Positions 1-64,000 of a DNA stretch of 64,000 nucleotides are shown one piece after another (the first letter of the stretch is position 1; every line of letters starts with the position of its first letter). Both the position numbers and the translations under genes were made by a program. The notes beneath the pieces were generated by a model. The model was not told where the DNA came from and searched no databases. It saw nothing but the letters and a program-made list of their open reading frames with translations. This DNA is from Peribacillus frigoritolerans (GTDB lineage: Bacteria; Bacillota; Bacilli; Bacillales; DSM-1321), in assembly GCF_001636405.1 (NCBI RefSeq), contig NZ_KV440950.1, forward strand, positions 1,821,712 to 1,885,711, written 5' to 3'.

Positions 1-605
1 ACATCGGCGCTTAAGAAATCTTTCCGCAAAATGCCCCGCACATGGGCGGTAAGCTCTTCCGGTTTTTCGGTTTGCGTATAGGCAAGCTTTTCTTTAAAAA
101 CATCCCTGATCTGTTCTTTATTTTTATGGAGCGCAGGTGCGACGATATGGGAAGGGGGATCATGATCATCCACTTGTAAAATGTATTCTCCAAGGTCCGT
201 TTCAACGACATCGAGGCCAACTGCCTCAAGAGTTGCATTCAAATTGATCTCTTCCGTGACCATCGATTTGGATTTAACGACCTTTTTGGCATTCTTTTTT
301 ACAATGACATCCTTAATGTAGCCGCTTGCTTGTTCAGCGGTTTCAGCGAAGAAGACATGACCGCCCCTTTTCGAAACGTTTAGGGCAAGCTGGTGCAAAT
401 AGAAATCAAGGTTACTGAGCACATGCTGCCGAATTTCTTCCCCAAGGGAACGCCAATCCTCCCAGCTTCCCAATTCATCAACGGCAGTCAGCCGCCGTCC
501 GTGTAATCGTTCTTGGGCACTGGATACGGCCAATCGCATAAAGTCATTATGTATTCCTTCATCCACCCGGTCTTTAAATTTGGCAGAGCTGGTTTTCATA
601 GCCAT
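1..605 (-). CDS. lutB: L-lactate utilization iron-sulfur protein LutB (partial)
   Basis: N-terminal part (about 201 residues) of LutB, cut by the left edge of the window. The start ATG at 605 follows the Shine-Dalgarno GGAGGG in GAGGAGGGAAAAACTT; a second in-frame ATG lies two codons downstream. The reading begins [17 protein letters not shown] and runs open to the edge, through the LUD-type segment with the [15 protein letters not shown] stretch. The C-terminal 4Fe-4S ferredoxin-like part lies outside the window. LutABC oxidises L-lactate to pyruvate in B. subtilis. It sits 23 bp downstream of lutA, so the two are co-transcribed; lutC would follow off the window. Confidence in the family is high. 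Confidence 0.88.
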
Positions 606-628
606 AAGTTTTTCCCTCCTCGCTTTCT

Positions 629-1345
629 TTAAATGCTATTCAGGACTTCCGCAATGTGAAGGACTTTCACCGGTTGCCCCTTCCTTTGGATCCGTCCGCC
701 GATATTCATCAAACATCCTGCATCCCCGCCGATTAAAAAGTCGGCACCGGTAGCTTCAATATTGCATACCTTCTCCTCGACCATTTGCCCGGAAATGTCA
801 CCCATCTTAACCGAAAAGGTCCCCCCGAACCCGCAGCAGTTTTGGGCATCCGGAAGTGGTGTCACTTCCAGCCCCCTGACATGGCTTAATAAAATGGCAG
901 GTGCTTCCTTCACTTTAAGCAGCCGTGTCATATGGCATGAAGTATGATATGTGGCCTTTCCCTTGAGGGTAGCCCCGACGTCGGTCACTTTTAAAACATC
1001 CACGATGAATTGGGACAATTCATATGTTTTAGCCGCTAATGATGCCGCTTTCTTTTCCCATACGGCATCACCTTTGAAAAGTACCGGATATTCCTTGAAC
1101 ATCGCTGCACAGGAACCGGAAGGGGTTACGACGTATTCAGCATCCGCGAACGTTTTAATCATCTTTTTCATGGCTTCCTTCGATTCCTTCGTATACCCGC
1201 TATTATATGCCGGCTGTCCGCAGCATATCTGGGACACCGGGAAATCGATCTCACAGCCTAATCTCTCGAGTAGCTCCACTGTCGCTTTGCCGACATTGGA
1301 TTGAAACAAATCCACTAAACATGTTGCAAAGAGAGTAACTTTCAA
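629..1345 (-). CDS. lutA: L-lactate utilization protein LutA (CCG-domain Fe-S oxidoreductase)
   Basis: A 238-residue cytoplasmic protein with two cysteine-rich CCG domains, seen as [10 protein letters not shown] in the first half and [10 protein letters not shown] in the second; these typically bind a non-cubane Fe-S cluster. It is the LutA subunit of the lactate-oxidising LutABC complex. The open frame extends upstream to a TTG at 1366, but that stretch contains the Shine-Dalgarno AAAGGAGG itself. The TTG at 1345 (protein start [14 protein letters not shown]) is correctly spaced and gives the length of B. subtilis LutA. It is first in the lutAB(C) operon. The upstream gap holds a LutR-type palindrome and a cre-like site. 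Confidence 0.93.
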
Positions 1346-1380
1346 TCTGAATTCCTCCTTTTTCAAAATAGGTTAACAGG

Positions 1381-1391
1381 TCATCTGATGA
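1381..1391. promoter_or_regulatory. LutR operator upstream of lutA
   Basis: Perfect palindrome TCATC-T-GATGA, the core recorded for LutR (TCATC-N1-GATGA) in B. subtilis. It lies 36 bp upstream of the lutA start and matches the core of the site in front of lutP at 2411-2427. Binding by the LutR encoded here is inferred. Confidence 0.8.
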
Positions 1392-1453
1392 CTAGAAAGT
1401 GGAAAAAGGAAATGGCTAAGAGAAGATACCAATTTCCAAGATTTTTTAAATGA

Positions 1454-1467
1454 AGTAATCGTTTTCA
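1454..1467 (-). promoter_or_regulatory. cre-like catabolite control site upstream of lutA
   Basis: Read on the minus strand this is TGAAAACGATTACT, matching the CcpA cre consensus TGNAARCGNWWWCA except for the last base. It sits between lutR and lutA, a position fitting carbon catabolite repression of lactate use. The call rests only on the motif. Confidence 0.45.
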
Positions 1468-1526
1468 AAATAATATATCAATTTAATCCTTTTTTGTATA
1501 GGGTATTTTTGAAATTTAAAGGAATA

Positions 1527-2258
1527 TCAATGACTCTTTTGCTGATTTTTTTGGATGACCCGGTCCAGCGATTCCTCGACGCTTTGAAGATGAAACAGCA
1601 TGGCACTGCGGGCTCCGTCTTCATCCTGTGCCACGATTGCATCATATATCCTGACATGCTGCTGGTAAAGCTGCTTGAGTGTCATCTCTTCGGAATAAAG
1701 CGCAGCCCGACGGATATCACGCATCTTTTCCGTCATTAATTCTGAAACATGATTCATCAATGTAATCAGCAGCTCATTTTGTGATGCATTTGCCACGGCA
1801 ACATGGAAGGAGATATCCGCTTTATCACTAAGTTCTTCATCATCCGAGACCTTTTCCATATTAAAAAGCATGTCCTTAAGTTCGATAAGGTTTTCTTCCG
1901 TTCTCTTCTTCGCTGCCACTTCCGCCGTACCGGACTCAAGGATTTTCCGGACTTCCAGTAAATGCTTGATATTGTCTTGATCCATCAAAAGGGCGGCAGA
2001 CAAGGGGTGGTTCATGATGGCGGGGTCGAAGGTTTTGACGAATGTTCCTTCACCTTGTTTTATTTCAATAAGACCCATTGAACTCAATGCACTTAATGCT
2101 TCGCGGATGGCCGGGCGCCCGACTTGGAAATTTTCCGCAAGCTGCTGAATGGAATCCAATTGTTCACCTGGTTTCAGGCTGCCTGACCGAATCATTTCAT
2201 AAAGTTCATCGCTGACTTCTTCATAAATTTTTTTCGGCTTTATTTTTTTATATACCAA
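1527..2258 (-). CDS. lutR: GntR/FadR-family lactate-responsive repressor LutR
   Basis: About 243 residues: an N-terminal GntR winged helix-turn-helix (roughly residues 10-75, with GRPAIREALSALSSMGLI) followed by a helical FadR-C-type (FCD) ligand domain. In B. subtilis LutR represses lutABC and lutP until lactate is present. The start is placed at TTG 2258, eight bases after AGAGG; the alternative GTG at 2267 overlaps that ribosome site. The gene is divergent from the lactate permease gene and co-directional with lutAB. TCATC-N-GATGA palindromes lie on both sides of it, which fits autoregulation plus control of permease and enzymes. The call is strengthened by this context. Confidence 0.9.
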   Translation of the reverse strand: MVYKKIKPKKIYEEVSDELYEMIRSGSLKPGEQLDSIQQLAENFQVGRPAIREALSALSSMGLIEIKQGEGTFVKTFDPAIMNHPLSAALLMDQDNIKHLLEVRKILESGTAEVAAKKRTEENLIELKDMLFNMEKVSDDEELSDKADISFHVAVANASQNELLITLMNHVSELMTEKMRDIRRAALYSEEMTLKQLYQQHVRIYDAIVAQDEDGARSAMLFHLQSVEESLDRVIQKNQQKSH

Positions 2259-2410
2259 GTGTAGCACCTCTATTTTCTATGAGTTTCTCTAGTTAATATT
2301 ATATAACACAAATGATCTTTGACACTTCCAGAAGAGTTAAAAAATCAACAAAAAATAAAAAAAATCTTGCTTTTATATTTTCAATCATTTAATTTAAATG
2401 AGTACTCATC

Positions 2411-2427
2411 AAGTCATCTGATGACTT
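2411..2427. promoter_or_regulatory. LutR operator in the lutR-lutP divergent region
   Basis: Perfect 17-bp palindrome AAGTCATCTGATGACTT, containing the LutR core TCATC-N-GATGA. An extra half site TCATC precedes it at 2407-2410 onward. It lies about 85 bp before lutP and 150 bp before lutR, suited to controlling both divergent promoters. Confidence 0.82.
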
Positions 2428-2511
2428 TGAATATTTGAATATGTAAGGGGTTTCAATTAGCGTTTGATTTCTGAATTTTTAAAAAATCAATAGTAAAAGG
2501 AGTCGAAATGA

Positions 2512-4200
2512 ATGACATGGACACAAAACTTTACGCCGATCACCGATAATTTAGTTTTATCATCTCTTGCCGCACTCATTCCAATTCTTTACTTTTTCTG
2601 GGCGCTTACCATCAAACGCATGAAAGGTTACATGGCAGGTATAACCACGTTGCTTGTAGCTCTTGCAGTGGCTGTATTGATATATGGGATGCCTGCAGGA
2701 AAAGCAGTGATGTCCGCTTCACAAGGAGGCGTATATGGGCTGCTCCCAATCGGATGGATAATCATCACTTCCGTATTTTTGTACAAGATGACTGTTAAAA
2801 GCGGACAATTCAATATCATTCGTTCTTCTGTGCTTTCGCTTACGGAAGATCGGCGGCTCCAGGCATTATTGGTGGCATTTTCTTTCGGGGCCTTTTTAGA
2901 AGGTGCTGCGGGATTTGGAGCACCGGTCGCCATTTCAGCTGCGCTTTTAGTCGGTCTCGGCTTTAACCCGCTATATGCAGCAGGGATTTGTTTGATCGCG
3001 AATACCGCTCCGGTAGCGTTCGGGGCGGTTGGAATACCGATCATCGCCATGGAAGGCCCTACTGGCATAGCCGCCATGGAGATTTCCAAAATGGTCGGCC
3101 GCCAATTGCCATTCCTTTCGGCTTTCATTCCGCTTTATCTCATTTTAATAATGACCGGGTGGAAAAGGTCGCTTGAGGTCTTGCCGGCAATTTTGGTTTC
3201 CGGAATTTCCTTTGCCATCACACAATACTTAAGTTCGAATTTTCTTGGGCCCGAATTACCGGACATCCTTTCCGCGTTAGTGTCACTGTTTGCTTTGGCG
3301 ATTTTCCTTAAATTCTGGAAACCTAAGACGATCTTTCGCTTTGCATCAGAGGAAACGGCAGCTGCTGTCGAACCATTATATACAGCCGAAGCGGAAACAA
3401 AATACACGAAATGGCAGATATTCCATGCTTGGTCACCATTCCTCCTGTTGACGCTTTTCATCACAATATGGGGGATGAACCCAATAAAGCCGGCACTATC
3501 CGGACATTATGAAGGCAACAATGTGCTGCTTGGCGGAATCAATGAAATCGGGAAACTATTAACCTTCCAAATCGAAGTGCCAGGTCTGCATAATGAGATA
3601 ATCGGAAGTAATGGATTGCCGATTGCGGCTTTCTATAAAATAGAACTGCTCGGAGCAGCCGGGACGGCCATTTTACTGGCTGCCATCGTAACGAAGTTCA
3701 TTGCACACATGTCTGCAAAAGACTTTTATGGCACCTTTGTTGAAGCGATGAAAGAGTTGGCCAAACCAATCTTGATGATTTCTACCGTGGTCGCTTTTGC
3801 TTATGTGACGAATGCTTCAGGCATGTCGACAACACTAGGGATGACCCTGGCAAAATCGGGTGATTTATTTCCGTTCTTCGCACCTGTTCTCGGCTGGCTG
3901 GGTGTGTTCATTACCGGATCGGATACATCAGCCAACCTCTTATTTGGCAGTCTGCAGAAAGTGACTGCGCTTAAAGTGGGAATGGAACCGGTCCTGGCAC
4001 TGGCGGCGAACTCTTCTGGAGGGGTCACCGGAAAGATGATTTCCCCCCAATCGATAGCGATAGCTTGTGCTGCCGTAGGATTGGCGGGCAGGGAATCGGA
4101 ATTATTGAGATTCACGCTTAAACATAGCTTATTTTTATTGCTGCTTGTTTGTGTGATTACCTTCTTGCAAAATGGCGTCCTTTCCTGGATGATTCCATAA
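2512..4200 (+). CDS. lutP: L-lactate permease (LctP family)
   Basis: A 562-residue polytopic membrane protein of the LctP family that imports L-lactate (and probably glycolate) with protons. About 12-14 hydrophobic segments run from LVLSSLAALIPILYFFWAL to LFLLLLVCVITFLQNGVL. The family's GAFLEGAAGFGAPVAI stretch is present near residue 125. The start ATG 2512 follows AAAGGAGTCGAAATGA, and the length is normal for the family. It is divergent from lutR with a LutR palindrome between them, so it very likely responds to lactate together with lutABC. The glycolate oxidase genes downstream suggest it may serve both hydroxy acids. Confidence 0.94.
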   Translation: MTWTQNFTPITDNLVLSSLAALIPILYFFWALTIKRMKGYMAGITTLLVALAVAVLIYGMPAGKAVMSASQGGVYGLLPIGWIIITSVFLYKMTVKSGQFNIIRSSVLSLTEDRRLQALLVAFSFGAFLEGAAGFGAPVAISAALLVGLGFNPLYAAGICLIANTAPVAFGAVGIPIIAMEGPTGIAAMEISKMVGRQLPFLSAFIPLYLILIMTGWKRSLEVLPAILVSGISFAITQYLSSNFLGPELPDILSALVSLFALAIFLKFWKPKTIFRFASEETAAAVEPLYTAEAETKYTKWQIFHAWSPFLLLTLFITIWGMNPIKPALSGHYEGNNVLLGGINEIGKLLTFQIEVPGLHNEIIGSNGLPIAAFYKIELLGAAGTAILLAAIVTKFIAHMSAKDFYGTFVEAMKELAKPILMISTVVAFAYVTNASGMSTTLGMTLAKSGDLFPFFAPVLGWLGVFITGSDTSANLLFGSLQKVTALKVGMEPVLALAANSSGGVTGKMISPQSIAIACAAVGLAGRESELLRFTLKHSLFLLLLVCVITFLQNGVLSWMIP

Positions 4201-4207
4201 GTAAAAT

Positions 4208-4234
4208 GAGGCTCCCTTTTCATCGGGGAGCCTC
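4208..4234 (+). terminator. Hairpin downstream of lutP
   Basis: Stem GAGGCTCCC / GGGAGCCTC with an eight-base loop, ending just 8 bp after the lutP stop. The following tract (GAAATATTTT) is a weak U run, so termination may be incomplete. Confidence 0.6.
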
Positions 4235-4274
4235 GAAATATTTTCAAGTCCATTCAAAAAAAGGAGGACATATC

Positions 4275-5387
4275 ATGCAATTGGCAGCTGTTGCAGGAAA
4301 ATTGGTGCATGAGGTTCGAAAACTGATTGATGAAGAGATCATCATTATTGATCATGCCGGCATGATTATCGCCAGCACCGATGGCAGCCGCATTGGATCT
4401 TTTCATGAAGGAGCCATCCACGCTTTCAACAATCGTGAGAAATTGATCATCAATAAACAGGATGAACGAAGTTGGAAAGGAGTGAAGGCAGGGATAAACC
4501 TGCCTATTTTCTTTAATCAGGAAGCCGTTTGTGTCATTGGAATTACAGGTGACCCCAAACATGTTTCCCCTTATGCGGAACTATTAAAAAAGATGACGGA
4601 GATGTTCATTCAGGAAAGCTATCATATTGAACAAGCAGAATCCCAATCACGCCTGATGGAATTCTTTGTATTTGAATGGCATCAGCTGCAGACGTTCAAT
4701 GAGCACTTCCTTCAGAAGGCCAAGTTGCTTGGGGTCGATGTTCATGCGGACCGGATCATCACCCTTGGTGAATTCAAGACTGAGGAAATCATTGAACCTC
4801 ATGTATGGAGAACGCTTCAGATATTCATAAGACAGCAGCATCCCAATGACATCGCAGTACGTTGGGGGAGGAACCAATTCGTCCTTCTTTCAATGGCCGA
4901 TTTCATCGGTTCAAAAGACCAGCAATATATGAAACTAAGTAAACTGCAAAAAAAGCTGGAAGAGAGTTCGGGCTATAAAGTGTATGCAGGAGTTAGTTCG
5001 CGTGCATCAGGATCCGCTTTCAGGCCAGCGTTTTTTAAAGCGGAACGTTCCTTGAAAATCGCTTCTTCTTCATCAGGTATCATATTTGACGAGGACTTGA
5101 AACTTGAGGTCCTGCTTGATGAAGTTACCGCTGAAACTAGACAGGAATATTTATCCCGGACGATTCAGGAGTTGCTTCCTAATGAGGAACTGCTTAAAAC
5201 CCTTTCCATGTATTTTGCATGTGATCTATCTTTAAAAGAGACCGCTAGAGCCCTCCATATCCATATCAATACCCTCCATTACAGGCTCAAGCGCATAGAG
5301 GATTTGACCCGGCTGAATCCTAGGAAGCCAGCCGATTTAGTCACGATGTATCTAGCATTAAGTGTATTGGATAAACATACAAATTAA
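4275..5387 (+). CDS. ysfB: CdaR/PucR-type sugar-diacid regulator (YsfB-like)
   Basis: About 370 residues: an N-terminal putative sugar-diacid recognition domain (to about residue 135, starting MQLAAVAGKLVHEVRKLI), a central CdaR GGDEF-like region, and a C-terminal PucR-type helix-turn-helix (LSLKETARALHIHINTLHYR near residue 315-335). The start ATG 4275 follows AAAGGAGGACATATC; the open frame reaches farther upstream but overlaps lutP. CdaR proteins activate genes for glycerate or diacid use. Lying directly upstream of glcD-glcF, it probably activates the glycolate oxidase genes, as assumed for B. subtilis ysfB. The inducer cannot be read from sequence. Confidence 0.85.
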   Translation: MQLAAVAGKLVHEVRKLIDEEIIIIDHAGMIIASTDGSRIGSFHEGAIHAFNNREKLIINKQDERSWKGVKAGINLPIFFNQEAVCVIGITGDPKHVSPYAELLKKMTEMFIQESYHIEQAESQSRLMEFFVFEWHQLQTFNEHFLQKAKLLGVDVHADRIITLGEFKTEEIIEPHVWRTLQIFIRQQHPNDIAVRWGRNQFVLLSMADFIGSKDQQYMKLSKLQKKLEESSGYKVYAGVSSRASGSAFRPAFFKAERSLKIASSSSGIIFDEDLKLEVLLDEVTAETRQEYLSRTIQELLPNEELLKTLSMYFACDLSLKETARALHIHINTLHYRLKRIEDLTRLNPRKPADLVTMYLALSVLDKHTN

Positions 5388-5505
5388 TTCTATGTAAAGC
5401 TCAAAACTTTATATGTTCATACATAGAAGGCCGAGTGTTTTTTTTCTTATACTTACATCATATAAAAAATCTAGAATTTCCTATGTTTATATGAGGAGGA
5501 TGTAC

Positions 5506-6918
5506 ATGTTAACAAAGCAGGTTAAGCAGCTACTTCTTGCCATTGTCGGTCAGGAGAATTACGATGACTCGAAAGTGGAATGTCTAGTCCATTCATATGA
5601 TGCAACGCCTGGGTTTCAAGCGTTGCCGGATGCTGTCATCAAACCGGGCAGCACAGCTGAAGTCGCAGCCATCGTCAAAGTTTGCAACGAATACAATGTT
5701 CCGATCGTTCCGCGTGGTTCTGGGACGAATTTAAGCGGAGGCACATGCCCGACAGAGGGGGGGATTGTCCTTTTATTCAATCGAATGAATTCATTACTTG
5801 AAATAGATGAGGAGAACTTAACAACGACCGTACAGCCTGGGCTCATCACTTTGGACTTGATTTCAGCAGTTGAAGAGAAGGGATTGTTTTATCCGCCGGA
5901 TCCAAGTTCGATGAAAATCTCCACGATTGGCGGCAACATTAATGAGAATTCTGGTGGACTGCGAGGTTTAAAGTATGGAGTCACCCGTGATTATGTCATC
6001 GGGCTTGAAGTCGTCCTTCCGAATGGGGACATCATTCGAACAGGGGGCAAGCTTGCCAAAGATGTAGCCGGATATGATTTAACGAAACTTTTTGTCGGAT
6101 CGGAAGGGACCTTGGGCATCGTTACGGAAGCGACCTTAAAGCTGATTCCAATGCCGGAAACGACTAAGACGATGCTTGCCTTATATCAAGATTTGGATGC
6201 TGCAGCCCAGTCAGTGGCCAAGATCATTTCAAATAAGATCATTCCTGTGACATTGGAATTTCTGGATCGGCCGACTTTGATCGTTGTTGAAGACTTTGCG
6301 AAAATCGGTTTGCCTACCAATGTGGAAGCCGTCCTGCTGATTGAACAGGATGGTCCGCCTGAAGTGGTGGAACGTGATATGAAAAGGATGGCCGATATCT
6401 GTCTAGAGGAAAAGGCGGTTTCCGTGGAAATTGCCGAAACGGAATCTGACGCTGTCGCCTTGAAAACGGCAAGACGGACAGCACTTTCCGCATTGGCACG
6501 CCTCAAGCCGACGACCATTTTGGAAGATGCCACCGTTCCTCGCTCGGAAATTGCCAAAATGGTTAGAGCGATTAATGAGATCGCTGACAAGCATAACGTG
6601 GACATTTGCACGTTCGGTCATGCTGGGGACGGGAACCTGCATCCGACATGCATTACCGACGCTCGTGATCATGAGGAAATGGAGAGGGTGGAGCTCGCTT
6701 TTGCCGACATTTTTGCCGCGGCTATCGACCTTGGCGGGACGATTACCGGTGAACATGGTGTAGGAGCGATGAAGGCCCCGTATCTTGAATGGAAGCTGAA
6801 GAAAGAAGGGATTGATGCCATGAGGGCGATTAAACAGGCTTTCGATCCCAATAACATCATGAATCCCGGCAAAGTATTTGCCAAGGAAACCAGGAAAAGG
6901 GTGGTGGTTTCTTCATGA
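5506..6918 (+). CDS. glcD: Glycolate oxidase FAD subunit GlcD
   Basis: A 470-residue flavoprotein of the FAD-linked oxidase (PCMH) family. The FAD-binding stretch VPRGSGTNLSGGTCP lies near residue 67. A C-terminal FAD-oxidase domain carries FGHAGDGNLHPT and ends with the typical FDPNNIMNPGKVF. It oxidises glycolate (or a related 2-hydroxy acid) to the oxo acid and passes electrons to GlcF. The open frame extends to 5413, but ATG 5506 follows ATGAGGAGGATGTAC and gives the usual length. Its stop overlaps the glcF start (ATGA), so the two are translationally coupled. Substrate could also be D-lactate; the glcF partner and CdaR-type regulator favour glycolate. Confidence 0.9.
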   Translation: MLTKQVKQLLLAIVGQENYDDSKVECLVHSYDATPGFQALPDAVIKPGSTAEVAAIVKVCNEYNVPIVPRGSGTNLSGGTCPTEGGIVLLFNRMNSLLEIDEENLTTTVQPGLITLDLISAVEEKGLFYPPDPSSMKISTIGGNINENSGGLRGLKYGVTRDYVIGLEVVLPNGDIIRTGGKLAKDVAGYDLTKLFVGSEGTLGIVTEATLKLIPMPETTKTMLALYQDLDAAAQSVAKIISNKIIPVTLEFLDRPTLIVVEDFAKIGLPTNVEAVLLIEQDGPPEVVERDMKRMADICLEEKAVSVEIAETESDAVALKTARRTALSALARLKPTTILEDATVPRSEIAKMVRAINEIADKHNVDICTFGHAGDGNLHPTCITDARDHEEMERVELAFADIFAAAIDLGGTITGEHGVGAMKAPYLEWKLKKEGIDAMRAIKQAFDPNNIMNPGKVFAKETRKRVVVSS

Positions 6919-8240
6919 CGACAGTTCAGGAAAGGGAAACCATTGCCATTCAATTCGCGGAAAAAATGAATGAAGATGAATTGTTGAATTGTATGCGCTG
7001 CGGTTTTTGCTTACCCCATTGCCCGACATACATAGAATCGGGGCTGAAGGAATCCCACTCACCAAGGGGCCGGATTGCGCTTATGAAAGCGGTGGCGGAT
7101 GGCGTGATTGAGCCAGATAGGGATGTAGAACGTTCTTTGAGTCTTTGCCTCGGCTGCAGGGCTTGTGAACCTGTGTGCCCTTCAGGTGTGAAATACGGAC
7201 ACCTTCTTGAAGAAGCAAGGGATATCATCCATCAGAATAAAAAACACAGCTTCCCTGTAAAAACGATCCGCAAGGCGGTTTTTAGTGGACTATTCCCGCA
7301 CCAGGAGCGAATGCAGACCATGACAAGTTTGCTTGGCTTCTATCAGAAATCAGGCCTGCAATACATGGCCCGTAAAACGGGAGTCCTCAACATGCTTCCG
7401 GATAATTTGGCAGCCATGGAAAAAGTGCTGCCGAAAGTCCCGAAAAAAGCAGAAATGAAAAATAGGCCAACCGAGCTGCCTGCAATCGGAACGCCGCTCA
7501 AAAAGGTGGCTTTCTTTTCCGGCTGCTTGATGGATACGATGTTTTTGGAAACGAACAAGGCCACACTAAAGCTTCTTCAGCTGGCCGGATGTGAAATCTT
7601 GATACCGAAATCCCAGGCCTGTTGCGGTGCGCTGCATGGTCACAGTGGTGAAAAAGCAGGTGCAAAGCAACTGGCCAAGCGTAATATTGAAGCCTTTGAA
7701 ACGGAGGAAGTTGATTATATCATTACGAATGCCGGTGGCTGCGGCGCTTTTCTCATAGATTATGATCATCTGCTCCAAGATGAACCGGAATGGCACGACC
7801 GTGCAATCTCATTTAAAAATAAGTTGAAAGATATCAGCCAGATCCTTGTTGATTTGCGTTTTCAGGAAAAAGTTCGCCTGAAACTGCCAGCTCAAACCGT
7901 AACTTTCCAGGATTCCTGTCACTTACGGAATGTGATGAATACCTCCTCGGCTCCGCGAATTCTCCTTCAATCAATAGAAGGAATCGATTTCAGGGAAATG
8001 AAGGATGCCGATCGCTGCTGCGGCTCAGCTGGGATATATAATATTGTTGAATCAGAGATGTCCATGAACATTCTTGACTCTAAAATGGAGCACACGAAAT
8101 CGACACAGGCCGATATTGTTGTCACGGCAAACCCTGGCTGCCTGTTGCAAATGCAATTGGGGATCGAGCGGGAAAACTTGGGGGAATGCACAAAAGCGGT
8201 GCATATTGCGGACCTGCTAATAAAGGCTGTGGCTTTATGA
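6915..8240 (+). CDS. glcF: Glycolate oxidase iron-sulfur subunit GlcF
   Basis: 441 residues with two ferredoxin-type 4Fe-4S motifs, CMRCGFCLPHC (C26, C29, C32, C36) and CLGCRACEPVC (C78, C81, C84, C88). Two CCG cysteine-rich domains follow (CCGALHGHSG and CCGSAGIYN). This is the architecture of GlcF, which takes electrons from GlcD to the quinone pool. It overlaps glcD by 4 bp. LutA, at the other end of this cluster, has the same CCG fold and is a distant relative. No clear terminator is seen in the following 170 bp. Confidence 0.92.
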   Translation: MTTVQERETIAIQFAEKMNEDELLNCMRCGFCLPHCPTYIESGLKESHSPRGRIALMKAVADGVIEPDRDVERSLSLCLGCRACEPVCPSGVKYGHLLEEARDIIHQNKKHSFPVKTIRKAVFSGLFPHQERMQTMTSLLGFYQKSGLQYMARKTGVLNMLPDNLAAMEKVLPKVPKKAEMKNRPTELPAIGTPLKKVAFFSGCLMDTMFLETNKATLKLLQLAGCEILIPKSQACCGALHGHSGEKAGAKQLAKRNIEAFETEEVDYIITNAGGCGAFLIDYDHLLQDEPEWHDRAISFKNKLKDISQILVDLRFQEKVRLKLPAQTVTFQDSCHLRNVMNTSSAPRILLQSIEGIDFREMKDADRCCGSAGIYNIVESEMSMNILDSKMEHTKSTQADIVVTANPGCLLQMQLGIERENLGECTKAVHIADLLIKAVAL

Positions 8241-8415
8241 TAGAAGAAAAAAAGAACACAAGCATTATTTGAAAAAACGAAATAGCAGGATTTGGTTAAA
8301 CATTACATTTTTATAAAGGGGGAAACCCTTGTAAAGGCTGGATCTCAATTAAAAATGCGTTCTGTGCTGAGAACAAATTGTAAATGATATAACAAAAATG
8401 AAATATGGATTCCTC

Positions 8416-8440
8416 GTTTACTTAGGAACATGTCGGGTAT
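8416..8440 (+). promoter_or_regulatory. Sigma-B promoter for the first general-stress gene
   Basis: GTTTAC-N13-GGGTAT, close to the sigma-B consensus GTTTAA-N12-15-GGGWAW, 55 bp upstream of the start codon. Two further copies with the same 13-base spacing precede the next two paralogues. Confidence 0.85.
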
Positions 8441-8495
8441 TGTTTATATATAGCATCCACTAACAGAAACAACAAAACCTAAGGAGGAATGTAAA

Positions 8496-9425
8496 ATGAA
8501 TAAAACAGTATATGGAGTATATGAATCAAATGCAGAAGTGATCCAAGCAATTAATGCACTTAAGGCAAAGGGTTTTGAAGGGGACGATATTACGGTCGTC
8601 GCAGATAAGGAAGAAACACTGGATTTCACGAACCATCAACGTGAAACGGATGTTCACACAATGACGAATGTTCCTAACGACGAATCGTTTATGGACAAGG
8701 TGGCACGTTTCTTCATGCCGGAAGACACGGCAGACCTTTCAACAAGATTGGCGAATGCGGGCCTTTCGAATAGTGATGCGGCTGAACATGTCTTTGATGT
8801 AGAAAATGGAAAAGTCCTGGTTCTGGTTGAAGAAGGTGAAGGCCATCTTGGAACGGCAAGAGATAAATTCACGACCGGAACAATGGACACTGCCGGTACA
8901 AGGCTTGATACTAACTCCACCAACCCACTATATAATGGTACGGAAAAAAACGATGCATTAAATAAAGAAGATGTTTATGGAGTCAACGGACAAGGCCGTG
9001 AATTGCCAGAAGATGAAAGGACGCTTAGACTTCGGGAAGAACAGCTGAACATTGACAAAGAAAGAGTTCAGACAGGAGAAGTCGTCATTAATAAAGAAGT
9101 AAATGAACAGCATAAAACGATCAATGTCCCTGTTGAACACGAAGAAGTGACAGTTGAGCATAGATCGGTTTCAGGACGTGAAGCGAATCAGGAAACCGGA
9201 ACCATTGAAGATGGGGAAACATTACGAATCCCGGTTGTTGAAGAAAAACTGGAAGTTTCGAAAAAACCGGTTGTCACCGATGAAATTGTCATCAAGAAAC
9301 ATGCTGTACAAGAAACGGAGCAAGTTCAGGATACTCTTAAAAAGGAAGATATCCAGCTTGATAGTACAGATGAATCGATCGTGAATGAGAAAAAGGCAAC
9401 TGAACGTAGAACCGACCGCTTCTAA
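8496..9425 (+). CDS. General stress protein, YflT domain plus DUF2382 (YsnF-like)
   Basis: A 309-residue soluble, charged protein. Residues 1-110 (MNKTVYGVYESNAEVIQAIN onward) form the small alpha/beta YflT/general-stress-17M domain, shared with the next two genes. After a linker, residues about 165-280 (RTLRLREEQLNIDKERVQTG onward) are a DUF2382 (YsnF/AvaK) domain rich in E, V and K. The two-domain layout matches B. subtilis YsnF, a sigma-B general stress protein of unknown biochemical role. A strong Shine-Dalgarno (AAGGAGGAATGTAAA) and a sigma-B promoter precede it, and a hairpin terminator follows, so it is monocistronic. Confidence 0.85.
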   Translation: MNKTVYGVYESNAEVIQAINALKAKGFEGDDITVVADKEETLDFTNHQRETDVHTMTNVPNDESFMDKVARFFMPEDTADLSTRLANAGLSNSDAAEHVFDVENGKVLVLVEEGEGHLGTARDKFTTGTMDTAGTRLDTNSTNPLYNGTEKNDALNKEDVYGVNGQGRELPEDERTLRLREEQLNIDKERVQTGEVVINKEVNEQHKTINVPVEHEEVTVEHRSVSGREANQETGTIEDGETLRIPVVEEKLEVSKKPVVTDEIVIKKHAVQETEQVQDTLKKEDIQLDSTDESIVNEKKATERRTDRF

Positions 9426-9440
9426 GAGTGAAGGAAATGG

Positions 9441-9476
9441 CCTGCAGTTTTAAAACTGCAGGTTTCCTTTTGTTTT
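9441..9476 (+). terminator. Terminator after YsnF-like gene
   Basis: Perfect palindrome CCTGCAGTTTTAAAACTGCAGG (two 11-base arms) followed by TTTCCTTTTGTTTTTT. Confidence 0.75.
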
Positions 9477-9520
9477 TTAGACTGATTAAAGGTCCGAGCT
9501 TAGGGAAGGCAAACCTTTTT

Positions 9521-9545
9521 GTTTAATTGGCACCCATCAGGGTAT
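9521..9545 (+). promoter_or_regulatory. Sigma-B promoter for the second general-stress gene
   Basis: GTTTAA-N13-GGGTAT, an exact consensus sigma-B promoter, 45 bp before the start codon at 9591. Confidence 0.9.
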
Positions 9546-9590
9546 AAATACACATAAGAAGAAATATCGGAAAAAGGAGGAGGAATATGC

Positions 9591-10391
9591 ATGGGAAAAA
9601 CGTTATATGGTGTTTTTAATACGGAAAGAGAAATGATCCAGGCTATACAATCCCTCAAGGAAAAGGGGGTTCATGAAGGGGAAATAACGGTAATGGCTGA
9701 TAAGAAAGAAGATTTGGATTTCGTTAATGAAAAGCATGATCCGGATGTCGAAGTCGTTACTAACTCTAACGAGGAATCCTTCATTGATAAAATGAAACAC
9801 TTCTTCCTGAACGAGGGTTCCGAAGATATAAGGAACCGCCTAGGTGAGCTAGGGCTTGCCGATAGTGAAGCAACCGCTTATATAAATGAAGTGGAGGCCG
9901 GAAAATTCCTCATTCTTTTAGATGAATCGGAAACCGTAACAGCACGTGAGAACATGACTTCCAATCGCATCGAGGATACGGACGCACCTGCAGAGAATCC
10001 GCTTAAAACAGGGGTGGTGAACAATCCGGACCCGAACCTTTTTCCGGAAACAACCGCGAATGCCTATCAAACAAGGGAAATGGAAGCACAGCCAGGAAGA
10101 AGCGAAGAGCTTCACGGAAATTCCGCCAATATCTATGAAAATGAAGAGCTGGATATGAAGCGAGCTCAAGAAAGGGAAATCTGGGGGAATTCCACAGAAA
10201 AATTCAAGAAGCAAAAACCAGGGATTCATGAAGGAACACTGGCAAGCGACCCGTTTGCAGACGATGCTGACAAAAACCTGGACGCTCAAGGATCACTGGA
10301 TCGGACCGCGGGACCGACAGCGAGCGGACAGCAAGAGGAAGGCTTACAAGATGAATACATCAAAAATCGAATCAATACCGACAATTTGTAA
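9591..10391 (+). CDS. General stress protein with N-terminal YflT domain
   Basis: A 266-residue soluble protein. Residues 1-110 (MGKTLYGVFNTEREMIQAIQ onward) are clearly paralogous to the N-terminus of the preceding YsnF-like protein and to the whole of the next gene. The C-terminal ~150 residues are polar and low in hydrophobics (repeated N, E, D, P, G), probably disordered, and are not DUF2382. The start ATG 9591 follows AAAAAGGAGGAGGAAT; an ATG four bases earlier is out of frame. An exact sigma-B promoter precedes it and a terminator follows. Function unknown beyond general stress. Confidence 0.82.
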   Translation: MGKTLYGVFNTEREMIQAIQSLKEKGVHEGEITVMADKKEDLDFVNEKHDPDVEVVTNSNEESFIDKMKHFFLNEGSEDIRNRLGELGLADSEATAYINEVEAGKFLILLDESETVTARENMTSNRIEDTDAPAENPLKTGVVNNPDPNLFPETTANAYQTREMEAQPGRSEELHGNSANIYENEELDMKRAQEREIWGNSTEKFKKQKPGIHEGTLASDPFADDADKNLDAQGSLDRTAGPTASGQQEEGLQDEYIKNRINTDNL

Positions 10392-10405
10392 TACCGCAAC
10401 AAGAG

Positions 10406-10427
10406 CAGCCTGCATAAGGCTGTTTTT
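10406..10427 (+). terminator. Terminator after the second general-stress gene
   Basis: CAGCC / GGCTG stem with a seven-base loop followed by TTTTT, 15 bp after the stop. Confidence 0.7.
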
Positions 10428-10440
10428 GTTTGTTTACTTA

Positions 10441-10550
10441 GATTGAAGAAATTTGCGACACTCCTGCCGAAATCACTAGCTGAGACACGCAGCCGTTTGC
10501 TTTGGCTTGTAAGACAGTCGATGGAATGGGTGTGGAACGTTTTTAATGGC
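10441..10550 (+). repeat. Interspersed repeat family B, degenerate copy
   Basis: Shares GAAATTTGCGACACTCCTGC, then CGA, an ACTAGCTGAGACAC stretch and GACAGTCG with the copies at 24938-25064, 25223-25352 and 48981-49110. The 3' half is eroded. It lies 40 bp from a family A element (10593-10720) in the 563-bp gap between two stress genes. Confidence 0.65.
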
Positions 10551-10592
10551 TCTTTTCGTAAAGATTGTTGTTTTTAAAACGAAACTATTTAA

Positions 10593-10720
10593 GGTTGATT
10601 GGAGCGGAAGTGCGAGACTCCTGCGGAAGCAGCGGGACAGGTGAGACCCCACAGGCGTTTACGCCGAGGAGGCTCACCGCCCGCCCCGCGGAAAGCGAGC
10701 ATCTGGAGGGGAAATCAACC
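10593..10720 (+). repeat. Interspersed palindromic repeat family A
   Basis: A 128-bp element bounded by perfect inverted ends GGTTGATT / AATCAACC. Inside are GCGAGACTCCTGCGG and CCGCGGAAAGCGAG, and a GGTGAGACCCCACAGGCG segment complementary to CGCCGAGGAGGCTCACC, so the whole can fold as a long imperfect hairpin. Other copies are at 24339-24842 (three, inverted), 49159-49268 and 52391-52471. A 107-codon open frame crossing it is a by-product. Confidence 0.8.
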
Positions 10721-10879
10721 ACAACTCACTACCTGGTAAATAGCAAAAAGTATGTGAAAACAGCCTTTTTAATAGGACCGCAAGCAACCTCGATTTTCTT
10801 AGAGTTTGCTATAGGCTGTTATTTTAAAAAAACCTTTAGGCAGAGGGTTCCCTTGTTCGTCTCCATAGACTATTTGCTT

Positions 10880-10904
10880 GTTTATTGATAAAGCTGCAAG
10901 GTAT
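10880..10904 (+). promoter_or_regulatory. Sigma-B promoter for the third general-stress gene
   Basis: GTTTAT-N13-AGGTAT, near-consensus sigma-B promoter with the same spacing as the other two, 50 bp before the start at 10955. Confidence 0.8.
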
Positions 10905-10954
10905 AATGACAAAGGAATTTTATTTTAAGTAGAGTAACAAGGAGGGGGAGAAAC

Positions 10955-11335
10955 ATGGAAAAAAACGTATATGGTGTTTTTGACTCTAATCCGGAACTAC
11001 TTGCTGCAATTTCAGACTTAAAAGCAAAAGGCGTAACTGGCACCCAAATGACAGTGGCAGCTGATATAAAAAATTATGTGCAGCTTGGAAATGAACATAC
11101 GGATATACTGATCATCGCCAATCAGGATAAGGAGGACACTCTTTTTTTGAAAATCTTCCATTACTTCACAGATGAAGGATCTGGAGATTTACGCAGCTTT
11201 TTCACGAAATACGGCTACTCTTTTGCTGAGACAAAAGCGATGCTTGAAGAAGTGAAAGCAAAGAAATTCATCTTGCTGCTTGATGAAGAAGTCTCCATCG
11301 AAGAACTGAAGGCTGGCGAGGCGAGGCGAGATTAA
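10955..11335 (+). CDS. General stress protein, single YflT domain
   Basis: A 126-residue protein made almost entirely of the YflT/general-stress-17M domain (MEKNVYGVFDSNPELLAAIS onward), the third tandem paralogue here. The start follows AAGGAGGGGGAGAAAC and a sigma-B promoter. The last seven codons (AGEARRD) are encoded by the first copy of a short tandem duplication that also contains terminator sequence, so the natural C-terminus may have been altered. It is convergent with sspI. Biochemical function is not known. Confidence 0.82.
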   Translation: MEKNVYGVFDSNPELLAAISDLKAKGVTGTQMTVAADIKNYVQLGNEHTDILIIANQDKEDTLFLKIFHYFTDEGSGDLRSFFTKYGYSFAETKAMLEEVKAKKFILLLDEEVSIEELKAGEARRD

Positions 11336-11390
11336 AAAAATAACAGCCTTTGAAGGCTGGCGAGGCGAGATTAAAAAAATAACAGCCTTT
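11308..11390 (+). repeat. Tandem direct duplication spanning gene end and terminator arm
   Basis: Copy 1 (11308-11351, 44 bp) and copy 2 (11352-11390, 39 bp) are identical except for an extra GCGAG unit in copy 1. Each runs from GAAGGCTGGCGAGGCGAG through TTAAAAAAATAACAGCCTTT. Copy 1 contains the stop codon of the upstream gene; copy 2 supplies the left arm of the terminator. Confidence 0.85.
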
Positions 11391-11410
11391 GAAGGCTGTT
11401 ATTTTTTTAA
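11371..11410. terminator. Bidirectional terminator between stress gene and sspI
   Basis: TTAAAAAAATAACAGCC / GGCTGTTATTTTTTTAA is a perfect inverted repeat with TTTGAA as loop. It has a U run in both directions and serves two convergent genes; it also overlaps the sspI stop codon. Confidence 0.85.
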
Positions 11411-11608
11411 TCCTGCTTCGAGGGCAGTGATCATTTCCTGTTTTTCCTGCTCGGATGAATTTTGCCAGATGACCTCGAATAATACTCCCAATCCAGGAAG
11501 CATTTTTTCCTCGCCATTTTGTATGGCATCGACAATCGTGTCTTCCAGCTGCTCTTGCGTATTTCCAGATACATTTTGGATGATCGCATTACGTAAGTTT
11601 AAATTCAT
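11399..11608 (-). CDS. sspI: Minor small acid-soluble spore protein SspI
   Basis: A 69-residue protein, [20 protein letters not shown] onward, matching the SspI family of minor SASPs found in the forespore core of Bacillus. The start ATG at 11608 is preceded on the minus strand by AGAGGAGGAATAATT. It lies beside ysgA and pheST as in B. subtilis. The stop overlaps the bidirectional terminator. Expression is expected from forespore sigma-G, but no promoter was assigned. Confidence 0.92.
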
Positions 11609-11731
11609 AATTATTCCTCCTCTAACACATAATGACTGACATTAATAGCATTTCACAAACTCGCATGCAATATGTATGTGAATTGCGTTATAATTAGGAA
11701 AATCAGTGTGAAGTTAAAGGAGCGTTTACCC

Positions 11732-12490
11732 TTGAAATATATCGAATCCGTAAAAAACCCGCAAGTTAAGCAATGGAAAAAACTTTTGACGAAAAAAGAA
11801 CGAGATAAAACAGGTAAATATTTAGTCGAGGGTTTTCACCTAGTTGAAGAAGCCTTAAAAGAGGAAATCGTCTTGGAAGTGATCATCAATGAAGAAACTG
11901 AAATGCCTGCCCATTTTAAGGTGGAAGGCACAGAACTCATTTATGTGAAAAATGATATTATGAAGGCGATTTGCGATACCGAAGCACCGCAGGGAATTGC
12001 TGCGGTTTGTGAACAGAAATCAACGAGCATGGCGTCCATCAATCCGGAGAAATTATTGTTGATCGATGCCGTCCAAGATCCTGGGAATATTGGAACGATG
12101 ATCAGGACAGCGGATGCAGCGGGAATCGATGCGGTCATCCTTGGGGAAGGGTGTGCTGACTTGTATAATCCCAAAGTGGTCCGTTCGACGCAAGGGAGCC
12201 TCTTCCATATGCCTGTCATTAAAGGGAACCTATCCGAAATCATCGATGAGCTTAAGCAAAGTGGCACACCGGTTTATGGTACGGCATTAGAAGGGGCATC
12301 GCCATTTGAAGAAGTCGAAAAGTCTTCCCGATTTGCCCTGCTGGTCGGTAATGAAGGCCAAGGGGTATCGAAGGAATTACTGGAGAAAACGACTAAAAAC
12401 CTCTATATTCCCATCTACGGAAAAAGTGAATCTTTGAATGTGGGGATCGCTGCCGGGATTTTAATGTACCATTTACGAAAATCGATTTGA
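11732..12490 (+). CDS. ysgA: TrmH/SpoU-family RNA 2'-O-methyltransferase (YsgA)
   Basis: A 252-residue cytoplasmic RNA methyltransferase. An N-terminal substrate-binding domain begins MKYIESVKNPQVKQWKKLLT. The SPOUT catalytic motifs are QDPGNIGTMIRTADAAGID (motif 1), VGNEGQGVS (motif 2) and IPIYGKSESLNVGIAAGIL (motif 3). It presumably methylates 23S rRNA or tRNA ribose with SAM. TTG 11732 after AAAGGAGCGTTTACCC is the best start; the open frame runs upstream to 11672 without a ribosome site. The RNA target is not deducible here. Confidence 0.87.
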   Translation: MKYIESVKNPQVKQWKKLLTKKERDKTGKYLVEGFHLVEEALKEEIVLEVIINEETEMPAHFKVEGTELIYVKNDIMKAICDTEAPQGIAAVCEQKSTSMASINPEKLLLIDAVQDPGNIGTMIRTADAAGIDAVILGEGCADLYNPKVVRSTQGSLFHMPVIKGNLSEIIDELKQSGTPVYGTALEGASPFEEVEKSSRFALLVGNEGQGVSKELLEKTTKNLYIPIYGKSESLNVGIAAGILMYHLRKSI

Positions 12491-12539
12491 AACGGCCGAA
12501 GAATTATAATATAATAAAACAGAATTTTATAATGAAAAC

Positions 12540-12795
12540 AACGATGACAAAGAGTAGTAGCTTAAAGTTAACCATATCCAGGGAGAAAATGCCTTGACTG
12601 AAAGCATTTTTATGGCACTGCTTAAGTGAATTCACCTTTCGAGTTGGCATTGGGAAGACAGGATGTCCGAAAAATGTTCCGGTGAAGAGCCGTTATTTTT
12701 AATGAAGTGAGTGCAGAAGTTTTTTTGTTTATGCACTAATAAGGGTGGTACCGCGATACATAAACCTCGTCCCTTTAGGGATCGGGGTTTTTTTG
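12540..12795 (+). promoter_or_regulatory. Phenylalanine T-box leader of pheST
   Basis: A T-box riboswitch sensing uncharged tRNA-Phe. The T-box AAGGGTGGTACCGCG is at 12741-12755, with UGGU matching an A discriminator base. The proposed specifier TTC is at 12631-12633 in GAATTCACC, aligned with GAACTCACC of the ilvB leader. A terminator CCTCGTCCC-TTTA-GGGATCGGGG followed by seven T ends the leader before pheS. Confidence 0.9.
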
Positions 12796-12835
12796 TGTTC
12801 ATTTTTACAAAAGGAAAATAAAGGAGGAAGACATG

Positions 12836-13876
12836 ATGCAGGAACGTTTACTAGAACTGCAGGAAGAAGCGTTGCAAAAAGTTGCCGCCGCTTCCGAATT
12901 AAAAGAACTGAATGAAGTCCGTGTTGCTTATTTAGGGAAAAAAGGGCCAATCACTGAGGTATTGCGCGGCATGGGTAAATTATCTGCCGAAGAGCGCCCG
13001 AAAATCGGGGCACTAGCCAATGAAGTACGCGAAGCGATCGCAACAAAGATCGAGGAGAAACAAAAAGCGCTTGAAACCGCGGCAGTCAATGCAAAGCTAG
13101 CAACTGAAACGATTGACGTCACTCTTCCAGGACGTCCGGTAAACAAGGGGAATCTTCACCCATTAACACGAATCGTGGAAGAAATCGAAGACTTATTCAT
13201 CGGGATGGGTTATACGGTTGCGGAAGGTCCTGAAGTCGAGAGCGACTACTACAACTTCGAGGCACTTAACTTGCCAAAAAGCCATCCGGCACGTGATATG
13301 CAGGACTCCTTCTACATCACGGATGAAATCCTGATGCGGACGCACACTTCACCGGTTCAAGCCAGAACGATGGAAAAACATAAAGGTCAAGGCCCTGTTA
13401 AAATCATTTGCCCAGGAAAAGTATATCGCCGGGATAACGATGATGCGACACACTCCCATCAATTCCAGCAAATTGAAGGCTTGGTCATCGATGAGAACAT
13501 CAGCATGAGCGACCTGAAAGGAACGCTAGACGTATTTGCGAAAAAAGTATTCGGGCAAGACCGTGAAATCCGTCTTCGTCCAAGTTTCTTCCCATTTACT
13601 GAGCCTTCCGTCGAAGTGGATATTTCTTGTAAAATCTGCAGCGGTAAAGGCTGCAGCGTATGTAAAAAAACAGGCTGGATCGAAGTGCTTGGCGCTGGGA
13701 TCGTTCATCCGAACGTCCTTGAGATGGCTGGCTTCGATTCCAAGAAATACTCTGGATTCGCATTTGGAATGGGCGTGGAACGGATTGCCATGTTGAAGTA
13801 CGGTGTGGACGATATCCGTCATTTCTATACGAATGATGTTCGATTCTTAAAACAATTCAACCATCACGAAGCATAA
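12836..13876 (+). CDS. pheS: Phenylalanyl-tRNA synthetase alpha subunit
   Basis: About 346 residues; class II aminoacyl-tRNA synthetase catalytic subunit of the alpha2-beta2 enzyme. An N-terminal coiled coil ([20 protein letters not shown]) is followed by the catalytic domain with [11 protein letters not shown] and the C-terminal [13 protein letters not shown] motif. Two adjacent ATG codons (12833 and 12836) follow AAAGGAGGAAGAC; the second has better spacing. It is co-transcribed with pheT 28 bp downstream under the T-box leader. Confidence 0.96.
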
Positions 13877-13904
13877 ATTTTTATTTTAAAAAGGAGGACC
13901 TACC

Positions 13905-16319
13905 ATGTTTGTGTCATATAAATGGTTACAAGATTATGTTGACCTTTCAGGCATCAATGCGACGGAGCTTGCTGACAAAATCACGAAAAGCGGCATTGAG
14001 GTTGAAGGGGTGGAAAAGAAAAGTGAAGGGCTAAAAGGGGTCGTCATCGGGCATGTCTTAGAACGTGAACAACATCCAAATGCGGATAAATTGAATAAAT
14101 GCCAAGTTGATATCGGGGCCGAAAATCCCGTTCAGATCATCTGTGGAGCACCGAATGTCGATAAAGGCCAAAAAGTCGCAGTCGCTACTGTTGGCGCAGT
14201 CCTTCCAGGTAATTTCAAAATCAAGAAAGCGAAACTTCGCGGAGAAGAATCGCACGGAATGATTTGCTCGCTTCAAGAATTGGGCTTCGAATCCAAGCTT
14301 GTTTCCAAGGATTATGCTACAGGAATCTTCGTCTTCCCTAATGATGTGGAAGTAGGGAAAGATGCATTAGAGGAACTTGGTTTAAGTGATGAAGTGCTGG
14401 AACTTGGGCTGACTCCAAACCGCTCCGACGCGCTAAGCATGCTTGGTGTTGCATACGAAGTGGGAGCCATTCTAGGCCGGGAAGTGAAATGGCCGGTAGT
14501 CGAGAAAGAAGAGGCAGCTGAAAAAGCAACTGATTATATCAGTGTCAAAGTGGAAGCGAAAGAAGATAACCCGATATACATGGCTAAAATCATCAAGGAT
14601 GTTAAGATCGGACCCTCACCGCTTTGGATGCAGACTAGGTTGATGTCTGCAGGTATCCGACCTCATAATAATGTGGTGGATATCACGAACTACATTTTAC
14701 TTGAATACGGCCAACCGCTCCATGCCTTTGATTATGACCGCTTTGGTTCAAAGGAAATCGTCATCCGCAGAGCGAAGGATGCTGAAAAAATCGTAACATT
14801 GGATGAAGCGGAACGCACTTTGACACCTGACCATTTAGTGATCACGAATGGCAGTGAGCCAGTTGCGATTGCTGGTGTGATGGGCGGAGCGGATTCCGAA
14901 GTCAAAAATGATACGACGAACATCATTATTGAAAGTGCATATTTTGCAGGTACAGTAGTTCGCAAAGCTTCAAAGGACCATGGATTACGCAGTGAAGCCA
15001 GTGCCCGCTTTGAAAAAGGCGTCGACCCGGCACGTGTTCGTGAAGCAGGGGAACGTGCTGCACAATTGATTGCACAATATGCAGGGGGAACAGTCTTACA
15101 AGGAGCAGCAGAAGTTGACGAATTGTCAATGGAACCTGCGGTCATTAGCATCACGCTTGAAAAAATCAACACACTCCTTGGAACGAGCATGACCGTATCA
15201 GTTGTGGAGTCAATCTTCAAACGTCTGCAATTCGGCGTGGAACTTGACAATGAAACATTCACGATCACTGTCCCGACGCGCCGTGGTGATATTACGATTG
15301 AAGCCGATTTAGTCGAAGAGGCTGCACGTTTATATGGATATGATAACATACCCGTTACACTGCCGATCGGTTCTGCTAACCCAGGACAATTGACAGACTA
15401 TCAAATTAAACGGCGGAAGGCACGCCGTACACTTGAAGGCGCAGGCCTTTATCAAGCAGTGACCTATTCACTGACAAGCCAGGAAAAAGCGTCCCAATTC
15501 GCATTGGAAGCAAGAGAATCCATTCGATTGGCAATGCCAATAAGTGAAGAAAGAAGCCAGCTACGTTTAAGCATCGTGCCTCAATTGCTGGAGGTCGTGA
15601 AATATAACAATGCCCGTCAAATTGATTCACTGGCACTGTATGAAATCGGTTCGGTATTCTTTAAGCGTGACGAACAAGAACTGCCTGAAGAAAAAGAACA
15701 TGTTGCTGGAGCAATCACCGGCCTATGGGAGTCACATCTATGGCAGGGTGAAAAGAAACCAGTGGATTTCTTTGTAGCCAAAGGCGTGATCGAAGCATTA
15801 TTCGACACACTTGGATTAGCTGATCAAATCAGTTACCGCCAAGCGGAAATCAACGACATGCATCCAGGACGGACAGCCGAAGTCCTATTGAATGGTGAAG
15901 TAATTGGCTTTATCGGTCAAGTGCACCCAACTGTCCAAAAAGACTTGGATATTAAAGAAACATACATTTTCGAACTTTCCTTAAAAGCATTGGCCGAAGC
16001 AGAAGTCGCGCCGATAGCGTACCAAACGATTCCGCGCTATCCATCAACCACACGCGATATCGCGCTCGTTGTGGAACAAGCCACGAAAGCCGGGGACATT
16101 CAGGATATTATTGAAGAAGCCGGCGGCAAACTGCTGAAAGAAGTAAGCATCTTCGACTTATACGAAGGTGAAAGAATGGAGGAAGGCAAGAAATCCATTG
16201 CCTACTCACTGAAATACTACGACCCGGAACGTACACTGACGGACGAGGACATTACAAAGGCACATGATAAAGTGCTTGAAGCCGTTAAAGAAAAAGCGGG
16301 CGCAGAGCTAAGAGGATAA
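13905..16319 (+). CDS. pheT: Phenylalanyl-tRNA synthetase beta subunit
   Basis: 804 residues, the normal length. An N-terminal EMAP-type tRNA-binding domain (residues ~40-155, with [20 protein letters not shown]) is followed by B3/B4 and B5 domains and a C-terminal ferredoxin-fold anticodon-binding domain ([14 protein letters not shown] onward). It edits Tyr-tRNA-Phe and binds tRNA for PheS. The start ATG 13905 follows AAAAAGGAGGACCTACC. A strong terminator begins right after the stop. Confidence 0.97.
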
Positions 16320-16324
16320 AACCA

Positions 16325-16363
16325 AAAAGACAGCTCCCTGAATCATGGGGAGCTGTCTTTTTT
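16325..16363 (+). terminator. pheST operon terminator
   Basis: AAAGACAGCTCCC / GGGGAGCTGTCTTTTTT, strong stem and U run 10 bp after the pheT stop. Confidence 0.88.
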
Positions 16364-16370
16364 CATTTTA

Positions 16371-16496
16371 CGAGTAAAAGGTGCAAACTCACGAGTAAAT
16401 GGCGTAAACTCACGAGTAAATGGAGCAAACTCACGAGTAAATGAAGCAAACTCACGAGTAAACCGCGCAAATTCACGAGTAAAAGGCGGCTGTTCA
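16371..16496. repeat. Six tandem 21-bp repeats with core ACTCACGAGTAAA
   Basis: Six head-to-tail units of 21 bp beginning CGAGTAAA at 16371, 16392, 16413, 16434, 16455 and 16476. Most of the unit is conserved and only five or six positions vary. It lies between the convergent pheT and rnhC, between their two terminators. Translated on the minus strand it gives a repetitive LLVSLRH-type reading that I do not regard as a gene. Confidence 0.9.
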
Positions 16497-16510
16497 GGAA
16501 GATCAGCCGC
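16481..16510 (-). terminator. rnhC terminator
   Basis: On the minus strand, GCGGCTG / CAGCCGC stem with an 11-base loop, then CTTTT. It directly follows the rnhC stop and abuts the last 21-bp repeat. Confidence 0.7.
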
Positions 16511-16516
16511 TTTCTT

Positions 16517-17476
16517 CTATTTATGATATTTCTGTTGATAGAGTCGCTTCGCTTTTTCTGTGTTGGCAAAATGGGTTTTCGTGAATTCGTGTAATGAATC
16601 GATTCCCTTTTCGTGAATCAATCTTGCGGCCGCTTCATCTACTGCAAATCCGGCACCTTTAGGGATTTTGAATCCGGCTTTTTCACTCAGCAAGTCAAAG
16701 CGTTTGACGAATGCATATCGGGCCAGGATGGATGCGGCTGCCACTCCAAGGTGAATGCCTTCCGCTTTTGTGCATAGATAGGTGGCATTAGCTTGGAATA
16801 GTTCTTGACCTTTTAGGTAATTGAAAAATACCTCTGGTTGAGCAAATTGATCAATAAGGACGGCTTCCGCTTGTTCTGGCTGGATTTTTTGCATGAGGTT
16901 CTTGATTGCTTGGTTATGGAGGAGTGCCTTCATTTTTCCTTGTGACATTCCCTTTGCCTGAAGCACATTATATTTCGGGTTGTCGCATGTGAGCAGGCTG
17001 AAGGGCACTACATCCTTAATCTGTTTGGCAATGTCGATGATCTGTGGGTCTTTCAGGTTTTTGGAATCCTGGACACCAAGCTCCTTTAATAGAGCGAGTT
17101 GCTCCTTCTTGGCATATACGGCTACGACGGTCATCGGGCCGAAATAGTCTCCTGTTCCGACCTCGTCTGAACCAATCACTGACATGGTTCCGATATTTGC
17201 AGGCGGCGAATATCGATGGACGTTGACCGATGCAGAGGATGCCGTTTTTTTCTTTGGAGCCGCAGCAGTGGTACCTTTTTGCCATTTTACCGCTTCTATT
17301 TCGGCATTCTTACCTTGAAAAAGGACCTTCCCGGATTTATATGCCGTCACCGTGCATAGCGGCGGTTTGGCGGAAAAGATGCTCCCCGGCGGCTGCTTGG
17401 CGGCCAAGGATGAAGAATAATGGGACTTCATCGCCTTTATTTGTTCAGGACTGATAAGTAAAACAACATGGGACAT
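16517..17476 (-). CDS. rnhC: Ribonuclease HIII
   Basis: A 319-residue type 2 RNase H. An N-terminal TBP-like substrate-binding domain (residues 1-90) precedes the RNase HII-type catalytic domain starting IGSDEVGTGDYFGP, which holds the catalytic Asp-Glu pair. It cleaves RNA in RNA-DNA hybrids. The start ATG 17476 follows TTAGGAGCTAACCC. The position between pheT and zapA is the same as in B. subtilis. Monocistronic on the minus strand. Confidence 0.95.
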   Translation of the reverse strand: MSHVVLLISPEQIKAMKSHYSSSLAAKQPPGSIFSAKPPLCTVTAYKSGKVLFQGKNAEIEAVKWQKGTTAAAPKKKTASSASVNVHRYSPPANIGTMSVIGSDEVGTGDYFGPMTVVAVYAKKEQLALLKELGVQDSKNLKDPQIIDIAKQIKDVVPFSLLTCDNPKYNVLQAKGMSQGKMKALLHNQAIKNLMQKIQPEQAEAVLIDQFAQPEVFFNYLKGQELFQANATYLCTKAEGIHLGVAAASILARYAFVKRFDLLSEKAGFKIPKGAGFAVDEAAARLIHEKGIDSLHEFTKTHFANTEKAKRLYQQKYHK

Positions 17477-17648
17477 AATGGGTTAGCTCCTAACTTCATT
17501 TTGTTTAATAGGTAATCTTCTTCCTAAATTCGATATCGTTTGACAAATTATTGAAATTTTAATGCAAGAAATGACGATGTACTCTCTTTCATGACGAAAA
17601 ACTTCATGATATGATAGAATTAGGATTGTTTAGATTGGGGGCATCATT

Positions 17649-17909
17649 TTGTCAGACGATAAACGAAATAAAACAACAGTTGATATATACGGACAGCCAT
17701 ATACAATCGTCGGCACAGAAAGCGCAAGTCATATGCGCCTGGTCGCTTCGATGGTTGACGAAAAAATGAGAGAGATCAGGATGAAAAATCCACACTTGGA
17801 TACAAGCAAGCTAGCGGTGCTAACGGCCGTGAATACCATCCATGAATATATTAAATTAAAAGATGAACTAGACCAGCTTCAACTGGAATTAAAGAGAGAG
17901 AAGGACTGA
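17649..17909 (+). CDS. zapA: Cell division protein ZapA
   Basis: 86 residues, TTG start, beginning [20 protein letters not shown]. It matches ZapA, a small coiled-coil protein that bundles FtsZ filaments. The C-terminal half ([20 protein letters not shown]) is the coiled-coil region. The TTG at 17649 follows ATTGGGGGCATCAT. It sits 4 bp upstream of the cvpA-like gene, so they form an operon. Confidence 0.92.
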
Positions 17910-17913
17910 GTAC

Positions 17914-18459
17914 ATGCTTGATTTAGCAATTCTGGCCATTCTTTTAATCGGTTTATTAATCGGTTTAAAGCGTGGCTTCATTTTACAAACGGTTCATATG
18001 ACTGGGTTCATTGTAGCCTTCATCGTCGCCTATGTATTTTACGGAGATCTTGCTCCCAATTTAAAATTATGGATTCCGTTCCCAACGATGGGTGATTCCT
18101 CGACCCTTAATATGTTTTTCAATACAGTCGGGCTTGATACGGCGTATTACAATGCAATTGCCTTTGCAATCATTTTCTTTGCTGCCAAGATTCTTTGGCA
18201 AATGATAGGATCCATGCTCAATTTCATTACCCATCTACCGATATTAAAGCAGCTGAATCGCTGGGGCGGAGGGATATTGGGTTTTCTCGAAGTCTATCTT
18301 ATCATGTTTATTATATTATATATAGCTGCCATGCTGCCAATGGATTCCATCCAGAAACCATTAACTGGCTCATTTCTGGCAGAATCGATCGTGAAACATA
18401 CGCCGTTCCTTTCCGAGCAAGTGAAGGAACTTTGGTTTCATGATGTAAAACAATCTTAA
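17914..18459 (+). CDS. CvpA-family membrane protein (YshB-like)
   Basis: 181 residues with four predicted membrane helices (LAILAILLIGLLIGL, FIVAFIVAYVFYGDL, AIAFAIIFFAAKILW, YLIMFIILYIAAMLP), matching the CvpA/colicin V production family. The precise role in Bacillus is unknown. It follows zapA by 4 bp and ends at a long terminator hairpin. Confidence 0.85.
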   Translation: MLDLAILAILLIGLLIGLKRGFILQTVHMTGFIVAFIVAYVFYGDLAPNLKLWIPFPTMGDSSTLNMFFNTVGLDTAYYNAIAFAIIFFAAKILWQMIGSMLNFITHLPILKQLNRWGGGILGFLEVYLIMFIILYIAAMLPMDSIQKPLTGSFLAESIVKHTPFLSEQVKELWFHDVKQS

Positions 18460-18472
18460 TGTCAGTATAAGA

Positions 18473-18537
18473 GGGCCTGCCTCCCGTGTTCAAAGTCCTG
18501 GATTCCTATACTTTGAACACGGGGGAGGCCCCTTTTT
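18473..18537 (+). terminator. Long-stem terminator after zapA-cvpA
   Basis: A stem of over 20 bp: left arm 18473-18496 ending GTGTTCAAAGT, right arm 18510-18531 beginning ACTTTGAACACGG, then CTTTTT. Confidence 0.85.
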
Positions 18538-18671
18538 ATGTAGAGGCATGTAGCTTCTTTCTATTTGATTCGAGGGTTAAGAACCTGACTGCTTGTACTT
18601 TACCTCCAAGAAAGGTATCTTTAAGAAAGTGAACATGGGGCACCCTACTAATTTTTTCGGCGGTGAATTAA

Positions 18672-20390
18672 ATGACAATTAATAAAAAAGATATCATTAA
18701 ACTATTAGAAAAAATTGCAATATATATGGAACTAAAAGGAGAGAACCCGTTTAAGGTTTCAGCTTTCCGAAAGGCAGCGGGCGCCTTGGAAACGGATGAC
18801 CGGAGCCTGACGGAGATCGAAGATTTTACCGCTTTGAATGGAATCGGGAAAGGAACGGCATCCGTCATCGAAGAGTATATAAATGAAGGGAAATCGACTG
18901 TACTTGAAGAGCTTCAGGAGCAGGTGCCAAAAGGATTGATTCCGCTTCTGCAGCTTCAAGGTTTGGGCGGTAAGAAAATTGCCAAGCTTCATAAAGAGCT
19001 GCATGTCAAAGATGTGAATGATCTTAAAATCGCCTGTGAGGAAGGCAGGGTCGCGGCGCTTGCCGGTTTCGGCAAAAAAACGGAAGAGAAGATCCTGTCT
19101 GCAATTGCCGAGGCGGGTTCAAGGCCCGATCGGCTGCCCCTAGCCTTCATGAGGCCGATAGCTGCTGATATTGAAACGGCCCTTGCTAACATGGATTACA
19201 TCATCCGTTCTTCCAGGGCGGGCAGCATCCGGCGTATGAGGGAAACAATCAAGGACCTCGATTTCATCATTTCGACAGATCATCCCGAAGAGGTTAAGAA
19301 TCAACTGCTTGCAATAAAAGGGATAAAACAGGTGATTGCGGCCGGTGATACAAAAGTATCGGTCGTGCTTGATTATGAATATGACATTTCTGTCGATTTC
19401 CGAATCGTTAAGGATAAGGAATTCATCACGACACTTCATCATTTTACAGGTTCGAAGGATCACAATGTGCGGATGCGCCAGCTTGCTAAAGATCGCGGAG
19501 AGAAAATCAGCGAATATGGGGTGGAAGTGACTGAAACCGGTGATGTATTGACGTTTGAAACGGAAGAACAATTTTATAATCATTTTGGCCTTCCTTTCAT
19601 TCCCCCAGAAATACGTGAAGACGGAACGGAAGTGGAGCATTATGATGCTAATGAACCTCTCATATCTTTAGAGGCCATTAAAGGTGATCTGCATATGCAT
19701 ACCACATGGAGTGATGGTGCTCATACGATTGAAGAAATGATTGAAGCATGCCGTGCAAAAGGGTATCGATATATGGCCATCACCGATCATTCGCAATATC
19801 TGAAAGTGGCGAACGGCTTGACCGCTGAACGTTTACGTGAACAAAAACGGATCATCCATGAACTTAATGAAAAATACACTGACTTTACCGTTCTTTCCGG
19901 GATAGAGATGGATATACTTCCTGATGGGACACTTGATTATGACGATGAGTTGCTTGCAGAGATGGATTTGGTCATTGCATCGATTCACTCAAGTTTTTCA
20001 CAGCCTCGGGAAACGATCATGGAGCGCTTAAAAACGGCTCTGAATAATCCGCATGTAGATATCATCGCCCATCCAACGGGAAGGATCATCGGCAGGCGCA
20101 CCGGATATGATGTGGATATAGAAATGCTGATCGAACTGGCCCGTGAAACGAATACGGCCTTGGAATTGAATGCGAATCCGAACCGATTGGATTTGGCACC
20201 TCCGCATCTGCGCAAGGCTCAGGAAGCAGGCGTTCCAATCGTGATCAATACGGATGCCCACAGCATCGACATGCTTGAACATATGCCTGTGGGGGTCTCG
20301 TCAGCCAAAAAGGGCTGGATAAAAGAATCCACGGTTCTTAATGCGAGGGATACGGATGGCTTATTGGCGTTTTTAAAGAGAAATGATTAA
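18672..20390 (+). CDS. polX: DNA polymerase X / 3'-5' exonuclease PolX
   Basis: 572 residues. The N-terminal family X polymerase has a helix-hairpin-helix part (LTEIEDFTALNGIGKGTASV, LQGLGGKKIAKLHKEL) and palm aspartates in IKDLDFIIST and YDISVDFRIV. A C-terminal PHP domain starts near residue 338 (GDLHMHTTWSDGAHT) and supplies the metal-dependent exonuclease and AP-endonuclease activity. It fills short gaps in DNA repair. The ATG at 18672 is the only sensible start though its ribosome site is weak (GGCGGTGAATTAA). It is followed by mutS2 35 bp downstream. Confidence 0.95.
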   Translation: MTINKKDIIKLLEKIAIYMELKGENPFKVSAFRKAAGALETDDRSLTEIEDFTALNGIGKGTASVIEEYINEGKSTVLEELQEQVPKGLIPLLQLQGLGGKKIAKLHKELHVKDVNDLKIACEEGRVAALAGFGKKTEEKILSAIAEAGSRPDRLPLAFMRPIAADIETALANMDYIIRSSRAGSIRRMRETIKDLDFIISTDHPEEVKNQLLAIKGIKQVIAAGDTKVSVVLDYEYDISVDFRIVKDKEFITTLHHFTGSKDHNVRMRQLAKDRGEKISEYGVEVTETGDVLTFETEEQFYNHFGLPFIPPEIREDGTEVEHYDANEPLISLEAIKGDLHMHTTWSDGAHTIEEMIEACRAKGYRYMAITDHSQYLKVANGLTAERLREQKRIIHELNEKYTDFTVLSGIEMDILPDGTLDYDDELLAEMDLVIASIHSSFSQPRETIMERLKTALNNPHVDIIAHPTGRIIGRRTGYDVDIEMLIELARETNTALELNANPNRLDLAPPHLRKAQEAGVPIVINTDAHSIDMLEHMPVGVSSAKKGWIKESTVLNARDTDGLLAFLKRND

Positions 20391-20425
20391 CTATTTGCCC
20401 ATAAATAAGGAGGAGCTTTAACTCC

Positions 20426-22780
20426 ATGCATAATAAAGCTTTAAAGACATTGGAATTTCATAAAATAAAAGAACAATTGATCTCACACGCATCCTCATCC
20501 ATAGGAAAAGAAAAGGCGGAGCAATTGATGCCTTCCACGGATTTTGAAGAAGTGTCGAGATGGCAGGAAGAAACAGATGAGGCTGCCAAAATCGTAAGGT
20601 TGAAAGGTAACTTGCCATTGGGCGGAATTTTCGATATCCGTCCGCATGCAAAAAGGGCACAGATTGGCGGTATGCTCTCACCGATGGAATTGATGGAACT
20701 TGCGAGTACGATTCGTGCCGGCAGGATCTTAAGCCGCTTCTTCGAAGAACTGGCAGAGCAGGAGATTGATGTTCCGCTTTTAGCCGAATATATCGATTCC
20801 CTTCATCCATTGATTGATTTGCAGCAGGAAATTACGTATGCAGTAAGCGAACATGGCGAAGTGATGGATTCTGCCAGCGACAAGCTTCGTACCCTAAGAA
20901 ACCAAATTCGGACGAACGAAAGTCGCGTAAGGGAAAAACTGGAAAGTATGATCCGTTCTTCCAATGCATCAACCATGTTATCCGATGCCATCATCACCAT
21001 CCGGAATGATCGATTCGTCATCCCGGTAAAACAGGAATACCGCAGTGTGTATGGCGGGATCATTCATGATCAATCATCATCAGGGCAGACGTTGTTCATT
21101 GAACCGCAAGCAATCGTTCAGCTGAATAATGTCCTGCAGGAAACCCGAGTGAAGGAAACGCAGGAAATAGAACGGATATTGGTTGAACTATCGGAAAAAG
21201 TCGGTGCGTTCACCCCTGAATTGCTTCATAATGTCAAAGTGCTGGCACAAATCGATTTCCTTGTCGCCAAGGCAAAATATGCAAAAGCGATAAAAGGATC
21301 CAAACCGATTCTGAATAATGAGGGGCGCGTGAAATTATTTAAAGCGAAACACCCGCTCATTCCGAATGATGTCGTCGTGGCCAATGATATTTTTCTTGGT
21401 GATGAATTTACGACAATCGTCATCACCGGTCCGAATACAGGTGGTAAGACGGTTACCCTGAAAACGATTGGCCTCTGTACGTTAATGGCCCAGTCCGGTC
21501 TGCAGATCCCTGCGCTGGATGGTTCCGAAACGGCTGTGTTTTCCTCTGTTTATGCCGATATAGGCGATGAACAGTCAATTGAACAAAGCTTAAGTACATT
21601 TTCTTCGCATATGGTCAATATTGTCGATATCCTTAAGCATGTCGATTATGACAGTCTTGTTTTATTCGATGAGCTTGGAGCGGGAACTGACCCACAGGAA
21701 GGTGCAGCTTTGGCCATTTCCATTTTGGATGAAGTGTATAAGCGCGGAGCACGTGTGATTGCAACGACACATTATCCGGAATTAAAAGCGTATGGATATG
21801 ATCGGGAAGGCGTCATAAATGCAAGCGTCGAATTTAATGTGGAAACCTTGAGTCCCACCTATAAACTTTTAATTGGTGTACCAGGGCGGAGTAATGCGTT
21901 TGAAATTTCCAAGCGCCTTGGTTTGGAAGAAAACGTGATCAGCAACGCCCGCGGCCATATCGGTGAGGATACGAATAAAGTTGAAAATATGATAGCGTCC
22001 CTTGAAGACAGCCGCAAGAAGGCTGAAGAAGAGGAATTGGAAGCCAAGAATCACCTGAAACAGGCGGAAATTCTTCATAAAGACCTTCAAAAGCAAATTG
22101 ATGAGTACCATCAAGAACGGGATGCGATGGTTGAAAAGGCAGCAAAAGAGGCAGCGGCAATCGTTGAAAATGCACAAAGGGAAGCGGAAGCGATCATTGC
22201 CGACTTACGTAAACTGAGACTTGAAAAGCATGCCGATGTTAAAGAGCATGAACTGATCGATGCAAAAAAACGGCTTGAAGAAGCAGCGCCTAAAGTGAAA
22301 AAAACAACAAATAAAGCTGCGAGGCCGCTGGATAAAAGCTTAAAACCTGGAGATGAAGTAAAGGTCGTAAGCTTTGGTCAAAAAGGTCACTTGATTGAGA
22401 AGGTCTCAAATAATGAATGGCAGGTTCAGATCGGCATCATGAAAATGAAAGTGAAGGAGTCTGACCTGGAATTCATCAAGAGCACAAAAGTAAAAGAAAC
22501 AAAGCCGCTTACCACGATCAAAGGCCGCGATTATCACGTTAGCGTCGAACTTGACCTTCGTGGAGAACGCTTTGAAAATGCCATATCAAGAGTGGAAAAA
22601 TACGTTGATGATGCTCTTTTGGCCGGTTATTCGAGTGTCTCCATCATTCATGGTAAAGGGACGGGTGCTCTTCGGTCCGGGGTCCAGGAATACCTGAAAA
22701 ATCACCGCTCTGTCAAAAGGATTCGCTTCGGCGAAGCCGGTGAAGGCGGAACAGGTGTTACGGTGGTGGAATTTAAATAA
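20426..22780 (+). CDS. mutS2: Endonuclease MutS2 (recombination inhibitor / ribosome rescue)
   Basis: 784 residues. The MutS core has a Walker A motif [13 protein letters not shown] near residue 335 and Walker B in [16 protein letters not shown] long coiled coil (about 515-620) and a C-terminal Smr nuclease domain ([10 protein letters not shown] … [12 protein letters not shown], from about residue 710) follow. MutS2 lacks the mismatch-recognition domain of MutS. It has been linked to suppression of recombination and, in B. subtilis, to splitting collided ribosomes. The start ATG follows AAGGAGGAGCTTTAACTCC. Confidence 0.95.
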
Positions 22781-22845
22781 AGGAAAGCGGTCATTCCGGC
22801 AATTCAGCCAAGCCGGGTGGCTAGTTACCATTCGGGAGTTGGACC

Positions 22846-23253
22846 ATGGAGAATATGTGGGAAAATGAATATGTATATATAGCTGCTCGTTACAGTGTCG
22901 TTATTCTGTGCATGATTGTTTTTTTAGCCATTTTTGAACTTGTCACAAAGTACAAGAACTGGGAGGAGATCAAACAGGGAAACCTTTCTGTCGCGTTGGC
23001 AACAGGTGGTAAAATTTTTGGGATCGCCTATGTATTCCAACAGTCCATTCTCCATCAGAATTCGCTTCTTACCATGATTGGCTGGGGCGTCTACGGTTTT
23101 GTCCTGCTGTTGATCGGTTATTTCATTTTTGAATTTATGACTCCTGGATTTAAAATAGATGAAGAAATACAAAAAGATAATCGGGCAGTTGGATTCCTAT
23201 CGATGATCATATCAATCGCATTATCTTTTGTCATCGGCGCCGGAATTTCTTAA
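22846..23253 (+). CDS. DUF350 membrane protein (YshE-like)
   Basis: 135 residues with four hydrophobic segments (YSVVILCMIVFLAIFEL, VALATGGKIFGIAYVF, MIGWGVYGFVLLLIGYFIF, FLSMIISIALSFVIGAGI), typical of DUF350. The function is not known. It lies downstream of mutS2 as yshE does in B. subtilis. ATG 22846 follows TCGGGAGTTGGACC. Confidence 0.82.
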   Translation: MENMWENEYVYIAARYSVVILCMIVFLAIFELVTKYKNWEEIKQGNLSVALATGGKIFGIAYVFQQSILHQNSLLTMIGWGVYGFVLLLIGYFIFEFMTPGFKIDEEIQKDNRAVGFLSMIISIALSFVIGAGIS

Positions 23254-23278
23254 TGCCCTTCATGAGAGGGAGTAAGCT

Positions 23279-23362
23279 GTGGAGAAACTTGCAAAAGTCT
23301 TAATTGTTTGTTGCGGAATCTTTTTTCTGTTTGGAATCATTTATATGACATTGTTCAACTGA
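23279..23362 (+). CDS. Small hydrophobic single-pass protein (27 aa)
   Basis: A 27-codon frame, GTG start at 23279, with one membrane segment (VLIVCCGIFFLFGIIYMTLF) and a positively charged N-terminus (MEKLAK). A good Shine-Dalgarno (GAGAGGGAGTAAGCT) precedes it, and a terminator overlaps its stop codon. It lies 25 bp after the DUF350 gene. That spacing, the ribosome site and the terminator suggest a real small gene, but coding is not proven. Confidence 0.55.
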   Translation: MEKLAKVLIVCCGIFFLFGIIYMTLFN

Positions 23363-23389
23363 AGCGGCCAGTGTGCCGCTTCTTTTATT
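23361..23389 (+). terminator. Terminator after the DUF350 operon
   Basis: GAAGCGGC / GCCGCTTC stem with a six-base loop followed by TTTTATTT. Confidence 0.8.
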
Positions 23390-23463
23390 TGGTTCTATTA
23401 AAAAAAATGGGGGGCCATGTATAATAATAATGGTCAAATAGACTTTTGAAGAGAAGGTGGAAT

Positions 23464-24222
23464 ATGGATCAGTCCAAATGGATACAGAAGATTGAAGAAT
23501 TATCGCTGAATGCTTTACCCGCCATGCAAACGCAAATCTATGATGGATGGGTTATCCGATTTGCGGATGGATATACGAAAAGGGCGAATTCCATCACCCC
23601 CATCTATCCATCGAATGAAAATGTGAAAAAGAAAATTTCGAATTGTGAACAATTATATTTTGCAAGGAATGATAAGGCCGTGTACAAAGTGACTCCACAG
23701 GCAAACCCTATCAACTTGGATCGTGTGCTGGAAGAGTCTGGGTATGCCCTTGAAGGAACAACAAGTGTCCAGGTATTGAATTTGGCAGATACAGAGTCAC
23801 CGAATGAAACCAATGTCATAAAGTATGATCATTTACATGATGAATGGTTTCACGATTTCTGCCTGCTAAGTAATATTGATGATCATGATCAAACCATCCT
23901 GAAAAAGATGTTAGGGAATATCATTCCAAAAACATGCTTTATGCTGTTGACTGATGAAGGTGGAACCGTTACAGCAAGTGGACTGGGTGTTTTGGAAGAC
24001 GGATACATAGGCCTGTACAATATCATTACCCATGAAAACTTTCGAAACCAAGGCAATGGTGCAATTCTCGTTCGTAATCTATTGAATTGGGGTAAAGAAA
24101 ATGGAGCAAAAAATGCTTATCTTCAGGTGATAGAAACGAACGCACCTGCTTTAAGCTTATACGGAAAATTAGGGTTTGAAGAAAAGTATAAGTATTGGTA
24201 TAGAATTAAAACCAAGAAGTAG
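23464..24222 (+). CDS. GNAT-family N-acetyltransferase
   Basis: 252 residues. The C-terminal half is a GNAT domain with the acetyl-CoA-binding stretch ENFRNQGNGAILVRNLL and the ending YLQVIETNAPALSLYGKLGF. The N-terminal half (WIQKIEELSLNALPAMQTQI) is a helical and beta region seen in long two-part GNATs. The open frame begins at TTG 23446, but ATG 23464 follows AGAAGGTGGAAT at proper spacing. Substrate unknown. Monocistronic with a terminator at 24281. Confidence 0.85.
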   Translation: MDQSKWIQKIEELSLNALPAMQTQIYDGWVIRFADGYTKRANSITPIYPSNENVKKKISNCEQLYFARNDKAVYKVTPQANPINLDRVLEESGYALEGTTSVQVLNLADTESPNETNVIKYDHLHDEWFHDFCLLSNIDDHDQTILKKMLGNIIPKTCFMLLTDEGGTVTASGLGVLEDGYIGLYNIITHENFRNQGNGAILVRNLLNWGKENGAKNAYLQVIETNAPALSLYGKLGFEEKYKYWYRIKTKK

Positions 24223-24280
24223 AACGCCTCTTTTCAGTGGACGACAAAAGGGATCGGAATGCTCTCCCCGATCTGTGATC

Positions 24281-24314
24281 ATAAAGGAAATTTGCATATC
24301 CTTTATGTTTTTTT
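24281..24314 (+). terminator. Terminator after GNAT gene
   Basis: ATAAAGGA / TCCTTTAT stem, 10-base loop, then GTTTTTTT. Confidence 0.75.
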
Positions 24315-24338
24315 CTTGAGGGGTTGTAAAATTTGAGC

Positions 24339-24842
24339 GTTGATTTCCACTCCAGGCACTCGCTTTCCGCGGGCGGTCGGCCCTCGGCTTGCGCCTGCAG
24401 GGTCTCCCTTGGCCACGCTTTTCCCGCAGGAGTCTCGTACCTTCCGTTCCAATCAACTTTGTTTTATTTAGATAGAACCCTTTTGTTCAAAACTAGATAA
24501 TAATTGTTTGCCGACAGTTTTTTTCTGGGTTTGTAAAATGGGAACGTTGATTTCCACTCCAGGCACTCGCTTTCCGCGGGCGGTCGGCCCTCGGCTTGTG
24601 CCTGCGGGGTCTCCCCTAGACACGCTTTTCCCGCAGGAGTCTCATGCCTTCCGTTCCAATCAACTTAGTTTTTATTTAGATAGACCCCTTTTGTCTACAA
24701 ATTGCGTTTGTGAAATGGGAACGTTGATTTCCACTCCAGGCACTCGCTTTCCGCGGGCGGTCGGGAGCCTCCTCGGCACGCCTGCGGGGTCTCCCATGCC
24801 ACGCTTTTCTGCAGGAGTCTCGTATCTTCCGTTCCAATCAAC
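24339..24842 (-). repeat. Three tandem family A palindromic repeats (inverted orientation)
   Basis: Copies at 24339-24457, 24546-24664 and 24723-24842, each about 119 bp and bounded by GTTGATT and AATCAAC. Each contains CCAGGCACTCGCTTTCCGCG and, farther on, a GCAGGAGTCTC segment. Spacers also repeat (ATTTAGATAGA, CCCTTTTGT, TTTGT-AAATGGGAACG), so this is a partly tandem array with periods of 207 and 177 bp. Spacer similarity shows that the array grew by local duplication. A long open frame through copies 2 and 3 is an artefact. Confidence 0.88.
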
Positions 24843-24937
24843 TTTGTGTTTTAAAAGAAAAAACTGCAGGCCAGGCTCATCTAAACCATGTTTAAGACTA
24901 GTTTATCCTTCATGTTTTTTTAACTATAATCCTCAAT

Positions 24938-25064
24938 CGATTGAAGAAATGTGCGACACTCCTGCCGAAAAACTGGCTAGACGAGACACCGCAGACGCTT
25001 GCGTCGAGGAGGCTTGGCAGACTGTCGGCGGAAAGGGAGCGGATTTCTGAAATCAACTGGAACT
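24938..25064 (+). repeat. Interspersed repeat family B
   Basis: About 127 bp: GTGCGACACTCCTGCCGAA, AACTGGCTAGACGAGACAC, GTCGAGGAGGCTTGGCAG, GTCGGCGGAAAGGGAGCGGA, ending TTTCTGAAATCAACTGGAAC. It has the same general plan as family A (5' GCGA-ACTCCTGC, central inverted repeat, 3' GGAAAG-GAGCG) but a distinct sequence. Confidence 0.85.
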
Positions 25065-25222
25065 TTTTTTAAAGAAATATTGTAGGGCAACTGACTCTTC
25101 TTCCAATAGTCTGGCGGTTCGATCAATTTTCCGGCAAAAGGATTTCCGAATTGCTCTCGCCCTGAACCAAAATTTTAAAAGTAAACTAGATTATTCTTCA
25201 TAGTTTTTACAGTATTCCTTAA

Positions 25223-25352
25223 AGGATGGAAGAGATTTGCGACACTCCTGCCGAATAACTGGCTAGCCGAGGGCCCAACAGGCACTTGTGCCGAGGAGGC
25301 TCGGCAAGCAGTCGGCAAAAGGGAGCGGATTTCTGAAATCAGCTGGAACTTT
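25223..25352 (+). repeat. Interspersed repeat family B
   Basis: A second family B copy 160 bp after the first, with TTTGCGACACTCCTGCCGAA, AACTGGCTAGCCGAG and GGGAGCGGATTTCTGAAATC. The central part has a compensated inverted repeat (GCCGAG-GGCCC … CCGAGGAGGCTCGGC), supporting conservation of the fold rather than the sequence. Confidence 0.85.
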
Positions 25353-25395
25353 TTTAAAAGAAAAAAATGAGGGTAAAAGGGTTGTCTATATTCTG

Positions 25396-25422
25396 AAAGG
25401 AGTATAGCCAACTCCTTTTTTT
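25396..25422 (+). terminator. Orphan terminator upstream of lcfA
   Basis: AAAGGAGT / ACTCCTTT stem with a seven-base loop and seven T. No gene ends within the preceding 1.1 kb, which is filled with repeats, so the transcript it ends is unknown. Confidence 0.65.
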
Positions 25423-25431
25423 GTTTCCCTT

Positions 25432-25481
25432 TATATATGTCCCATTCCGACATTCCCTGTAGTTGGAATGGGACATATATA
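25432..25481. repeat. Perfect 17-bp inverted repeat upstream of lcfA
   Basis: TATATATGTCCCATTCC at 25432-25448 is the exact reverse complement of 25465-25481, with a 16-base spacer. There is no U run, so it is not an ordinary terminator. It lies about 50 bp upstream of the lcfA promoter. Confidence 0.85.
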
Positions 25482-25528
25482 CTATCCAGCTTTTCATCGT
25501 AAGGCCTTTATACTCTGAAATTCGGCAA

Positions 25529-25557
25529 TTGTAAGAAAATCCCGATTGTATTATAAT
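25529..25557 (+). promoter_or_regulatory. Sigma-A-type promoter of lcfA
   Basis: TTGTAA-N17-TATAAT, 38 bp before the start codon. No convincing FadR palindrome is seen at this promoter. Confidence 0.6.
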
Positions 25558-25595
25558 GATTAAGAGTATTGAGAATATTCAGAAGGAGGGGGCAA

Positions 25596-27296
25596 ATGAG
25601 CAATAAGCCATGGCAAGCTATTTATCCGGAACAGATACCCGCTGTTTTGTCGTACGAAGATAAACCTCTTTATTCTTTTTTGAAGGAATCAGCCGAAGAA
25701 TTCCCTGATAAAGTATCGATTCATTTCCAGGGAAAAGAATTAACTTTCCGGGAAGTACATGAATCTGCTTTAAAGTTTGCAGCCTATTTAAAAAGTATCG
25801 GACTTCAAAAAGGCGAACGCGTTGCCGTCATGCTTCCTAACTGCCCTCAGGGTGTCATAAGCTTTTTTGGGATATTGATGGCCGGAGGAGTCGTGGTTCA
25901 AACGAACCCAACCTATACTGAACGTGAATTAGAATATCAAATGAAAGATTCCGGAGCGAAAATGATTTTAGTGATGGATATTTTATTTCCCCGTGTTTCT
26001 GCAGTGGCATCAAGAACGGATATAGAACATATAATTGTAACCGCTATCAAGGAATATTTACCTTTCCCGAAAAATCTTATCTATCCTTTTATTCAAAAAA
26101 AGCAATACGGCATTGTCATCAATGTGGAGCATGAAGGGAATCATCATTTATTTTCCGAAATCATGAAACGAAAGATCACTGAAGAAGTCGACACTGTGCC
26201 GATCGATGTCAATAATGACCTTGCCCTTTTGCAATATACAGGTGGGACAACTGGCTTTCCCAAAGGGGTCATGCTTACTCATAAGAACTTGCTGGCAAAT
26301 ACGAAAATGTGCAATGCATGGCTTTATAAAAATAAGCGCGGTGAGGAAAGGATCCTTGCGATTCTGCCTTTCTTCCATGTGTACGGTATGACTACGGTCT
26401 TGGTTCTTTCCGTCATGGAAGGGAACACCATGATCATCATGCCGAAGTTTGATGTCGAAGCGACGCTTAAAACCATCCAAAAACAGAAACCGACCATGTT
26501 TCCAGGAGCGCCAACGATGTATATCGGCCTCTTGAACCATCCGGATATCGCTAAATATGATCTTTCTTCCATCAATGCCTGTATTAGCGGTTCTGCATCA
26601 TTGCCCTTAGAGGTTCAAGAGCAGTTTGAGAAAATTACCGGCGGGAAGCTTGTTGAAGGCTATGGACTTTCAGAAACCTCACCTGTGACACATGCTAACT
26701 TCATTTGGGATCAGCCGCGTGTAAAAGGAAGCGTTGGACTGCCGTGGCCGGACACTGACTCGGCGATTCTGTCCCTGGAATCCAATGAAGAGCTTCCTCC
26801 GAATGAAATAGGCGAGATTGCCATAAAAGGACCACAGGTAATGAAAGGTTATTGGAACCGTCCGGATGAAACGGAAAAAACCTTTAAAAATGGCTGGCTG
26901 CTTACTGGCGATCTGGGTTATATGGATGAGCAGGGGTTCTTTTATGTCGTCGAGAGGAAAAAGGATACAATCATTGCAGGCGGTTTCAATATATATCCAC
27001 GTGAGGTGGAAGAGGTGCTATACGAGCATGAGGCCATACAGGAAGTAGTTGTGGCAGGCATCCCTGACCCTTATCGAGGAGAGACCGTCAAGGCCTATGT
27101 CGTCCTGAAAAAAAATGCCAGGGTCACTGAAGAGGAATTGAATGAATTTGCCAGAAAGAACCTGGCTTCGTATAAGGTGCCGCGAAGCTATGAATTCAGG
27201 GATGAACTTCCTAAAACGACGATAGGGAAGATCCTGAGAAGAGTCCTTATCGAGGAAGAAAAGAAAAAATTATCCGAGGAAAGAAAAGAAGCTTAA
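25596..27296 (+). CDS. lcfA: Long-chain fatty-acid-CoA ligase
   Basis: A 566-residue AMP-forming acyl-CoA synthetase. The AMP-binding signature LQYTGGTTGFPKGVMLTH lies near residue 212, followed by GYGLSETSPVTH, TGDLGYMDEQGF and the C-terminal lysine motif KVPRSYEFRDELPKTTIGKI. It activates long-chain fatty acids for beta-oxidation. The open frame starts at 25569, but ATG 25596 follows AGAAGGAGGGGGCAA. It is upstream of fadR-fadB-etfBA as in B. subtilis, but here a terminator and a separate promoter divide it from fadR. Confidence 0.94.
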   Translation: MSNKPWQAIYPEQIPAVLSYEDKPLYSFLKESAEEFPDKVSIHFQGKELTFREVHESALKFAAYLKSIGLQKGERVAVMLPNCPQGVISFFGILMAGGVVVQTNPTYTERELEYQMKDSGAKMILVMDILFPRVSAVASRTDIEHIIVTAIKEYLPFPKNLIYPFIQKKQYGIVINVEHEGNHHLFSEIMKRKITEEVDTVPIDVNNDLALLQYTGGTTGFPKGVMLTHKNLLANTKMCNAWLYKNKRGEERILAILPFFHVYGMTTVLVLSVMEGNTMIIMPKFDVEATLKTIQKQKPTMFPGAPTMYIGLLNHPDIAKYDLSSINACISGSASLPLEVQEQFEKITGGKLVEGYGLSETSPVTHANFIWDQPRVKGSVGLPWPDTDSAILSLESNEELPPNEIGEIAIKGPQVMKGYWNRPDETEKTFKNGWLLTGDLGYMDEQGFFYVVERKKDTIIAGGFNIYPREVEEVLYEHEAIQEVVVAGIPDPYRGETVKAYVVLKKNARVTEEELNEFARKNLASYKVPRSYEFRDELPKTTIGKILRRVLIEEEKKKLSEERKEA

Positions 27297-27311
27297 ACAA
27301 GCACCCCCTTT

Positions 27312-27341
27312 AAACGGAGCAGCGGAAGAGGGCTCCGTTTT
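27312..27341 (+). terminator. Terminator between lcfA and fadR
   Basis: AAACGGAGC / GCTCCGTTT stem with an 11-base loop and a short T run, 15 bp after lcfA. It probably reduces rather than abolishes read-through. Confidence 0.65.
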
Positions 27342-27422
27342 GCAGAACAGCTGGACAAGCTATGGATGGTGGCTGTACAATGAACAGAAGTGAAATGTCA
27401 GGAGCCTTATATAAGGTTTTGC

Positions 27423-27477
27423 TTGACAGTAAAGGGTCGTCATTTTATGATAGAAATATGAATGATGGTTCATTCAT
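27423..27477 (+). promoter_or_regulatory. fadR promoter with overlapping FadR operator
   Basis: TTGACA (27423-27428), 17-base spacer, TATGAT (27446-27451). Directly downstream at 27458-27477 is ATGAATGA-TGGT-TCATTCAT, two perfect 8-base arms matching the Bacillus FadR operator TGAATGAMTANTCATTCA in both half sites. FadR bound there would block its own promoter, with relief by long-chain acyl-CoA. Confidence 0.85.
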
Positions 27478-27498
27478 TTTTCTGAAAGGGGACATCCA

Positions 27499-28086
27499 GT
27501 GAAAAGCAACAGACCAAAGTATAATCAAATTATTGATGCGGCCGTTATTGTCATTGCCCAAAACGGTTACTATCAAGCCCAAGTATCCAAAATCGCCAAA
27601 CAGGCAGGCGTAGCGGATGGCACCATTTATCTTTATTTTAAAAATAAAGAAGATATCTTAATATCATTATTCCATGAAAAGATGGGCTATTTTGTGGAAC
27701 AGATCGAAGAAGAGATAAAAGGAAAGACCACTGCTTCGGAAAAACTGCATGTGCTCATCCAAAAACATTTTCAAAACCTTTCAGAAGACGTGAATTTAGC
27801 AATTGTCACTCAGTTGGAATTAAGACAGTCGAATAAAGAATTGCGCCTTAGGATCAATGATGTGTTAAGAGGGTATTTAAATTTAATCGATCAGATCATT
27901 ATAGAAGGAAAAGAGAACGGCGAATTCCTGCCTGATTTAAATAATTTACTTGCCAGGCAGATGATTTTTGGAACGATTGATGAAACTGTGACGACTTGGG
28001 TCATGAATGAGCAAAAGTATTCGCTTCCTGACCTTGCACCAGACGTTCACCGCCTGCTGATTGGCGGCTGTGGCCTGAAAAGTTAA
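27499..28086 (+). CDS. fadR: Fatty acid metabolism regulator FadR (TetR family)
   Basis: A 195-residue TetR-family repressor. The N-terminal helix-turn-helix spans about residues 10-55 (IIDAAVIVIAQNGYYQAQVS; ADGTIYLYFKNKEDIL); the rest is the acyl-CoA-binding helical domain. In B. subtilis FadR (YsiA) represses beta-oxidation genes and is released by long-chain acyl-CoA. The GTG start at 27499 follows AAAGGGGACATCCA. A FadR palindrome covers its own promoter. Confidence 0.92.
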   Translation: MKSNRPKYNQIIDAAVIVIAQNGYYQAQVSKIAKQAGVADGTIYLYFKNKEDILISLFHEKMGYFVEQIEEEIKGKTTASEKLHVLIQKHFQNLSEDVNLAIVTQLELRQSNKELRLRINDVLRGYLNLIDQIIIEGKENGEFLPDLNNLLARQMIFGTIDETVTTWVMNEQKYSLPDLAPDVHRLLIGGCGLKS

Positions 28087-28211
28087 CGATTTAAATAGAG
28101 GGTGGCTAGCCATCCTCGAAAGAATCGGTTAATTCAACTTCCAGCTTTAACTGGAAGTGATACATAGAGAATTATCAAAAAAGTTTGACTATCATGCCTG
28201 GAGGGATTGAT

Positions 28212-28985
28212 ATGGAATATCTTAAGCTTTCTGTCGAAAATCATGTGGCTTTTATAACGATTGATCATGCACCAGCAAATGCACTTTCTTCGGCTATCAT
28301 CGGAGAGCTTTCACAGGCATTCGATCAAATTGGGAAAGACGAAGCCGTACGGGTTGTCCTACTTCATGGTGAAGGAAGATTCTTCTCTGCAGGAGCGGAC
28401 ATTAAAGAGTTTACGGAAGTGAAAAACGGGAAAGCTTTCGAGAAGCTGACCAAGAATGGTCAATCTGTATTTGAGAAAATCGAATCTTTTCCAAAACCGG
28501 TCATTGCAGCCATCCATGGAGCGGCGCTTGGCGGAGGATTGGAGCTGGCTATGGCCTGCCACATCCGCTTAGTCACCGAAAGGGCTAAACTTGGTTTGCC
28601 TGAGCTGCAGTTGGGCTTAATCCCCGGATTTGCTGGGACCCAACGTCTTCCTCGTTACGTAGGCATGGCAAAGGCAGCTGAAATGCTGTTTACAAGTGAA
28701 CCGATTTCAGGCACAGAAGCTGTGCAATGCGGATTGGCGAATCATGCCTTCACGGATGAAGAACTGATTCCAAAAGCTAAGGATCTAGCCAATAAAATTG
28801 CCAAGAAGAGCCCACTGGCATTAAAGTCGGCCATTGAGTTATTAAATTATTCCAAGCATGATTCCTACCATAAAGGTGTGGAAAGGGAAGCTGCCCTCTT
28901 TGGCCAGGCTTTCGATACTGCCGATGCACAAGAAGGAATCGCCGCTTTCATTGAAAAAAGGGAAGCTGTATTCAAAGGGAAATGA
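28212..28985 (+). CDS. fadB: Enoyl-CoA hydratase FadB
   Basis: A 257-residue crotonase-fold enzyme. Oxyanion-hole segments are FFSAGADIKEF (near residue 58) and GAALGGGLELAMAC (near residue 104). It hydrates 2-enoyl-CoA in beta-oxidation. ATG 28212 after TGGAGGGATTGAT is preferred over an upstream ATG at 28185 lacking a ribosome site. It lies 125 bp after fadR with two small hairpins between (GAGGGTGGCTAGCCATCCTC and CTTCCAG-CTTTAA-CTGGAAG), and upstream of the ETF genes. Confidence 0.9.
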   Translation: MEYLKLSVENHVAFITIDHAPANALSSAIIGELSQAFDQIGKDEAVRVVLLHGEGRFFSAGADIKEFTEVKNGKAFEKLTKNGQSVFEKIESFPKPVIAAIHGAALGGGLELAMACHIRLVTERAKLGLPELQLGLIPGFAGTQRLPRYVGMAKAAEMLFTSEPISGTEAVQCGLANHAFTDEELIPKAKDLANKIAKKSPLALKSAIELLNYSKHDSYHKGVEREAALFGQAFDTADAQEGIAAFIEKREAVFKGK

Positions 28986-29107
28986 TGTTTCGGTTTAAAT
29001 AACTATTTTTATATATCATGCAGGATTTTGGTGAAATCTGTAGAACATTACTATATATCAATAAAATTCATAATCTTCAAAACTCAAATTATTCGGGAGG
29101 TATTATC

Positions 29108-29881
29108 GTGAACATTTATGTACTGCTGAAAAGAACATTTGATACAGAAGAAAAAATTACACTATCCAACGGGAAAATCAATGAGGATGGGGCAGAATTC
29201 ATCATTAATCCATACGATGAGTATGCAGTTGAAGAAGCAATCCAGGTGCGTGATGCACAAGGCGGCGAAGTAACGGTTATTTCTGTCGGAACAGAAGAGG
29301 CAGAAAAGCAATTACGCACAGCGCTGGCAATGGGTGCTGACAAAGCTGTATTGATAAATATAGAAGACGACATAGAAAATGGCGACCAATTCACGACTGC
29401 CAAAATTATTGGCGAATACTTAAAAGATAAAAATGCGGATCTAATCATTGCAGGGAACGTTGCAATCGATGGCGGCTCTGGTCAAGTGGGACCACGCGTT
29501 GCCGAAATTTTGGGAATTCCTTATATTACAACCATTACTAAATTGGACATAGAAAATGGAAATGTAAGCGTTATCCGTGATGTCGAAGGGGACTCTGAAA
29601 CGATCGAAGCCTCTCTTCCATTATTGGTGACAGCGCAACAAGGGCTAAATGAGCCACGTTATCCTTCATTGCCAGGAATCATGAAGGCAAAGAAAAAACC
29701 GCTTGAAGAATTGGAATTGGATGACCTGGATTTGGAAGAGGACGATGTTGAGGCCAAAACAAAAACGATTGAAATTTACCTTCCTGCTAAAAAAGAAGCT
29801 GGAAAAGTTTTGGACGGGGAAATCAGTGCTCAAGTTACCGAGCTTGTTCAGTTATTACGCAGTGAAGCAAAAGTGATTTAA
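29108..29881 (+). CDS. etfB: Electron transfer flavoprotein beta subunit
   Basis: A 257-residue ETF beta subunit, which binds AMP and pairs with EtfA to carry electrons from acyl-CoA dehydrogenases to the quinone pool. It begins MNIYVLLKRTFDTEEKITL. The family signature region VAIDGGSGQVGPRVAEILG near residue 118 is present. GTG 29108 follows TCGGGAGGTATTATC; the in-frame ATG at 29018 has no ribosome site and adds unrelated residues. etfA follows 69 bp downstream. Confidence 0.93.
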   Translation: MNIYVLLKRTFDTEEKITLSNGKINEDGAEFIINPYDEYAVEEAIQVRDAQGGEVTVISVGTEEAEKQLRTALAMGADKAVLINIEDDIENGDQFTTAKIIGEYLKDKNADLIIAGNVAIDGGSGQVGPRVAEILGIPYITTITKLDIENGNVSVIRDVEGDSETIEASLPLLVTAQQGLNEPRYPSLPGIMKAKKKPLEELELDDLDLEEDDVEAKTKTIEIYLPAKKEAGKVLDGEISAQVTELVQLLRSEAKVI

Positions 29882-29950
29882 TCGAAACGGTACATCTCAA
29901 AACAACAACACACGACAAAAAGAAAAATAGAGCACAGGAGGTTTTTATAA

Positions 29951-30928
29951 ATGGCTAGAAAGTTTCTTGTATTGGGCGAAGTTCGTGATGGTTCACTAAG
30001 AAATGTATCATTTGAAGCTATCGGTGCGGCTAAGCTTGCAGCGGATGGCGGGGAAATCGTTGGTGTTTTAGTTGGTGACAGTGTTCAGAATTTCGGTGAT
30101 GAATTGATCCAGTATGGTGCAGACCGGGTTATTGCAGTCGAAAATGATCAATTGAAACAATATACTTCAGATGGATATGCGCAAAGCTTGCTTGCCGTCA
30201 TCGAGCAGGAAAAGCCGGAAGGAATTTTCTTTGGACATACAGCCTTAGGAAAAGACCTTGCACCTAAATTGGCTGGAAAACTTGAATCAGGATTGATTTC
30301 CGACGTTACATCCATTGAAGAAGAAGGCGGAAATATCGTTTTCACCCGCCCGATATATTCTGGTAAAGCATTTGAAAAGAAAATTGTTACAGCTGGCGTG
30401 ATTTTCGCGACAATCCGTCCGAACAATATCGAACCATTAGCGAAAGATGAGTCCCGCTCCGGTGATGTTTCTACATTAAGTGTGGATATTAAGGACTTAC
30501 GGACAATCATTAAGGATGTTGTTAGAAAAGCCAGTGAAGGGGTCGACCTTTCAGAAGCGAAAGTAATCATCGCGGGCGGCCGTGGCGTGAAAAGTGAAGA
30601 TGGTTTTGAACCATTAAAGGAACTGGCACAGGTTCTTGGAGGAGCGGTAGGAGCTTCCCGGGGAGCATGTGATGCAGACTATTGCGATTACTCATTACAA
30701 ATCGGGCAAACGGGTAAAGTCGTAACACCTGACCTTTATATCGCCTGCGGAATTTCCGGTGCGATCCAGCATTTAGCGGGAATGTCCAACTCCAAGGTTA
30801 TCGTTGCCATCAATAAAGACCCGGAAGCTAACATATTCAATGTAGCTGATTATGGAATTGTCGGAGATCTTTTCGAAGTCGTTCCATTACTTACGGAAGA
30901 ATTCAAAAAACTTAAAGTTAACGCGTAA
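29951..30928 (+). CDS. etfA: Electron transfer flavoprotein alpha subunit
   Basis: A 325-residue FAD-binding ETF alpha subunit. The C-terminal FAD domain shows AGGRGVKSEDGFEPLKELA, GAVGASRGACDADY, QIGQTGKVVTPDLYIACGIS and GAIQHLAGM. It forms the heterodimer with EtfB. The start follows ACAGGAGGTTTTTATAA. A terminator follows the stop, closing the fad-etf cluster. Confidence 0.95.
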   Translation: MARKFLVLGEVRDGSLRNVSFEAIGAAKLAADGGEIVGVLVGDSVQNFGDELIQYGADRVIAVENDQLKQYTSDGYAQSLLAVIEQEKPEGIFFGHTALGKDLAPKLAGKLESGLISDVTSIEEEGGNIVFTRPIYSGKAFEKKIVTAGVIFATIRPNNIEPLAKDESRSGDVSTLSVDIKDLRTIIKDVVRKASEGVDLSEAKVIIAGGRGVKSEDGFEPLKELAQVLGGAVGASRGACDADYCDYSLQIGQTGKVVTPDLYIACGISGAIQHLAGMSNSKVIVAINKDPEANIFNVADYGIVGDLFEVVPLLTEEFKKLKVNA

Positions 30929-30946
30929 TAGAAATAATACAGATGA

Positions 30947-30990
30947 GGGGCAAGACATTCGGCATAAGCCGATACATGTCTTGTCCCTTT
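30947..30990 (+). terminator. Terminator of the fad-etf operon
   Basis: GGGGCAAGACAT and ATGTCTTGTCCC arms with an inner TCGGC-ATAA-GCCGA stem, followed by TTTGTTTG. Confidence 0.75.
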
Positions 30991-31135
30991 GTTTGCGCTA
31001 ATGGGGAGGTTTTTTTGCCTGCATAGTTACTTTTTTTTTGGACATCCTACCACTGAAGCAAAATATTAGCATCGTTTTGAGCAACAGTGGTATACTGTTT
31101 TTAGTTATTTGAGTAAATTTGAGGAGGAAATATAT

Positions 31136-31450
31136 ATGGCTATTGTAAATGCAACTGACCAAACTTTCACAACAGATACTAGCGAAGGTGTCGTTCTTGT
31201 AGACTTTTGGGCTCCATGGTGTGGACCTTGTAAAATGATCGCTCCTGTTCTTCAAGAGCTTGATACTGAAATTGGCGATACAGCAAAAATCGTAAAAGTG
31301 GATGTAGATGAAAACCAAGAAACAGCTGGAAAATTCGGTGTGATGAGCATCCCGACATTAATCGTCCTTAAAGACGGTGAAGTGGTCGATAAGGTTGTTG
31401 GTTTCCAACCTAAAGAAGCACTTGCTGAACTTATTGCAAAACACGCGTAA
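31136..31450 (+). CDS. trxA: Thioredoxin
   Basis: A 104-residue thioredoxin with the [10 protein letters not shown] redox site (C29, C32) and the cis-proline motif MSIPTLIVL. It is a general cytoplasmic disulfide reductase. ATG 31136 follows GAGGAGGAAATATAT; an upstream in-frame ATG at 31109 lacks a ribosome site. Monocistronic with a strong terminator. Confidence 0.97.
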
Positions 31451-31454
31451 TAGT

Positions 31455-31510
31455 AAGATAGCTAAAAAAAGCTTCAAGTCTGCGGACTTGAAGCTTTTTT
31501 AGCTATCTTG
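31455..31510 (+). terminator. Very long hairpin terminator after trxA
   Basis: An arm of about 25 bases (31455-31480) is complementary to 31485-31509: AAGATAGCT, an A run and AGCTTCAAGTC, loop TGCG, then GACTTGAAGCTTTTTTAGC. The run of six T lies inside the far arm, so it can act as an intrinsic terminator. Confidence 0.85.
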
Positions 31511-31553
31511 ATATATAATGATTGTAAAAAAGGGAGAACAGGAGGCTGAATGC

Positions 31554-33326
31554 ATGAATCAACAAATAAAGAATAAACTTGCCCTTCTTCCCGATCAACC
31601 TGGTTGTTATTTAATGAAAGATCGTCAGGGAACGATCATATATGTAGGCAAAGCGAAGGTGTTGAAAAATCGTGTCCGTTCTTATTTTACGGGATCTCAC
31701 GATGGTAAAACATTTCGACTCGTGAACGAGATTGAGGATTTCGAATACATTGTCACCTCTTCCAATATCGAGGCTCTTATTTTAGAGTTGAACTTAATCA
31801 AAAAACATGACCCAAAATATAATGTCATGCTAAAGGATGATAAGACGTATCCTTTCATCAAGCTGACTGCGGAACGCCACCCGCGTCTAATCATTACGCG
31901 AAAAGTCAAAAAAGACAAAGGGAAATATTTCGGTCCTTATCCGAATGCATTTGCAGCTAACGAAACGAAAAAATTGCTCGACCGCATCTATCCCCTAAGA
32001 AAATGCAATACGTTACCGGATCGCGTTTGTCTCTACTATCACCTTGGTCAGTGCCTGGCCCCATGTGTATATGATGTAGAGGAACAGGAATATAAAAAAA
32101 TGGTCGATGATATCAACCGGTTCTTGAACGGCGGGCATACTGAAATAAAAAAAGAACTGACTGAAAAAATGCTGGAGGCATCGGAAGAACTCGATTTCGA
32201 GAGGGCCAAGGAGTTTCGTGACAAGATTGCCCATATCGATATTACGATGGAGAAGCAGAAAATGATGACGACCGATTTCATCGACAGGGATGTATTTGGC
32301 TTTGCCTATGATAAAGGCTGGATGTGCGTTCAGGTATTTTTTGTCCGGCAGGGTAAATTGATAGAAAGGGATGTTTCGCTTTTTCCGGTCTACGATGAAC
32401 CCGAACAGGAACTTCTTACATTCCTCGGTCAGTTTTACGAGATTACGAACCACTTTAAACCAAAGGAAATCTTGCTGCCTGAATCTGTGGATGCCGAAAT
32501 GGCGGAAGGGCTGCTTGGTGTCAAAACGATTCACCCGAAACGGGGAGCGAAAAAAGACATGCTTAAATTGGCGAATAAAAATGCCTCCATCGCCCTTCAG
32601 GAAAAATTCTCTTTGATTGAGAGGGATGAAGAAAGAACGATCAATGCGGTGGAAAACCTTGGGAAACAATTGGGTATTTACACCCCGCATCGAATTGAAG
32701 CTTTCGATAACTCCAATATTCAGGGAAGTGACCCCGTTTCCGCTTTAGTCGTGTTCATTGATGGGAAGCCGGAAAAAAGAGAGTACCGAAAATATAAGAT
32801 CAAGACGGTCCAGGGACCTGATGATTATGAATCGATGCGTGAAGTGGTCAGAAGAAGGTATTCACGAGTATTGAAAGAAGGGCTGCCGCTTCCGGACTTG
32901 ATCATCATTGATGGCGGAAAGGGACATGTCGAAGCGGTGCGGGATATTCTGGAAAATGAATTAGGCTTGGATATTCCACTTTCAGGCCTCATTAAGGATG
33001 AAAAGCATAGGACCTCGCAATTGATGATCGGAAATCCGCTTGAACTTGTACCTCTTGATTCAAGGAGCCAGGAATTTTACCTATTGCAAAGAATTCAGGA
33101 TGAAGTGCATCGGTTCGCGATTACGTTTCATCGCCAGCTACGCGGGAAAAATGCGGTTCACTCCCAGCTTGATGATATTCCAGGAGTCGGGGAAAAGCGA
33201 AGGAAGCAATTATTAAGGCATTTTGGATCATTGAAGAAAATCAAAGAGGCGACGGCCGAGGAAATCATGGAAGCTGGCATGCCAAAAGGGGTAGCCGAGG
33301 GAATCGTTAGAAAATTACAAGAATAA
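31554..33326 (+). CDS. uvrC: UvrABC excinuclease subunit C
   Basis: About 590 residues. An N-terminal GIY-YIG nuclease domain ([19 protein letters not shown]) makes the 3' incision, a UVR motif lies near residue 200, and a C-terminal RNase H-like endonuclease domain ([19 protein letters not shown]) makes the 5' incision. A helix-hairpin-helix pair ends the protein ([20 protein letters not shown]). ATG 31554 after ACAGGAGGCTGAATGC fits; the open frame begins at 31518. It acts in nucleotide excision repair. Confidence 0.95.
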
Positions 33327-33391
33327 TCTTGCTACCGATAAATCTCTATGCTATGATTAAAAGGAATTTTTAACTAGACAACTTAAAAGTG

Positions 33392-33622
33392 CTGATAGAG
33401 GTGCGGAATTCAAGAGTAAAAACCTGGAGAAGTATGAGCTTCCATGAAAGGTTTTGAAAGGGGACGCCGCCGAAGGAAGTCAAGACTCATACCTTGTCCT
33501 CCTGGTCCGACATTTAAGAAATGGCGGATTGTCAGGGTTTATACCCTGGAGAGCTATCTCACTGTGATTACAGTATTAAGATATGTGACCACAGCAATGA
33601 GATATTTCTCATTGCTTTTTTT
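33392..33622 (+). promoter_or_regulatory. Lysine riboswitch (L-box) with terminator upstream of lysC
   Basis: The aptamer runs from about 33392 to 33560: GATAGAGGTGCGG at the 5' side, GAAAGGTTTTGAAAGGGGAC, GCCGCCGAAGGAAG, and GGAGAGCTATC closing P1 (GATAG with CTATC). The expression platform has a terminator GCAATGAGA-TATT-TCTCATTGC plus seven T (33594-33622). CTCACTGTG in the platform can pair with CACAGCAATGAG, giving the alternative structure. High lysine should stop lysC transcription. Confidence 0.92.
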
Positions 33623-33653
33623 ATTGCCTAAAAAGTAGAGAGGGTGCATGAGG

Positions 33654-34886
33654 ATGGCATTAATCGTTCAAAAATTCGGCGGAACATCCGTCGGTAGCGT
33701 AGAAAAAATCAAAAATGTTGCCAATCGGGTAATCGAGGAAGCGGAGAAAGGAAATGAGGTTGTCGTCGTTGTTTCAGCTATGGGGAAAACAACGGACCAA
33801 TTGGTTTCCATGGCGCGTGATATTTCCGGATCCCCGAGCAAGAGGGAAATGGATATGCTATTGACGACTGGGGAACAGGTAACGATTTCCCTGTTAACGA
33901 TGGCATTGATTGAAGAAGGACATGAAGCCATTTCGTATACCGGCTGGCAGGCTGGCATGCAAACGGAATCCGTTCATGGGAATGCCCGGATTTTAAACAT
34001 CGATGCCACGAGGATCCAAGCCCAGCTTGAGGAGAAGAAAATAGTGGTCGTAGCCGGTTTCCAGGGTAACGATGCAAATGGGGAAATCACTACCTTAGGG
34101 CGAGGCGGTTCCGATACGACGGCAGTTGCCATCGCAGCAGCGCTTAATGCGGATAGATGCGATATTTATACAGATGTAACGGGTGTATTCACAACGGACC
34201 CACGCTACATAAAAGGCGCGCGAAAACTCCAATCCATTTCTTACGATGAAATGCTGGAACTTGCCAACCTGGGGGCGGGCGTCCTTCACCCAAGGGCTGT
34301 CGAATATGCAAAAAATTATCAAATTCCGCTTGAAGTCCGTTCAAGCATGGAGAGAGAATCAGGTACGATCATAGAGGAGGAAGCAACTATGGAAGAAAAC
34401 TTAATTGTACGCGGCATTGCTTTTGAAGACAGTATTACGAGGGTCACAATATATGGTTTGCCCCAATCACTTGGTGCATTATCCACGATCTTCACGACGC
34501 TTGCGAAAAACCGGATCAATGTGGACATCATCATTCAAAGCATGACTGCCGAGGATACGACGAATCTATCTTTTTCCACAAAAAGTGAAGATACGGAAGC
34601 GGCCTTGATCGTGCTGGAAAATAATAAAGATCAATTGGGATTCGACCGGGTCGAAACGGAGAGCGGATTGGCCAAAGTGTCCATCGTCGGTTCTGGTATG
34701 GTATCCAATCCGGGAGTGGCTGCCGAAATGTTTGAAGTGATGGCCAATACAGGCATCCAGGTGAAAATGGTAAGCACATCGGAAATTAAAGTTTCGACCG
34801 TCGTCAATGAAAAGGAAATGGTGAAGGCGGTTGAATCCCTTCATGAAGCATTTAAACTTGGTCAGCATGCAAATGTGCTAGCTTAA
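33654..34886 (+). CDS. lysC: Aspartokinase II (lysine-sensitive)
   Basis: A 410-residue aspartate kinase. The N-terminal kinase domain starts MALIVQKFGGTSVGSVEKIK and has TTLGRGGSDTTAVAIAAAL; the C-terminus has two ACT regulatory domains. It catalyses the first step toward lysine, threonine, methionine and diaminopimelate. ATG 33654 is preferred because GAGAGGG is eight bases upstream; ATG 33648 would be too close. A second start inside the gene at 34389 probably makes the beta subunit. It is regulated by the lysine riboswitch in its leader. Confidence 0.95.
   Translation: MALIVQKFGGTSVGSVEKIKNVANRVIEEAEKGNEVVVVVSAMGKTTDQLVSMARDISGSPSKREMDMLLTTGEQVTISLLTMALIEEGHEAISYTGWQAGMQTESVHGNARILNIDATRIQAQLEEKKIVVVAGFQGNDANGEITTLGRGGSDTTAVAIAAALNADRCDIYTDVTGVFTTDPRYIKGARKLQSISYDEMLELANLGAGVLHPRAVEYAKNYQIPLEVRSSMERESGTIIEEEATMEENLIVRGIAFEDSITRVTIYGLPQSLGALSTIFTTLAKNRINVDIIIQSMTAEDTTNLSFSTKSEDTEAALIVLENNKDQLGFDRVETESGLAKVSIVGSGMVSNPGVAAEMFEVMANTGIQVKMVSTSEIKVSTVVNEKEMVKAVESLHEAFKLGQHANVLA
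34389..34886 (+). CDS. lysC: Internal in-frame start: aspartokinase II beta subunit
   Basis: A Shine-Dalgarno AGAGGAGGAAGCAACT precedes an in-frame ATG at 34389, giving a 165-residue protein (MEENLIVRGIAFEDSITRVT onward) made of the ACT domains. In B. subtilis aspartokinase II is an alpha2-beta2 enzyme whose beta chain arises from such an internal start; this site is the equivalent. Product formation is inferred. Confidence 0.75.
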   Translation: MEENLIVRGIAFEDSITRVTIYGLPQSLGALSTIFTTLAKNRINVDIIIQSMTAEDTTNLSFSTKSEDTEAALIVLENNKDQLGFDRVETESGLAKVSIVGSGMVSNPGVAAEMFEVMANTGIQVKMVSTSEIKVSTVVNEKEMVKAVESLHEAFKLGQHANVLA

Positions 34887-34904
34887 GTGTCAGGAGTCCA
34901 ATAA

Positions 34905-34940
34905 AAAACAGACTTCCGGTAAAAAGGGTAAGTCTGTTTT
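34905..34940. terminator. Bidirectional terminator between lysC and yslB
   Basis: AAAACAGACTT / AAGTCTGTTTT with a 14-base loop. T runs occur on both strands, fitting the convergent lysC and yslB. Confidence 0.78.
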
Positions 34941-34949
34941 CAGGGCTCA

Positions 34950-35420
34950 TTAGATTGGATCTCTGGGATCCCATTGGATGGTGAATATCACTTTTTTTGC
35001 GCGGCGTTTGATTTCTTCCGTTGATTCGCTGAGGAATTTTTTTTGCAGTGTAAACTGCTCGGCAAGGAAACCGGCTTCAAGCTGGAAGTGACAATCAGGG
35101 TGTAAATCCAAGCGGCGGCTGATTATTTTACCTGTCAGGGATAATTCCATCTGGTGTTTCGTATACTTCAAGATTTCCAGATTGCCCCATCCAGCGCTTT
35201 GGAAAAATTCAATCACTTCCTGATCGCCATTCAATGGGAATTTTCTTGCTAATTGTTTACCTGCCCAATAGAGGATTTGATTAGAGTCTTTTCCAAGAAT
35301 ATCGTTCAATAGAACTTCTCTGATTAATTCGTATCCGAAAGCTGGAACTAGGAATTCCTCAGTTTGAATTTCTTCAGTTTGAATCTCTTCTTCTATCGCA
35401 GCAGCAATATTTTTTTTCAT
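34950..35420 (-). CDS. yslB: DUF2507 protein YslB
   Basis: 156 residues. From FLVPAFGYELIREVLLNDIL onward it matches the YslB family (DUF2507), a fold related to V4R small-molecule-binding domains; function unknown. The N-terminus has an acidic stretch with a tandem repeat EEIQT-EEIQT encoded by a 15-bp duplication. It is adjacent to lysC and divergent from sdhCAB. The start ATG at 35420 follows AGAGGCGATAAATT on the minus strand. Confidence 0.85.
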   Translation of the reverse strand: MKKNIAAAIEEEIQTEEIQTEEFLVPAFGYELIREVLLNDILGKDSNQILYWAGKQLARKFPLNGDQEVIEFFQSAGWGNLEILKYTKHQMELSLTGKIISRRLDLHPDCHFQLEAGFLAEQFTLQKKFLSESTEEIKRRAKKVIFTIQWDPRDPI

Positions 35421-35570
35421 AATTTATCGCCTCTTTCTGTAAATCTATTATAAACGTATTTCTTTTGCAAATTATACTGTTTTTTATTTATTTAAATCAC
35501 ATTTGGAAAAAAATGAGAAATTATACCGAGATATTAATAGTTAAATTAGAAATTTATTCAAAATATTATC

Positions 35571-35598
35571 TTGACAAACAAAAAATACCCAATATAAT
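35571..35598 (+). promoter_or_regulatory. Sigma-A promoter of sdhCAB
   Basis: TTGACA-N16-TATAAT in an AT-rich region. It leaves an untranslated leader of about 200 bases before sdhC. Confidence 0.75.
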
Positions 35599-35697
35599 CC
35601 AATAAAATCTATTCTGAAAAAGAGATTTCTTGTATCCGTTTTCTTGACGCACATAGAAGTCAGGAGTAAAATGGACATGTCACATAATTGTAAAGGA

Positions 35698-35736
35698 AGT
35701 ATAGAGGAGTTTTTTGACTCTATACTGTATTTTCAC
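35698..35736 (+). promoter_or_regulatory. Hairpin in the sdhC leader
   Basis: AGTATAGAG / CTCTATACT stem with an 11-base U-rich loop (GAGTTTTTTGA), followed by GTATTTT. It may stabilise or attenuate the leader; sdh leaders in B. subtilis are targets of the small RNA FsrA, but the base-pairing partner is not visible here. Confidence 0.45.
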
Positions 35737-35803
35737 GCGGAGATAAAAGGTAGCCACCAGTTTATCTTTGCATGATTTTTCACAAATTAAGGGGGGGCAC
35801 TTA

Positions 35804-36412
35804 GTGGCAAAAAATCGTGAGTTTGGGAATCGCAGGCTTCATTCACTTCTAGGAGTAATTCCAATTGGTCTATTCCTAATTTTTCATTTATCTGTAAACT
35901 TTATGGCAACAAAAGGAGAAGAAACTTTTAATGGGGCAGTTCATTTAATTGAGTATACGCCCGTGAAGATTTTGGTAGAATGGGTCGTCATCTATCTACC
36001 GCTCATTTTCCATGCTGTGTACGGAATCTATATTGCCTTTACAGCAAAAAACAATTTAGGCAGATTTAGTTTCTTCCGTAACTGGATGTTCATGCTACAA
36101 CGCCTAACTGGAATCATAACGTTGATTTTCCTTGTTTGGCATATATGGGCAACTAGAATCCAAGCAGCTATGGGTGCTGAAGTTAACTTTGACATGATGG
36201 CAGAGATTTTCTCTAGTCCATTCATGATTGTGTTCTATATTGTTGGTATTATCTCGGCAATCTTCCACTTTGCTAATGGATTATGGTCATTTGCTGTGAG
36301 CTGGGGTCTTACAGTTTCACCAAGATCGCAAAGAATCATGACTTACTTTACATTGATCGTTTTCGTTCTTCTTTCTTATATCGGAATCAGCGCAATTTTC
36401 GCATTCGTATAA
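35804..36412 (+). CDS. sdhC: Succinate dehydrogenase cytochrome b558 subunit
   Basis: 202 residues with five membrane helices and conserved histidines for two hemes (HSLLGVIPIGLFLIFHLSVNF region, split across residues ~15-35, and LVWHIWATRIQAA). It anchors SdhAB to the membrane and passes electrons to menaquinone. GTG 35804 follows AAGGGGGGGCACTTA; the in-frame ATG at 35768 lacks a ribosome site. First gene of sdhCAB. Confidence 0.95.
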   Translation: MAKNREFGNRRLHSLLGVIPIGLFLIFHLSVNFMATKGEETFNGAVHLIEYTPVKILVEWVVIYLPLIFHAVYGIYIAFTAKNNLGRFSFFRNWMFMLQRLTGIITLIFLVWHIWATRIQAAMGAEVNFDMMAEIFSSPFMIVFYIVGIISAIFHFANGLWSFAVSWGLTVSPRSQRIMTYFTLIVFVLLSYIGISAIFAFV

Positions 36413-36482
36413 GAAGATAGAGTTCATTTATAAGAATTAGGAAAAACATAGCTTGGCTAATGGAAATAAGGGAGTGACAGAA

Positions 36483-38234
36483 TTGGGTAAAGGTAAAATA
36501 GTTATCGTTGGTGGAGGTCTAGCTGGATTAATGGCTACGATCAAAGCAGCAGAGCTGGGACAACAGGTTGATTTATTTTCTTTAGTGCCTGTTAAACGCT
36601 CTCACTCAGTTTGTGCCCAAGGCGGAATCAACGGGGCAGTAAATACAAAAGGTGAAGGGGATTCTCCATATATCCACTTCGACGATACAGTTTATGGCGG
36701 GGATTTCTTGGCTAACCAACCGCCGGTTAAAGCGATGTGCGAAGCAGCACCATCAATCATTCATATGTTTGACCGTATGGGTGTTATGTTCAACCGTACT
36801 CCGGAAGGTCTTCTTGATTTCCGTCGTTTCGGTGGTACTCAACATAGCCGTACAGCATTCGCTGGTGCAACAACTGGTCAGCAATTACTTTACGCATTGG
36901 ACGAGCAGGTTCGCCGTTATGAAGTTGAAGGCCTTGTAACGAAATATGAAGGCTGGGAATTCCTTGGAGCTGTTATAGATGATGAGCAAACAGCACGCGG
37001 TATCGTAGCACAAAACCTGACTTCAATGGAAATCAAATCATTCCCTGGAGACGCAGTCATCATGGCGAGCGGCGGCCCTGGAATCATTTTCGGTAAATCA
37101 ACGAACTCAATGATCAATACAGGTTCAGCAGCTTCAATCGTTTATCAGCAAGGTGTTAATTATGCTAATGGTGAGTTCATTCAAATTCACCCGACAGCAA
37201 TCCCTGGCGATGACAAACTTCGTCTAATGAGTGAATCCGCTCGTGGTGAAGGTGGACGTATCTGGACATATAAAGACGGGAAACCTTGGTATTTCCTTGA
37301 AGAAAAATACCCTGCTTATGGTAATCTAGTACCTCGTGATATCGCGACTCGTGAAATCTTCGACGTATGTATGAACATGAAGCTTGGCATTAATGGTGAA
37401 AACATGGTTTACCTGGATCTATCACATAAAGATCCTAAATTACTTGATATTAAACTTGGCGGAATCATTGAAATCTACGAGAAATTCATGGGTGAAGATC
37501 CTCGTAAAGTTCCAATGAAAATTTTCCCTGCCGTTCACTATTCTATGGGCGGACTTTGGGTGGATTATGACCAAATGACTAACATCAAAGGTTTATTCGC
37601 TGCAGGTGAGTGCGATTATTCACAACATGGCGGTAACCGTCTTGGTGCCAACTCACTTCTTTCTGCAATCTATGGTGGTTCAGTCGCTGGACCGAATGCC
37701 GTTAAATATATTGAAGGCCTTGCTAAAACTTCAGAATCCATTCCTTCTTCATTGTATGAAGGGTACGAAAAACAAGAACAAGAGAAATGGAATGAAGTCA
37801 TGTCTCTTGATGGTAACGAAAATGCGTACATCCTTCACAAAGAACTTGGTGAGTGGATGACTCAGCATGTTACTGTAGTTCGTTACAATGACAAGCTTAA
37901 AGAAACGGATAACAAGATCCTTGAGCTGATGGAACGTTACAAGAAAATTAACATCAATGACACGGCAAAATGGAGTAACCAAGGAGCTGCATTCACTAGA
38001 CAGCTGCAAAACATGATGCAATTGGCCCGTGTAATCACAATTGGTGCGTTAAACCGTGATGAAAGCCGCGGAGCGCATTACAAACCTGATTTCCCAGAAC
38101 GTAATGATGAGGAATTCATGAAAACTACTATGGCAACATTCAAAGGCTTGGATCAAGCACCTGAATTCCATTATGAAGATATTGATGTATCACTGATCGC
38201 ACCGCGTAAACGTGACTACACTACGAAACACTAA
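36483..38234 (+). CDS. sdhA: Succinate dehydrogenase flavoprotein subunit
   Basis: 583 residues. The FAD-binding motif IVIVGGGLAGLMATIKAAEL is at the N-terminus. The RSHSVCAQGGINGAVNTKG segment contains the histidine (about H41) expected to bind FAD covalently. It oxidises succinate to fumarate. TTG 36483 follows AAGGGAGTGACAGAA and matches the family start; the TTG at 36453 would add ten residues without a ribosome site. Confidence 0.95.
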   Translation: MGKGKIVIVGGGLAGLMATIKAAELGQQVDLFSLVPVKRSHSVCAQGGINGAVNTKGEGDSPYIHFDDTVYGGDFLANQPPVKAMCEAAPSIIHMFDRMGVMFNRTPEGLLDFRRFGGTQHSRTAFAGATTGQQLLYALDEQVRRYEVEGLVTKYEGWEFLGAVIDDEQTARGIVAQNLTSMEIKSFPGDAVIMASGGPGIIFGKSTNSMINTGSAASIVYQQGVNYANGEFIQIHPTAIPGDDKLRLMSESARGEGGRIWTYKDGKPWYFLEEKYPAYGNLVPRDIATREIFDVCMNMKLGINGENMVYLDLSHKDPKLLDIKLGGIIEIYEKFMGEDPRKVPMKIFPAVHYSMGGLWVDYDQMTNIKGLFAAGECDYSQHGGNRLGANSLLSAIYGGSVAGPNAVKYIEGLAKTSESIPSSLYEGYEKQEQEKWNEVMSLDGNENAYILHKELGEWMTQHVTVVRYNDKLKETDNKILELMERYKKININDTAKWSNQGAAFTRQLQNMMQLARVITIGALNRDESRGAHYKPDFPERNDEEFMKTTMATFKGLDQAPEFHYEDIDVSLIAPRKRDYTTKH

Positions 38235-38251
38235 AGAGGGGGAGCAAAAAA

Positions 38252-39025
38252 ATGGTTGAAACTAAATCTGAGACTAAAACAGTCCGTTTTATAATCACTC
38301 GTCAAGATACACCGGATTCAGCTCCTTATGATGAGGAATTCGAATTAGCGTACCGTCCGAATATGAACGTAATTTCCGCCCTAATGGAAATTCGTCGTAA
38401 TCCAGTAACGGTACAAGGTAAGCACACTACAGCAATCGCATGGGACATGAACTGTCTTGAAGAGGTATGTGGTGCTTGTTCAATGGTTATCAATGGTAAA
38501 CCAAGACAATCATGTACAGCTCTTATCGATCAATTGGAGCAGCCGGTTCGTCTAGCACCAATGCGTACATTCCCTGTTGTTCGTGACCTGCAAGTCGATC
38601 GCAGCCGTATGTTCGACTCATTGAAAAAGGTAAAAGCATGGATTCCAATCGATGGAACGTACAACCTTGGACCAGGACCGCGTATGCCAGAAAAGAAACG
38701 TCAATGGGCTTACGAGTTATCTAAATGTATGACTTGCGGTGTATGTTTGGAAGCTTGTCCGAACGTAAACAGCAATTCAGACTTCATTGGGCCACAACCA
38801 TTATCGCAAGTTCGTTTATTCAATGCACATCCAACGGGTGCAATGAACAAAGCTGAACGTTTAAATACGATCATGGGTGATGGAGGACTTGCAAACTGCG
38901 GTAACTCACAAAACTGCGTGCAGTCTTGCCCTAAAGGCATTCCATTAACGACTTCGATTGCTGCGTTGAACCGTGATACTACGATCCAACAATTCCGTAA
39001 CTTCTTCGGCAGTGATGAAGTTTAA
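38252..39025 (+). CDS. sdhB: Succinate dehydrogenase iron-sulfur subunit
   Basis: 257 residues. A plant-type [2Fe-2S] site (C68, C73, C76, C88), a [4Fe-4S] site (CMTCGVCLEACPN; C159, C162, C165, with C169) and the [3Fe-4S] cysteines near C216, C222 and C226 are visible. It relays electrons from SdhA to SdhC. The start follows AAAGAGGGGGAGCAAAAAA, 17 bp after sdhA. A terminator follows. Confidence 0.96.
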   Translation: MVETKSETKTVRFIITRQDTPDSAPYDEEFELAYRPNMNVISALMEIRRNPVTVQGKHTTAIAWDMNCLEEVCGACSMVINGKPRQSCTALIDQLEQPVRLAPMRTFPVVRDLQVDRSRMFDSLKKVKAWIPIDGTYNLGPGPRMPEKKRQWAYELSKCMTCGVCLEACPNVNSNSDFIGPQPLSQVRLFNAHPTGAMNKAERLNTIMGDGGLANCGNSQNCVQSCPKGIPLTTSIAALNRDTTIQQFRNFFGSDEV

Positions 39026-39036
39026 TCATGAACATG

Positions 39037-39072
39037 AAAGAACCTGTATCTTATGATATGGGTTCTTTTTTT
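39037..39072 (+). terminator. sdhCAB terminator
   Basis: AAAGAACC / GGTTCTTT arms with a 16-base loop, followed by TTTT. Confidence 0.75.
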
Positions 39073-39249
39073 CATTGTTTTACATACACAGACTTGGTTG
39101 GGAATCGAGAGAATCATAAACGATTGATAACTGGGGTTGTAGTGTAAATCTGGCACCAGGCCAACTGTGAAGGATTTGTGAAGTGAGCTTGATAATTTAC
39201 CCTGCTTTCAATAGAAAATCCTTTTCATTATCGTTGTTTTCTTATAAAA

Positions 39250-39267
39250 TGAGTGAATAGTCATTCA
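39250..39267. promoter_or_regulatory. FadR-like operator upstream of the thioesterase gene
   Basis: TGAGTGAATAGTCATTCA matches the Bacillus FadR operator TGAATGAMTANTCATTCA at all but one position. It lies about 22 bp before the start codon. Binding is inferred from the motif. Confidence 0.65.
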
Positions 39268-39289
39268 ATTCAGAAAGGGTGTGCACAAG

Positions 39290-39754
39290 TTGGGCAAAAT
39301 ATCATATATCGATAATATAACGGAGTGGATCAATGATTTTTCTTTTAAACATGAGATTAAGATCCGCTTTTCGGAAACTGATATGTTTGGGCACTTGAAT
39401 AACACGATTCCTTTTACTTATTTTGAGGAAGCTCGGATTGAGTATTTCAACAGTATGGGGTTCATGAAGGATTGGACCTCGGCTGAATGCGGTGAGATGC
39501 CGGTTGTTGCCAATTTACAGTGTGATTACCTTAAGCAGATGTTTTTCAATGATCAATTGACAATCCATGTGAAAGCTGACCATATCGGAAATTCTTCAGT
39601 GGAGCTACACTATATGGGGACTAAACAAGATGGTTCAATTTGTTTAACGGGCAGGGGGACGATTGTGCAAGTGTCCAAGGCCACCGGGAAGCCGGTACCA
39701 TGGACGGAAGACATGAAGCGTTCGATGTTGTATACTGTGCTGGAACATTCCTGA
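39290..39754 (+). CDS. ysmA: Acyl-CoA thioesterase, hot-dog fold (YsmA-like)
   Basis: About 154 residues. A 4HBT hot-dog thioesterase with the active-site segment IRFSETDMFGHLNNTIPFTY near residue 26 and a following FEEARIEYFNSMGF helix. It probably hydrolyses an acyl-CoA. TTG 39290 is ten bases after AAAGGG; the GTG at 39281 is too close to the ribosome site. The position between sdhB and gerE matches B. subtilis ysmA. A FadR-like operator at 39250-39267 suggests co-regulation with fatty-acid degradation. Confidence 0.82.
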   Translation: MGKISYIDNITEWINDFSFKHEIKIRFSETDMFGHLNNTIPFTYFEEARIEYFNSMGFMKDWTSAECGEMPVVANLQCDYLKQMFFNDQLTIHVKADHIGNSSVELHYMGTKQDGSICLTGRGTIVQVSKATGKPVPWTEDMKRSMLYTVLEHS

Positions 39755-39785
39755 AAATATTTCCATTTAGACAAGTAAAAGAGTC

Positions 39786-39813
39786 ACTCCATTGCCCCAG
39801 CCGACATACTATA
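39786..39813 (+). promoter_or_regulatory. Candidate sigma-K promoter of gerE
   Basis: AC at 39786-39787, 17 bases, then CATACTATA, which fits the sigma-K pattern AC-N16/17-CATANNNTA. gerE is sigma-K-transcribed in B. subtilis. Confidence 0.65.
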
Positions 39814-39876
39814 TCTTGACTAAATAGACACCCACTCCGGGTTTTATGCTGGTGAAGGCAAGGAGGGTAACATTAC

Positions 39877-40101
39877 TTGAAGGAGAACGAATTCACTCAT
39901 AAGCCATTACTCACCAAAAGAGAAAAAGAAGTATTTGAGTTACTAGTACAAGACAAAACAACAAAAGAAATCGCAGGTGAATTGTTTATTAGCGAAAAAA
40001 CAGTTCGAAACCATATTTCGAATGCGATGCAGAAGCTTGGAGTTAAAGGACGTTCGCAGGCAGTCATAGAACTCCTTCGTATGGGAGAACTTAAGCTTTA
40101 A
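39877..40101 (+). CDS. gerE: Spore coat gene transcription factor GerE
   Basis: 74 residues, a minimal LuxR-type DNA-binding domain (LLTKREKEVFELLVQDKTTK; ELFISEKTVRNHISNAMQKL). It is nearly identical to B. subtilis GerE as remembered, the last mother-cell regulator of coat genes. TTG start at 39877 after GCAAGGAGGGTAACATTAC. A sigma-K-like promoter precedes it. Confidence 0.96.
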   Translation: MKENEFTHKPLLTKREKEVFELLVQDKTTKEIAGELFISEKTVRNHISNAMQKLGVKGRSQAVIELLRMGELKL

Positions 40102-40154
40102 TGTGTTAACTCTTAATACGTAAGCCTTATAAATAATTTCTCTCCCGTTCATTG

Positions 40155-40219
40155 GCAGCATATGAGGAAGGGCAAAACAATTTGGTTGTTTTGACTTCTT
40201 TGGATGCTGCTTATTTTTA
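40155..40219 (+). terminator. gerE terminator
   Basis: Outer GCAGCAT / ATGCTGC arms enclosing an AAAACAA-TTTGG-TTGTTTT inner stem, then TTATTTTT. Confidence 0.68.
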
Positions 40220-40322
40220 TGGTGGGGTTTCATTATGATTCCAGTCAATCAATCTTGAAAATCATTTCACTTTCATCCAAAATGGTAGTATGATAAGTTT
40301 CATGAAGTGGGGAGCTGTGTTT

Positions 40323-40766
40323 ATGGATGAAGAGAAGCAGGCGGCATATGTAGCCGATATCGAGAAGGAATTGCGCTATGTATCGTCATGGCTTAAGCAA
40401 AGGGGAAGAGAAATTCTCCATGATTATAAAATAACCATTCCTCAATTTGTGGCTTTGCAATGGCTTTTTGAATCAGGGGACATGACGATTGGCGAATTGT
40501 CCACGAAGATGTTTCTCGCTTTCAGTACAACGACGGACCTGATTGACCGCATGGAGAAACATCAGCTTGTCCAGCGTGTCAGGGATGAAAAGGATCGGCG
40601 TGTGGTTCGAATTCACCTTCTTGAAGAAGGCGAACGGATAATCGAAGAAGTGATTAATAAACGGAGGCAGTACTTGAGTGGCGTGTTAGTCAATTTTAAC
40701 GAATCTGACATCATGTCCCTCAAAGGGATTCTAGTAAAACTACATCAAGAAATGAAAGAAAAATGA
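40323..40766 (+). CDS. MarR-family transcriptional regulator (YsmB-like)
   Basis: 147 residues with a winged helix ([20 protein letters not shown]; the [12 protein letters not shown] wing is typical of MarR). It probably binds DNA as a dimer; target unknown. ATG 40323 follows GTGGGGAGCTGTGTTT; the open frame begins at 40290 without a ribosome site. racE follows 10 bp downstream, suggesting co-transcription, as with ysmB-racE in B. subtilis. Confidence 0.87.
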
Positions 40767-40776
40767 GGCGAGTTTT

Positions 40777-41580
40777 TTGAAACAACCGATAGGCATCATT
40801 GATTCAGGAGTAGGCGGCTTGACAGTAGCTAAAGAAGTCATGCGTCAGCTTCCAAATGAAAATATAATTTACTTAGGTGATACAGCAAGATGCCCATATG
40901 GGCCGAGGACAAAAAAAGATGTCCAAACCTTCACATGGCAAATGACGAGATTTTTGATGAAGAAGGATATAAAAATGCTGATCATCGCTTGCAATACAGC
41001 AACTGCAGCTGTATTGGATGAAATCAGGGCTATACTTCCGATTCCTGTGTTGGGTGTCATACACCCAGGGGCAAGGGCGGCATTGAAAGTTTCTGATTCC
41101 TTGCATATCGGAGTTATCGGTACGGAAGGCACGGTAAAAAGCAAAGCTTATGACGATGCACTTGCTTCCATCAATTCCGATGTGAAAGTAGATAGTTTAG
41201 CATGCCCGAAATTTGTCCCAATCGTAGAAAGCGGGGAGTTTCAAGGGGGGATCGTCAATCGGGTCGTGGCACAAACCTTGAACCCGTTGAAGAAAACGAA
41301 AATCGATACACTGATCCTTGGCTGTACCCATTATCCACTGCTGGGGCCTGTAATCTCTTCCTATATGGGGGATGAAGTACAAGTCATTTCCTCTGGAGAA
41401 GAGACGGCCCGGGAGGCAAGTGTCATTTTGGATTACTATAAATTAATCAATAAAAGCAAGCTCCGTCCAGTTCATCGCTTTTATACAACCGGTTCAAGAG
41501 ATATGTTTGGTTCCATCGCGTCGAGCTGGCTCGGTATTCATGCCAATACCATCGAAACAATTAAAATCGATCACTTATAA
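40777..41580 (+). CDS. racE: Glutamate racemase
   Basis: A 267-residue PLP-independent racemase making D-glutamate for peptidoglycan. [18 protein letters not shown] is at the N-terminus; the catalytic cysteines are in [12 protein letters not shown] and [14 protein letters not shown] start at 40777 after ATGAGGCGAGTTTT. It ends at a strong terminator. Confidence 0.95.
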
Positions 41581-41603
41581 GACTTCCATTTGGAAGTTTC
41601 AGA

Positions 41604-41648
41604 CTGCAGACAAACTTAATGAAAATGGAGTTTGTCTGCAGTTTTTTT
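41604..41648 (+). terminator. racE terminator
   Basis: CTGCAGACAAACT / AGTTTGTCTGCAG perfect 13-bp stem followed by seven T. Confidence 0.92.
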
Positions 41649-41667
41649 ATGGTTTGTACATTTGCCT

Positions 41668-41706
41668 GTTGATTGGAACGTGAGGGACTCGCTTTCCCTG
41701 CAGGTG
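41668..41706. repeat. Possible remnant of a family A repeat
   Basis: GTTGATTGGAACGTGAGGGA followed by CTCGCTTTCCCTGCAGG joins the outer end and the CGCTTTCC segment of family A, as if the middle were deleted. The rest of the 336-bp racE-gerM gap holds the racE terminator and the gerM promoter region only. Confidence 0.35.
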
Positions 41707-41857
41707 GATGAAAGGATCCTATCCAGCATTCAGATTATACTTGGGGATGGGAGTCGATTGTTCCATTCAGGAAGTCTCCCAAATCCTAATGAAGCTGAAA
41801 AAGATGCATCAGTACGGGCAACTTGCCCAGCTCCATTATCGTAGGGAAAAATAATTG

Positions 41858-41885
41858 GTCTATTTTCCCCTAGGGCTCGTATAAA
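41858..41885 (+). promoter_or_regulatory. Candidate sporulation (sigma-E-like) promoter of gerM
   Basis: GTCTATT, 13 bases, then CGTATAAA, loosely resembling sigma-E boxes. gerM is expressed during sporulation in B. subtilis. Weak motif evidence. Confidence 0.3.
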
Positions 41886-41916
41886 TAGGAGTACAAACTG
41901 TCCTAGGAGTGATTTT

Positions 41917-42996
41917 ATGTCCAATAAATCAAAAGTAACAATGGCTGTGACCATTCTGGCATCTTCTTTTTGGCTTTCAGGCTGCGGATTATTTGGCGGT
42001 GAAGAGAAAAAGGAAATTGATCCCCCGAAGGATGTTTCATTAGTCGAGGATGAATCTTCATTAAAAGAAACAGAAACGAATGGTGAGGAAAAGCCAGCGA
42101 CTGAGGGAGAAGAAGGCGCTGTAGAATCGAAAACGGTGAAGACGGAGTTATATTTAATTGATAAAAGCGGGTATGTGGTTCCACAGACATTGGAACTTCC
42201 TAAATCGGAAGCTGTCGCTAAACAAGCCCTTGATTACCTTGTCAATAACGGACCAGTCACGGATAAACTTCCAAATGGGTTCAGGGCCGTCATTCCTGCC
42301 GATACCCAAATAAGCGTGAACATTAAAGACGGGGTGGCTGTGGCGGACTTTTCGCCGGAATTCAAAAACTATCAGAAAGAGGATGAACTTAAAATCCTTC
42401 AAGCCATCACATGGACCCTGACGCAATTCGACTCGGTCGATAAAATCCAAATGAGAATCAATGGGGAAGATATTTCCGAAATGCCGGTCAATGGCACACC
42501 GATAGATGAAAATATCTCAAGGTCTTCAGGAATCAATATCGATACGAGTGATGTAGTCGACATTTCCAATACCAAAGCACTGACCGTTTATTATGTAGGC
42601 GGTGATGAGGAGTACACTTATTATGTTCCCGTGACGCGCAGGATCAGCGAAACGGTGACTGATAATGTAACAGCAGTCATTCAGGAATTAACGAAGAGTC
42701 CTTCGGGTTCTAGCCTGCAAACAGGGTTCATGAGTGATGTAGCTTTACTTGACGAGCCAAAAGTGGCAGAAGGTAAGGTCAGCCTGAATTTTAACGAAAA
42801 TATCCTTGGAAGCTTTAAAGAGAAAAAGGTATCACAAGAGGTCCTTGATGCCTTGGTCCTTTCCTTGACGGAACAGAAAGGAATTGAAAGCGTTGAAGTG
42901 CAAGTGCAGGGCAGCGCAGATGTTCTTAATGAAGAAGGTAAGAAATTATCCGAACCAGTCGTCCGTCCAGAGAAAGTCAACACAGGCAGTTTTTAA
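41917..42996 (+). CDS. gerM: Spore germination lipoprotein GerM
   Basis: 359 residues with a lipoprotein signal peptide (lipobox LSGC, mature Cys near residue 23), an acidic linker, and two GerMN domains (about residues 75-180 and 220-330, the second beginning LTVYYVGGDEEYTYYVPVTR). GerM is needed for sporulation and cortex-related germination and helps the SpoIIIA-SpoIIQ channel in B. subtilis. ATG 41917 follows CTAGGAGTGATTTT. It lies downstream of racE as in B. subtilis, where rph comes next; here a germinant-receptor operon intervenes. Confidence 0.93.
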   Translation: MSNKSKVTMAVTILASSFWLSGCGLFGGEEKKEIDPPKDVSLVEDESSLKETETNGEEKPATEGEEGAVESKTVKTELYLIDKSGYVVPQTLELPKSEAVAKQALDYLVNNGPVTDKLPNGFRAVIPADTQISVNIKDGVAVADFSPEFKNYQKEDELKILQAITWTLTQFDSVDKIQMRINGEDISEMPVNGTPIDENISRSSGINIDTSDVVDISNTKALTVYYVGGDEEYTYYVPVTRRISETVTDNVTAVIQELTKSPSGSSLQTGFMSDVALLDEPKVAEGKVSLNFNENILGSFKEKKVSQEVLDALVLSLTEQKGIESVEVQVQGSADVLNEEGKKLSEPVVRPEKVNTGSF

Positions 42997-43018
42997 ATAT
43001 ATGTAGAAATAAAACAAT

Positions 43019-43050
43019 GAGGCAGCTTGCAGCTGCCTCTTATTTTTTTT
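43019..43050 (+). terminator. gerM terminator
   Basis: GAGGCAGC-TTGCA-GCTGCCTC stem followed by TTATTTTTTTT. Confidence 0.9.
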
Positions 43051-43175
43051 GCCTCCGGCTTTGAATGACCACGCTGTTAGAGAGTTGAAAGCTTACCGCC
43101 CCGAAAAAGTTTTTACATAAATAAATTTTTAAAAGGGGAAATTACTTTTAAACATGTAATTAATGGGGGGGTATT

Positions 43176-44258
43176 ATGGATCAAAAGGTCATTCAGGCTT
43201 TACACATCTATGTTTTAATCATCATGAATACAGGGTTCATGGTACATGTCCTGCTCCTTCCCAATATCTTATCCGCATCTCAACGCGACGGATGGATAAG
43301 TGTCATAATAAGTGTTGTTCCATGTATCGTTTGGACACTATTTATTTTTTATATTTATAAAAAACTAGATAAAGAAGATATAATCTCTTTTCTAAAAAAA
43401 TGGTCTACACCTTTTGTTACATATATTTTCACGATAGCATTTGGCTTGTACTTTATAATTAACGCCTTCATTACCGTCAAATTTACATTGATTTGGGCAA
43501 AAGCTAATTATACTCATGACATACCAAACATCGTAGTCGTCAGCCTATTCACTTTTATTTGTATTTTTGCAAGCTATAAAGGAATACGCACCATAAGTAC
43601 TTTGGCTCTCCTATTTCTACCGGTCGTCACTATTTTGGGGATATTTGTGGGGCTGGGGAACACGAGTAATAAGAATTACGAATTATTGTTCCCGATATTT
43701 GAAAGCGGGTATCGCCATACACTAAATGGAATGCTGTATACGAGTGCAGGATATTTAGAAATCATCGTTTTTTTATTTTTAACTCCTTACTTGAAAAACA
43801 AGATAAAAGCCAAGTGGCTTTTACTGGTTGGTATTATCCTCATCATGCTGACGTTAGGCCCCCTCATGGGAGCGATGGCGGAATTTGGTTCTGTGGAAGC
43901 GGTGAAAATGAGGAATCCGGCTTACGAACAGTGGAAGTTGCTAAGATTTGGCTATTATATTACTCGACTCGATTTCCTTTCCATTTTCCAATGGCTTTCA
44001 GGTGCCATGATCCGAATAAGTTTAAGTTTATTTATAGGCTATAAGTTAATCTCGAATTCAAAACATCAGAAGTGGATACTGCTTACACTATATTTGTTAA
44101 TTGTTATTGGAACGCTAATCCATTGGGATGCTACTTCATTTTTTAATCTTTTATACAAATATTTCTTTCCGATAAGCAGTCTGTTTCTTTTTAGTGCTGC
44201 AATTATACTGTTATTTATTATTTTTAAAAAGGGAAAAGGAAAAGGTGAAACATTATGA
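43176..44258 (+). CDS. Germinant receptor B subunit (GerAB/YndE family)
   Basis: A 360-residue integral membrane protein with about ten helices. It belongs to the spore germination GerAB/APC-superfamily transporter type, thought to bind the nutrient germinant in the spore inner membrane. It begins MDQKVIQALHIYVLIIMNTG and follows a GGGGGGG-type ribosome site. It overlaps the A-subunit gene by 4 bp; order in this operon is B-A-C. The codons look AT-richer than neighbouring housekeeping genes. Which amino acid or sugar it senses cannot be told. Confidence 0.88.
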   Translation: MDQKVIQALHIYVLIIMNTGFMVHVLLLPNILSASQRDGWISVIISVVPCIVWTLFIFYIYKKLDKEDIISFLKKWSTPFVTYIFTIAFGLYFIINAFITVKFTLIWAKANYTHDIPNIVVVSLFTFICIFASYKGIRTISTLALLFLPVVTILGIFVGLGNTSNKNYELLFPIFESGYRHTLNGMLYTSAGYLEIIVFLFLTPYLKNKIKAKWLLLVGIILIMLTLGPLMGAMAEFGSVEAVKMRNPAYEQWKLLRFGYYITRLDFLSIFQWLSGAMIRISLSLFIGYKLISNSKHQKWILLTLYLLIVIGTLIHWDATSFFNLLYKYFFPISSLFLFSAAIILLFIIFKKGKGKGETL

Positions 44259-45730
44259 AGAAGGGAAATTTGAATGATACTCCTTCTTACATTGACCAAA
44301 TCCGAAAATGGTTCGAACATTCTTCCGATGTTGTTTTAAGAACAAAAACTTTTGATAATGAAGGTCGTTATTTGTTGGGATTTTTATATGCGCCAAACTT
44401 AGTGGATATGCCATTCATCAATGAAGTGATTCTGCCTACAATATCTAAAGCGGTTCAAGAAAATGGCGAATTAACAATTGATCAATTAAGCAATATCATG
44501 GAGATCAGTACGCTTAAAAAGGGCTCCGATTTAAAAGACGGAGTAGAAAGCATTCTTTTTTCAGGAGACCTGATCATTATTAATGAATCTTCCAACGAAA
44601 TTTACCATACCCCATTAGCCAATTCCCCTAAGCGCAGTCCGGAAGAATCCAATATAGAATCTTCCATTCGGGGACCTAGGGATGGATTCGTTGAGAATAT
44701 AGCGGATAACATGTCTTTAATTCGCCAAAGGTTAAAAACGGCATCACTTAAATGTATAGAATATACAATCGGGAAAAGAAGTAAAACTAAAATATTGCTG
44801 CTATATATTGATGACATTATCAATCCCTCGATTCTTTTGGATGTTAAAAAACGATTGGATTCATTAAAGGCTGATATCATAGTCAGCAGTTACCAAGTTG
44901 AAGAACTCTTATATGATACTCAACTTTCCATTTTCCCCTTAATGGAGTATATCGGTCGACCGGACTATGTTGTTGAATCCTTGAATCAAGGGCGCTTTGC
45001 CATCCTGGTAGACGGGAATCCCACAAGCTTGATCGGACCAACGAGCATTAATCAGTTACTTTATGCTGCCGATGACGCACATGCAAGCTTTTTTTACATT
45101 AGTTTTATGCGCATCATTCGTGTAGTCTCATTATTTGTAACGGTTACGTTACCGGGATTTTTTATAGCTTTGGTTACCTATCAATTCGATCAAATTCCCT
45201 TTTCGCTTCTTGCGACGATTTCAATCACGAGACAGGGATTACCCATACCTGCTTCTTTGGAGGCATTCGTAATGATCATATTGTTTGAACTATTTAAGGA
45301 AGCCGGTCTTCGCCTGCCAAAAGCAGTTGGTCCGACGGTTTCTGTATTGGGTGGATTGATTATAGGTGATGCAGCGATTCGGGCAGGGCTGACTTCACCC
45401 TCCATGCTCGTAGTAATAGCTGTTACAGTTCTCTCAAGCTATACCCTAATCAATCAGAATATCGCTGGGAATATCGTTCTTATAAGGTTATTCATATTTG
45501 CATGTTCAGCATTTCTAGGCTTGTTCGGATTCTTCATGGGAGTATTTCTTATCTTGATTGTTGTGGTGTCCTTGGAAAGTTTCGGACAGCCTTTTGTGAA
45601 TCCATTTTCCAAACCAAATAAATCGGACATGTTAAAAGTCTTATTCAAGCTTCCGTATGGGATGTTAAGGCAGCGGAATCAAGCTCTACAATCCAGTGAT
45701 AATGAATCGCAAAAGGAGTCGGACAAATGA
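44255..45730 (+). CDS. Germinant receptor A subunit (GerAA/YndD family)
   Basis: A 491-residue GerA-family protein. The soluble N-terminal domain runs to about residue 285 (YIDQIRKWFEHSSDVVLRTK early). A membrane part follows with four to six helices and the conserved ARTP-like segment DDAHASFFYISFMRIIRVVS and LLATISITRQGLPIPASLEA. It forms the receptor with the B and C subunits in the inner spore membrane. Overlaps both neighbours by 4 bp, so translation is coupled. Confidence 0.9.
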   Translation: MKKGNLNDTPSYIDQIRKWFEHSSDVVLRTKTFDNEGRYLLGFLYAPNLVDMPFINEVILPTISKAVQENGELTIDQLSNIMEISTLKKGSDLKDGVESILFSGDLIIINESSNEIYHTPLANSPKRSPEESNIESSIRGPRDGFVENIADNMSLIRQRLKTASLKCIEYTIGKRSKTKILLLYIDDIINPSILLDVKKRLDSLKADIIVSSYQVEELLYDTQLSIFPLMEYIGRPDYVVESLNQGRFAILVDGNPTSLIGPTSINQLLYAADDAHASFFYISFMRIIRVVSLFVTVTLPGFFIALVTYQFDQIPFSLLATISITRQGLPIPASLEAFVMIILFELFKEAGLRLPKAVGPTVSVLGGLIIGDAAIRAGLTSPSMLVVIAVTVLSSYTLINQNIAGNIVLIRLFIFACSAFLGLFGFFMGVFLILIVVVSLESFGQPFVNPFSKPNKSDMLKVLFKLPYGMLRQRNQALQSSDNESQKESDK

Positions 45731-46848
45731 GAAAGCTAATTGCAGTCATGGTAATTGGCTGTCAACTTTTATTGACGACAGGCTGCTGGGGAATGAAGGA
45801 AATTCAAGCTCAAACATATGGATCCGCTCTAGGGATCGATTATAAAGAGGGTGAATTCATCTTATACTTTCAAGCATTGAATTTTGCGGATATAGCAAAA
45901 CAAGAGGGAGCCACAGCATTACAAGAAAAAACTGGTGTTGTCATTGGGAAAGGTAAAGGGGAAAGTATCGAAGAAGCATTTACTGAATTGGAACAAAATG
46001 CAGCATTGCCACTTTATATAGGGCATGTTAACTCCTTCATTTTAAGTGAGGATGTAATCAATAAGAAAATGAAGGATTTCATTGAATATGTAGGGAAAGA
46101 GCCCTTATTGCGATACAATTCATGGCTGTTTGTTACAAACGAGGATATTAAAAAGGTGTTTAACGGTGATAGTTTCTTTAATCTTCCTAACTTATTCACG
46201 ATCATTCAAAGGCCAGAGACCGTTATTCATGAAAACTATTTCATTTCCCCGTTAAAATTCAGTGAACTGGTTTCGAAATTTTATCAACCGGTTGGTTCCA
46301 TTTTAATTCCCTCTATGGTAATAAATGAGCATCATTACACAGACAGGGGGAAAGAAAAAAAGATACCAACGTTGAATGGCGGCTATGTTTTATCAAAACA
46401 ACAGTATAAAGGGTTCGTAAGTAAACAAGATTTGACTGGTATGAAATGGGTTGAAAATAAGGCGACAGTCATGTTTTTTTCCCTGAATAAACAAAAGGTA
46501 AGTGTTGAAATCATGGACCCCAAAACAAACATCAAAGTATTGGAGCAACAAAAGAAACCCTTATATGATTTAGAAGTTAAAGCAAATGGGATATTGAAAC
46601 AAAATTTAGACAACCTGGATATGGGAAAAATCGAAAAAAAGGTAGAAATAAAAATTAAGGAAGATATTTTGAAGACATTGGAGACGGGGGAAAAAATCAA
46701 CACAGACCTTTTTAACATAAGTGAAAAGGCATACAGATACCATGTCAATAAGTGGGATAATAAAATTATTAATTCCTTCGATAAGACTTCAATAAATGAT
46801 ATAAAAGTTAATATCCATATTGAACATAGTGAAAATTACAAACGTTAG
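45727..46848 (+). CDS. Germinant receptor C subunit (GerAC/YndF-family lipoprotein)
   Basis: A 373-residue lipoprotein with signal MRKLIAVMVIGCQLLLTTGC (lipid-modified C20) and a Ger(x)C body. It begins after the lipobox with WGMKEIQAQTYGSALGIDYK. It is the third receptor subunit, on the outer face of the spore inner membrane. The stop is immediately followed by the eroded rph sequence; no terminator is evident, so read-through toward rdgB is possible. Confidence 0.9.
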   Translation: MRKLIAVMVIGCQLLLTTGCWGMKEIQAQTYGSALGIDYKEGEFILYFQALNFADIAKQEGATALQEKTGVVIGKGKGESIEEAFTELEQNAALPLYIGHVNSFILSEDVINKKMKDFIEYVGKEPLLRYNSWLFVTNEDIKKVFNGDSFFNLPNLFTIIQRPETVIHENYFISPLKFSELVSKFYQPVGSILIPSMVINEHHYTDRGKEKKIPTLNGGYVLSKQQYKGFVSKQDLTGMKWVENKATVMFFSLNKQKVSVEIMDPKTNIKVLEQQKKPLYDLEVKANGILKQNLDNLDMGKIEKKVEIKIKEDILKTLETGEKINTDLFNISEKAYRYHVNKWDNKIINSFDKTSINDIKVNIHIEHSENYKR

Positions 46849-46868
46849 TTTATAAGTTTCAGGTTATT

Positions 46869-47034
46869 GCAGGTGAGGGAGTTGTGTTAGACTTAACTTA
46901 TCTGGAAAATTCAGCGGCTGTTGTTGATCATGATAGGCAGAGTTGAATCCGTCCGTTGGCACTGGAGAAGAAGCGGCTTTTACATATGACGAATGACAGC
47001 AAATTCTTTCTCAGCCCAAAAGAGCTCCCGTGCC
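46869..47034 (+). pseudogene. rph: Remnant of ribonuclease PH gene (C-terminal part, frameshifted)
   Basis: Three reading frames give consecutive pieces of the RNase PH C-terminus. Frame 1 (46869-46928) reads AGEGVVLDLTYLENSAAVVD, like the family's GVVLDLNY-EDS-A-VDMN. Frame 2 (from 46936) reads GRVESVR, like G-FVE-Q. Frame 3 (from 46958) reads GTGEEAAFTYDE and then a stop, like GTGEEATFS. A further shift gives AQKS. About 170 bp survive; the 5' three quarters are absent. It lies exactly where rph sits in B. subtilis (between gerM and rdgB), so loss of a former rph is the likely reading. The protein comparison is from memory. Confidence 0.78.
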
Positions 47035-47062
47035 GATAAAATGAAAAAGGGTGAAATGAAAA

Positions 47063-47674
47063 ATGAAGACAGTAATCATTGCAACGAAAAATAAAGGGAA
47101 AGCCAAGGAGTTCGAAAGCTTATTTTCTGCTAAAGGTTATGAAGTCAAAACACTTCTCGATGTACCGGATGCCCCGGATGTGGAGGAAACAGGCACGACC
47201 TTTGAAGAAAATGCGATCCTGAAGGCAGAGGCCATTGCCCATCAGCTAGGCCACTTTGTCATTGCTGATGACTCCGGATTGATTGTAGATGCATTGGAGG
47301 GCCGTCCAGGCGTTTATTCTGCCCGTTATGCTGGAGAGGCCAAAAGTGATGAAGCAAACACGGAAAAAGTCCTCCGCGAACTGGAAGGCGTGCCAAAAGA
47401 GGCTAGGACGGCGAGATTTTATTGCGCCTTGGCACTAGCGTCACCCAACCAGGAAACGATTACGGTATCGGGAACGATGGAAGGCTTGATCACGGAACAG
47501 CCTTCAGGAACGAATGGATTTGGTTATGATCCCATCTTTTTTGTAGAGGAACAGGGCAAAACAAACGCTGAATTGACAAAAGAGGAAAAAAATCAAATCA
47601 GCCACCGTGCCAACGCGTTGAGGGCTCTAGATGAAAAACTTGATCCATTTCTAAAAAGGGAAGAAGGAATGTGA
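47063..47674 (+). CDS. rdgB: XTP/dITP diphosphatase (non-canonical purine NTPase, RdgB/YsnA)
   Basis: 203 residues of the Ham1/RdgB family, starting [20 protein letters not shown], with [20 protein letters not shown] and [13 protein letters not shown]. It hydrolyses XTP and dITP to prevent their incorporation. The start follows AAAGGGTGAAATGAAAA. It just precedes ysnB. Confidence 0.94.
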
Positions 47675-47676
47675 CG

Positions 47677-48189
47677 ATGAAAGTGCTAATAATGAGTGAC
47701 AGTCATGGCTTAACTCATGAAATCAGCATGATTGCCGAACGTCATAAACAAGAGGTCGCCGCCATGATCCATTGCGGTGATTCAGAGTTGGAAAGAAATG
47801 ACCCTCACATGGCGGAGTTTTTGGCCGTTGGCGGGAATTGCGACTATGATTCGGCATATCCGGATGATATTGTGGAGAATATCTCAGGCAAGCGTTTCTT
47901 CGTTACGCATGGACACCTCTATAATATAAATATGACCTTGATGAACCTATCTTATAAAAGTGAGGAGACAGGGGCGGATATTATTTGCTTTGGTCACTCC
48001 CATGCTCCAGGTTCAGAGTGGATTGACGGCAAGCTCTTCATCAACCCGGGAAGCATACGGCAGCCGCGGGGACGAAAAGAGAAAACCTATGCCATTTTGG
48101 AGATTGGAAATGACCAACTTGAAATCATCTATTATGACCTTGAAGGAAAAATCGTTGAGGATCTAAGAAATGCTTATCAAATGGAATGA
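47677..48189 (+). CDS. ysnB: YfcE-type metallophosphoesterase (YsnB)
   Basis: About 170 residues with calcineurin-like phosphoesterase metal motifs: LIMSDSHG, IHCGDSE, VGGNCD, VTHGH and FGHSH. Probably a phosphodiesterase of unknown natural substrate. ATG 47677 has AGAAGGA about ten bases upstream; the GTG at 47671, overlapping the rdgB stop, is less well placed. Forms an operon with rdgB. Confidence 0.9.
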   Translation: MKVLIMSDSHGLTHEISMIAERHKQEVAAMIHCGDSELERNDPHMAEFLAVGGNCDYDSAYPDDIVENISGKRFFVTHGHLYNINMTLMNLSYKSEETGADIICFGHSHAPGSEWIDGKLFINPGSIRQPRGRKEKTYAILEIGNDQLEIIYYDLEGKIVEDLRNAYQME

Positions 48190-48202
48190 CTTCATGTATA
48201 AT

Positions 48203-48235
48203 GAACAGGAAGCGTTTTTCCCCGCTTCCTGGTTC
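48203..48235 (+). terminator. Hairpin after ysnB
   Basis: GAACAGGAAGCG / CGCTTCCTGGTTC stem, followed by a short TT run and then a T-rich stretch at 48253. Confidence 0.55.
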
Positions 48236-48269
48236 TTAAAAAAAGAAAAAAACTTTTTTTGAAAAACCG

Positions 48270-48298
48270 TTGACTTTCTTTTGATATCCTACTATAAT
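48270..48298 (+). promoter_or_regulatory. Promoter of tRNA-Arg
   Basis: TTGACT-N17-TATAAT, about 65 bp upstream of the tRNA. Confidence 0.8.
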
Positions 48299-48362
48299 AA
48301 GAAGTGTCCTAAGGGAACAGTTAAGGTAATACATAAGTTTTACCGCAACTTATATCATAAAC

Positions 48363-48436
<74 letters not shown>

Positions 48437-48443
48437 CTAACTT

Positions 48444-48479
48444 AAAAAGCCAAAACCTTCTAAAGGTTTTGGCTTTTTT
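48444..48479 (+). terminator. tRNA-Arg terminator
   Basis: AAAAAGCCAAAACCTT / AAGGTTTTGGCTTTTTT, strong stem and T run. Confidence 0.9.
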
Positions 48480-48599
48480 ACTTTTTTTGGGTGTTTAAGC
48501 TAACGAGGGTCATTTTTAACCATGAAATTTTTTATTTCATATTTATCGCAGGTGGATGACCATTTGTGTCGAACTTGTAATAAATAAGGAGATGTTTAA

Positions 48600-48800
48600 A
48601 TGAATAAAGATAGATTATTCAAGTTCATTCAAACTTCCACTCGGGGCAATTTCTTCTCAGTCGAAATAACCGAAGATGGAACAGAAGTGGTCCAATTAGC
48701 CAAAGAGTTAGAAAAAGAAGGAAGAATCAAGTTGAGGGAATGTAAACGAAAAGAAAAAGGTGTTTATCTGGAAGGAATACTTAAGTTTGTACCTAGCTAA
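48600..48800 (+). CDS. Small hypothetical protein (66 aa)
   Basis: A 66-residue soluble, charged protein beginning MNKDRLFKFIQTSTRGNFFS. The start has a good ribosome site (ATAAGGAGATGTTTAA). I do not recognise a family. The C-terminal half (ECKRKEKGVYLEGILKFVP) reads as short beta strands. It stands alone between the tRNA terminator and a repeat-rich stretch. Confidence 0.55.
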   Translation: MNKDRLFKFIQTSTRGNFFSVEITEDGTEVVQLAKELEKEGRIKLRECKRKEKGVYLEGILKFVPS

Positions 48801-48980
48801 TACTTAATGAGCTCTGCGAAGGATTTTTATAAAGGATTTCATAAAACATCCTTCGCTACAAAATGGGAATCGGAGACCGAACAGTGAGGTAAAGGGTTAA
48901 AAAAATTCATGAACGGTCGAATATTGTGTGGTTTAGGTCGATAAACTGCTCAGGTCTTTATGGTCTTAACTGTAATCCTC

Positions 48981-49110
48981 GCTGGATTTAAGAAATTTGT
49001 ACAGCGCTACTGCCGAATAACTGGCAGCCGAGACACCAAAAGTGCTTGCTTTGATGCGATTTGGCAGACAGTCGGCGGAAAGGGAGCGGATTTCTGAAAT
49101 CAACTCCAAC
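48981..49110 (+). repeat. Interspersed repeat family B
   Basis: AAGAAATTTGTACAGCGCTA, CTGCCGAATAACTGG, GCCGAGACACC, GGCAGACAGTCGGCGGAAAG, ending GGATTTCTGAAATCAACTCC. The 5' part is diverged. It is followed after about 50 bp by a family A element. Confidence 0.8.
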
Positions 49111-49158
49111 TTTCTCAAATAAAAAACTGTAGGCAAAAAGATTTCTATCTGAATTTTT

Positions 49159-49268
49159 AAGGGTGTGCGAGACTCCTGCGGGAATAGCGAGTCCAAGGGA
49201 GACCCCACAGGCGTAAGTGCGCCGAGGGCGGACCGCCCGCGGAAAGCGAGTGCCTGGAGGCAACGTTC
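49159..49268 (+). repeat. Interspersed repeat family A (ends degenerate)
   Basis: TGCGAGACTCCTGCGGGAAT, GGGAGACCCCACAGGCG, GACCGCCCGCGGAAAGCGAG, TGCCTGGAGG. The outer GTTGATT/AATCAAC ends are lost. The gap 48801-49868 otherwise contains a terminator-like hairpin and a broken reading frame. Confidence 0.8.
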
Positions 49269-49332
49269 AATTTGTACAGGCTAAAAAAACTGTAGGTAAA
49301 ATCGACTTACATCGAATTTTGTCTACAGTCTG

Positions 49333-49360
49333 AGGCATCCATACTTGGATGTCTTTTTTT
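49333..49360 (+). terminator. Orphan terminator-like hairpin
   Basis: GGCATCCA / TGGATGTC stem with a four-base loop and seven T. It is preceded by an ACTGTAG … CTACAGT inverted pair. No gene on the plus strand ends nearby. Confidence 0.5.
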
Positions 49361-49376
49361 CGATATCAAATTCTAT

Positions 49377-49615
49377 TTAAGGTTCGGAGATTTTTTTAAT
49401 GATTTCACGGTTTTTGATTATTGCCGTATTCAATTCTTCGACGGGTGAACTTTTTTCATCAGCTTCACTCAGCTGCATCGATTGTTTTTGTATAAGTGAT
49501 TCAATCGTGAGACCTTGAATTGTTCGGATACATGTTGTGATGCCTTGTGCAAATCGGTGTTATGGATCGATGTAATCGCTTCGTTTTCCTCTTTCGATAA
49601 GATATCCTCCTCTAA
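49377..49615 (-). pseudogene. Frameshifted small reading frame, possible decayed gene
   Basis: On the minus strand AGAGGAGG is followed by a frame reading LSKEENEAITSIHNTDLHKA and on to EQFKV. A shifted frame continues LTIESLIQKQSMQLSEADEK and SSPVEELNTAIIKNREIIKK to a TAA at 49377-49379. The protein-like composition of both halves, on opposite sides of one frame change, suggests a broken gene of about 75 codons. No ATG, GTG or TTG is well placed at the front. I do not recognise the family. Confidence 0.4.
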
Positions 49616-49799
49616 AGCTTATTCACGTTTATAAAGCATATTATTGGGGAAATTCCGCTTATTACTCTTGATACTATATCGGCATAGTGCCATGGAAACC
49701 GTAAAATGGAAGGTGAAAACCCTTGTCAGCTTTATGTTATGAAGCCCCTCTGACTAAGAAGGCCATAATTTGCTGGAATTATAAAAAACAGAAAAAACA

Positions 49800-49828
49800 T
49801 TGACATAATACAAACAAATAAATAATAT
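49800..49828 (+). promoter_or_regulatory. Promoter of the DUF2087 gene
   Basis: TTGACA-N17-TAATAT, about 40 bp upstream of the start codon. Confidence 0.7.
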
Positions 49829-49868
49829 GTTTATTATATTATAAACTTTATAGGGAAGTGTTTGTTTA

Positions 49869-50624
49869 ATGAAGGACGCGGAAATGTTTTGGAGCGCATC
49901 TCAGGATGAGCTTAAACAAGGGTACATCGAAGGTGAGAATCAATATGTTTGTTTGCTGTGTGGAAATGCAGTTGAAAAGGGGATAGTATACCCGAAAGAT
50001 GGAGTTCTTTATGAAGCGAAGAGGTATATGCGCATTCATATTGAACATGCACACAGCTCGGTATTTGAATACTTGATTGATCTCGATAAAAAACTTACAG
50101 GTCTCACCGACCATCAAAACCGTCTCCTTCGCCTTTTTTACCAAGGGAAAAATGATGCCGAGGTTCAGGAGGAAATGGGAATTGGCAGTCCTTCCACGAT
50201 TCGGAACCATCGTTTTGTGTTGAAAGAGAAAGAGCGTCAGGCAAAGTTGTTTTTAGCCCTGATGGAACTATTGAAAGATAAAGATGAACACGCGCCGGCA
50301 TTTATCCCGCTTCATCAAAAAGCAAGGATGGTCGATGATCGTTATAACGTTACTGAGGATGAAAAGGTGACTGTACTGAAAAAATACTTCCCTAAAGGCA
50401 GTCAGGATGCATTAAAGTCTTTTCCGCCAAAGGAAAAACAAAGGCTGATCATTCTCCAAGAAATTATGAACCGTTTTGAAAATGAGCGGAAATACGAAGA
50501 AAAGGAAATCAATCAAATATTGGGTGCGATTTATCATGATCATGTTCTTTTGAGAAGATACTTAATAGAATATGGATTCTTGGATAGAAAGCCTGATGGG
50601 AGCCAATATTGGCTGAAGAAATGA
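49869..50624 (+). CDS. DUF2087 protein with N-terminal zinc finger and HTH
   Basis: 251 residues. A likely metal-binding N-terminus has C28-x2-C31 and H57-x2-H60-x-H62. A middle region (LTDHQNRLLRLFYQGKNDAE … SPSTIRNHRF, residues ~78-115) resembles a LuxR-type helix-turn-helix. The C-terminal DUF2087 domain (TVLKKYFPKGSQDALKSFPP to the end, ~165-245) ends YGFLDRKPDGSQYWL. Probably a DNA-binding regulator. The GIY-YIG gene follows after 18 bp, so the two are an operon. Role not known. Confidence 0.75.
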   Translation: MKDAEMFWSASQDELKQGYIEGENQYVCLLCGNAVEKGIVYPKDGVLYEAKRYMRIHIEHAHSSVFEYLIDLDKKLTGLTDHQNRLLRLFYQGKNDAEVQEEMGIGSPSTIRNHRFVLKEKERQAKLFLALMELLKDKDEHAPAFIPLHQKARMVDDRYNVTEDEKVTVLKKYFPKGSQDALKSFPPKEKQRLIILQEIMNRFENERKYEEKEINQILGAIYHDHVLLRRYLIEYGFLDRKPDGSQYWLKK

Positions 50625-50642
50625 TGACTGGGGGCAAGAAAG

Positions 50643-51005
50643 ATGGATCGTAAAAAAGAATTGAAGCAATTATATAAAGAAACGAAGGTTGAAGCAGGGG
50701 TATACCAAATCAGAAATACGGTAAATAATAAAGTCTTTATCGGAAGCACCAGGAATTTAAAGACGTTGAAGGGGAAACAATTTGAATTGGAAGTCGGGAC
50801 AAACACCAATAAAGTGCTGCAAAGTGAGTGGAACCAATATGGGAAAGATGCTTTTTCTTTTGAGGTACTGGAGGTATTGAAGCCAAAAGAAACAGGATTT
50901 TTTGATGCTAAACGGGAATTGAAAAAACTTGAAGAAAAGTGGATGGAAAAAATACAGCCTTACGAAGAACGGGGATACAATGGAATGAAACCCGCTGACT
51001 TGTAA
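50643..51005 (+). CDS. GIY-YIG superfamily protein, probably catalytically impaired
   Basis: 120 residues with a recognisable GIY-YIG core: GVYQIRNTVNNKVFIGSTRN at residues 19-38. Aligned from memory with I-TevI, the tyrosine Y6 is kept (Y21), Y17 is replaced by F32, R27 by L42, and the metal-binding E75 is kept (E97 in LEEKW). The end GYNGM matches the family. Losing the arginine and one tyrosine suggests weak or absent nuclease activity. Co-transcribed with the DUF2087 protein; a shared function is likely but unknown. Confidence 0.75.
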   Translation: MDRKKELKQLYKETKVEAGVYQIRNTVNNKVFIGSTRNLKTLKGKQFELEVGTNTNKVLQSEWNQYGKDAFSFEVLEVLKPKETGFFDAKRELKKLEEKWMEKIQPYEERGYNGMKPADL

Positions 51006-51144
51006 TTGGCCTTTAGGGATTCTCCTTGATTCCCGGCTCCCGATTTACCTTTGATGCATTTCATTCTTATTTCTTTATGAAAAATAAGGTATTATGGAAG
51101 CAAATGGTAATATACTTTAGTGTTTATGATTAGGGGGTGCTGGG

Positions 51145-51423
51145 ATGGAAAATGGAGATGGATATCTACGGGCGAAAAAAAGGGTTGAAAACCTTAAGGC
51201 ATTCTACATTCATCTAATGGTGTATGTATTGGTGAATGTCATGTTGATTGCAATTAACCTTTTGACGGATCCCGGTTATTGGTGGTTCCTTTATCCCCTC
51301 GGTGGGTGGGGGATTGGTGTTCTGATACATGGAATTACCATTCTTGCACAAGGAAACTTCGGGTCAGAGTGGGAAGAAAGAAAAATAAAAGAATATATGG
51401 AAAAGGATAAAAAGAACGGCTGA
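51145..51423 (+). CDS. 2TM-domain membrane protein
   Basis: 92 residues. A charged N-terminus (YLRAKKRVENLKAFYIHLMV) and two membrane helices (LMVYVLVNVMLIAINLL; WWFLYPLGGWGIGVLIHGI) are typical of the 2TM domain, which also occurs at the N-terminus of some histidine kinases. The rest is a short charged tail. Function unknown. Start follows TTAGGGGGTGCTGGG. Confidence 0.8.
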   Translation: MENGDGYLRAKKRVENLKAFYIHLMVYVLVNVMLIAINLLTDPGYWWFLYPLGGWGIGVLIHGITILAQGNFGSEWEERKIKEYMEKDKKNG

Positions 51424-51605
51424 ATTTGGGCGTGTTCAAAACAGGGGTCATTTATGGCTCTTTTTTTGTGGGAAAAAATAATCGGTGGATCTCACTTGTT
51501 GTAAGTTTTTAAATGGTTTAAGCTAGTAATGAGGGACCTGTCTATGAAAAAGGGGAAACCCGTGGAGGACCTTCACTAAATAATAATTAATCTTAGGAGT
51601 TGCGA

Positions 51606-51779
51606 ATGAAAAAAATAGGATGGACCATAACGGGAATAGGGGCAATCATGGCGCTGGGGGCCTTGCTTTATCCTTTGAATGTTATTGATAAAACTCTATG
51701 TATATATTTATTGCTCGGCGGTGCAGGGCTAATGTTTGCCGGGTCGATGTTCAGGGCCTTTTCGCTCCTGAAAAGATGA
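51606..51779 (+). CDS. Small two-helix membrane protein (57 aa)
   Basis: 57 codons, ATG 51606 to TGA 51779, with a good ribosome site (CTTAGGAGTTGCGA). Two hydrophobic segments (WTITGIGAIMALGALLYPL and LCIYLLLGGAGLMFAGSMF) and a basic C-terminus (LLKR). It lies 43 bp upstream of the DUF202 gene and in the same direction, so the two may be co-transcribed. No family recognised. Confidence 0.65.
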   Translation: MKKIGWTITGIGAIMALGALLYPLNVIDKTLCIYLLLGGAGLMFAGSMFRAFSLLKR

Positions 51780-51822
51780 CTGATTTTACCATTTGATAAA
51801 AACGCTCGATTAAGGTGATGAC

Positions 51823-52176
51823 ATGGAGAAAAACCAATTGAAATATGCCCAGCAGCATCTGGCTAATGAACGCACCTTCTTGGCATGGATAAGAACGGTG
51901 ATTGCAATAGTGGGAGTTGGCTTTCTTGCGACAAGCCTGCATTTTACGATTGGTGTGCATCGGGATGCCCGGATTGACTTGATCAGCATCGTGCTGGGGA
52001 TGTTTGCGTGTGCATTGGGACTTGTGATTACCGTTCTGGCGACAATCGGTTATCTTCAGAAGAAACGGCAAATCAATGAAGGGACGTTCCGGTCTTCAAG
52101 TGCACACGTAATTCTAATCGCTGTTTTTATGGTCATATTGTTATCGATGATCATTTTATATTTTGTTTTCATTTAA
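51823..52176 (+). CDS. DUF202 (YidH-type) membrane protein
   Basis: 117 residues. The DUF202 signature LANERTFLAWIRTVIAIVGV is at the N-terminus, with three membrane helices after it and a LQKKRQINEG loop. Function unknown. The start follows AAGGTGATGAC. A terminator follows the stop. Confidence 0.85.
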   Translation: MEKNQLKYAQQHLANERTFLAWIRTVIAIVGVGFLATSLHFTIGVHRDARIDLISIVLGMFACALGLVITVLATIGYLQKKRQINEGTFRSSSAHVILIAVFMVILLSMIILYFVFI

Positions 52177-52209
52177 AACTGTCCTAACCTGATTAGGGCG
52201 GTTTTTTTA
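52177..52209 (+). terminator. Terminator after DUF202 gene
   Basis: AACTGTCCTAA / TTAGGGCGGTT imperfect stem with G-U pairs followed by seven T. Confidence 0.75.
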
Positions 52210-52390
52210 GTTTCTGCTATTATATACTTATTCTTACATCGATACGGAAAGATTTCTTCCATTAATTTAATGCCATCAAAAAACGAAAGCTTGGAAAACA
52301 CTGTATTTCAGGTTATGAAAGAATCATTCAGAATTAGACTAATTCGAAGAAAACGAGTTTGTTGTAATGTTATGGCTGTTACAATTTGGG

Positions 52391-52471
52391 CGTGGATTTC
52401 CCATCCAGGCACTCGCTTTCCGCGGGCGGCCCAGGTGAGCCTGCGGAGTCTCGCACCTTCGTTATGAATGC
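52391..52471 (-). repeat. Truncated interspersed repeat family A
   Basis: CGTGGATTTCCCATCCAGGC, ACTCGCTTTCCGCGGGCGG and TGCGGAGTCTCGCACCTTCG, with about 40 bp missing from the middle compared with the copies at 24339-24842. The remainder of the 557-bp gap to 52733 is AT-rich and shows nothing else I can name. Confidence 0.75.
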
Positions 52472-52733
52472 ATTTTTGTGCACGTTAAACATGGTGAAAT
52501 TTTAAACCGGAAGGGTATATAAGCGTAGGGAAAAGATCGATCAAGTTTTTTCTTTTGCCTTCCTTTTAAAATATAAACCATCATCGTTTTGTAAATAAAC
52601 TTCACATGGGTAATTCCTAACTTTATAATCCTTGAAAGTACTTGCTTTATTCAATTTCAATCACGTTTTAAATATTTGTTTAATTTCCTTTTTGTGAGAT
52701 ATGATAAAGAGGAATTAAAAGGAGGTCATCGTG

Positions 52734-53009
52734 ATGGTGGATATCAAAAAAGGTGAAAGTTCTTTTTTTGTCGAAGAATCAGGTGAGAAACTAGCGGAAA
52801 TTACATTCTTTAAATCAGGTGATGATGAGATCACGGTCGATCATACCGTTGTTTCTGACAAGCTTCGCGGGCAAAAGGTAGGAAATGCCCTTGTTGAAAA
52901 GATCATAGGATTCGCAAGGGAGGAAAACCTGAAAATTGTTCCGGTATGTTCATTCGTTCAAAAACAATTTGAAAAAAATGCAGAATACGAGGATGTATTG
53001 GCTAAATAA
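52734..53009 (+). CDS. Small GNAT-like N-acetyltransferase (YjdJ type)
   Basis: 91 residues. It is a short GNAT-type domain containing the AcCoA-binding stretch VVSDKLRGQKVGNALVEKII and the ending VPVCSFVQKQFEKNAEYEDV, typical of YjdJ-like acetyltransferases. Substrate unknown. ATG 52734 has AGGAGG eight bases upstream; the GTG at 52731 is one codon earlier. Monocistronic, followed by a terminator. Confidence 0.85.
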   Translation: MVDIKKGESSFFVEESGEKLAEITFFKSGDDEITVDHTVVSDKLRGQKVGNALVEKIIGFAREENLKIVPVCSFVQKQFEKNAEYEDVLAK

Positions 53010-53014
53010 ACCGG

Positions 53015-53063
53015 AGGGCTGACTTAGGGGATGATTAATATCACCTATGTTCAGCCCTTTTTC
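53015..53063 (+). terminator. Terminator after small GNAT gene
   Basis: AGGGCTGA / TCAGCCCT stem with a long, partly paired loop (GGTGATATT-like) and TTTTT. Confidence 0.7.
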
Positions 53064-53156
53064 ATTTTCCAGATAATCTTTACACCCCCAATAAAATAAT
53101 GGTAAAGCCTTTCCTCCTACAGTTATGTTCGCATTTAATATAGGGGAGGTGCTAGG

Positions 53157-53669
53157 ATGGCCATCAAATTACAAACCCTATTGAATCATGCAAAGGAAAA
53201 TATGGGAAGCGGTATGAACCCGGTCGTGAACGAAACGATACTCGAAGTGGTGAAATTAGCTTATGAAGCGGGGATATTTGTTCAAATAACGGCTGGTTAT
53301 CGAAGTTTCCGAGAACAACATGAACTGTATGAACGAGGCAGAACGAATAAATCCAAGCCAATCGTGACATATGCCAGAGGGGGGCAATCCTTGCATAACT
53401 ATGGCCTTGCAGTCGATTTTGTCATCCTTAGTGATGACGGCAAGCGGGCACTGTGGACAGAGGGCGAGAAGTGGACAAAGGTGGCAGCCATAGCAAAATC
53501 CCTGGGATTTGTTTGGGGAGGGGATTTTGAATTGTTCCGTGATTTTCCGCACCTTGGAATGTCAGGCGGTTTATCAACGAGAGATCTTCAAAAGGGATGG
53601 CGGCCGAATCTTATATCGCGAGTGGCGTCCGCAATCAGTGAAAATGAGGCTGAAAGGGAAAATGGATGA
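53157..53669 (+). CDS. M15-family peptidoglycan peptidase (CwlK/endolysin type)
   Basis: 170 residues. A D-Ala-D-Ala carboxypeptidase/L-Ala-D-Glu peptidase fold with the Zn-binding pattern SLHNYGLAVDFVI (H and D) and HLGM near residue 140. ITAGYRSFREQHELYERGRT is the family's substrate-side segment. No signal peptide is visible, unlike secreted CwlK, so it resembles phage endolysin-like members; export route unknown. Start after GGGGAGGTGCTAGG. Confidence 0.85.
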   Translation: MAIKLQTLLNHAKENMGSGMNPVVNETILEVVKLAYEAGIFVQITAGYRSFREQHELYERGRTNKSKPIVTYARGGQSLHNYGLAVDFVILSDDGKRALWTEGEKWTKVAAIAKSLGFVWGGDFELFRDFPHLGMSGGLSTRDLQKGWRPNLISRVASAISENEAERENG

Positions 53670-53808
53670 TTCTTTTTTAGGGATCCGATACTTGTGACTG
53701 ACATCATGTGGATGATGCGTGACATTAATCATTTAATTGGGATATCCGATGTTTTTAAAAATTAAAAATTGAAAAAACTTTTTTTATAAAATGTGGCCAT
53801 GATAGGTA

Positions 53809-53822
53809 TGTAAGCGGATACA
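53809..53822 (+). promoter_or_regulatory. cre site upstream of the ilv-leu promoter
   Basis: TGTAAGCGGATACA, an exact match to TGNAARCGNWWWCA, about 46 bp before the -35 box. In B. subtilis CcpA activates ilv-leu from an upstream cre. Confidence 0.75.
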
Positions 53823-53840
53823 ACAAATCTTTCAATTTAG

Positions 53841-53855
53841 AATTATCAAAAAATT
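53841..53855 (+). promoter_or_regulatory. CodY-like box upstream of ilvB
   Basis: AATTATCAAAAAATT matches the CodY consensus AATTTTCWGAAAATT with two mismatches. It lies between the cre site and the promoter, where CodY would oppose CcpA activation. Confidence 0.5.
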
Positions 53856-53867
53856 TAAAAAAACCTG

Positions 53868-53896
53868 TTGACTACTACCTGAAATACACGTAAGAT
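53868..53896 (+). promoter_or_regulatory. ilv-leu operon promoter
   Basis: TTGACT-N17-TAAGAT, followed by the T-box leader. Confidence 0.7.
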
Positions 53897-53934
53897 AATC
53901 ACAAATACAAGACATCAAACATAAGCGTTTCGAA

Positions 53935-54250
53935 AAATATGAATAATGCGAAAAGCATTGAAGAGGATAAGTAGTCTTTTAAAAAGGCAGTCACAGAGAG
54001 CCGGGTAGCTGAGAGCCGGTATTGTCCCAAAAGATGAACTCACCTTGGAGTTTCAGCTTGAACGTCTGACTAGTAGAGCTGAACGGGTGCGTACCAGTAC
54101 CCGTTACCAAAACAGAGAATAGTGTAGTCTATTCAAAGTGCGCATGGAGTTTCATGCGAAAAAGGGTGGTACCGTGGAGTGGCTCATCAAGCCTTTTCAC
54201 CCCTTTAACTTGCCGAGTGCAAGTACATTTGGGGTGAAAAGGCTTTTTTG
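53935..54250 (+). promoter_or_regulatory. Leucine T-box leader of the ilv-leu operon
   Basis: The specifier CTC (Leu) lies at 54039-54041 in GATGAACTCACC, and the T-box AAGGGTGGTACCGTGG at about 54162-54177. The terminator has a 15-bp stem, AAGCCTTTTCACCCC (54189-54203) with GGGGTGAAAAGGCTT (54231-54245), then TTTT. Uncharged tRNA-Leu would promote read-through into ilvB. Confidence 0.93.
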
Positions 54251-54324
54251 TATGCTTAAAAAGCTGAAAATTCTGAATTTTGAGAAAACATTCAATTAGG
54301 AAAGCGAAGGAGGTTTTTTACGAA

Positions 54325-56040
54325 ATGACACAAAAGTCAGTTGTTGCTGATCGGAAAAGTGGAAAGACACATTATAGTGGTGCCGAATTTCTGCTGGAAG
54401 CGTTGAAAAAGGAAAATGTTGATGTCATCTTTGGTTATCCAGGAGGTTCTGTATTGCCGATTTATGACAAACTTTACAGTTCAGAACTTTTCCATATTTT
54501 GACAAGGCACGAACAAGGTGCGATTCATGCAGCGGAAGGATACGCCAGGATTACCGGCAAGCCGGGGGTGGTCATCGTCACATCCGGTCCAGGGGCAACG
54601 AACATCGTCACTGGTTTGGCCGATGCAATGATCGACTCTTTACCGCTAGTTGTAATTTCAGGTCAGGTAGCTACCAGTGTAATCGGCTCGGATGCTTTCC
54701 AGGAAGCGGATGTACTGGGGATTACTACCCCGATCACAAAACATAACTATCAGGTAAGGAAGCCGGAAGACCTTCCGCGCATCATTAAAGAAGCGTTTTA
54801 TATCGCTTCCAGCGGCCGGCCCGGTCCAGTATTGATCGATATACCTAAGGACATGGCCATTTTGGAAGGTGTATCGACGGATGAGGAGCCAGAAATGAAT
54901 CTCCCTGGCTATCAGCCGACGACCAAGCCGAATTACTTACAGATCAGAAAGCTTGTTGAAGCCGTAAGCGGGGCGAAAAGACCGGTCATTCTTGCAGGGG
55001 CAGGTGTCCTGCATGCAAAGGCCTCCCATCTATTAAAGGAGTATGTCGAGCAGCAAGGCATCCCTGTCGTCCACACTTTATTGGGACTTGGGGGCTTTCC
55101 GGCGGATCATCCACTCTTTATCGGTATGGGTGGTATGCATGGCTGCTATGCAGCAAACATGGCGTTAGCGAAATGTGATCTATTAATCAATATCGGTGCA
55201 AGGTTCGATGATCGATTGACTGGGAATCTAGCGAAATTCGCACAGCACGCAACGGTTGCCCATATCGATATTGACCCAGCCGAAATCGGTAAAAATGTTC
55301 CGACAAAAATTCCAGTTGTCGGAAGTGCTAAAGAAGCACTCTCGGAATTGATTGCGCAAAATGGCAAGAAACCGGAAATTGATGAATGGACAACACAGCT
55401 TACTGCATGGAATGAAGAGTTCCCATTGCGCTATACCCATGAAGAAGGCGTATTGAAACCTCAGCGGGTCATCCAGATGCTTCATGAAAAAACGAATGGG
55501 GAGGCCATTGTTACGACCGATGTTGGACAGCATCAAATGTGGGCAGCACAATACTATCCATTTAACAAACCGAATTCATGGGTCACTTCCGGTGGATTGG
55601 GGACGATGGGCTTTGGCTTACCTTCGGCTCTCGGAGCGCAGCTGGCGAATCCGAAAGCGACGGTGCTTTCCATATCGGGGGATGGTGGATTCCAGATGTG
55701 CCTTCAGGAACTCTCGGTCATTGCCGAAATGAATCTGCCAATCAAAATCATCATCGTCAATAACGGTGCACTAGGGATGGTAAGACAGTGGCAGGAACTC
55801 TTTCATGATAACCGTTTTTCACACAGTATTTTTCAATCGCATCCGGATTTCGTGAAATTGGCCGATGCCTATGGAATTCCGGGATATAAGGTGACGACGG
55901 AGGAAGAAGCAAGCAACTGCCTGGATGTAGCGTTAAAGACTGATGGTCCAGTGTTGATTGATTTCCGGGTCAAACAAAACGAAAATGTCTTTCCGATGGT
56001 AGCACAAGGAAAAGGGCTAGATGAAATGGAAGGAGTTTAA
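54325..56040 (+). CDS. ilvB: Acetolactate synthase large subunit
   Basis: A 571-residue ThDP enzyme. An N-terminal Pyr domain ([29 protein letters not shown] with the catalytic Glu), a central FAD domain, and a C-terminal ThDP/Mg motif [20 protein letters not shown] are present. It condenses pyruvate with pyruvate or 2-oxobutyrate. ATG 54325 follows GAAGGAGGTTTTTTACGAA; the open frame runs upstream to 54280 into the leader. First gene of ilvBHC-leuABCD. Confidence 0.95.
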
Positions 56041-56043
56041 TCA

Positions 56044-56556
56044 ATGAAGGGAATTCTTAGCCTCACCGTGAATAACCGGCCAGGCGTCCTTAATCGGATT
56101 ACGAACCTGTTCACGAAAAGAAATTATAACATTGAAGGCATGACTGTCGGACCTTCCGAACAGGATGGCATTTCAAGGATGACCTTTGTGGTCGATGTCG
56201 ATGACGAAACTGTCATTGAACAGATCACCAAGCAGCTGAATAAGCAGATCGATGTTTTGAAAGTATATGATATTACGAATCAATCGATTGTGGCGAGGGA
56301 ACTTGCACTCATTAAAATATTGGTGACTACACAAACCCGAGCCGAGATTTATTCAGTCATCGAACCCTTCCGAGCTTCAGTTATTGATGTCAGTAAAGAT
56401 AGCGTGACCGTCCAAATCACAGGAGAATCGGATAAAATCGAAGCTTTCATTGAACTGATCAAGCCATATGGCATCAAGGAATTGGCAAGGACAGGGACTG
56501 CCGCCATCCCGCGTGGAATGCAAATTGCACACGCTAAGAGTGCGACAATCGTATAA
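56044..56556 (+). CDS. ilvH: Acetolactate synthase small (regulatory) subunit
   Basis: 170 residues: N-terminal ACT domain (MKGILSLTVNNRPGVLNRIT; NYNIEGMTVG) and C-terminal ACT-like domain. It confers valine feedback control on IlvB. Three bp after ilvB with GGAAGGAGTTTAATCA as ribosome site inside the ilvB end. Confidence 0.95.
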   Translation: MKGILSLTVNNRPGVLNRITNLFTKRNYNIEGMTVGPSEQDGISRMTFVVDVDDETVIEQITKQLNKQIDVLKVYDITNQSIVARELALIKILVTTQTRAEIYSVIEPFRASVIDVSKDSVTVQITGESDKIEAFIELIKPYGIKELARTGTAAIPRGMQIAHAKSATIV

Positions 56557-59149
<2,593 letters not shown>

Positions 59150-59164
59150 GAAGGGGAGATTTCG

Positions 59165-60277
59165 ATGAAAAGGAATATTGCGGTGCTTCAAGGAGATGGC
59201 ATCGGGAAAGAAGTAACAAGAGGCGCTGTAGAAATCCTCGAAGCCGTTGCCCAAAGATATGGACACGATTTTGAATTTCAATATGGTGAGATTGGCGGAG
59301 GGGCCATCGATAGCACAGGTTCACCCCTGCCGGATGAAACAGTGGAGATTTGTAAAAACAGCGATGCGGTATTATTAGGGGCCGTTGGAGGACCTAAGTG
59401 GGATGACCAGCCTGCGCACCTAAGACCGGAACGAGGTTTGTTGAAAATCCGAAAAGATTTGAATCTTTATGCTAACATCCGTCCAATCAGCTATTATTCC
59501 AGCTTGTCGGAATCTTCTCCTCTTAAGAAGGAATTCATTGAAGATGTGGATTTCGTAATTGTCAGGGAACTAACTGGCGGCCTTTATTTCGGAAAGCCAA
59601 GTGAGCGCGTTGAGAAAGAAGGGAAAGAAGCGGTCGTCGATACACTTTTCTATCAGAAAAGCGAAATGAAGCGCATCATCGAACTTGCTTTTTCATTAGC
59701 ATCGGAGCGCAAGAAAAAAGTAACTTCCGTGGATAAAGCGAATGTTCTTGAATCCAGCAGGATGTGGCGTGAGACGGCTGAAGAAATTGCCAAGGACTAT
59801 CCGGATGTAATCCTTGAACATATGCTTGTTGATAATGCAGCCATGCAATTGATCAAAAACCCGAAACAATTTGATATTATCGTGACGGAGAATATGTTCG
59901 GTGATATTTTAAGCGATGAAGCGTCGGTATTGACTGGCTCGCTTGGAATGCTTCCTTCCGCCTCCATATCAACTAATGGTCCTAATCTATATGAACCGAT
60001 TCATGGCTCTGCCCCGGATATCGCAGGCAAAAACCTGGCTAATCCGATTGGGACGATTTTATCGGCGGCTTCCATGCTGCGTCTATCCTTTGGTTTGGAA
60101 GATGAGGCGAAAGCAGTTGAACAGGCGGTGGAAACGGTCCTTGAATATGGCTTGAGAACAGGCGATATCGCAAATGGCCAACCGACAATTACGTCTACCT
60201 CAGAGATGATTGCAGAAATAAAAGCAAACCTTTTAGACCAGGAAGCCATTTCCAACATCATGGGAGCTTATGCATAA
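59165..60277 (+). CDS. leuB: 3-Isopropylmalate dehydrogenase
   Basis: 370 residues of the isocitrate/isopropylmalate dehydrogenase family. GDGIGKEV is at the N-terminus and NMFGDILSDEASVLTGSLGM carries the Mg-binding aspartates. It oxidises 3-isopropylmalate with NAD. Start after AGGAAGGGGAGATTTCG, 15 bp after leuA. A strong intrinsic terminator begins 9 bp after its stop. Confidence 0.95.
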   Translation: MKRNIAVLQGDGIGKEVTRGAVEILEAVAQRYGHDFEFQYGEIGGGAIDSTGSPLPDETVEICKNSDAVLLGAVGGPKWDDQPAHLRPERGLLKIRKDLNLYANIRPISYYSSLSESSPLKKEFIEDVDFVIVRELTGGLYFGKPSERVEKEGKEAVVDTLFYQKSEMKRIIELAFSLASERKKKVTSVDKANVLESSRMWRETAEEIAKDYPDVILEHMLVDNAAMQLIKNPKQFDIIVTENMFGDILSDEASVLTGSLGMLPSASISTNGPNLYEPIHGSAPDIAGKNLANPIGTILSAASMLRLSFGLEDEAKAVEQAVETVLEYGLRTGDIANGQPTITSTSEMIAEIKANLLDQEAISNIMGAYA

Positions 60278-60285
60278 ACTTCTTT

Positions 60286-60313
60286 CACGGCCTAACATTA
60301 GGCCGTGTTTTTT
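60286..60313 (+). terminator. Intrinsic terminator between leuB and leuC
   Basis: CACGGCCTAA-CA-TTAGGCCGTG perfect stem followed by six T, in the 71-bp gap inside the operon. No alternative antiterminator structure was found in the gap. Confidence 0.85.
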
Positions 60314-60348
60314 AAAAAAAATACAAGATTGATCGAGGTGGGATAGTG

Positions 60349-61758
60349 ATGGGTAAGTCGATAATAGAGAAAATATGGGATCGCCATATTGTAAATGAAG
60401 AGGAGAATAAACCGGATTTAATTTATATAGACCTTCAATATATTCATGAAGTGACCTCTCCGCAAGCATTTGAAGGATTGAGATTAAAAGGACGGAAAGT
60501 CAGGAGACCCGATCGTACTTTCGCTACAATGGATCATAATGTGCCAACCGTTAATCGCTATTTCATCGAGGATGATATTGCGAGGAAACAACTAGAGGCG
60601 CTTGAGCAAAACTGTAAGGAGTTCGGTATCCGCCTTGCTGATTTAGACAGTCCGGATCAAGGTATCGTTCACGTTATCGGGCCTGAATTAGGGCTTACAC
60701 AGCCAGGGATGACGATTGTCTGCGGAGACAGTCACACTTCCACGCATGGTGCGTTTGGCTCGATTGCATTTGGAATCGGTACGAGTGAGGTCGAGCATGT
60801 TTTGGCCACACAAACCCTATGGCAAACAAAACCCAAAACATTGAAGCTTGAGGTTAATGGCAAGCTTGGTCATGGCGTGATGGCGAAAGATGTCATTTTA
60901 TATGTAATTTCCAAATTCGGGGTCGATTTCGGTACGGGACATATCATTGAGTATTGCGGGGAAGTTTTCCGGGATATGTCAATGGAAGAAAGAATGACGG
61001 TCTGCAATATGTCTATTGAAGGCGGGGCAAGAGCAGGGCTGGTAGCGCCTGATGAAACAACGTTCTCTTATTTGAAAGGCCGTAAATATTTGCCGAAAGG
61101 AGAAGAGTTCGAGCAATGTGTTCAGGACTGGAAGTCACTTTCCAGTGATGAGGATGCTGTTTATGATCAAGAAATCATTCTTGATGGCAGCCTGATTTCA
61201 CCAATGGTCAGCTGGGGGACAAATCCTGGAATGGCTAGTGGCGTGGACGGAAAAGTACCTACCCTCGCAGAGGATATCATGGATCCTAAGGAATTGAATC
61301 GAGCCATTGAGTATATGGGCCTTGAGGAAGGGATGCCGATCACGGAAATTCCCGTACAACATGTATTCATAGGATCGTGTACCAATTCACGCATTGAGGA
61401 CTTAAGGCAAGCCGCAGGAATGATCGATGGCCAAACTGTTCAAAAAGGGGTTCGGGCGATGGTCGTTCCCGGTTCACAAAGCGTCAAAAGGCAAGCGGAG
61501 GATGAAGGGTTGGATGAAATTTTCAAATCTGCAGGCTTCGAATGGCGCGAATCGGGCTGCAGCATGTGCCTGAGCATGAACCCTGACGTGGTTCCGGCCG
61601 GCGAGCATTGTGCCTCCACAAGCAATCGGAACTTCGAAGGCAGGCAAGGAGCTGGAGCAAGAACACACCTGGTTAGTCCGGCTATGGCTGCCGCGGCCGC
61701 CATTCATGGGAAATTTGTCGATATTAGGAATTTGAAAAGAACTGAACAAGTCCAATAA
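60349..61758 (+). CDS. leuC: 3-Isopropylmalate dehydratase large subunit
   Basis: A 469-residue aconitase-type hydro-lyase with a 4Fe-4S cluster. Cysteines are in FIGSCTNSR and [13 protein letters not shown]. It isomerises 2- to 3-isopropylmalate with LeuD. ATG 60349 follows GATCGAGGTGGGATAGTG; GTG 60346 is one codon upstream. It follows the internal terminator at 60286-60313. Confidence 0.95.
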
Positions 61759-61786
61759 GGATACGAATTAACCGGAGGTGCAGAAA

Positions 61787-62386
61787 ATGGAACCCATTAC
61801 TATATATAAAGGAAGAGCGGCGGCACTTGACCGTAAAAACGTGGATACGGACCAAATCATTCCAAAGCAATTTTTAAAAAGGATTGAGCGAAGCGGATTT
61901 GGCGAATTTTTATTCTATAACTGGCGTTTTGATGAAACCGGGAAGAAACGTCCTGATTTTGAATTGAATCAGCCCCATAATCAAAACACGTCCATATTAA
62001 TAGCAGGTGAAAATTTTGGCTGCGGTTCGTCCCGTGAGCATGCCCCTTGGTCTTTGAAAGACTACGGGTTCGATATCATCATCGCTCCGTCTTATGCTGA
62101 TATCTTTAAAAGTAATTGCATGAAAAATGGCATGGTCCCCATCGCTTTGACCCAGACTGAAGTAAACTATTTAATGGAGAGAGTGTCGGCACCTGATTAT
62201 GAGCTGACTATCGACCTTCCCAATCAGACATTGAAAGATGGTCAAGGGTTTGAAACGAGCTTTGAAATTCATCCATATTGGAAGGAAATGCTCGTCAAAG
62301 GCTGGGATGAAATTTCGATAACGCTTCAATATGATAAAGAGATTTCTGCCTATGAATCTCAAAAAAAGGCTGTATCGAGTATATAA
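61787..62386 (+). CDS. leuD: 3-Isopropylmalate dehydratase small subunit
   Basis: 199 residues with the LeuD swivelling-domain segments VDTDQIIPKQFLKRIERSGF and GENFGCGSSREHAPWSLKDY. It partners with LeuC. ATG 61787 follows CCGGAGGTGCAGAAA; the GTG at 61778 is within that ribosome site. Last gene of ilv-leu, followed by a strong terminator. Confidence 0.95.
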   Translation: MEPITIYKGRAAALDRKNVDTDQIIPKQFLKRIERSGFGEFLFYNWRFDETGKKRPDFELNQPHNQNTSILIAGENFGCGSSREHAPWSLKDYGFDIIIAPSYADIFKSNCMKNGMVPIALTQTEVNYLMERVSAPDYELTIDLPNQTLKDGQGFETSFEIHPYWKEMLVKGWDEISITLQYDKEISAYESQKKAVSSI

Positions 62387-62400
62387 TAGAAAAAAGTCAT

Positions 62401-62444
62401 TTCCCGTTATCCTTTCTTATTTGAAAGGATACGGGATTTTTTTT
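62401..62444 (+). terminator. ilv-leu operon terminator
   Basis: TTCCCGTTATCCTTTC / GAAAGGATACGGGA stem with a six-base loop and eight T. Confidence 0.9.
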
Positions 62445-62543
62445 ATCGGGGAAAGAAGGTATCCGCCCATATAAATTTTTGTGTTTCCAGCTATTACATG
62501 CTAAACTGTTTCTCAAAAAGCGAACGGTGAGGCGGAAAATAGG

Positions 62544-63578
62544 ATGGATGATGAGAACAACCAAAAGAAGGCCGGAGAAACAAAGATTATCGCCTTTCCA
62601 AATCTCGGTGAGAGGCTGATTGTAAAAGGACTGGATGAGCTTGGTAACAGGAACTTTAAAGCGGCTGCGCAGCTTTTCAGCCAAGCCAGGGAGTATGAGC
62701 CCGAAAATGATGAAGTTTGCATGGGACTGGTGGTCTCGCTAGTTGAACTTGAGTATTATCAGGAGGCAAAAGAGTTGTGTATAGAGATGCTGAATAAAGG
62801 CATCGGCGACTATTTTCAACTGATCAATATTTATTTGATGGTACTGCTGCAATTAGGCGAGCATCAGGAAATGGTCACGACGATCGAACTGCTATTTGAA
62901 GAAAACCAAATTCCCTTTGATAAAGAGGAACATTTCGAAAAGATGCTTCAGTTCAGTAAAAGGGCCCTTGAGGATAAAAAAGAAGAGAAAGAAAGGCAAA
63001 ATCAACAGCTTTCAGAGGAAATGCAGGAGGATGAACTTTTTGAAGGGAAAACGGATAATGAAATGCTTATGGTCATTTCAAAACTCACGAATATCAATAT
63101 TCGACCATTTATCCCTCAAATCGAAGAATTTCTACAAAAAGATGAGGGACATCCTTTCTTCAAAACGATGCTCCTTAACATCCTTATCGACCAGGAGTAT
63201 AACGAGGAAATGACGGTGAGGAAATTCAATCAATCGAAGTCGGTCATCCCAAGGGAATTGAAAAGTTTGAAGGAGACGGACTTCTATAAGATGGTGACCG
63301 GACTGGCCGAAGAGGAAATCAGTCAGGATAATCCGAGCTTATATGAAATGGTCCATAGTTTGATTGAACGTCATTCCTTTTTATTGTTTCCTTTTGAACC
63401 AGGACCTGAAAGCTTGCCTGCATGGGCAGCTGCCTACCATGCCTTGGCGGAAGAGTACATGACCGGGGAAGTTTCCGTGAGGGACTTAGCGGATCTTTAC
63501 GAGGCAGATGAGGAAAGCGTTGCGGATATTCTTTCCTATATTAAAGAAATTGAAGAAATTTCTTATCCTATTATTTAA
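62544..63578 (+). CDS. ysoA: TPR-like protein YsoA
   Basis: 344 residues, soluble, with tetratricopeptide-like helical pairs in the first half (ELGNRNFKAAAQLFSQAREY; EVCMGLVVSLVELEYYQEAK; IYLMVLLQLGEHQEMVTTIE). An acidic, lysine-rich linker (about 145-175) separates a helical C-terminal half. Position between leuD and tig matches B. subtilis ysoA. Function unknown. Start ATG 62544 after GTGAGGCGGAAAATAGG. Confidence 0.85.
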   Translation: MDDENNQKKAGETKIIAFPNLGERLIVKGLDELGNRNFKAAAQLFSQAREYEPENDEVCMGLVVSLVELEYYQEAKELCIEMLNKGIGDYFQLINIYLMVLLQLGEHQEMVTTIELLFEENQIPFDKEEHFEKMLQFSKRALEDKKEEKERQNQQLSEEMQEDELFEGKTDNEMLMVISKLTNINIRPFIPQIEEFLQKDEGHPFFKTMLLNILIDQEYNEEMTVRKFNQSKSVIPRELKSLKETDFYKMVTGLAEEEISQDNPSLYEMVHSLIERHSFLLFPFEPGPESLPAWAAAYHALAEEYMTGEVSVRDLADLYEADEESVADILSYIKEIEEISYPII

Positions 63579-63588
63579 GCTATTGCTG

Positions 63589-63616
63589 TTGTAACAGATT
63601 AATCCTGTGGTATAAT
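63589..63616 (+). promoter_or_regulatory. tig promoter
   Basis: TTGTAA-N16-TATAAT, with an extended TGTGG before the -10, about 145 bp upstream of tig. Confidence 0.65.
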
Positions 63617-63762
63617 GTAGTGGTTGTAATGTATAATTCGTCTAATTTTGACGATTTCCCCATTATTTTGGGGGTATATTTGAAGGATGACTTGTTAACA
63701 CTTGCAAAGCATAATCATCCAATGCTTATTATTGAAGTATATAGATTTTTGGAGGGAAACAC

Positions 63763-64000
63763 ATGTCTGTAAAATGGGAAAAACAAGAAGGTAATCAAGG
63801 CGTACTAACAATTGAAGTTGACGCTGCAAAAGTAAACGAAGGTTTAGACGCAGCTTTCAAAAAAGTAGTGAAACAAGTAAATGTACCTGGCTTCCGTAAA
63901 GGTAAAATGCCACGTCAAATGTTCGAAAAAAAATTCGGCGTAGAATCACTTTACCAAGATGCGCTTGATATCATTCTTCCAGATGCTTACGCAAATGCTG
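63763..64000 (+). CDS. tig: Trigger factor (partial, N-terminus)
   Basis: The first 79 residues of trigger factor, cut by the right edge. [20 protein letters not shown] starts the ribosome-binding domain, and [19 protein letters not shown] contains the GFRxGKxP ribosome-docking signature. It is the ribosome-associated chaperone and prolyl isomerase. Start follows TTTGGAGGGAAACAC. Confidence 0.95.

Follow-up and report, generated by a model that had tools for sequence, protein, structure and literature searches.

Promoters that lie within one coding region of an operon and drive the next gene are well known. The putative promoter described here differs from other intragenic operon promoters in that its host gene, rph (encoding RNase PH), is dead, and the promoter stands out as the surviving stretch upstream of the next gene, rdgB. 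The rph-rdgB (rph-ysnA) locus of Bacillaceae has the order gerM-rph-rdgB with rph overlapping the rdgB start, and a promoter-like element after gerM; that arrangement underlies the locus of Peribacillus frigoritolerans studied here, but rph is dead, the old element is degraded and an operon has been inserted. PMC9040804 describes RNase PH as the principal 3' exonuclease acting on tRNA precursors with encoded CCA in B. subtilis. In E. coli K-12 rph-1, according to PMC9997739, RNase PH was likewise killed, there by a frameshift, and the effect on the next gene (pyrE) matters. The downstream gene of rph-1 suffers from the frameshift, whereas rdgB here is apparently served by a promoter of its own within the dead rph, and many species have become fixed for the loss. 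TRTG is given as the -16 consensus of B. subtilis extended -10 promoters in PMC6570832 (citing Voskuil and Chambliss 2002), which also reports that TRTG put into one engineered promoter abolished activity, so that it is not beneficial in every context. As in those promoters, TRTGn stands directly 5' of the proposed -10 hexamer at the present locus, but the hexamer is TAGACT instead of TATAAT and lies in former coding sequence. The open-licence literature searched yielded no account of rph loss in Peribacillus or of an rdgB promoter in rph, nor any paper that pairs Peribacillus with RNase PH.

The window, a stretch of 64,000 nucleotides (G000:C1:1821712-1885711) of the 5.46 Mb P. frigoritolerans genome (G000), contains in order a racemase gene (racE-like, PF01177), gerM, a germinant-receptor B-A-C operon, a gap, rdgB, a phosphoesterase gene and a tRNA-Arg gene (Table 1). 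The initial annotation took the three genes upstream of the gap for a B-A-C germinant-receptor operon, and the family matches agree with this: the A, B and C subunit families are adjacent on one strand, and by family content the inserted operon is a gerA-type germinant receptor operon. A block upstream of it, AAAGTTTTTACATAAATAAATTTTTAAAAGGGGAAATTAC at 43107-43145, is largely conserved in the operon carriers compared and is perhaps the operon's own promoter region. The metallophosphoesterase gene adjoining rdgB is, judging by the overlap, probably co-transcribed with it.

Table 1. Features of the gerM-rdgB region, in positions of the window
Feature	Position	Strand	Evidence or remark
gerM	41917..42996	+	PF10646
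Degraded counterpart of the older rph-rdgB promoter-like element (relatives: TGnTATACTATA)	42997..43018	+	5/11 mismatches here
Terminator-like hairpin 3' of gerM	43019..43039	+	Sequence scan; similar inverted repeat in relatives
GerAB-type permease gene, inserted operon	43176..44258	+	PF03845, E 4.7e-34
GerAA-type gene, inserted operon	44255..45730	+	PF03323, E 1.3e-137; orthologue found at this site only
GerAC-type gene, inserted operon	45727..46848	+	PF25198 and PF05504
rph (RNase PH) 3' remnant, frameshifted and with deletions	46854..47062	+	DNA alignment to intact G006 rph; stops in three frames
TTGCAG, weak -35-like hexamer (speculative)	46867..46872	+	By eye; 15-nt spacer to TAGACT; not flagged in sigma-70 scan
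TTGTGTTAGACT, proposed extended -10 of rdgB	46882..46893	+	Invariant run in 21 genomes; former rph codons V-L-D
AAAGGGTG, likely rdgB ribosome-binding site, formerly rph coding	47046..47053	+	Largely conserved in 21-genome alignment; role inferred
rdgB (Ham1/ITPase family)	47063..47674	+	PF01725, E 1.8e-71
Metallophosphoesterase gene adjoining rdgB	47671..48189	+	PF12850; overlaps rdgB stop

Each of the three forward frames of the gap between the operon and rdgB (46849-47062) is interrupted by stops. When the gap was aligned as DNA to the intact rph of G006 (L026/L051), a genome whose gerM and rdgB products share 93% and 94% amino acid identity with those of G000, the score was 130, compared with a maximum of 33 in 500 shuffles. 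When rph proteins were used as tblastn queries (14 of 30 had been correctly extracted), matches fell inside 46863-47020 with a best E of 1.8e-6. The results showed that the three fragments in which the initial annotation had recognized the C-terminal signature of RNase PH are real and collinear with rph. Homology begins at about codon 162 of 260, so the 5' part of rph is gone as had been proposed, although the missing portion is roughly five eighths of the gene and not three quarters. Deletions within the remnant are visible in an alignment of 21 genomes, and since 19 further genomes have related decayed remnants, sequencing error is unlikely as the source of the decay. A family search of the whole genome found no other RNase PH; the sole match was a 705-aa frame with two RNase PH domains, which was read as PNPase, and the proposed loss of RNase PH is thereby supported. 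With homology in the right place and order, the frame destroyed and no intact copy found elsewhere, the stretch is an rph pseudogene.

The gerM-rdgB interval was compared in 36 Peribacillus genomes, all of which have gerM and rdgB. The result showed that rph is kept in 7 (G001, G004, G006, G014, G018, G023 and G032) and lost in 29. The three-gene operon with an rph remnant occurs in 12 genomes, G000 included, with one stop in the A gene of G020. Two more (G024 and G028) have a decayed operon beside the remnant; in these loci (L033 and L034) C-subunit pieces alone were found. A remnant without the operon is present in six (G007, G010, G013, G017, G025 and G034), and a short gap without rph in seven (G002, G008, G009, G011, G019, G021 and G027), among which tblastn gave a faint rph trace in G002 alone (E 0.12). 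In G015 (L053) a thiamine operon on the strand opposite to rdgB, with ThiF, ThiG, DAO-type oxidase and TMP synthase families, occupies the same place as the germination operon of G000. A third, unrelated insert, an ABC transporter operon (solute-binding protein, permease and ATPase families), lies there in G029 (L057). On a seven-gene tree without regain, 8 losses of rph are needed, 6 of them in the clade that carries the conserved element described below; placing G006 outside, as in a gerM+rdgB tree, gives 7 and 5, respectively. In the order as a whole, 34 of 397 sampled genomes lacked an RNase PH match at E 1e-60, so loss is not in itself remarkable. Among 20 listed of these 34 genomes, at least 10 belong to this genus, at least 5 to genus g47 (family f46) and at least 4 to family f22.

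The alignment of remnants from 21 genomes showed scattered change and many indels around one long invariant run, TTGTGTTAGACT. This is the sole invariant run of 12 nt in the remnant; the next (11 nt) is the rdgB start itself. In the 20 genomes in which rph is dead, 67 of the 223 columns filled in at least 16 copies are unchanged, and the mean is 1.65 changes per column as counted on the tree. The longest unchanged run in this test is exactly TTGTGTTAGACT, and its length was reached in 1 of 20000 column shuffles, so that the sequences record both decay and selective conservation. The column test is free of motif choice, whereas the other motif counts use TRTGnTAGACT, which was picked post hoc. 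This motif precedes rdgB in 28 of the 36 genomes, namely in 27 of the 29 that lost rph and in 1 of the 7 that keep it, and it persists in lineages in which tblastn finds no further trace of rph. No 6-mer other than TAGACT recurs in the final 250 nt upstream of rdgB in all 27 motif-bearing genomes without rph (0 of 300 shuffles); it stands between 39 and 216 nt from rdgB, with strand and order constant. The motif needs one change on the tree, and this single origin means that its link with rph loss comes without independent contrasts.

Within TTGTGTTAGACT, TRTGn corresponds to 46883-46887 and the hexamer TAGACT to 46888-46893, giving TGTGT-TAGACT, in which positions 2 and 6 of the hexamer are A and T. 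This is the layout of an extended -10 element, and the proposed element shows evolutionary constraint. TAGACT matches TATAAT at 4 of 6 positions, the -35 is poor, the overall match to the -35/-10 consensus is insufficient, and a simple sigma-70 scan misses the site. Extended -10 promoters can do without a good -35. None of the other sigma consensus sequences, compared by eye, fitted the conserved stretch. TRTGnTAGACT was not enriched genome-wide as a promoter class (6 sites in G000, compared with 16 for the reversed control). Of its five other genomic sites, three are in or at reading frames and two are apparently non-coding and upstream of a same-strand frame, the latter being an anecdote. 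The only other genomic copy of TTGTGTTAGACTT (L111, G000:C1:3108902) and one TGTGCTAGACT (L107, G000:C1:288056) precede reading frames on their own strand.

The older promoter-like element, TGnTATACTATA, sits between the gerM stop and the hairpin, that is, between gerM and rph. It is present with 0-1 mismatch in all 8 genomes that lack TRTGnTAGACT, including G002 and G027, which have no rph. Among the 28 genomes with TRTGnTAGACT, 26 have 2-6 mismatches and only G006 and G025 have one or none; the count of mismatches alone is no proof that a degraded copy is inactive. Named loci at which gerM was matched numbered 57, including 3 from Peribacillus; 45 of them have the element with up to 2 mismatches, compared with 0 of 57 shuffles. 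On the seven-gene tree, again without regain, the old element was lost 6 times, always inside the new-element clade; as this clade holds 2.61 of 4.36 branch-length units (about 60%), the coincidence is mild evidence. The two elements show complementary fates in these sequences, and G006 (rph intact) and G025 (rph dead), each with both elements, look like intermediates. In relatives, the old element lies within the first 75 nt past the gerM stop and just 5' of the terminator-like hairpin, so that transcription from it would run into the hairpin from the outset; this might allow attenuation or provide a protective stem at the 5' end.

Taken together, the distribution of the old element and the invariant run make a promoter switch the best reading: the gap is a dead rph, and the core that survives in it is, in our judgement, probably a working promoter of rdgB. 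In an ancestor shared by part of the genus, the rph codons V-L-D (GTG TTA GAC T) would have become an extended -10 element of the form TRTGnTAGACT. Transcription by the housekeeping sigma form of RNA polymerase would begin at about 46900, just past the element, and cover rdgB and the phosphoesterase gene. With this new promoter for rdgB, both the old promoter between gerM and rph and the rph frame would have been free to decay, leaving selection mainly on the -10 element and the rdgB ribosome-binding site. In the lineage of G000 the operon would have been acquired afterwards, landing within the dead gene 5' of the promoter. From the patterns above we infer the promoter activity of either element, the start site, the sigma factor and the order of promoter first and loss later. 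The rph piece would thus have survived because a likely rdgB promoter lies in it, a point that the initial annotation missed; its observation was real, its interpretation was partly wrong, and the interest most likely lies in this promoter within a fossil gene.

The initial annotation had linked the loss of rph to acquisition or relocation of the operon. One rival account is that the insertion destroyed rph and the remnant is a functionless leftover at the right-hand junction, as the adjoining operon and truncated rph in the 12 carriers, and decayed operon traces in two more, would lead one to expect. It is nevertheless extremely improbable. Comparison of the interval in relatives turned up intact rph, remnant, operon and short gap, and the operon was rejected as the cause of the loss: rph is decayed in six relatives that lack it, and five of them (G007, G010, G013, G017 and G034, not G025) have an apparently common deletion from about codon 90, although the anchor before this deletion is just 12 nt in G013 and G017. 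Nor would a functionless leftover be expected to keep a 12-nt run unchanged amid varying sequence. In the gerM+rdgB tree, the intact G006 falls outside all 20 remnant-bearing genomes (support 88/90), and G007 clusters with the operon-free clade (82/92), apart from 13 operon carriers; in the seven-gene tree the placement of G006 has a support of 42 and G007 is nested among operon carriers. Because of the operon-free remnants, the apparently common deletion and the position of G006, rph was probably dead before the insertion. The simplest reading of these sequences would be one death of rph before the operon arrived, with local recombination around G007; possibly the operon was lost there instead. 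The sdhC genes of G007, G005 and G026 are 96-99% alike but resemble those of the other clade members at only about 80%, which points to local recombination near the locus. As for the origin of the operon, a GerA-like search at E 1e-150 in the 36 genomes found the orthologue (90-100% identity) solely at the gerM-rdgB site, in 12 genomes, whereas the other matches, elsewhere in four genomes, have 49-50% identity. Because the orthologue occurs at this site alone, acquisition is favoured and relocation within the genome finds no support; the operon looks acquired, although an older operon since lost elsewhere is possible.

Two other explanations concern the conserved stretch itself. It could be a feature of a passive pseudogene, kept by chance or by short divergence time after rph became dispensable. 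The 34 genomes of the order without a match, together with RNase R and RNase Z in all 36 genomes of the genus, suit such dispensability, and trimming of tRNA by other nucleases is probably why rph could be lost. Chance conservation, however, is very unlikely given the single column shuffle in 20000 that reached the run, the persistence of TRTGnTAGACT where tblastn shows no other rph, and the complementary decay of the old element. The stretch might otherwise be a regulator binding site or a promoter for another sigma factor. Its TAGACT is letter-perfect in 27 genomes, which is stricter than an ordinary housekeeping -10 should need; this strictness is unexplained and counts against the promoter reading, and the failure of the sigma-70 scan points the same way. 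We regard this explanation too as unlikely, since the TRTGn extended -10 layout fits, the distance to rdgB varies widely, the presence of the stretch mirrors the decay of another extended -10-like element, and two further genomic copies likewise lie ahead of a reading frame. The rdgB promoter thus remains the preferred reading. A further step, that a chance promoter in rph codons released rdgB, set off the repeated loss of rph and made the gap accept foreign operons, is tentative and rather doubtful. It is based on 5-6 losses of rph in the clade (7-8 in the genus) and 6 of the old promoter, and on the three unrelated operons (germinant receptor, thiamine and ABC transporter) in the gap, each upstream of the new element; no insert between gerM and rdgB was found in the 8 genomes without the new element.

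The arrangement did not generalise to other genera in the loci compared. TRTGnTAGACT upstream of rdgB was found in only 2 of 80 named loci, both from Peribacillus without rph, and at the L-D codons of rph in 0 of 44 other loci checked. TAGACT alone lies within 300 nt of rdgB at 15 of the 80 loci, these two included; in 11 of the other 13 it coincides with the (L/V)-D-L codons of a matched rph, and at two of these (L122 and L132) it reads TGnTAGACT, so codon choice alone can produce most of the element. The results also showed that rph is full-length at 69 of the 80 loci; the 11 at which it is absent or partial include 2 from Peribacillus and 2 near contig ends (L155 and L157). Eight of the loci with absent or partial rph were inspected. 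The old element is retained in Rossellomorea, B. salacetis and two H. coagulans; in Fictibacillus another extended -10-like site occurs close to the end of gerM; and neither the old nor the new element was clearly matched at the loci of Cytobacillus horneckiae, Rummeliibacillus and H. acidiproducens. The rph of Peribacillus G006 overlaps the rdgB start by 32 nt.

The proposal that tRNA 3' ends are trimmed by other nucleases in G000 is consistent with the gene content, as PNPase is present in addition to RNase R and RNase Z. In a scan of 30 loci over 4 genomes, in which overlapping loci may double-count some genes, CCA was encoded in 60 of 73 tRNA contexts in G000 (rph dead) and 73 of 87 in G011 (rph gone), and in 30 of 36 in G006 and 60 of 69 in G001 (both rph intact). 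With CCA still encoded in 60 of 73 contexts and RNase PH absent, other nucleases must trim. Compensation through loss of CCA-encoding tRNA genes was not seen in these proportions for two genomes without and two with rph.

In Peribacillus, then, the gene for RNase PH has often decayed to scraps, of which one short scrap hardly changes, and this scrap has most likely been kept as the on-switch of rdgB. In one genus, with apparent intermediates kept, the locus suggests that a promoter can move into a neighbouring gene and outlive its host gene, and that such a move can free an operon for gene loss and gene insertion. For annotation, it is a caution that protein signatures in pseudogenes may persist for DNA reasons. 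The seven or eight losses of RNase PH, in genomes whose tRNA genes mostly encode CCA in the sample scanned, are natural tests of redundancy in tRNA trimming.
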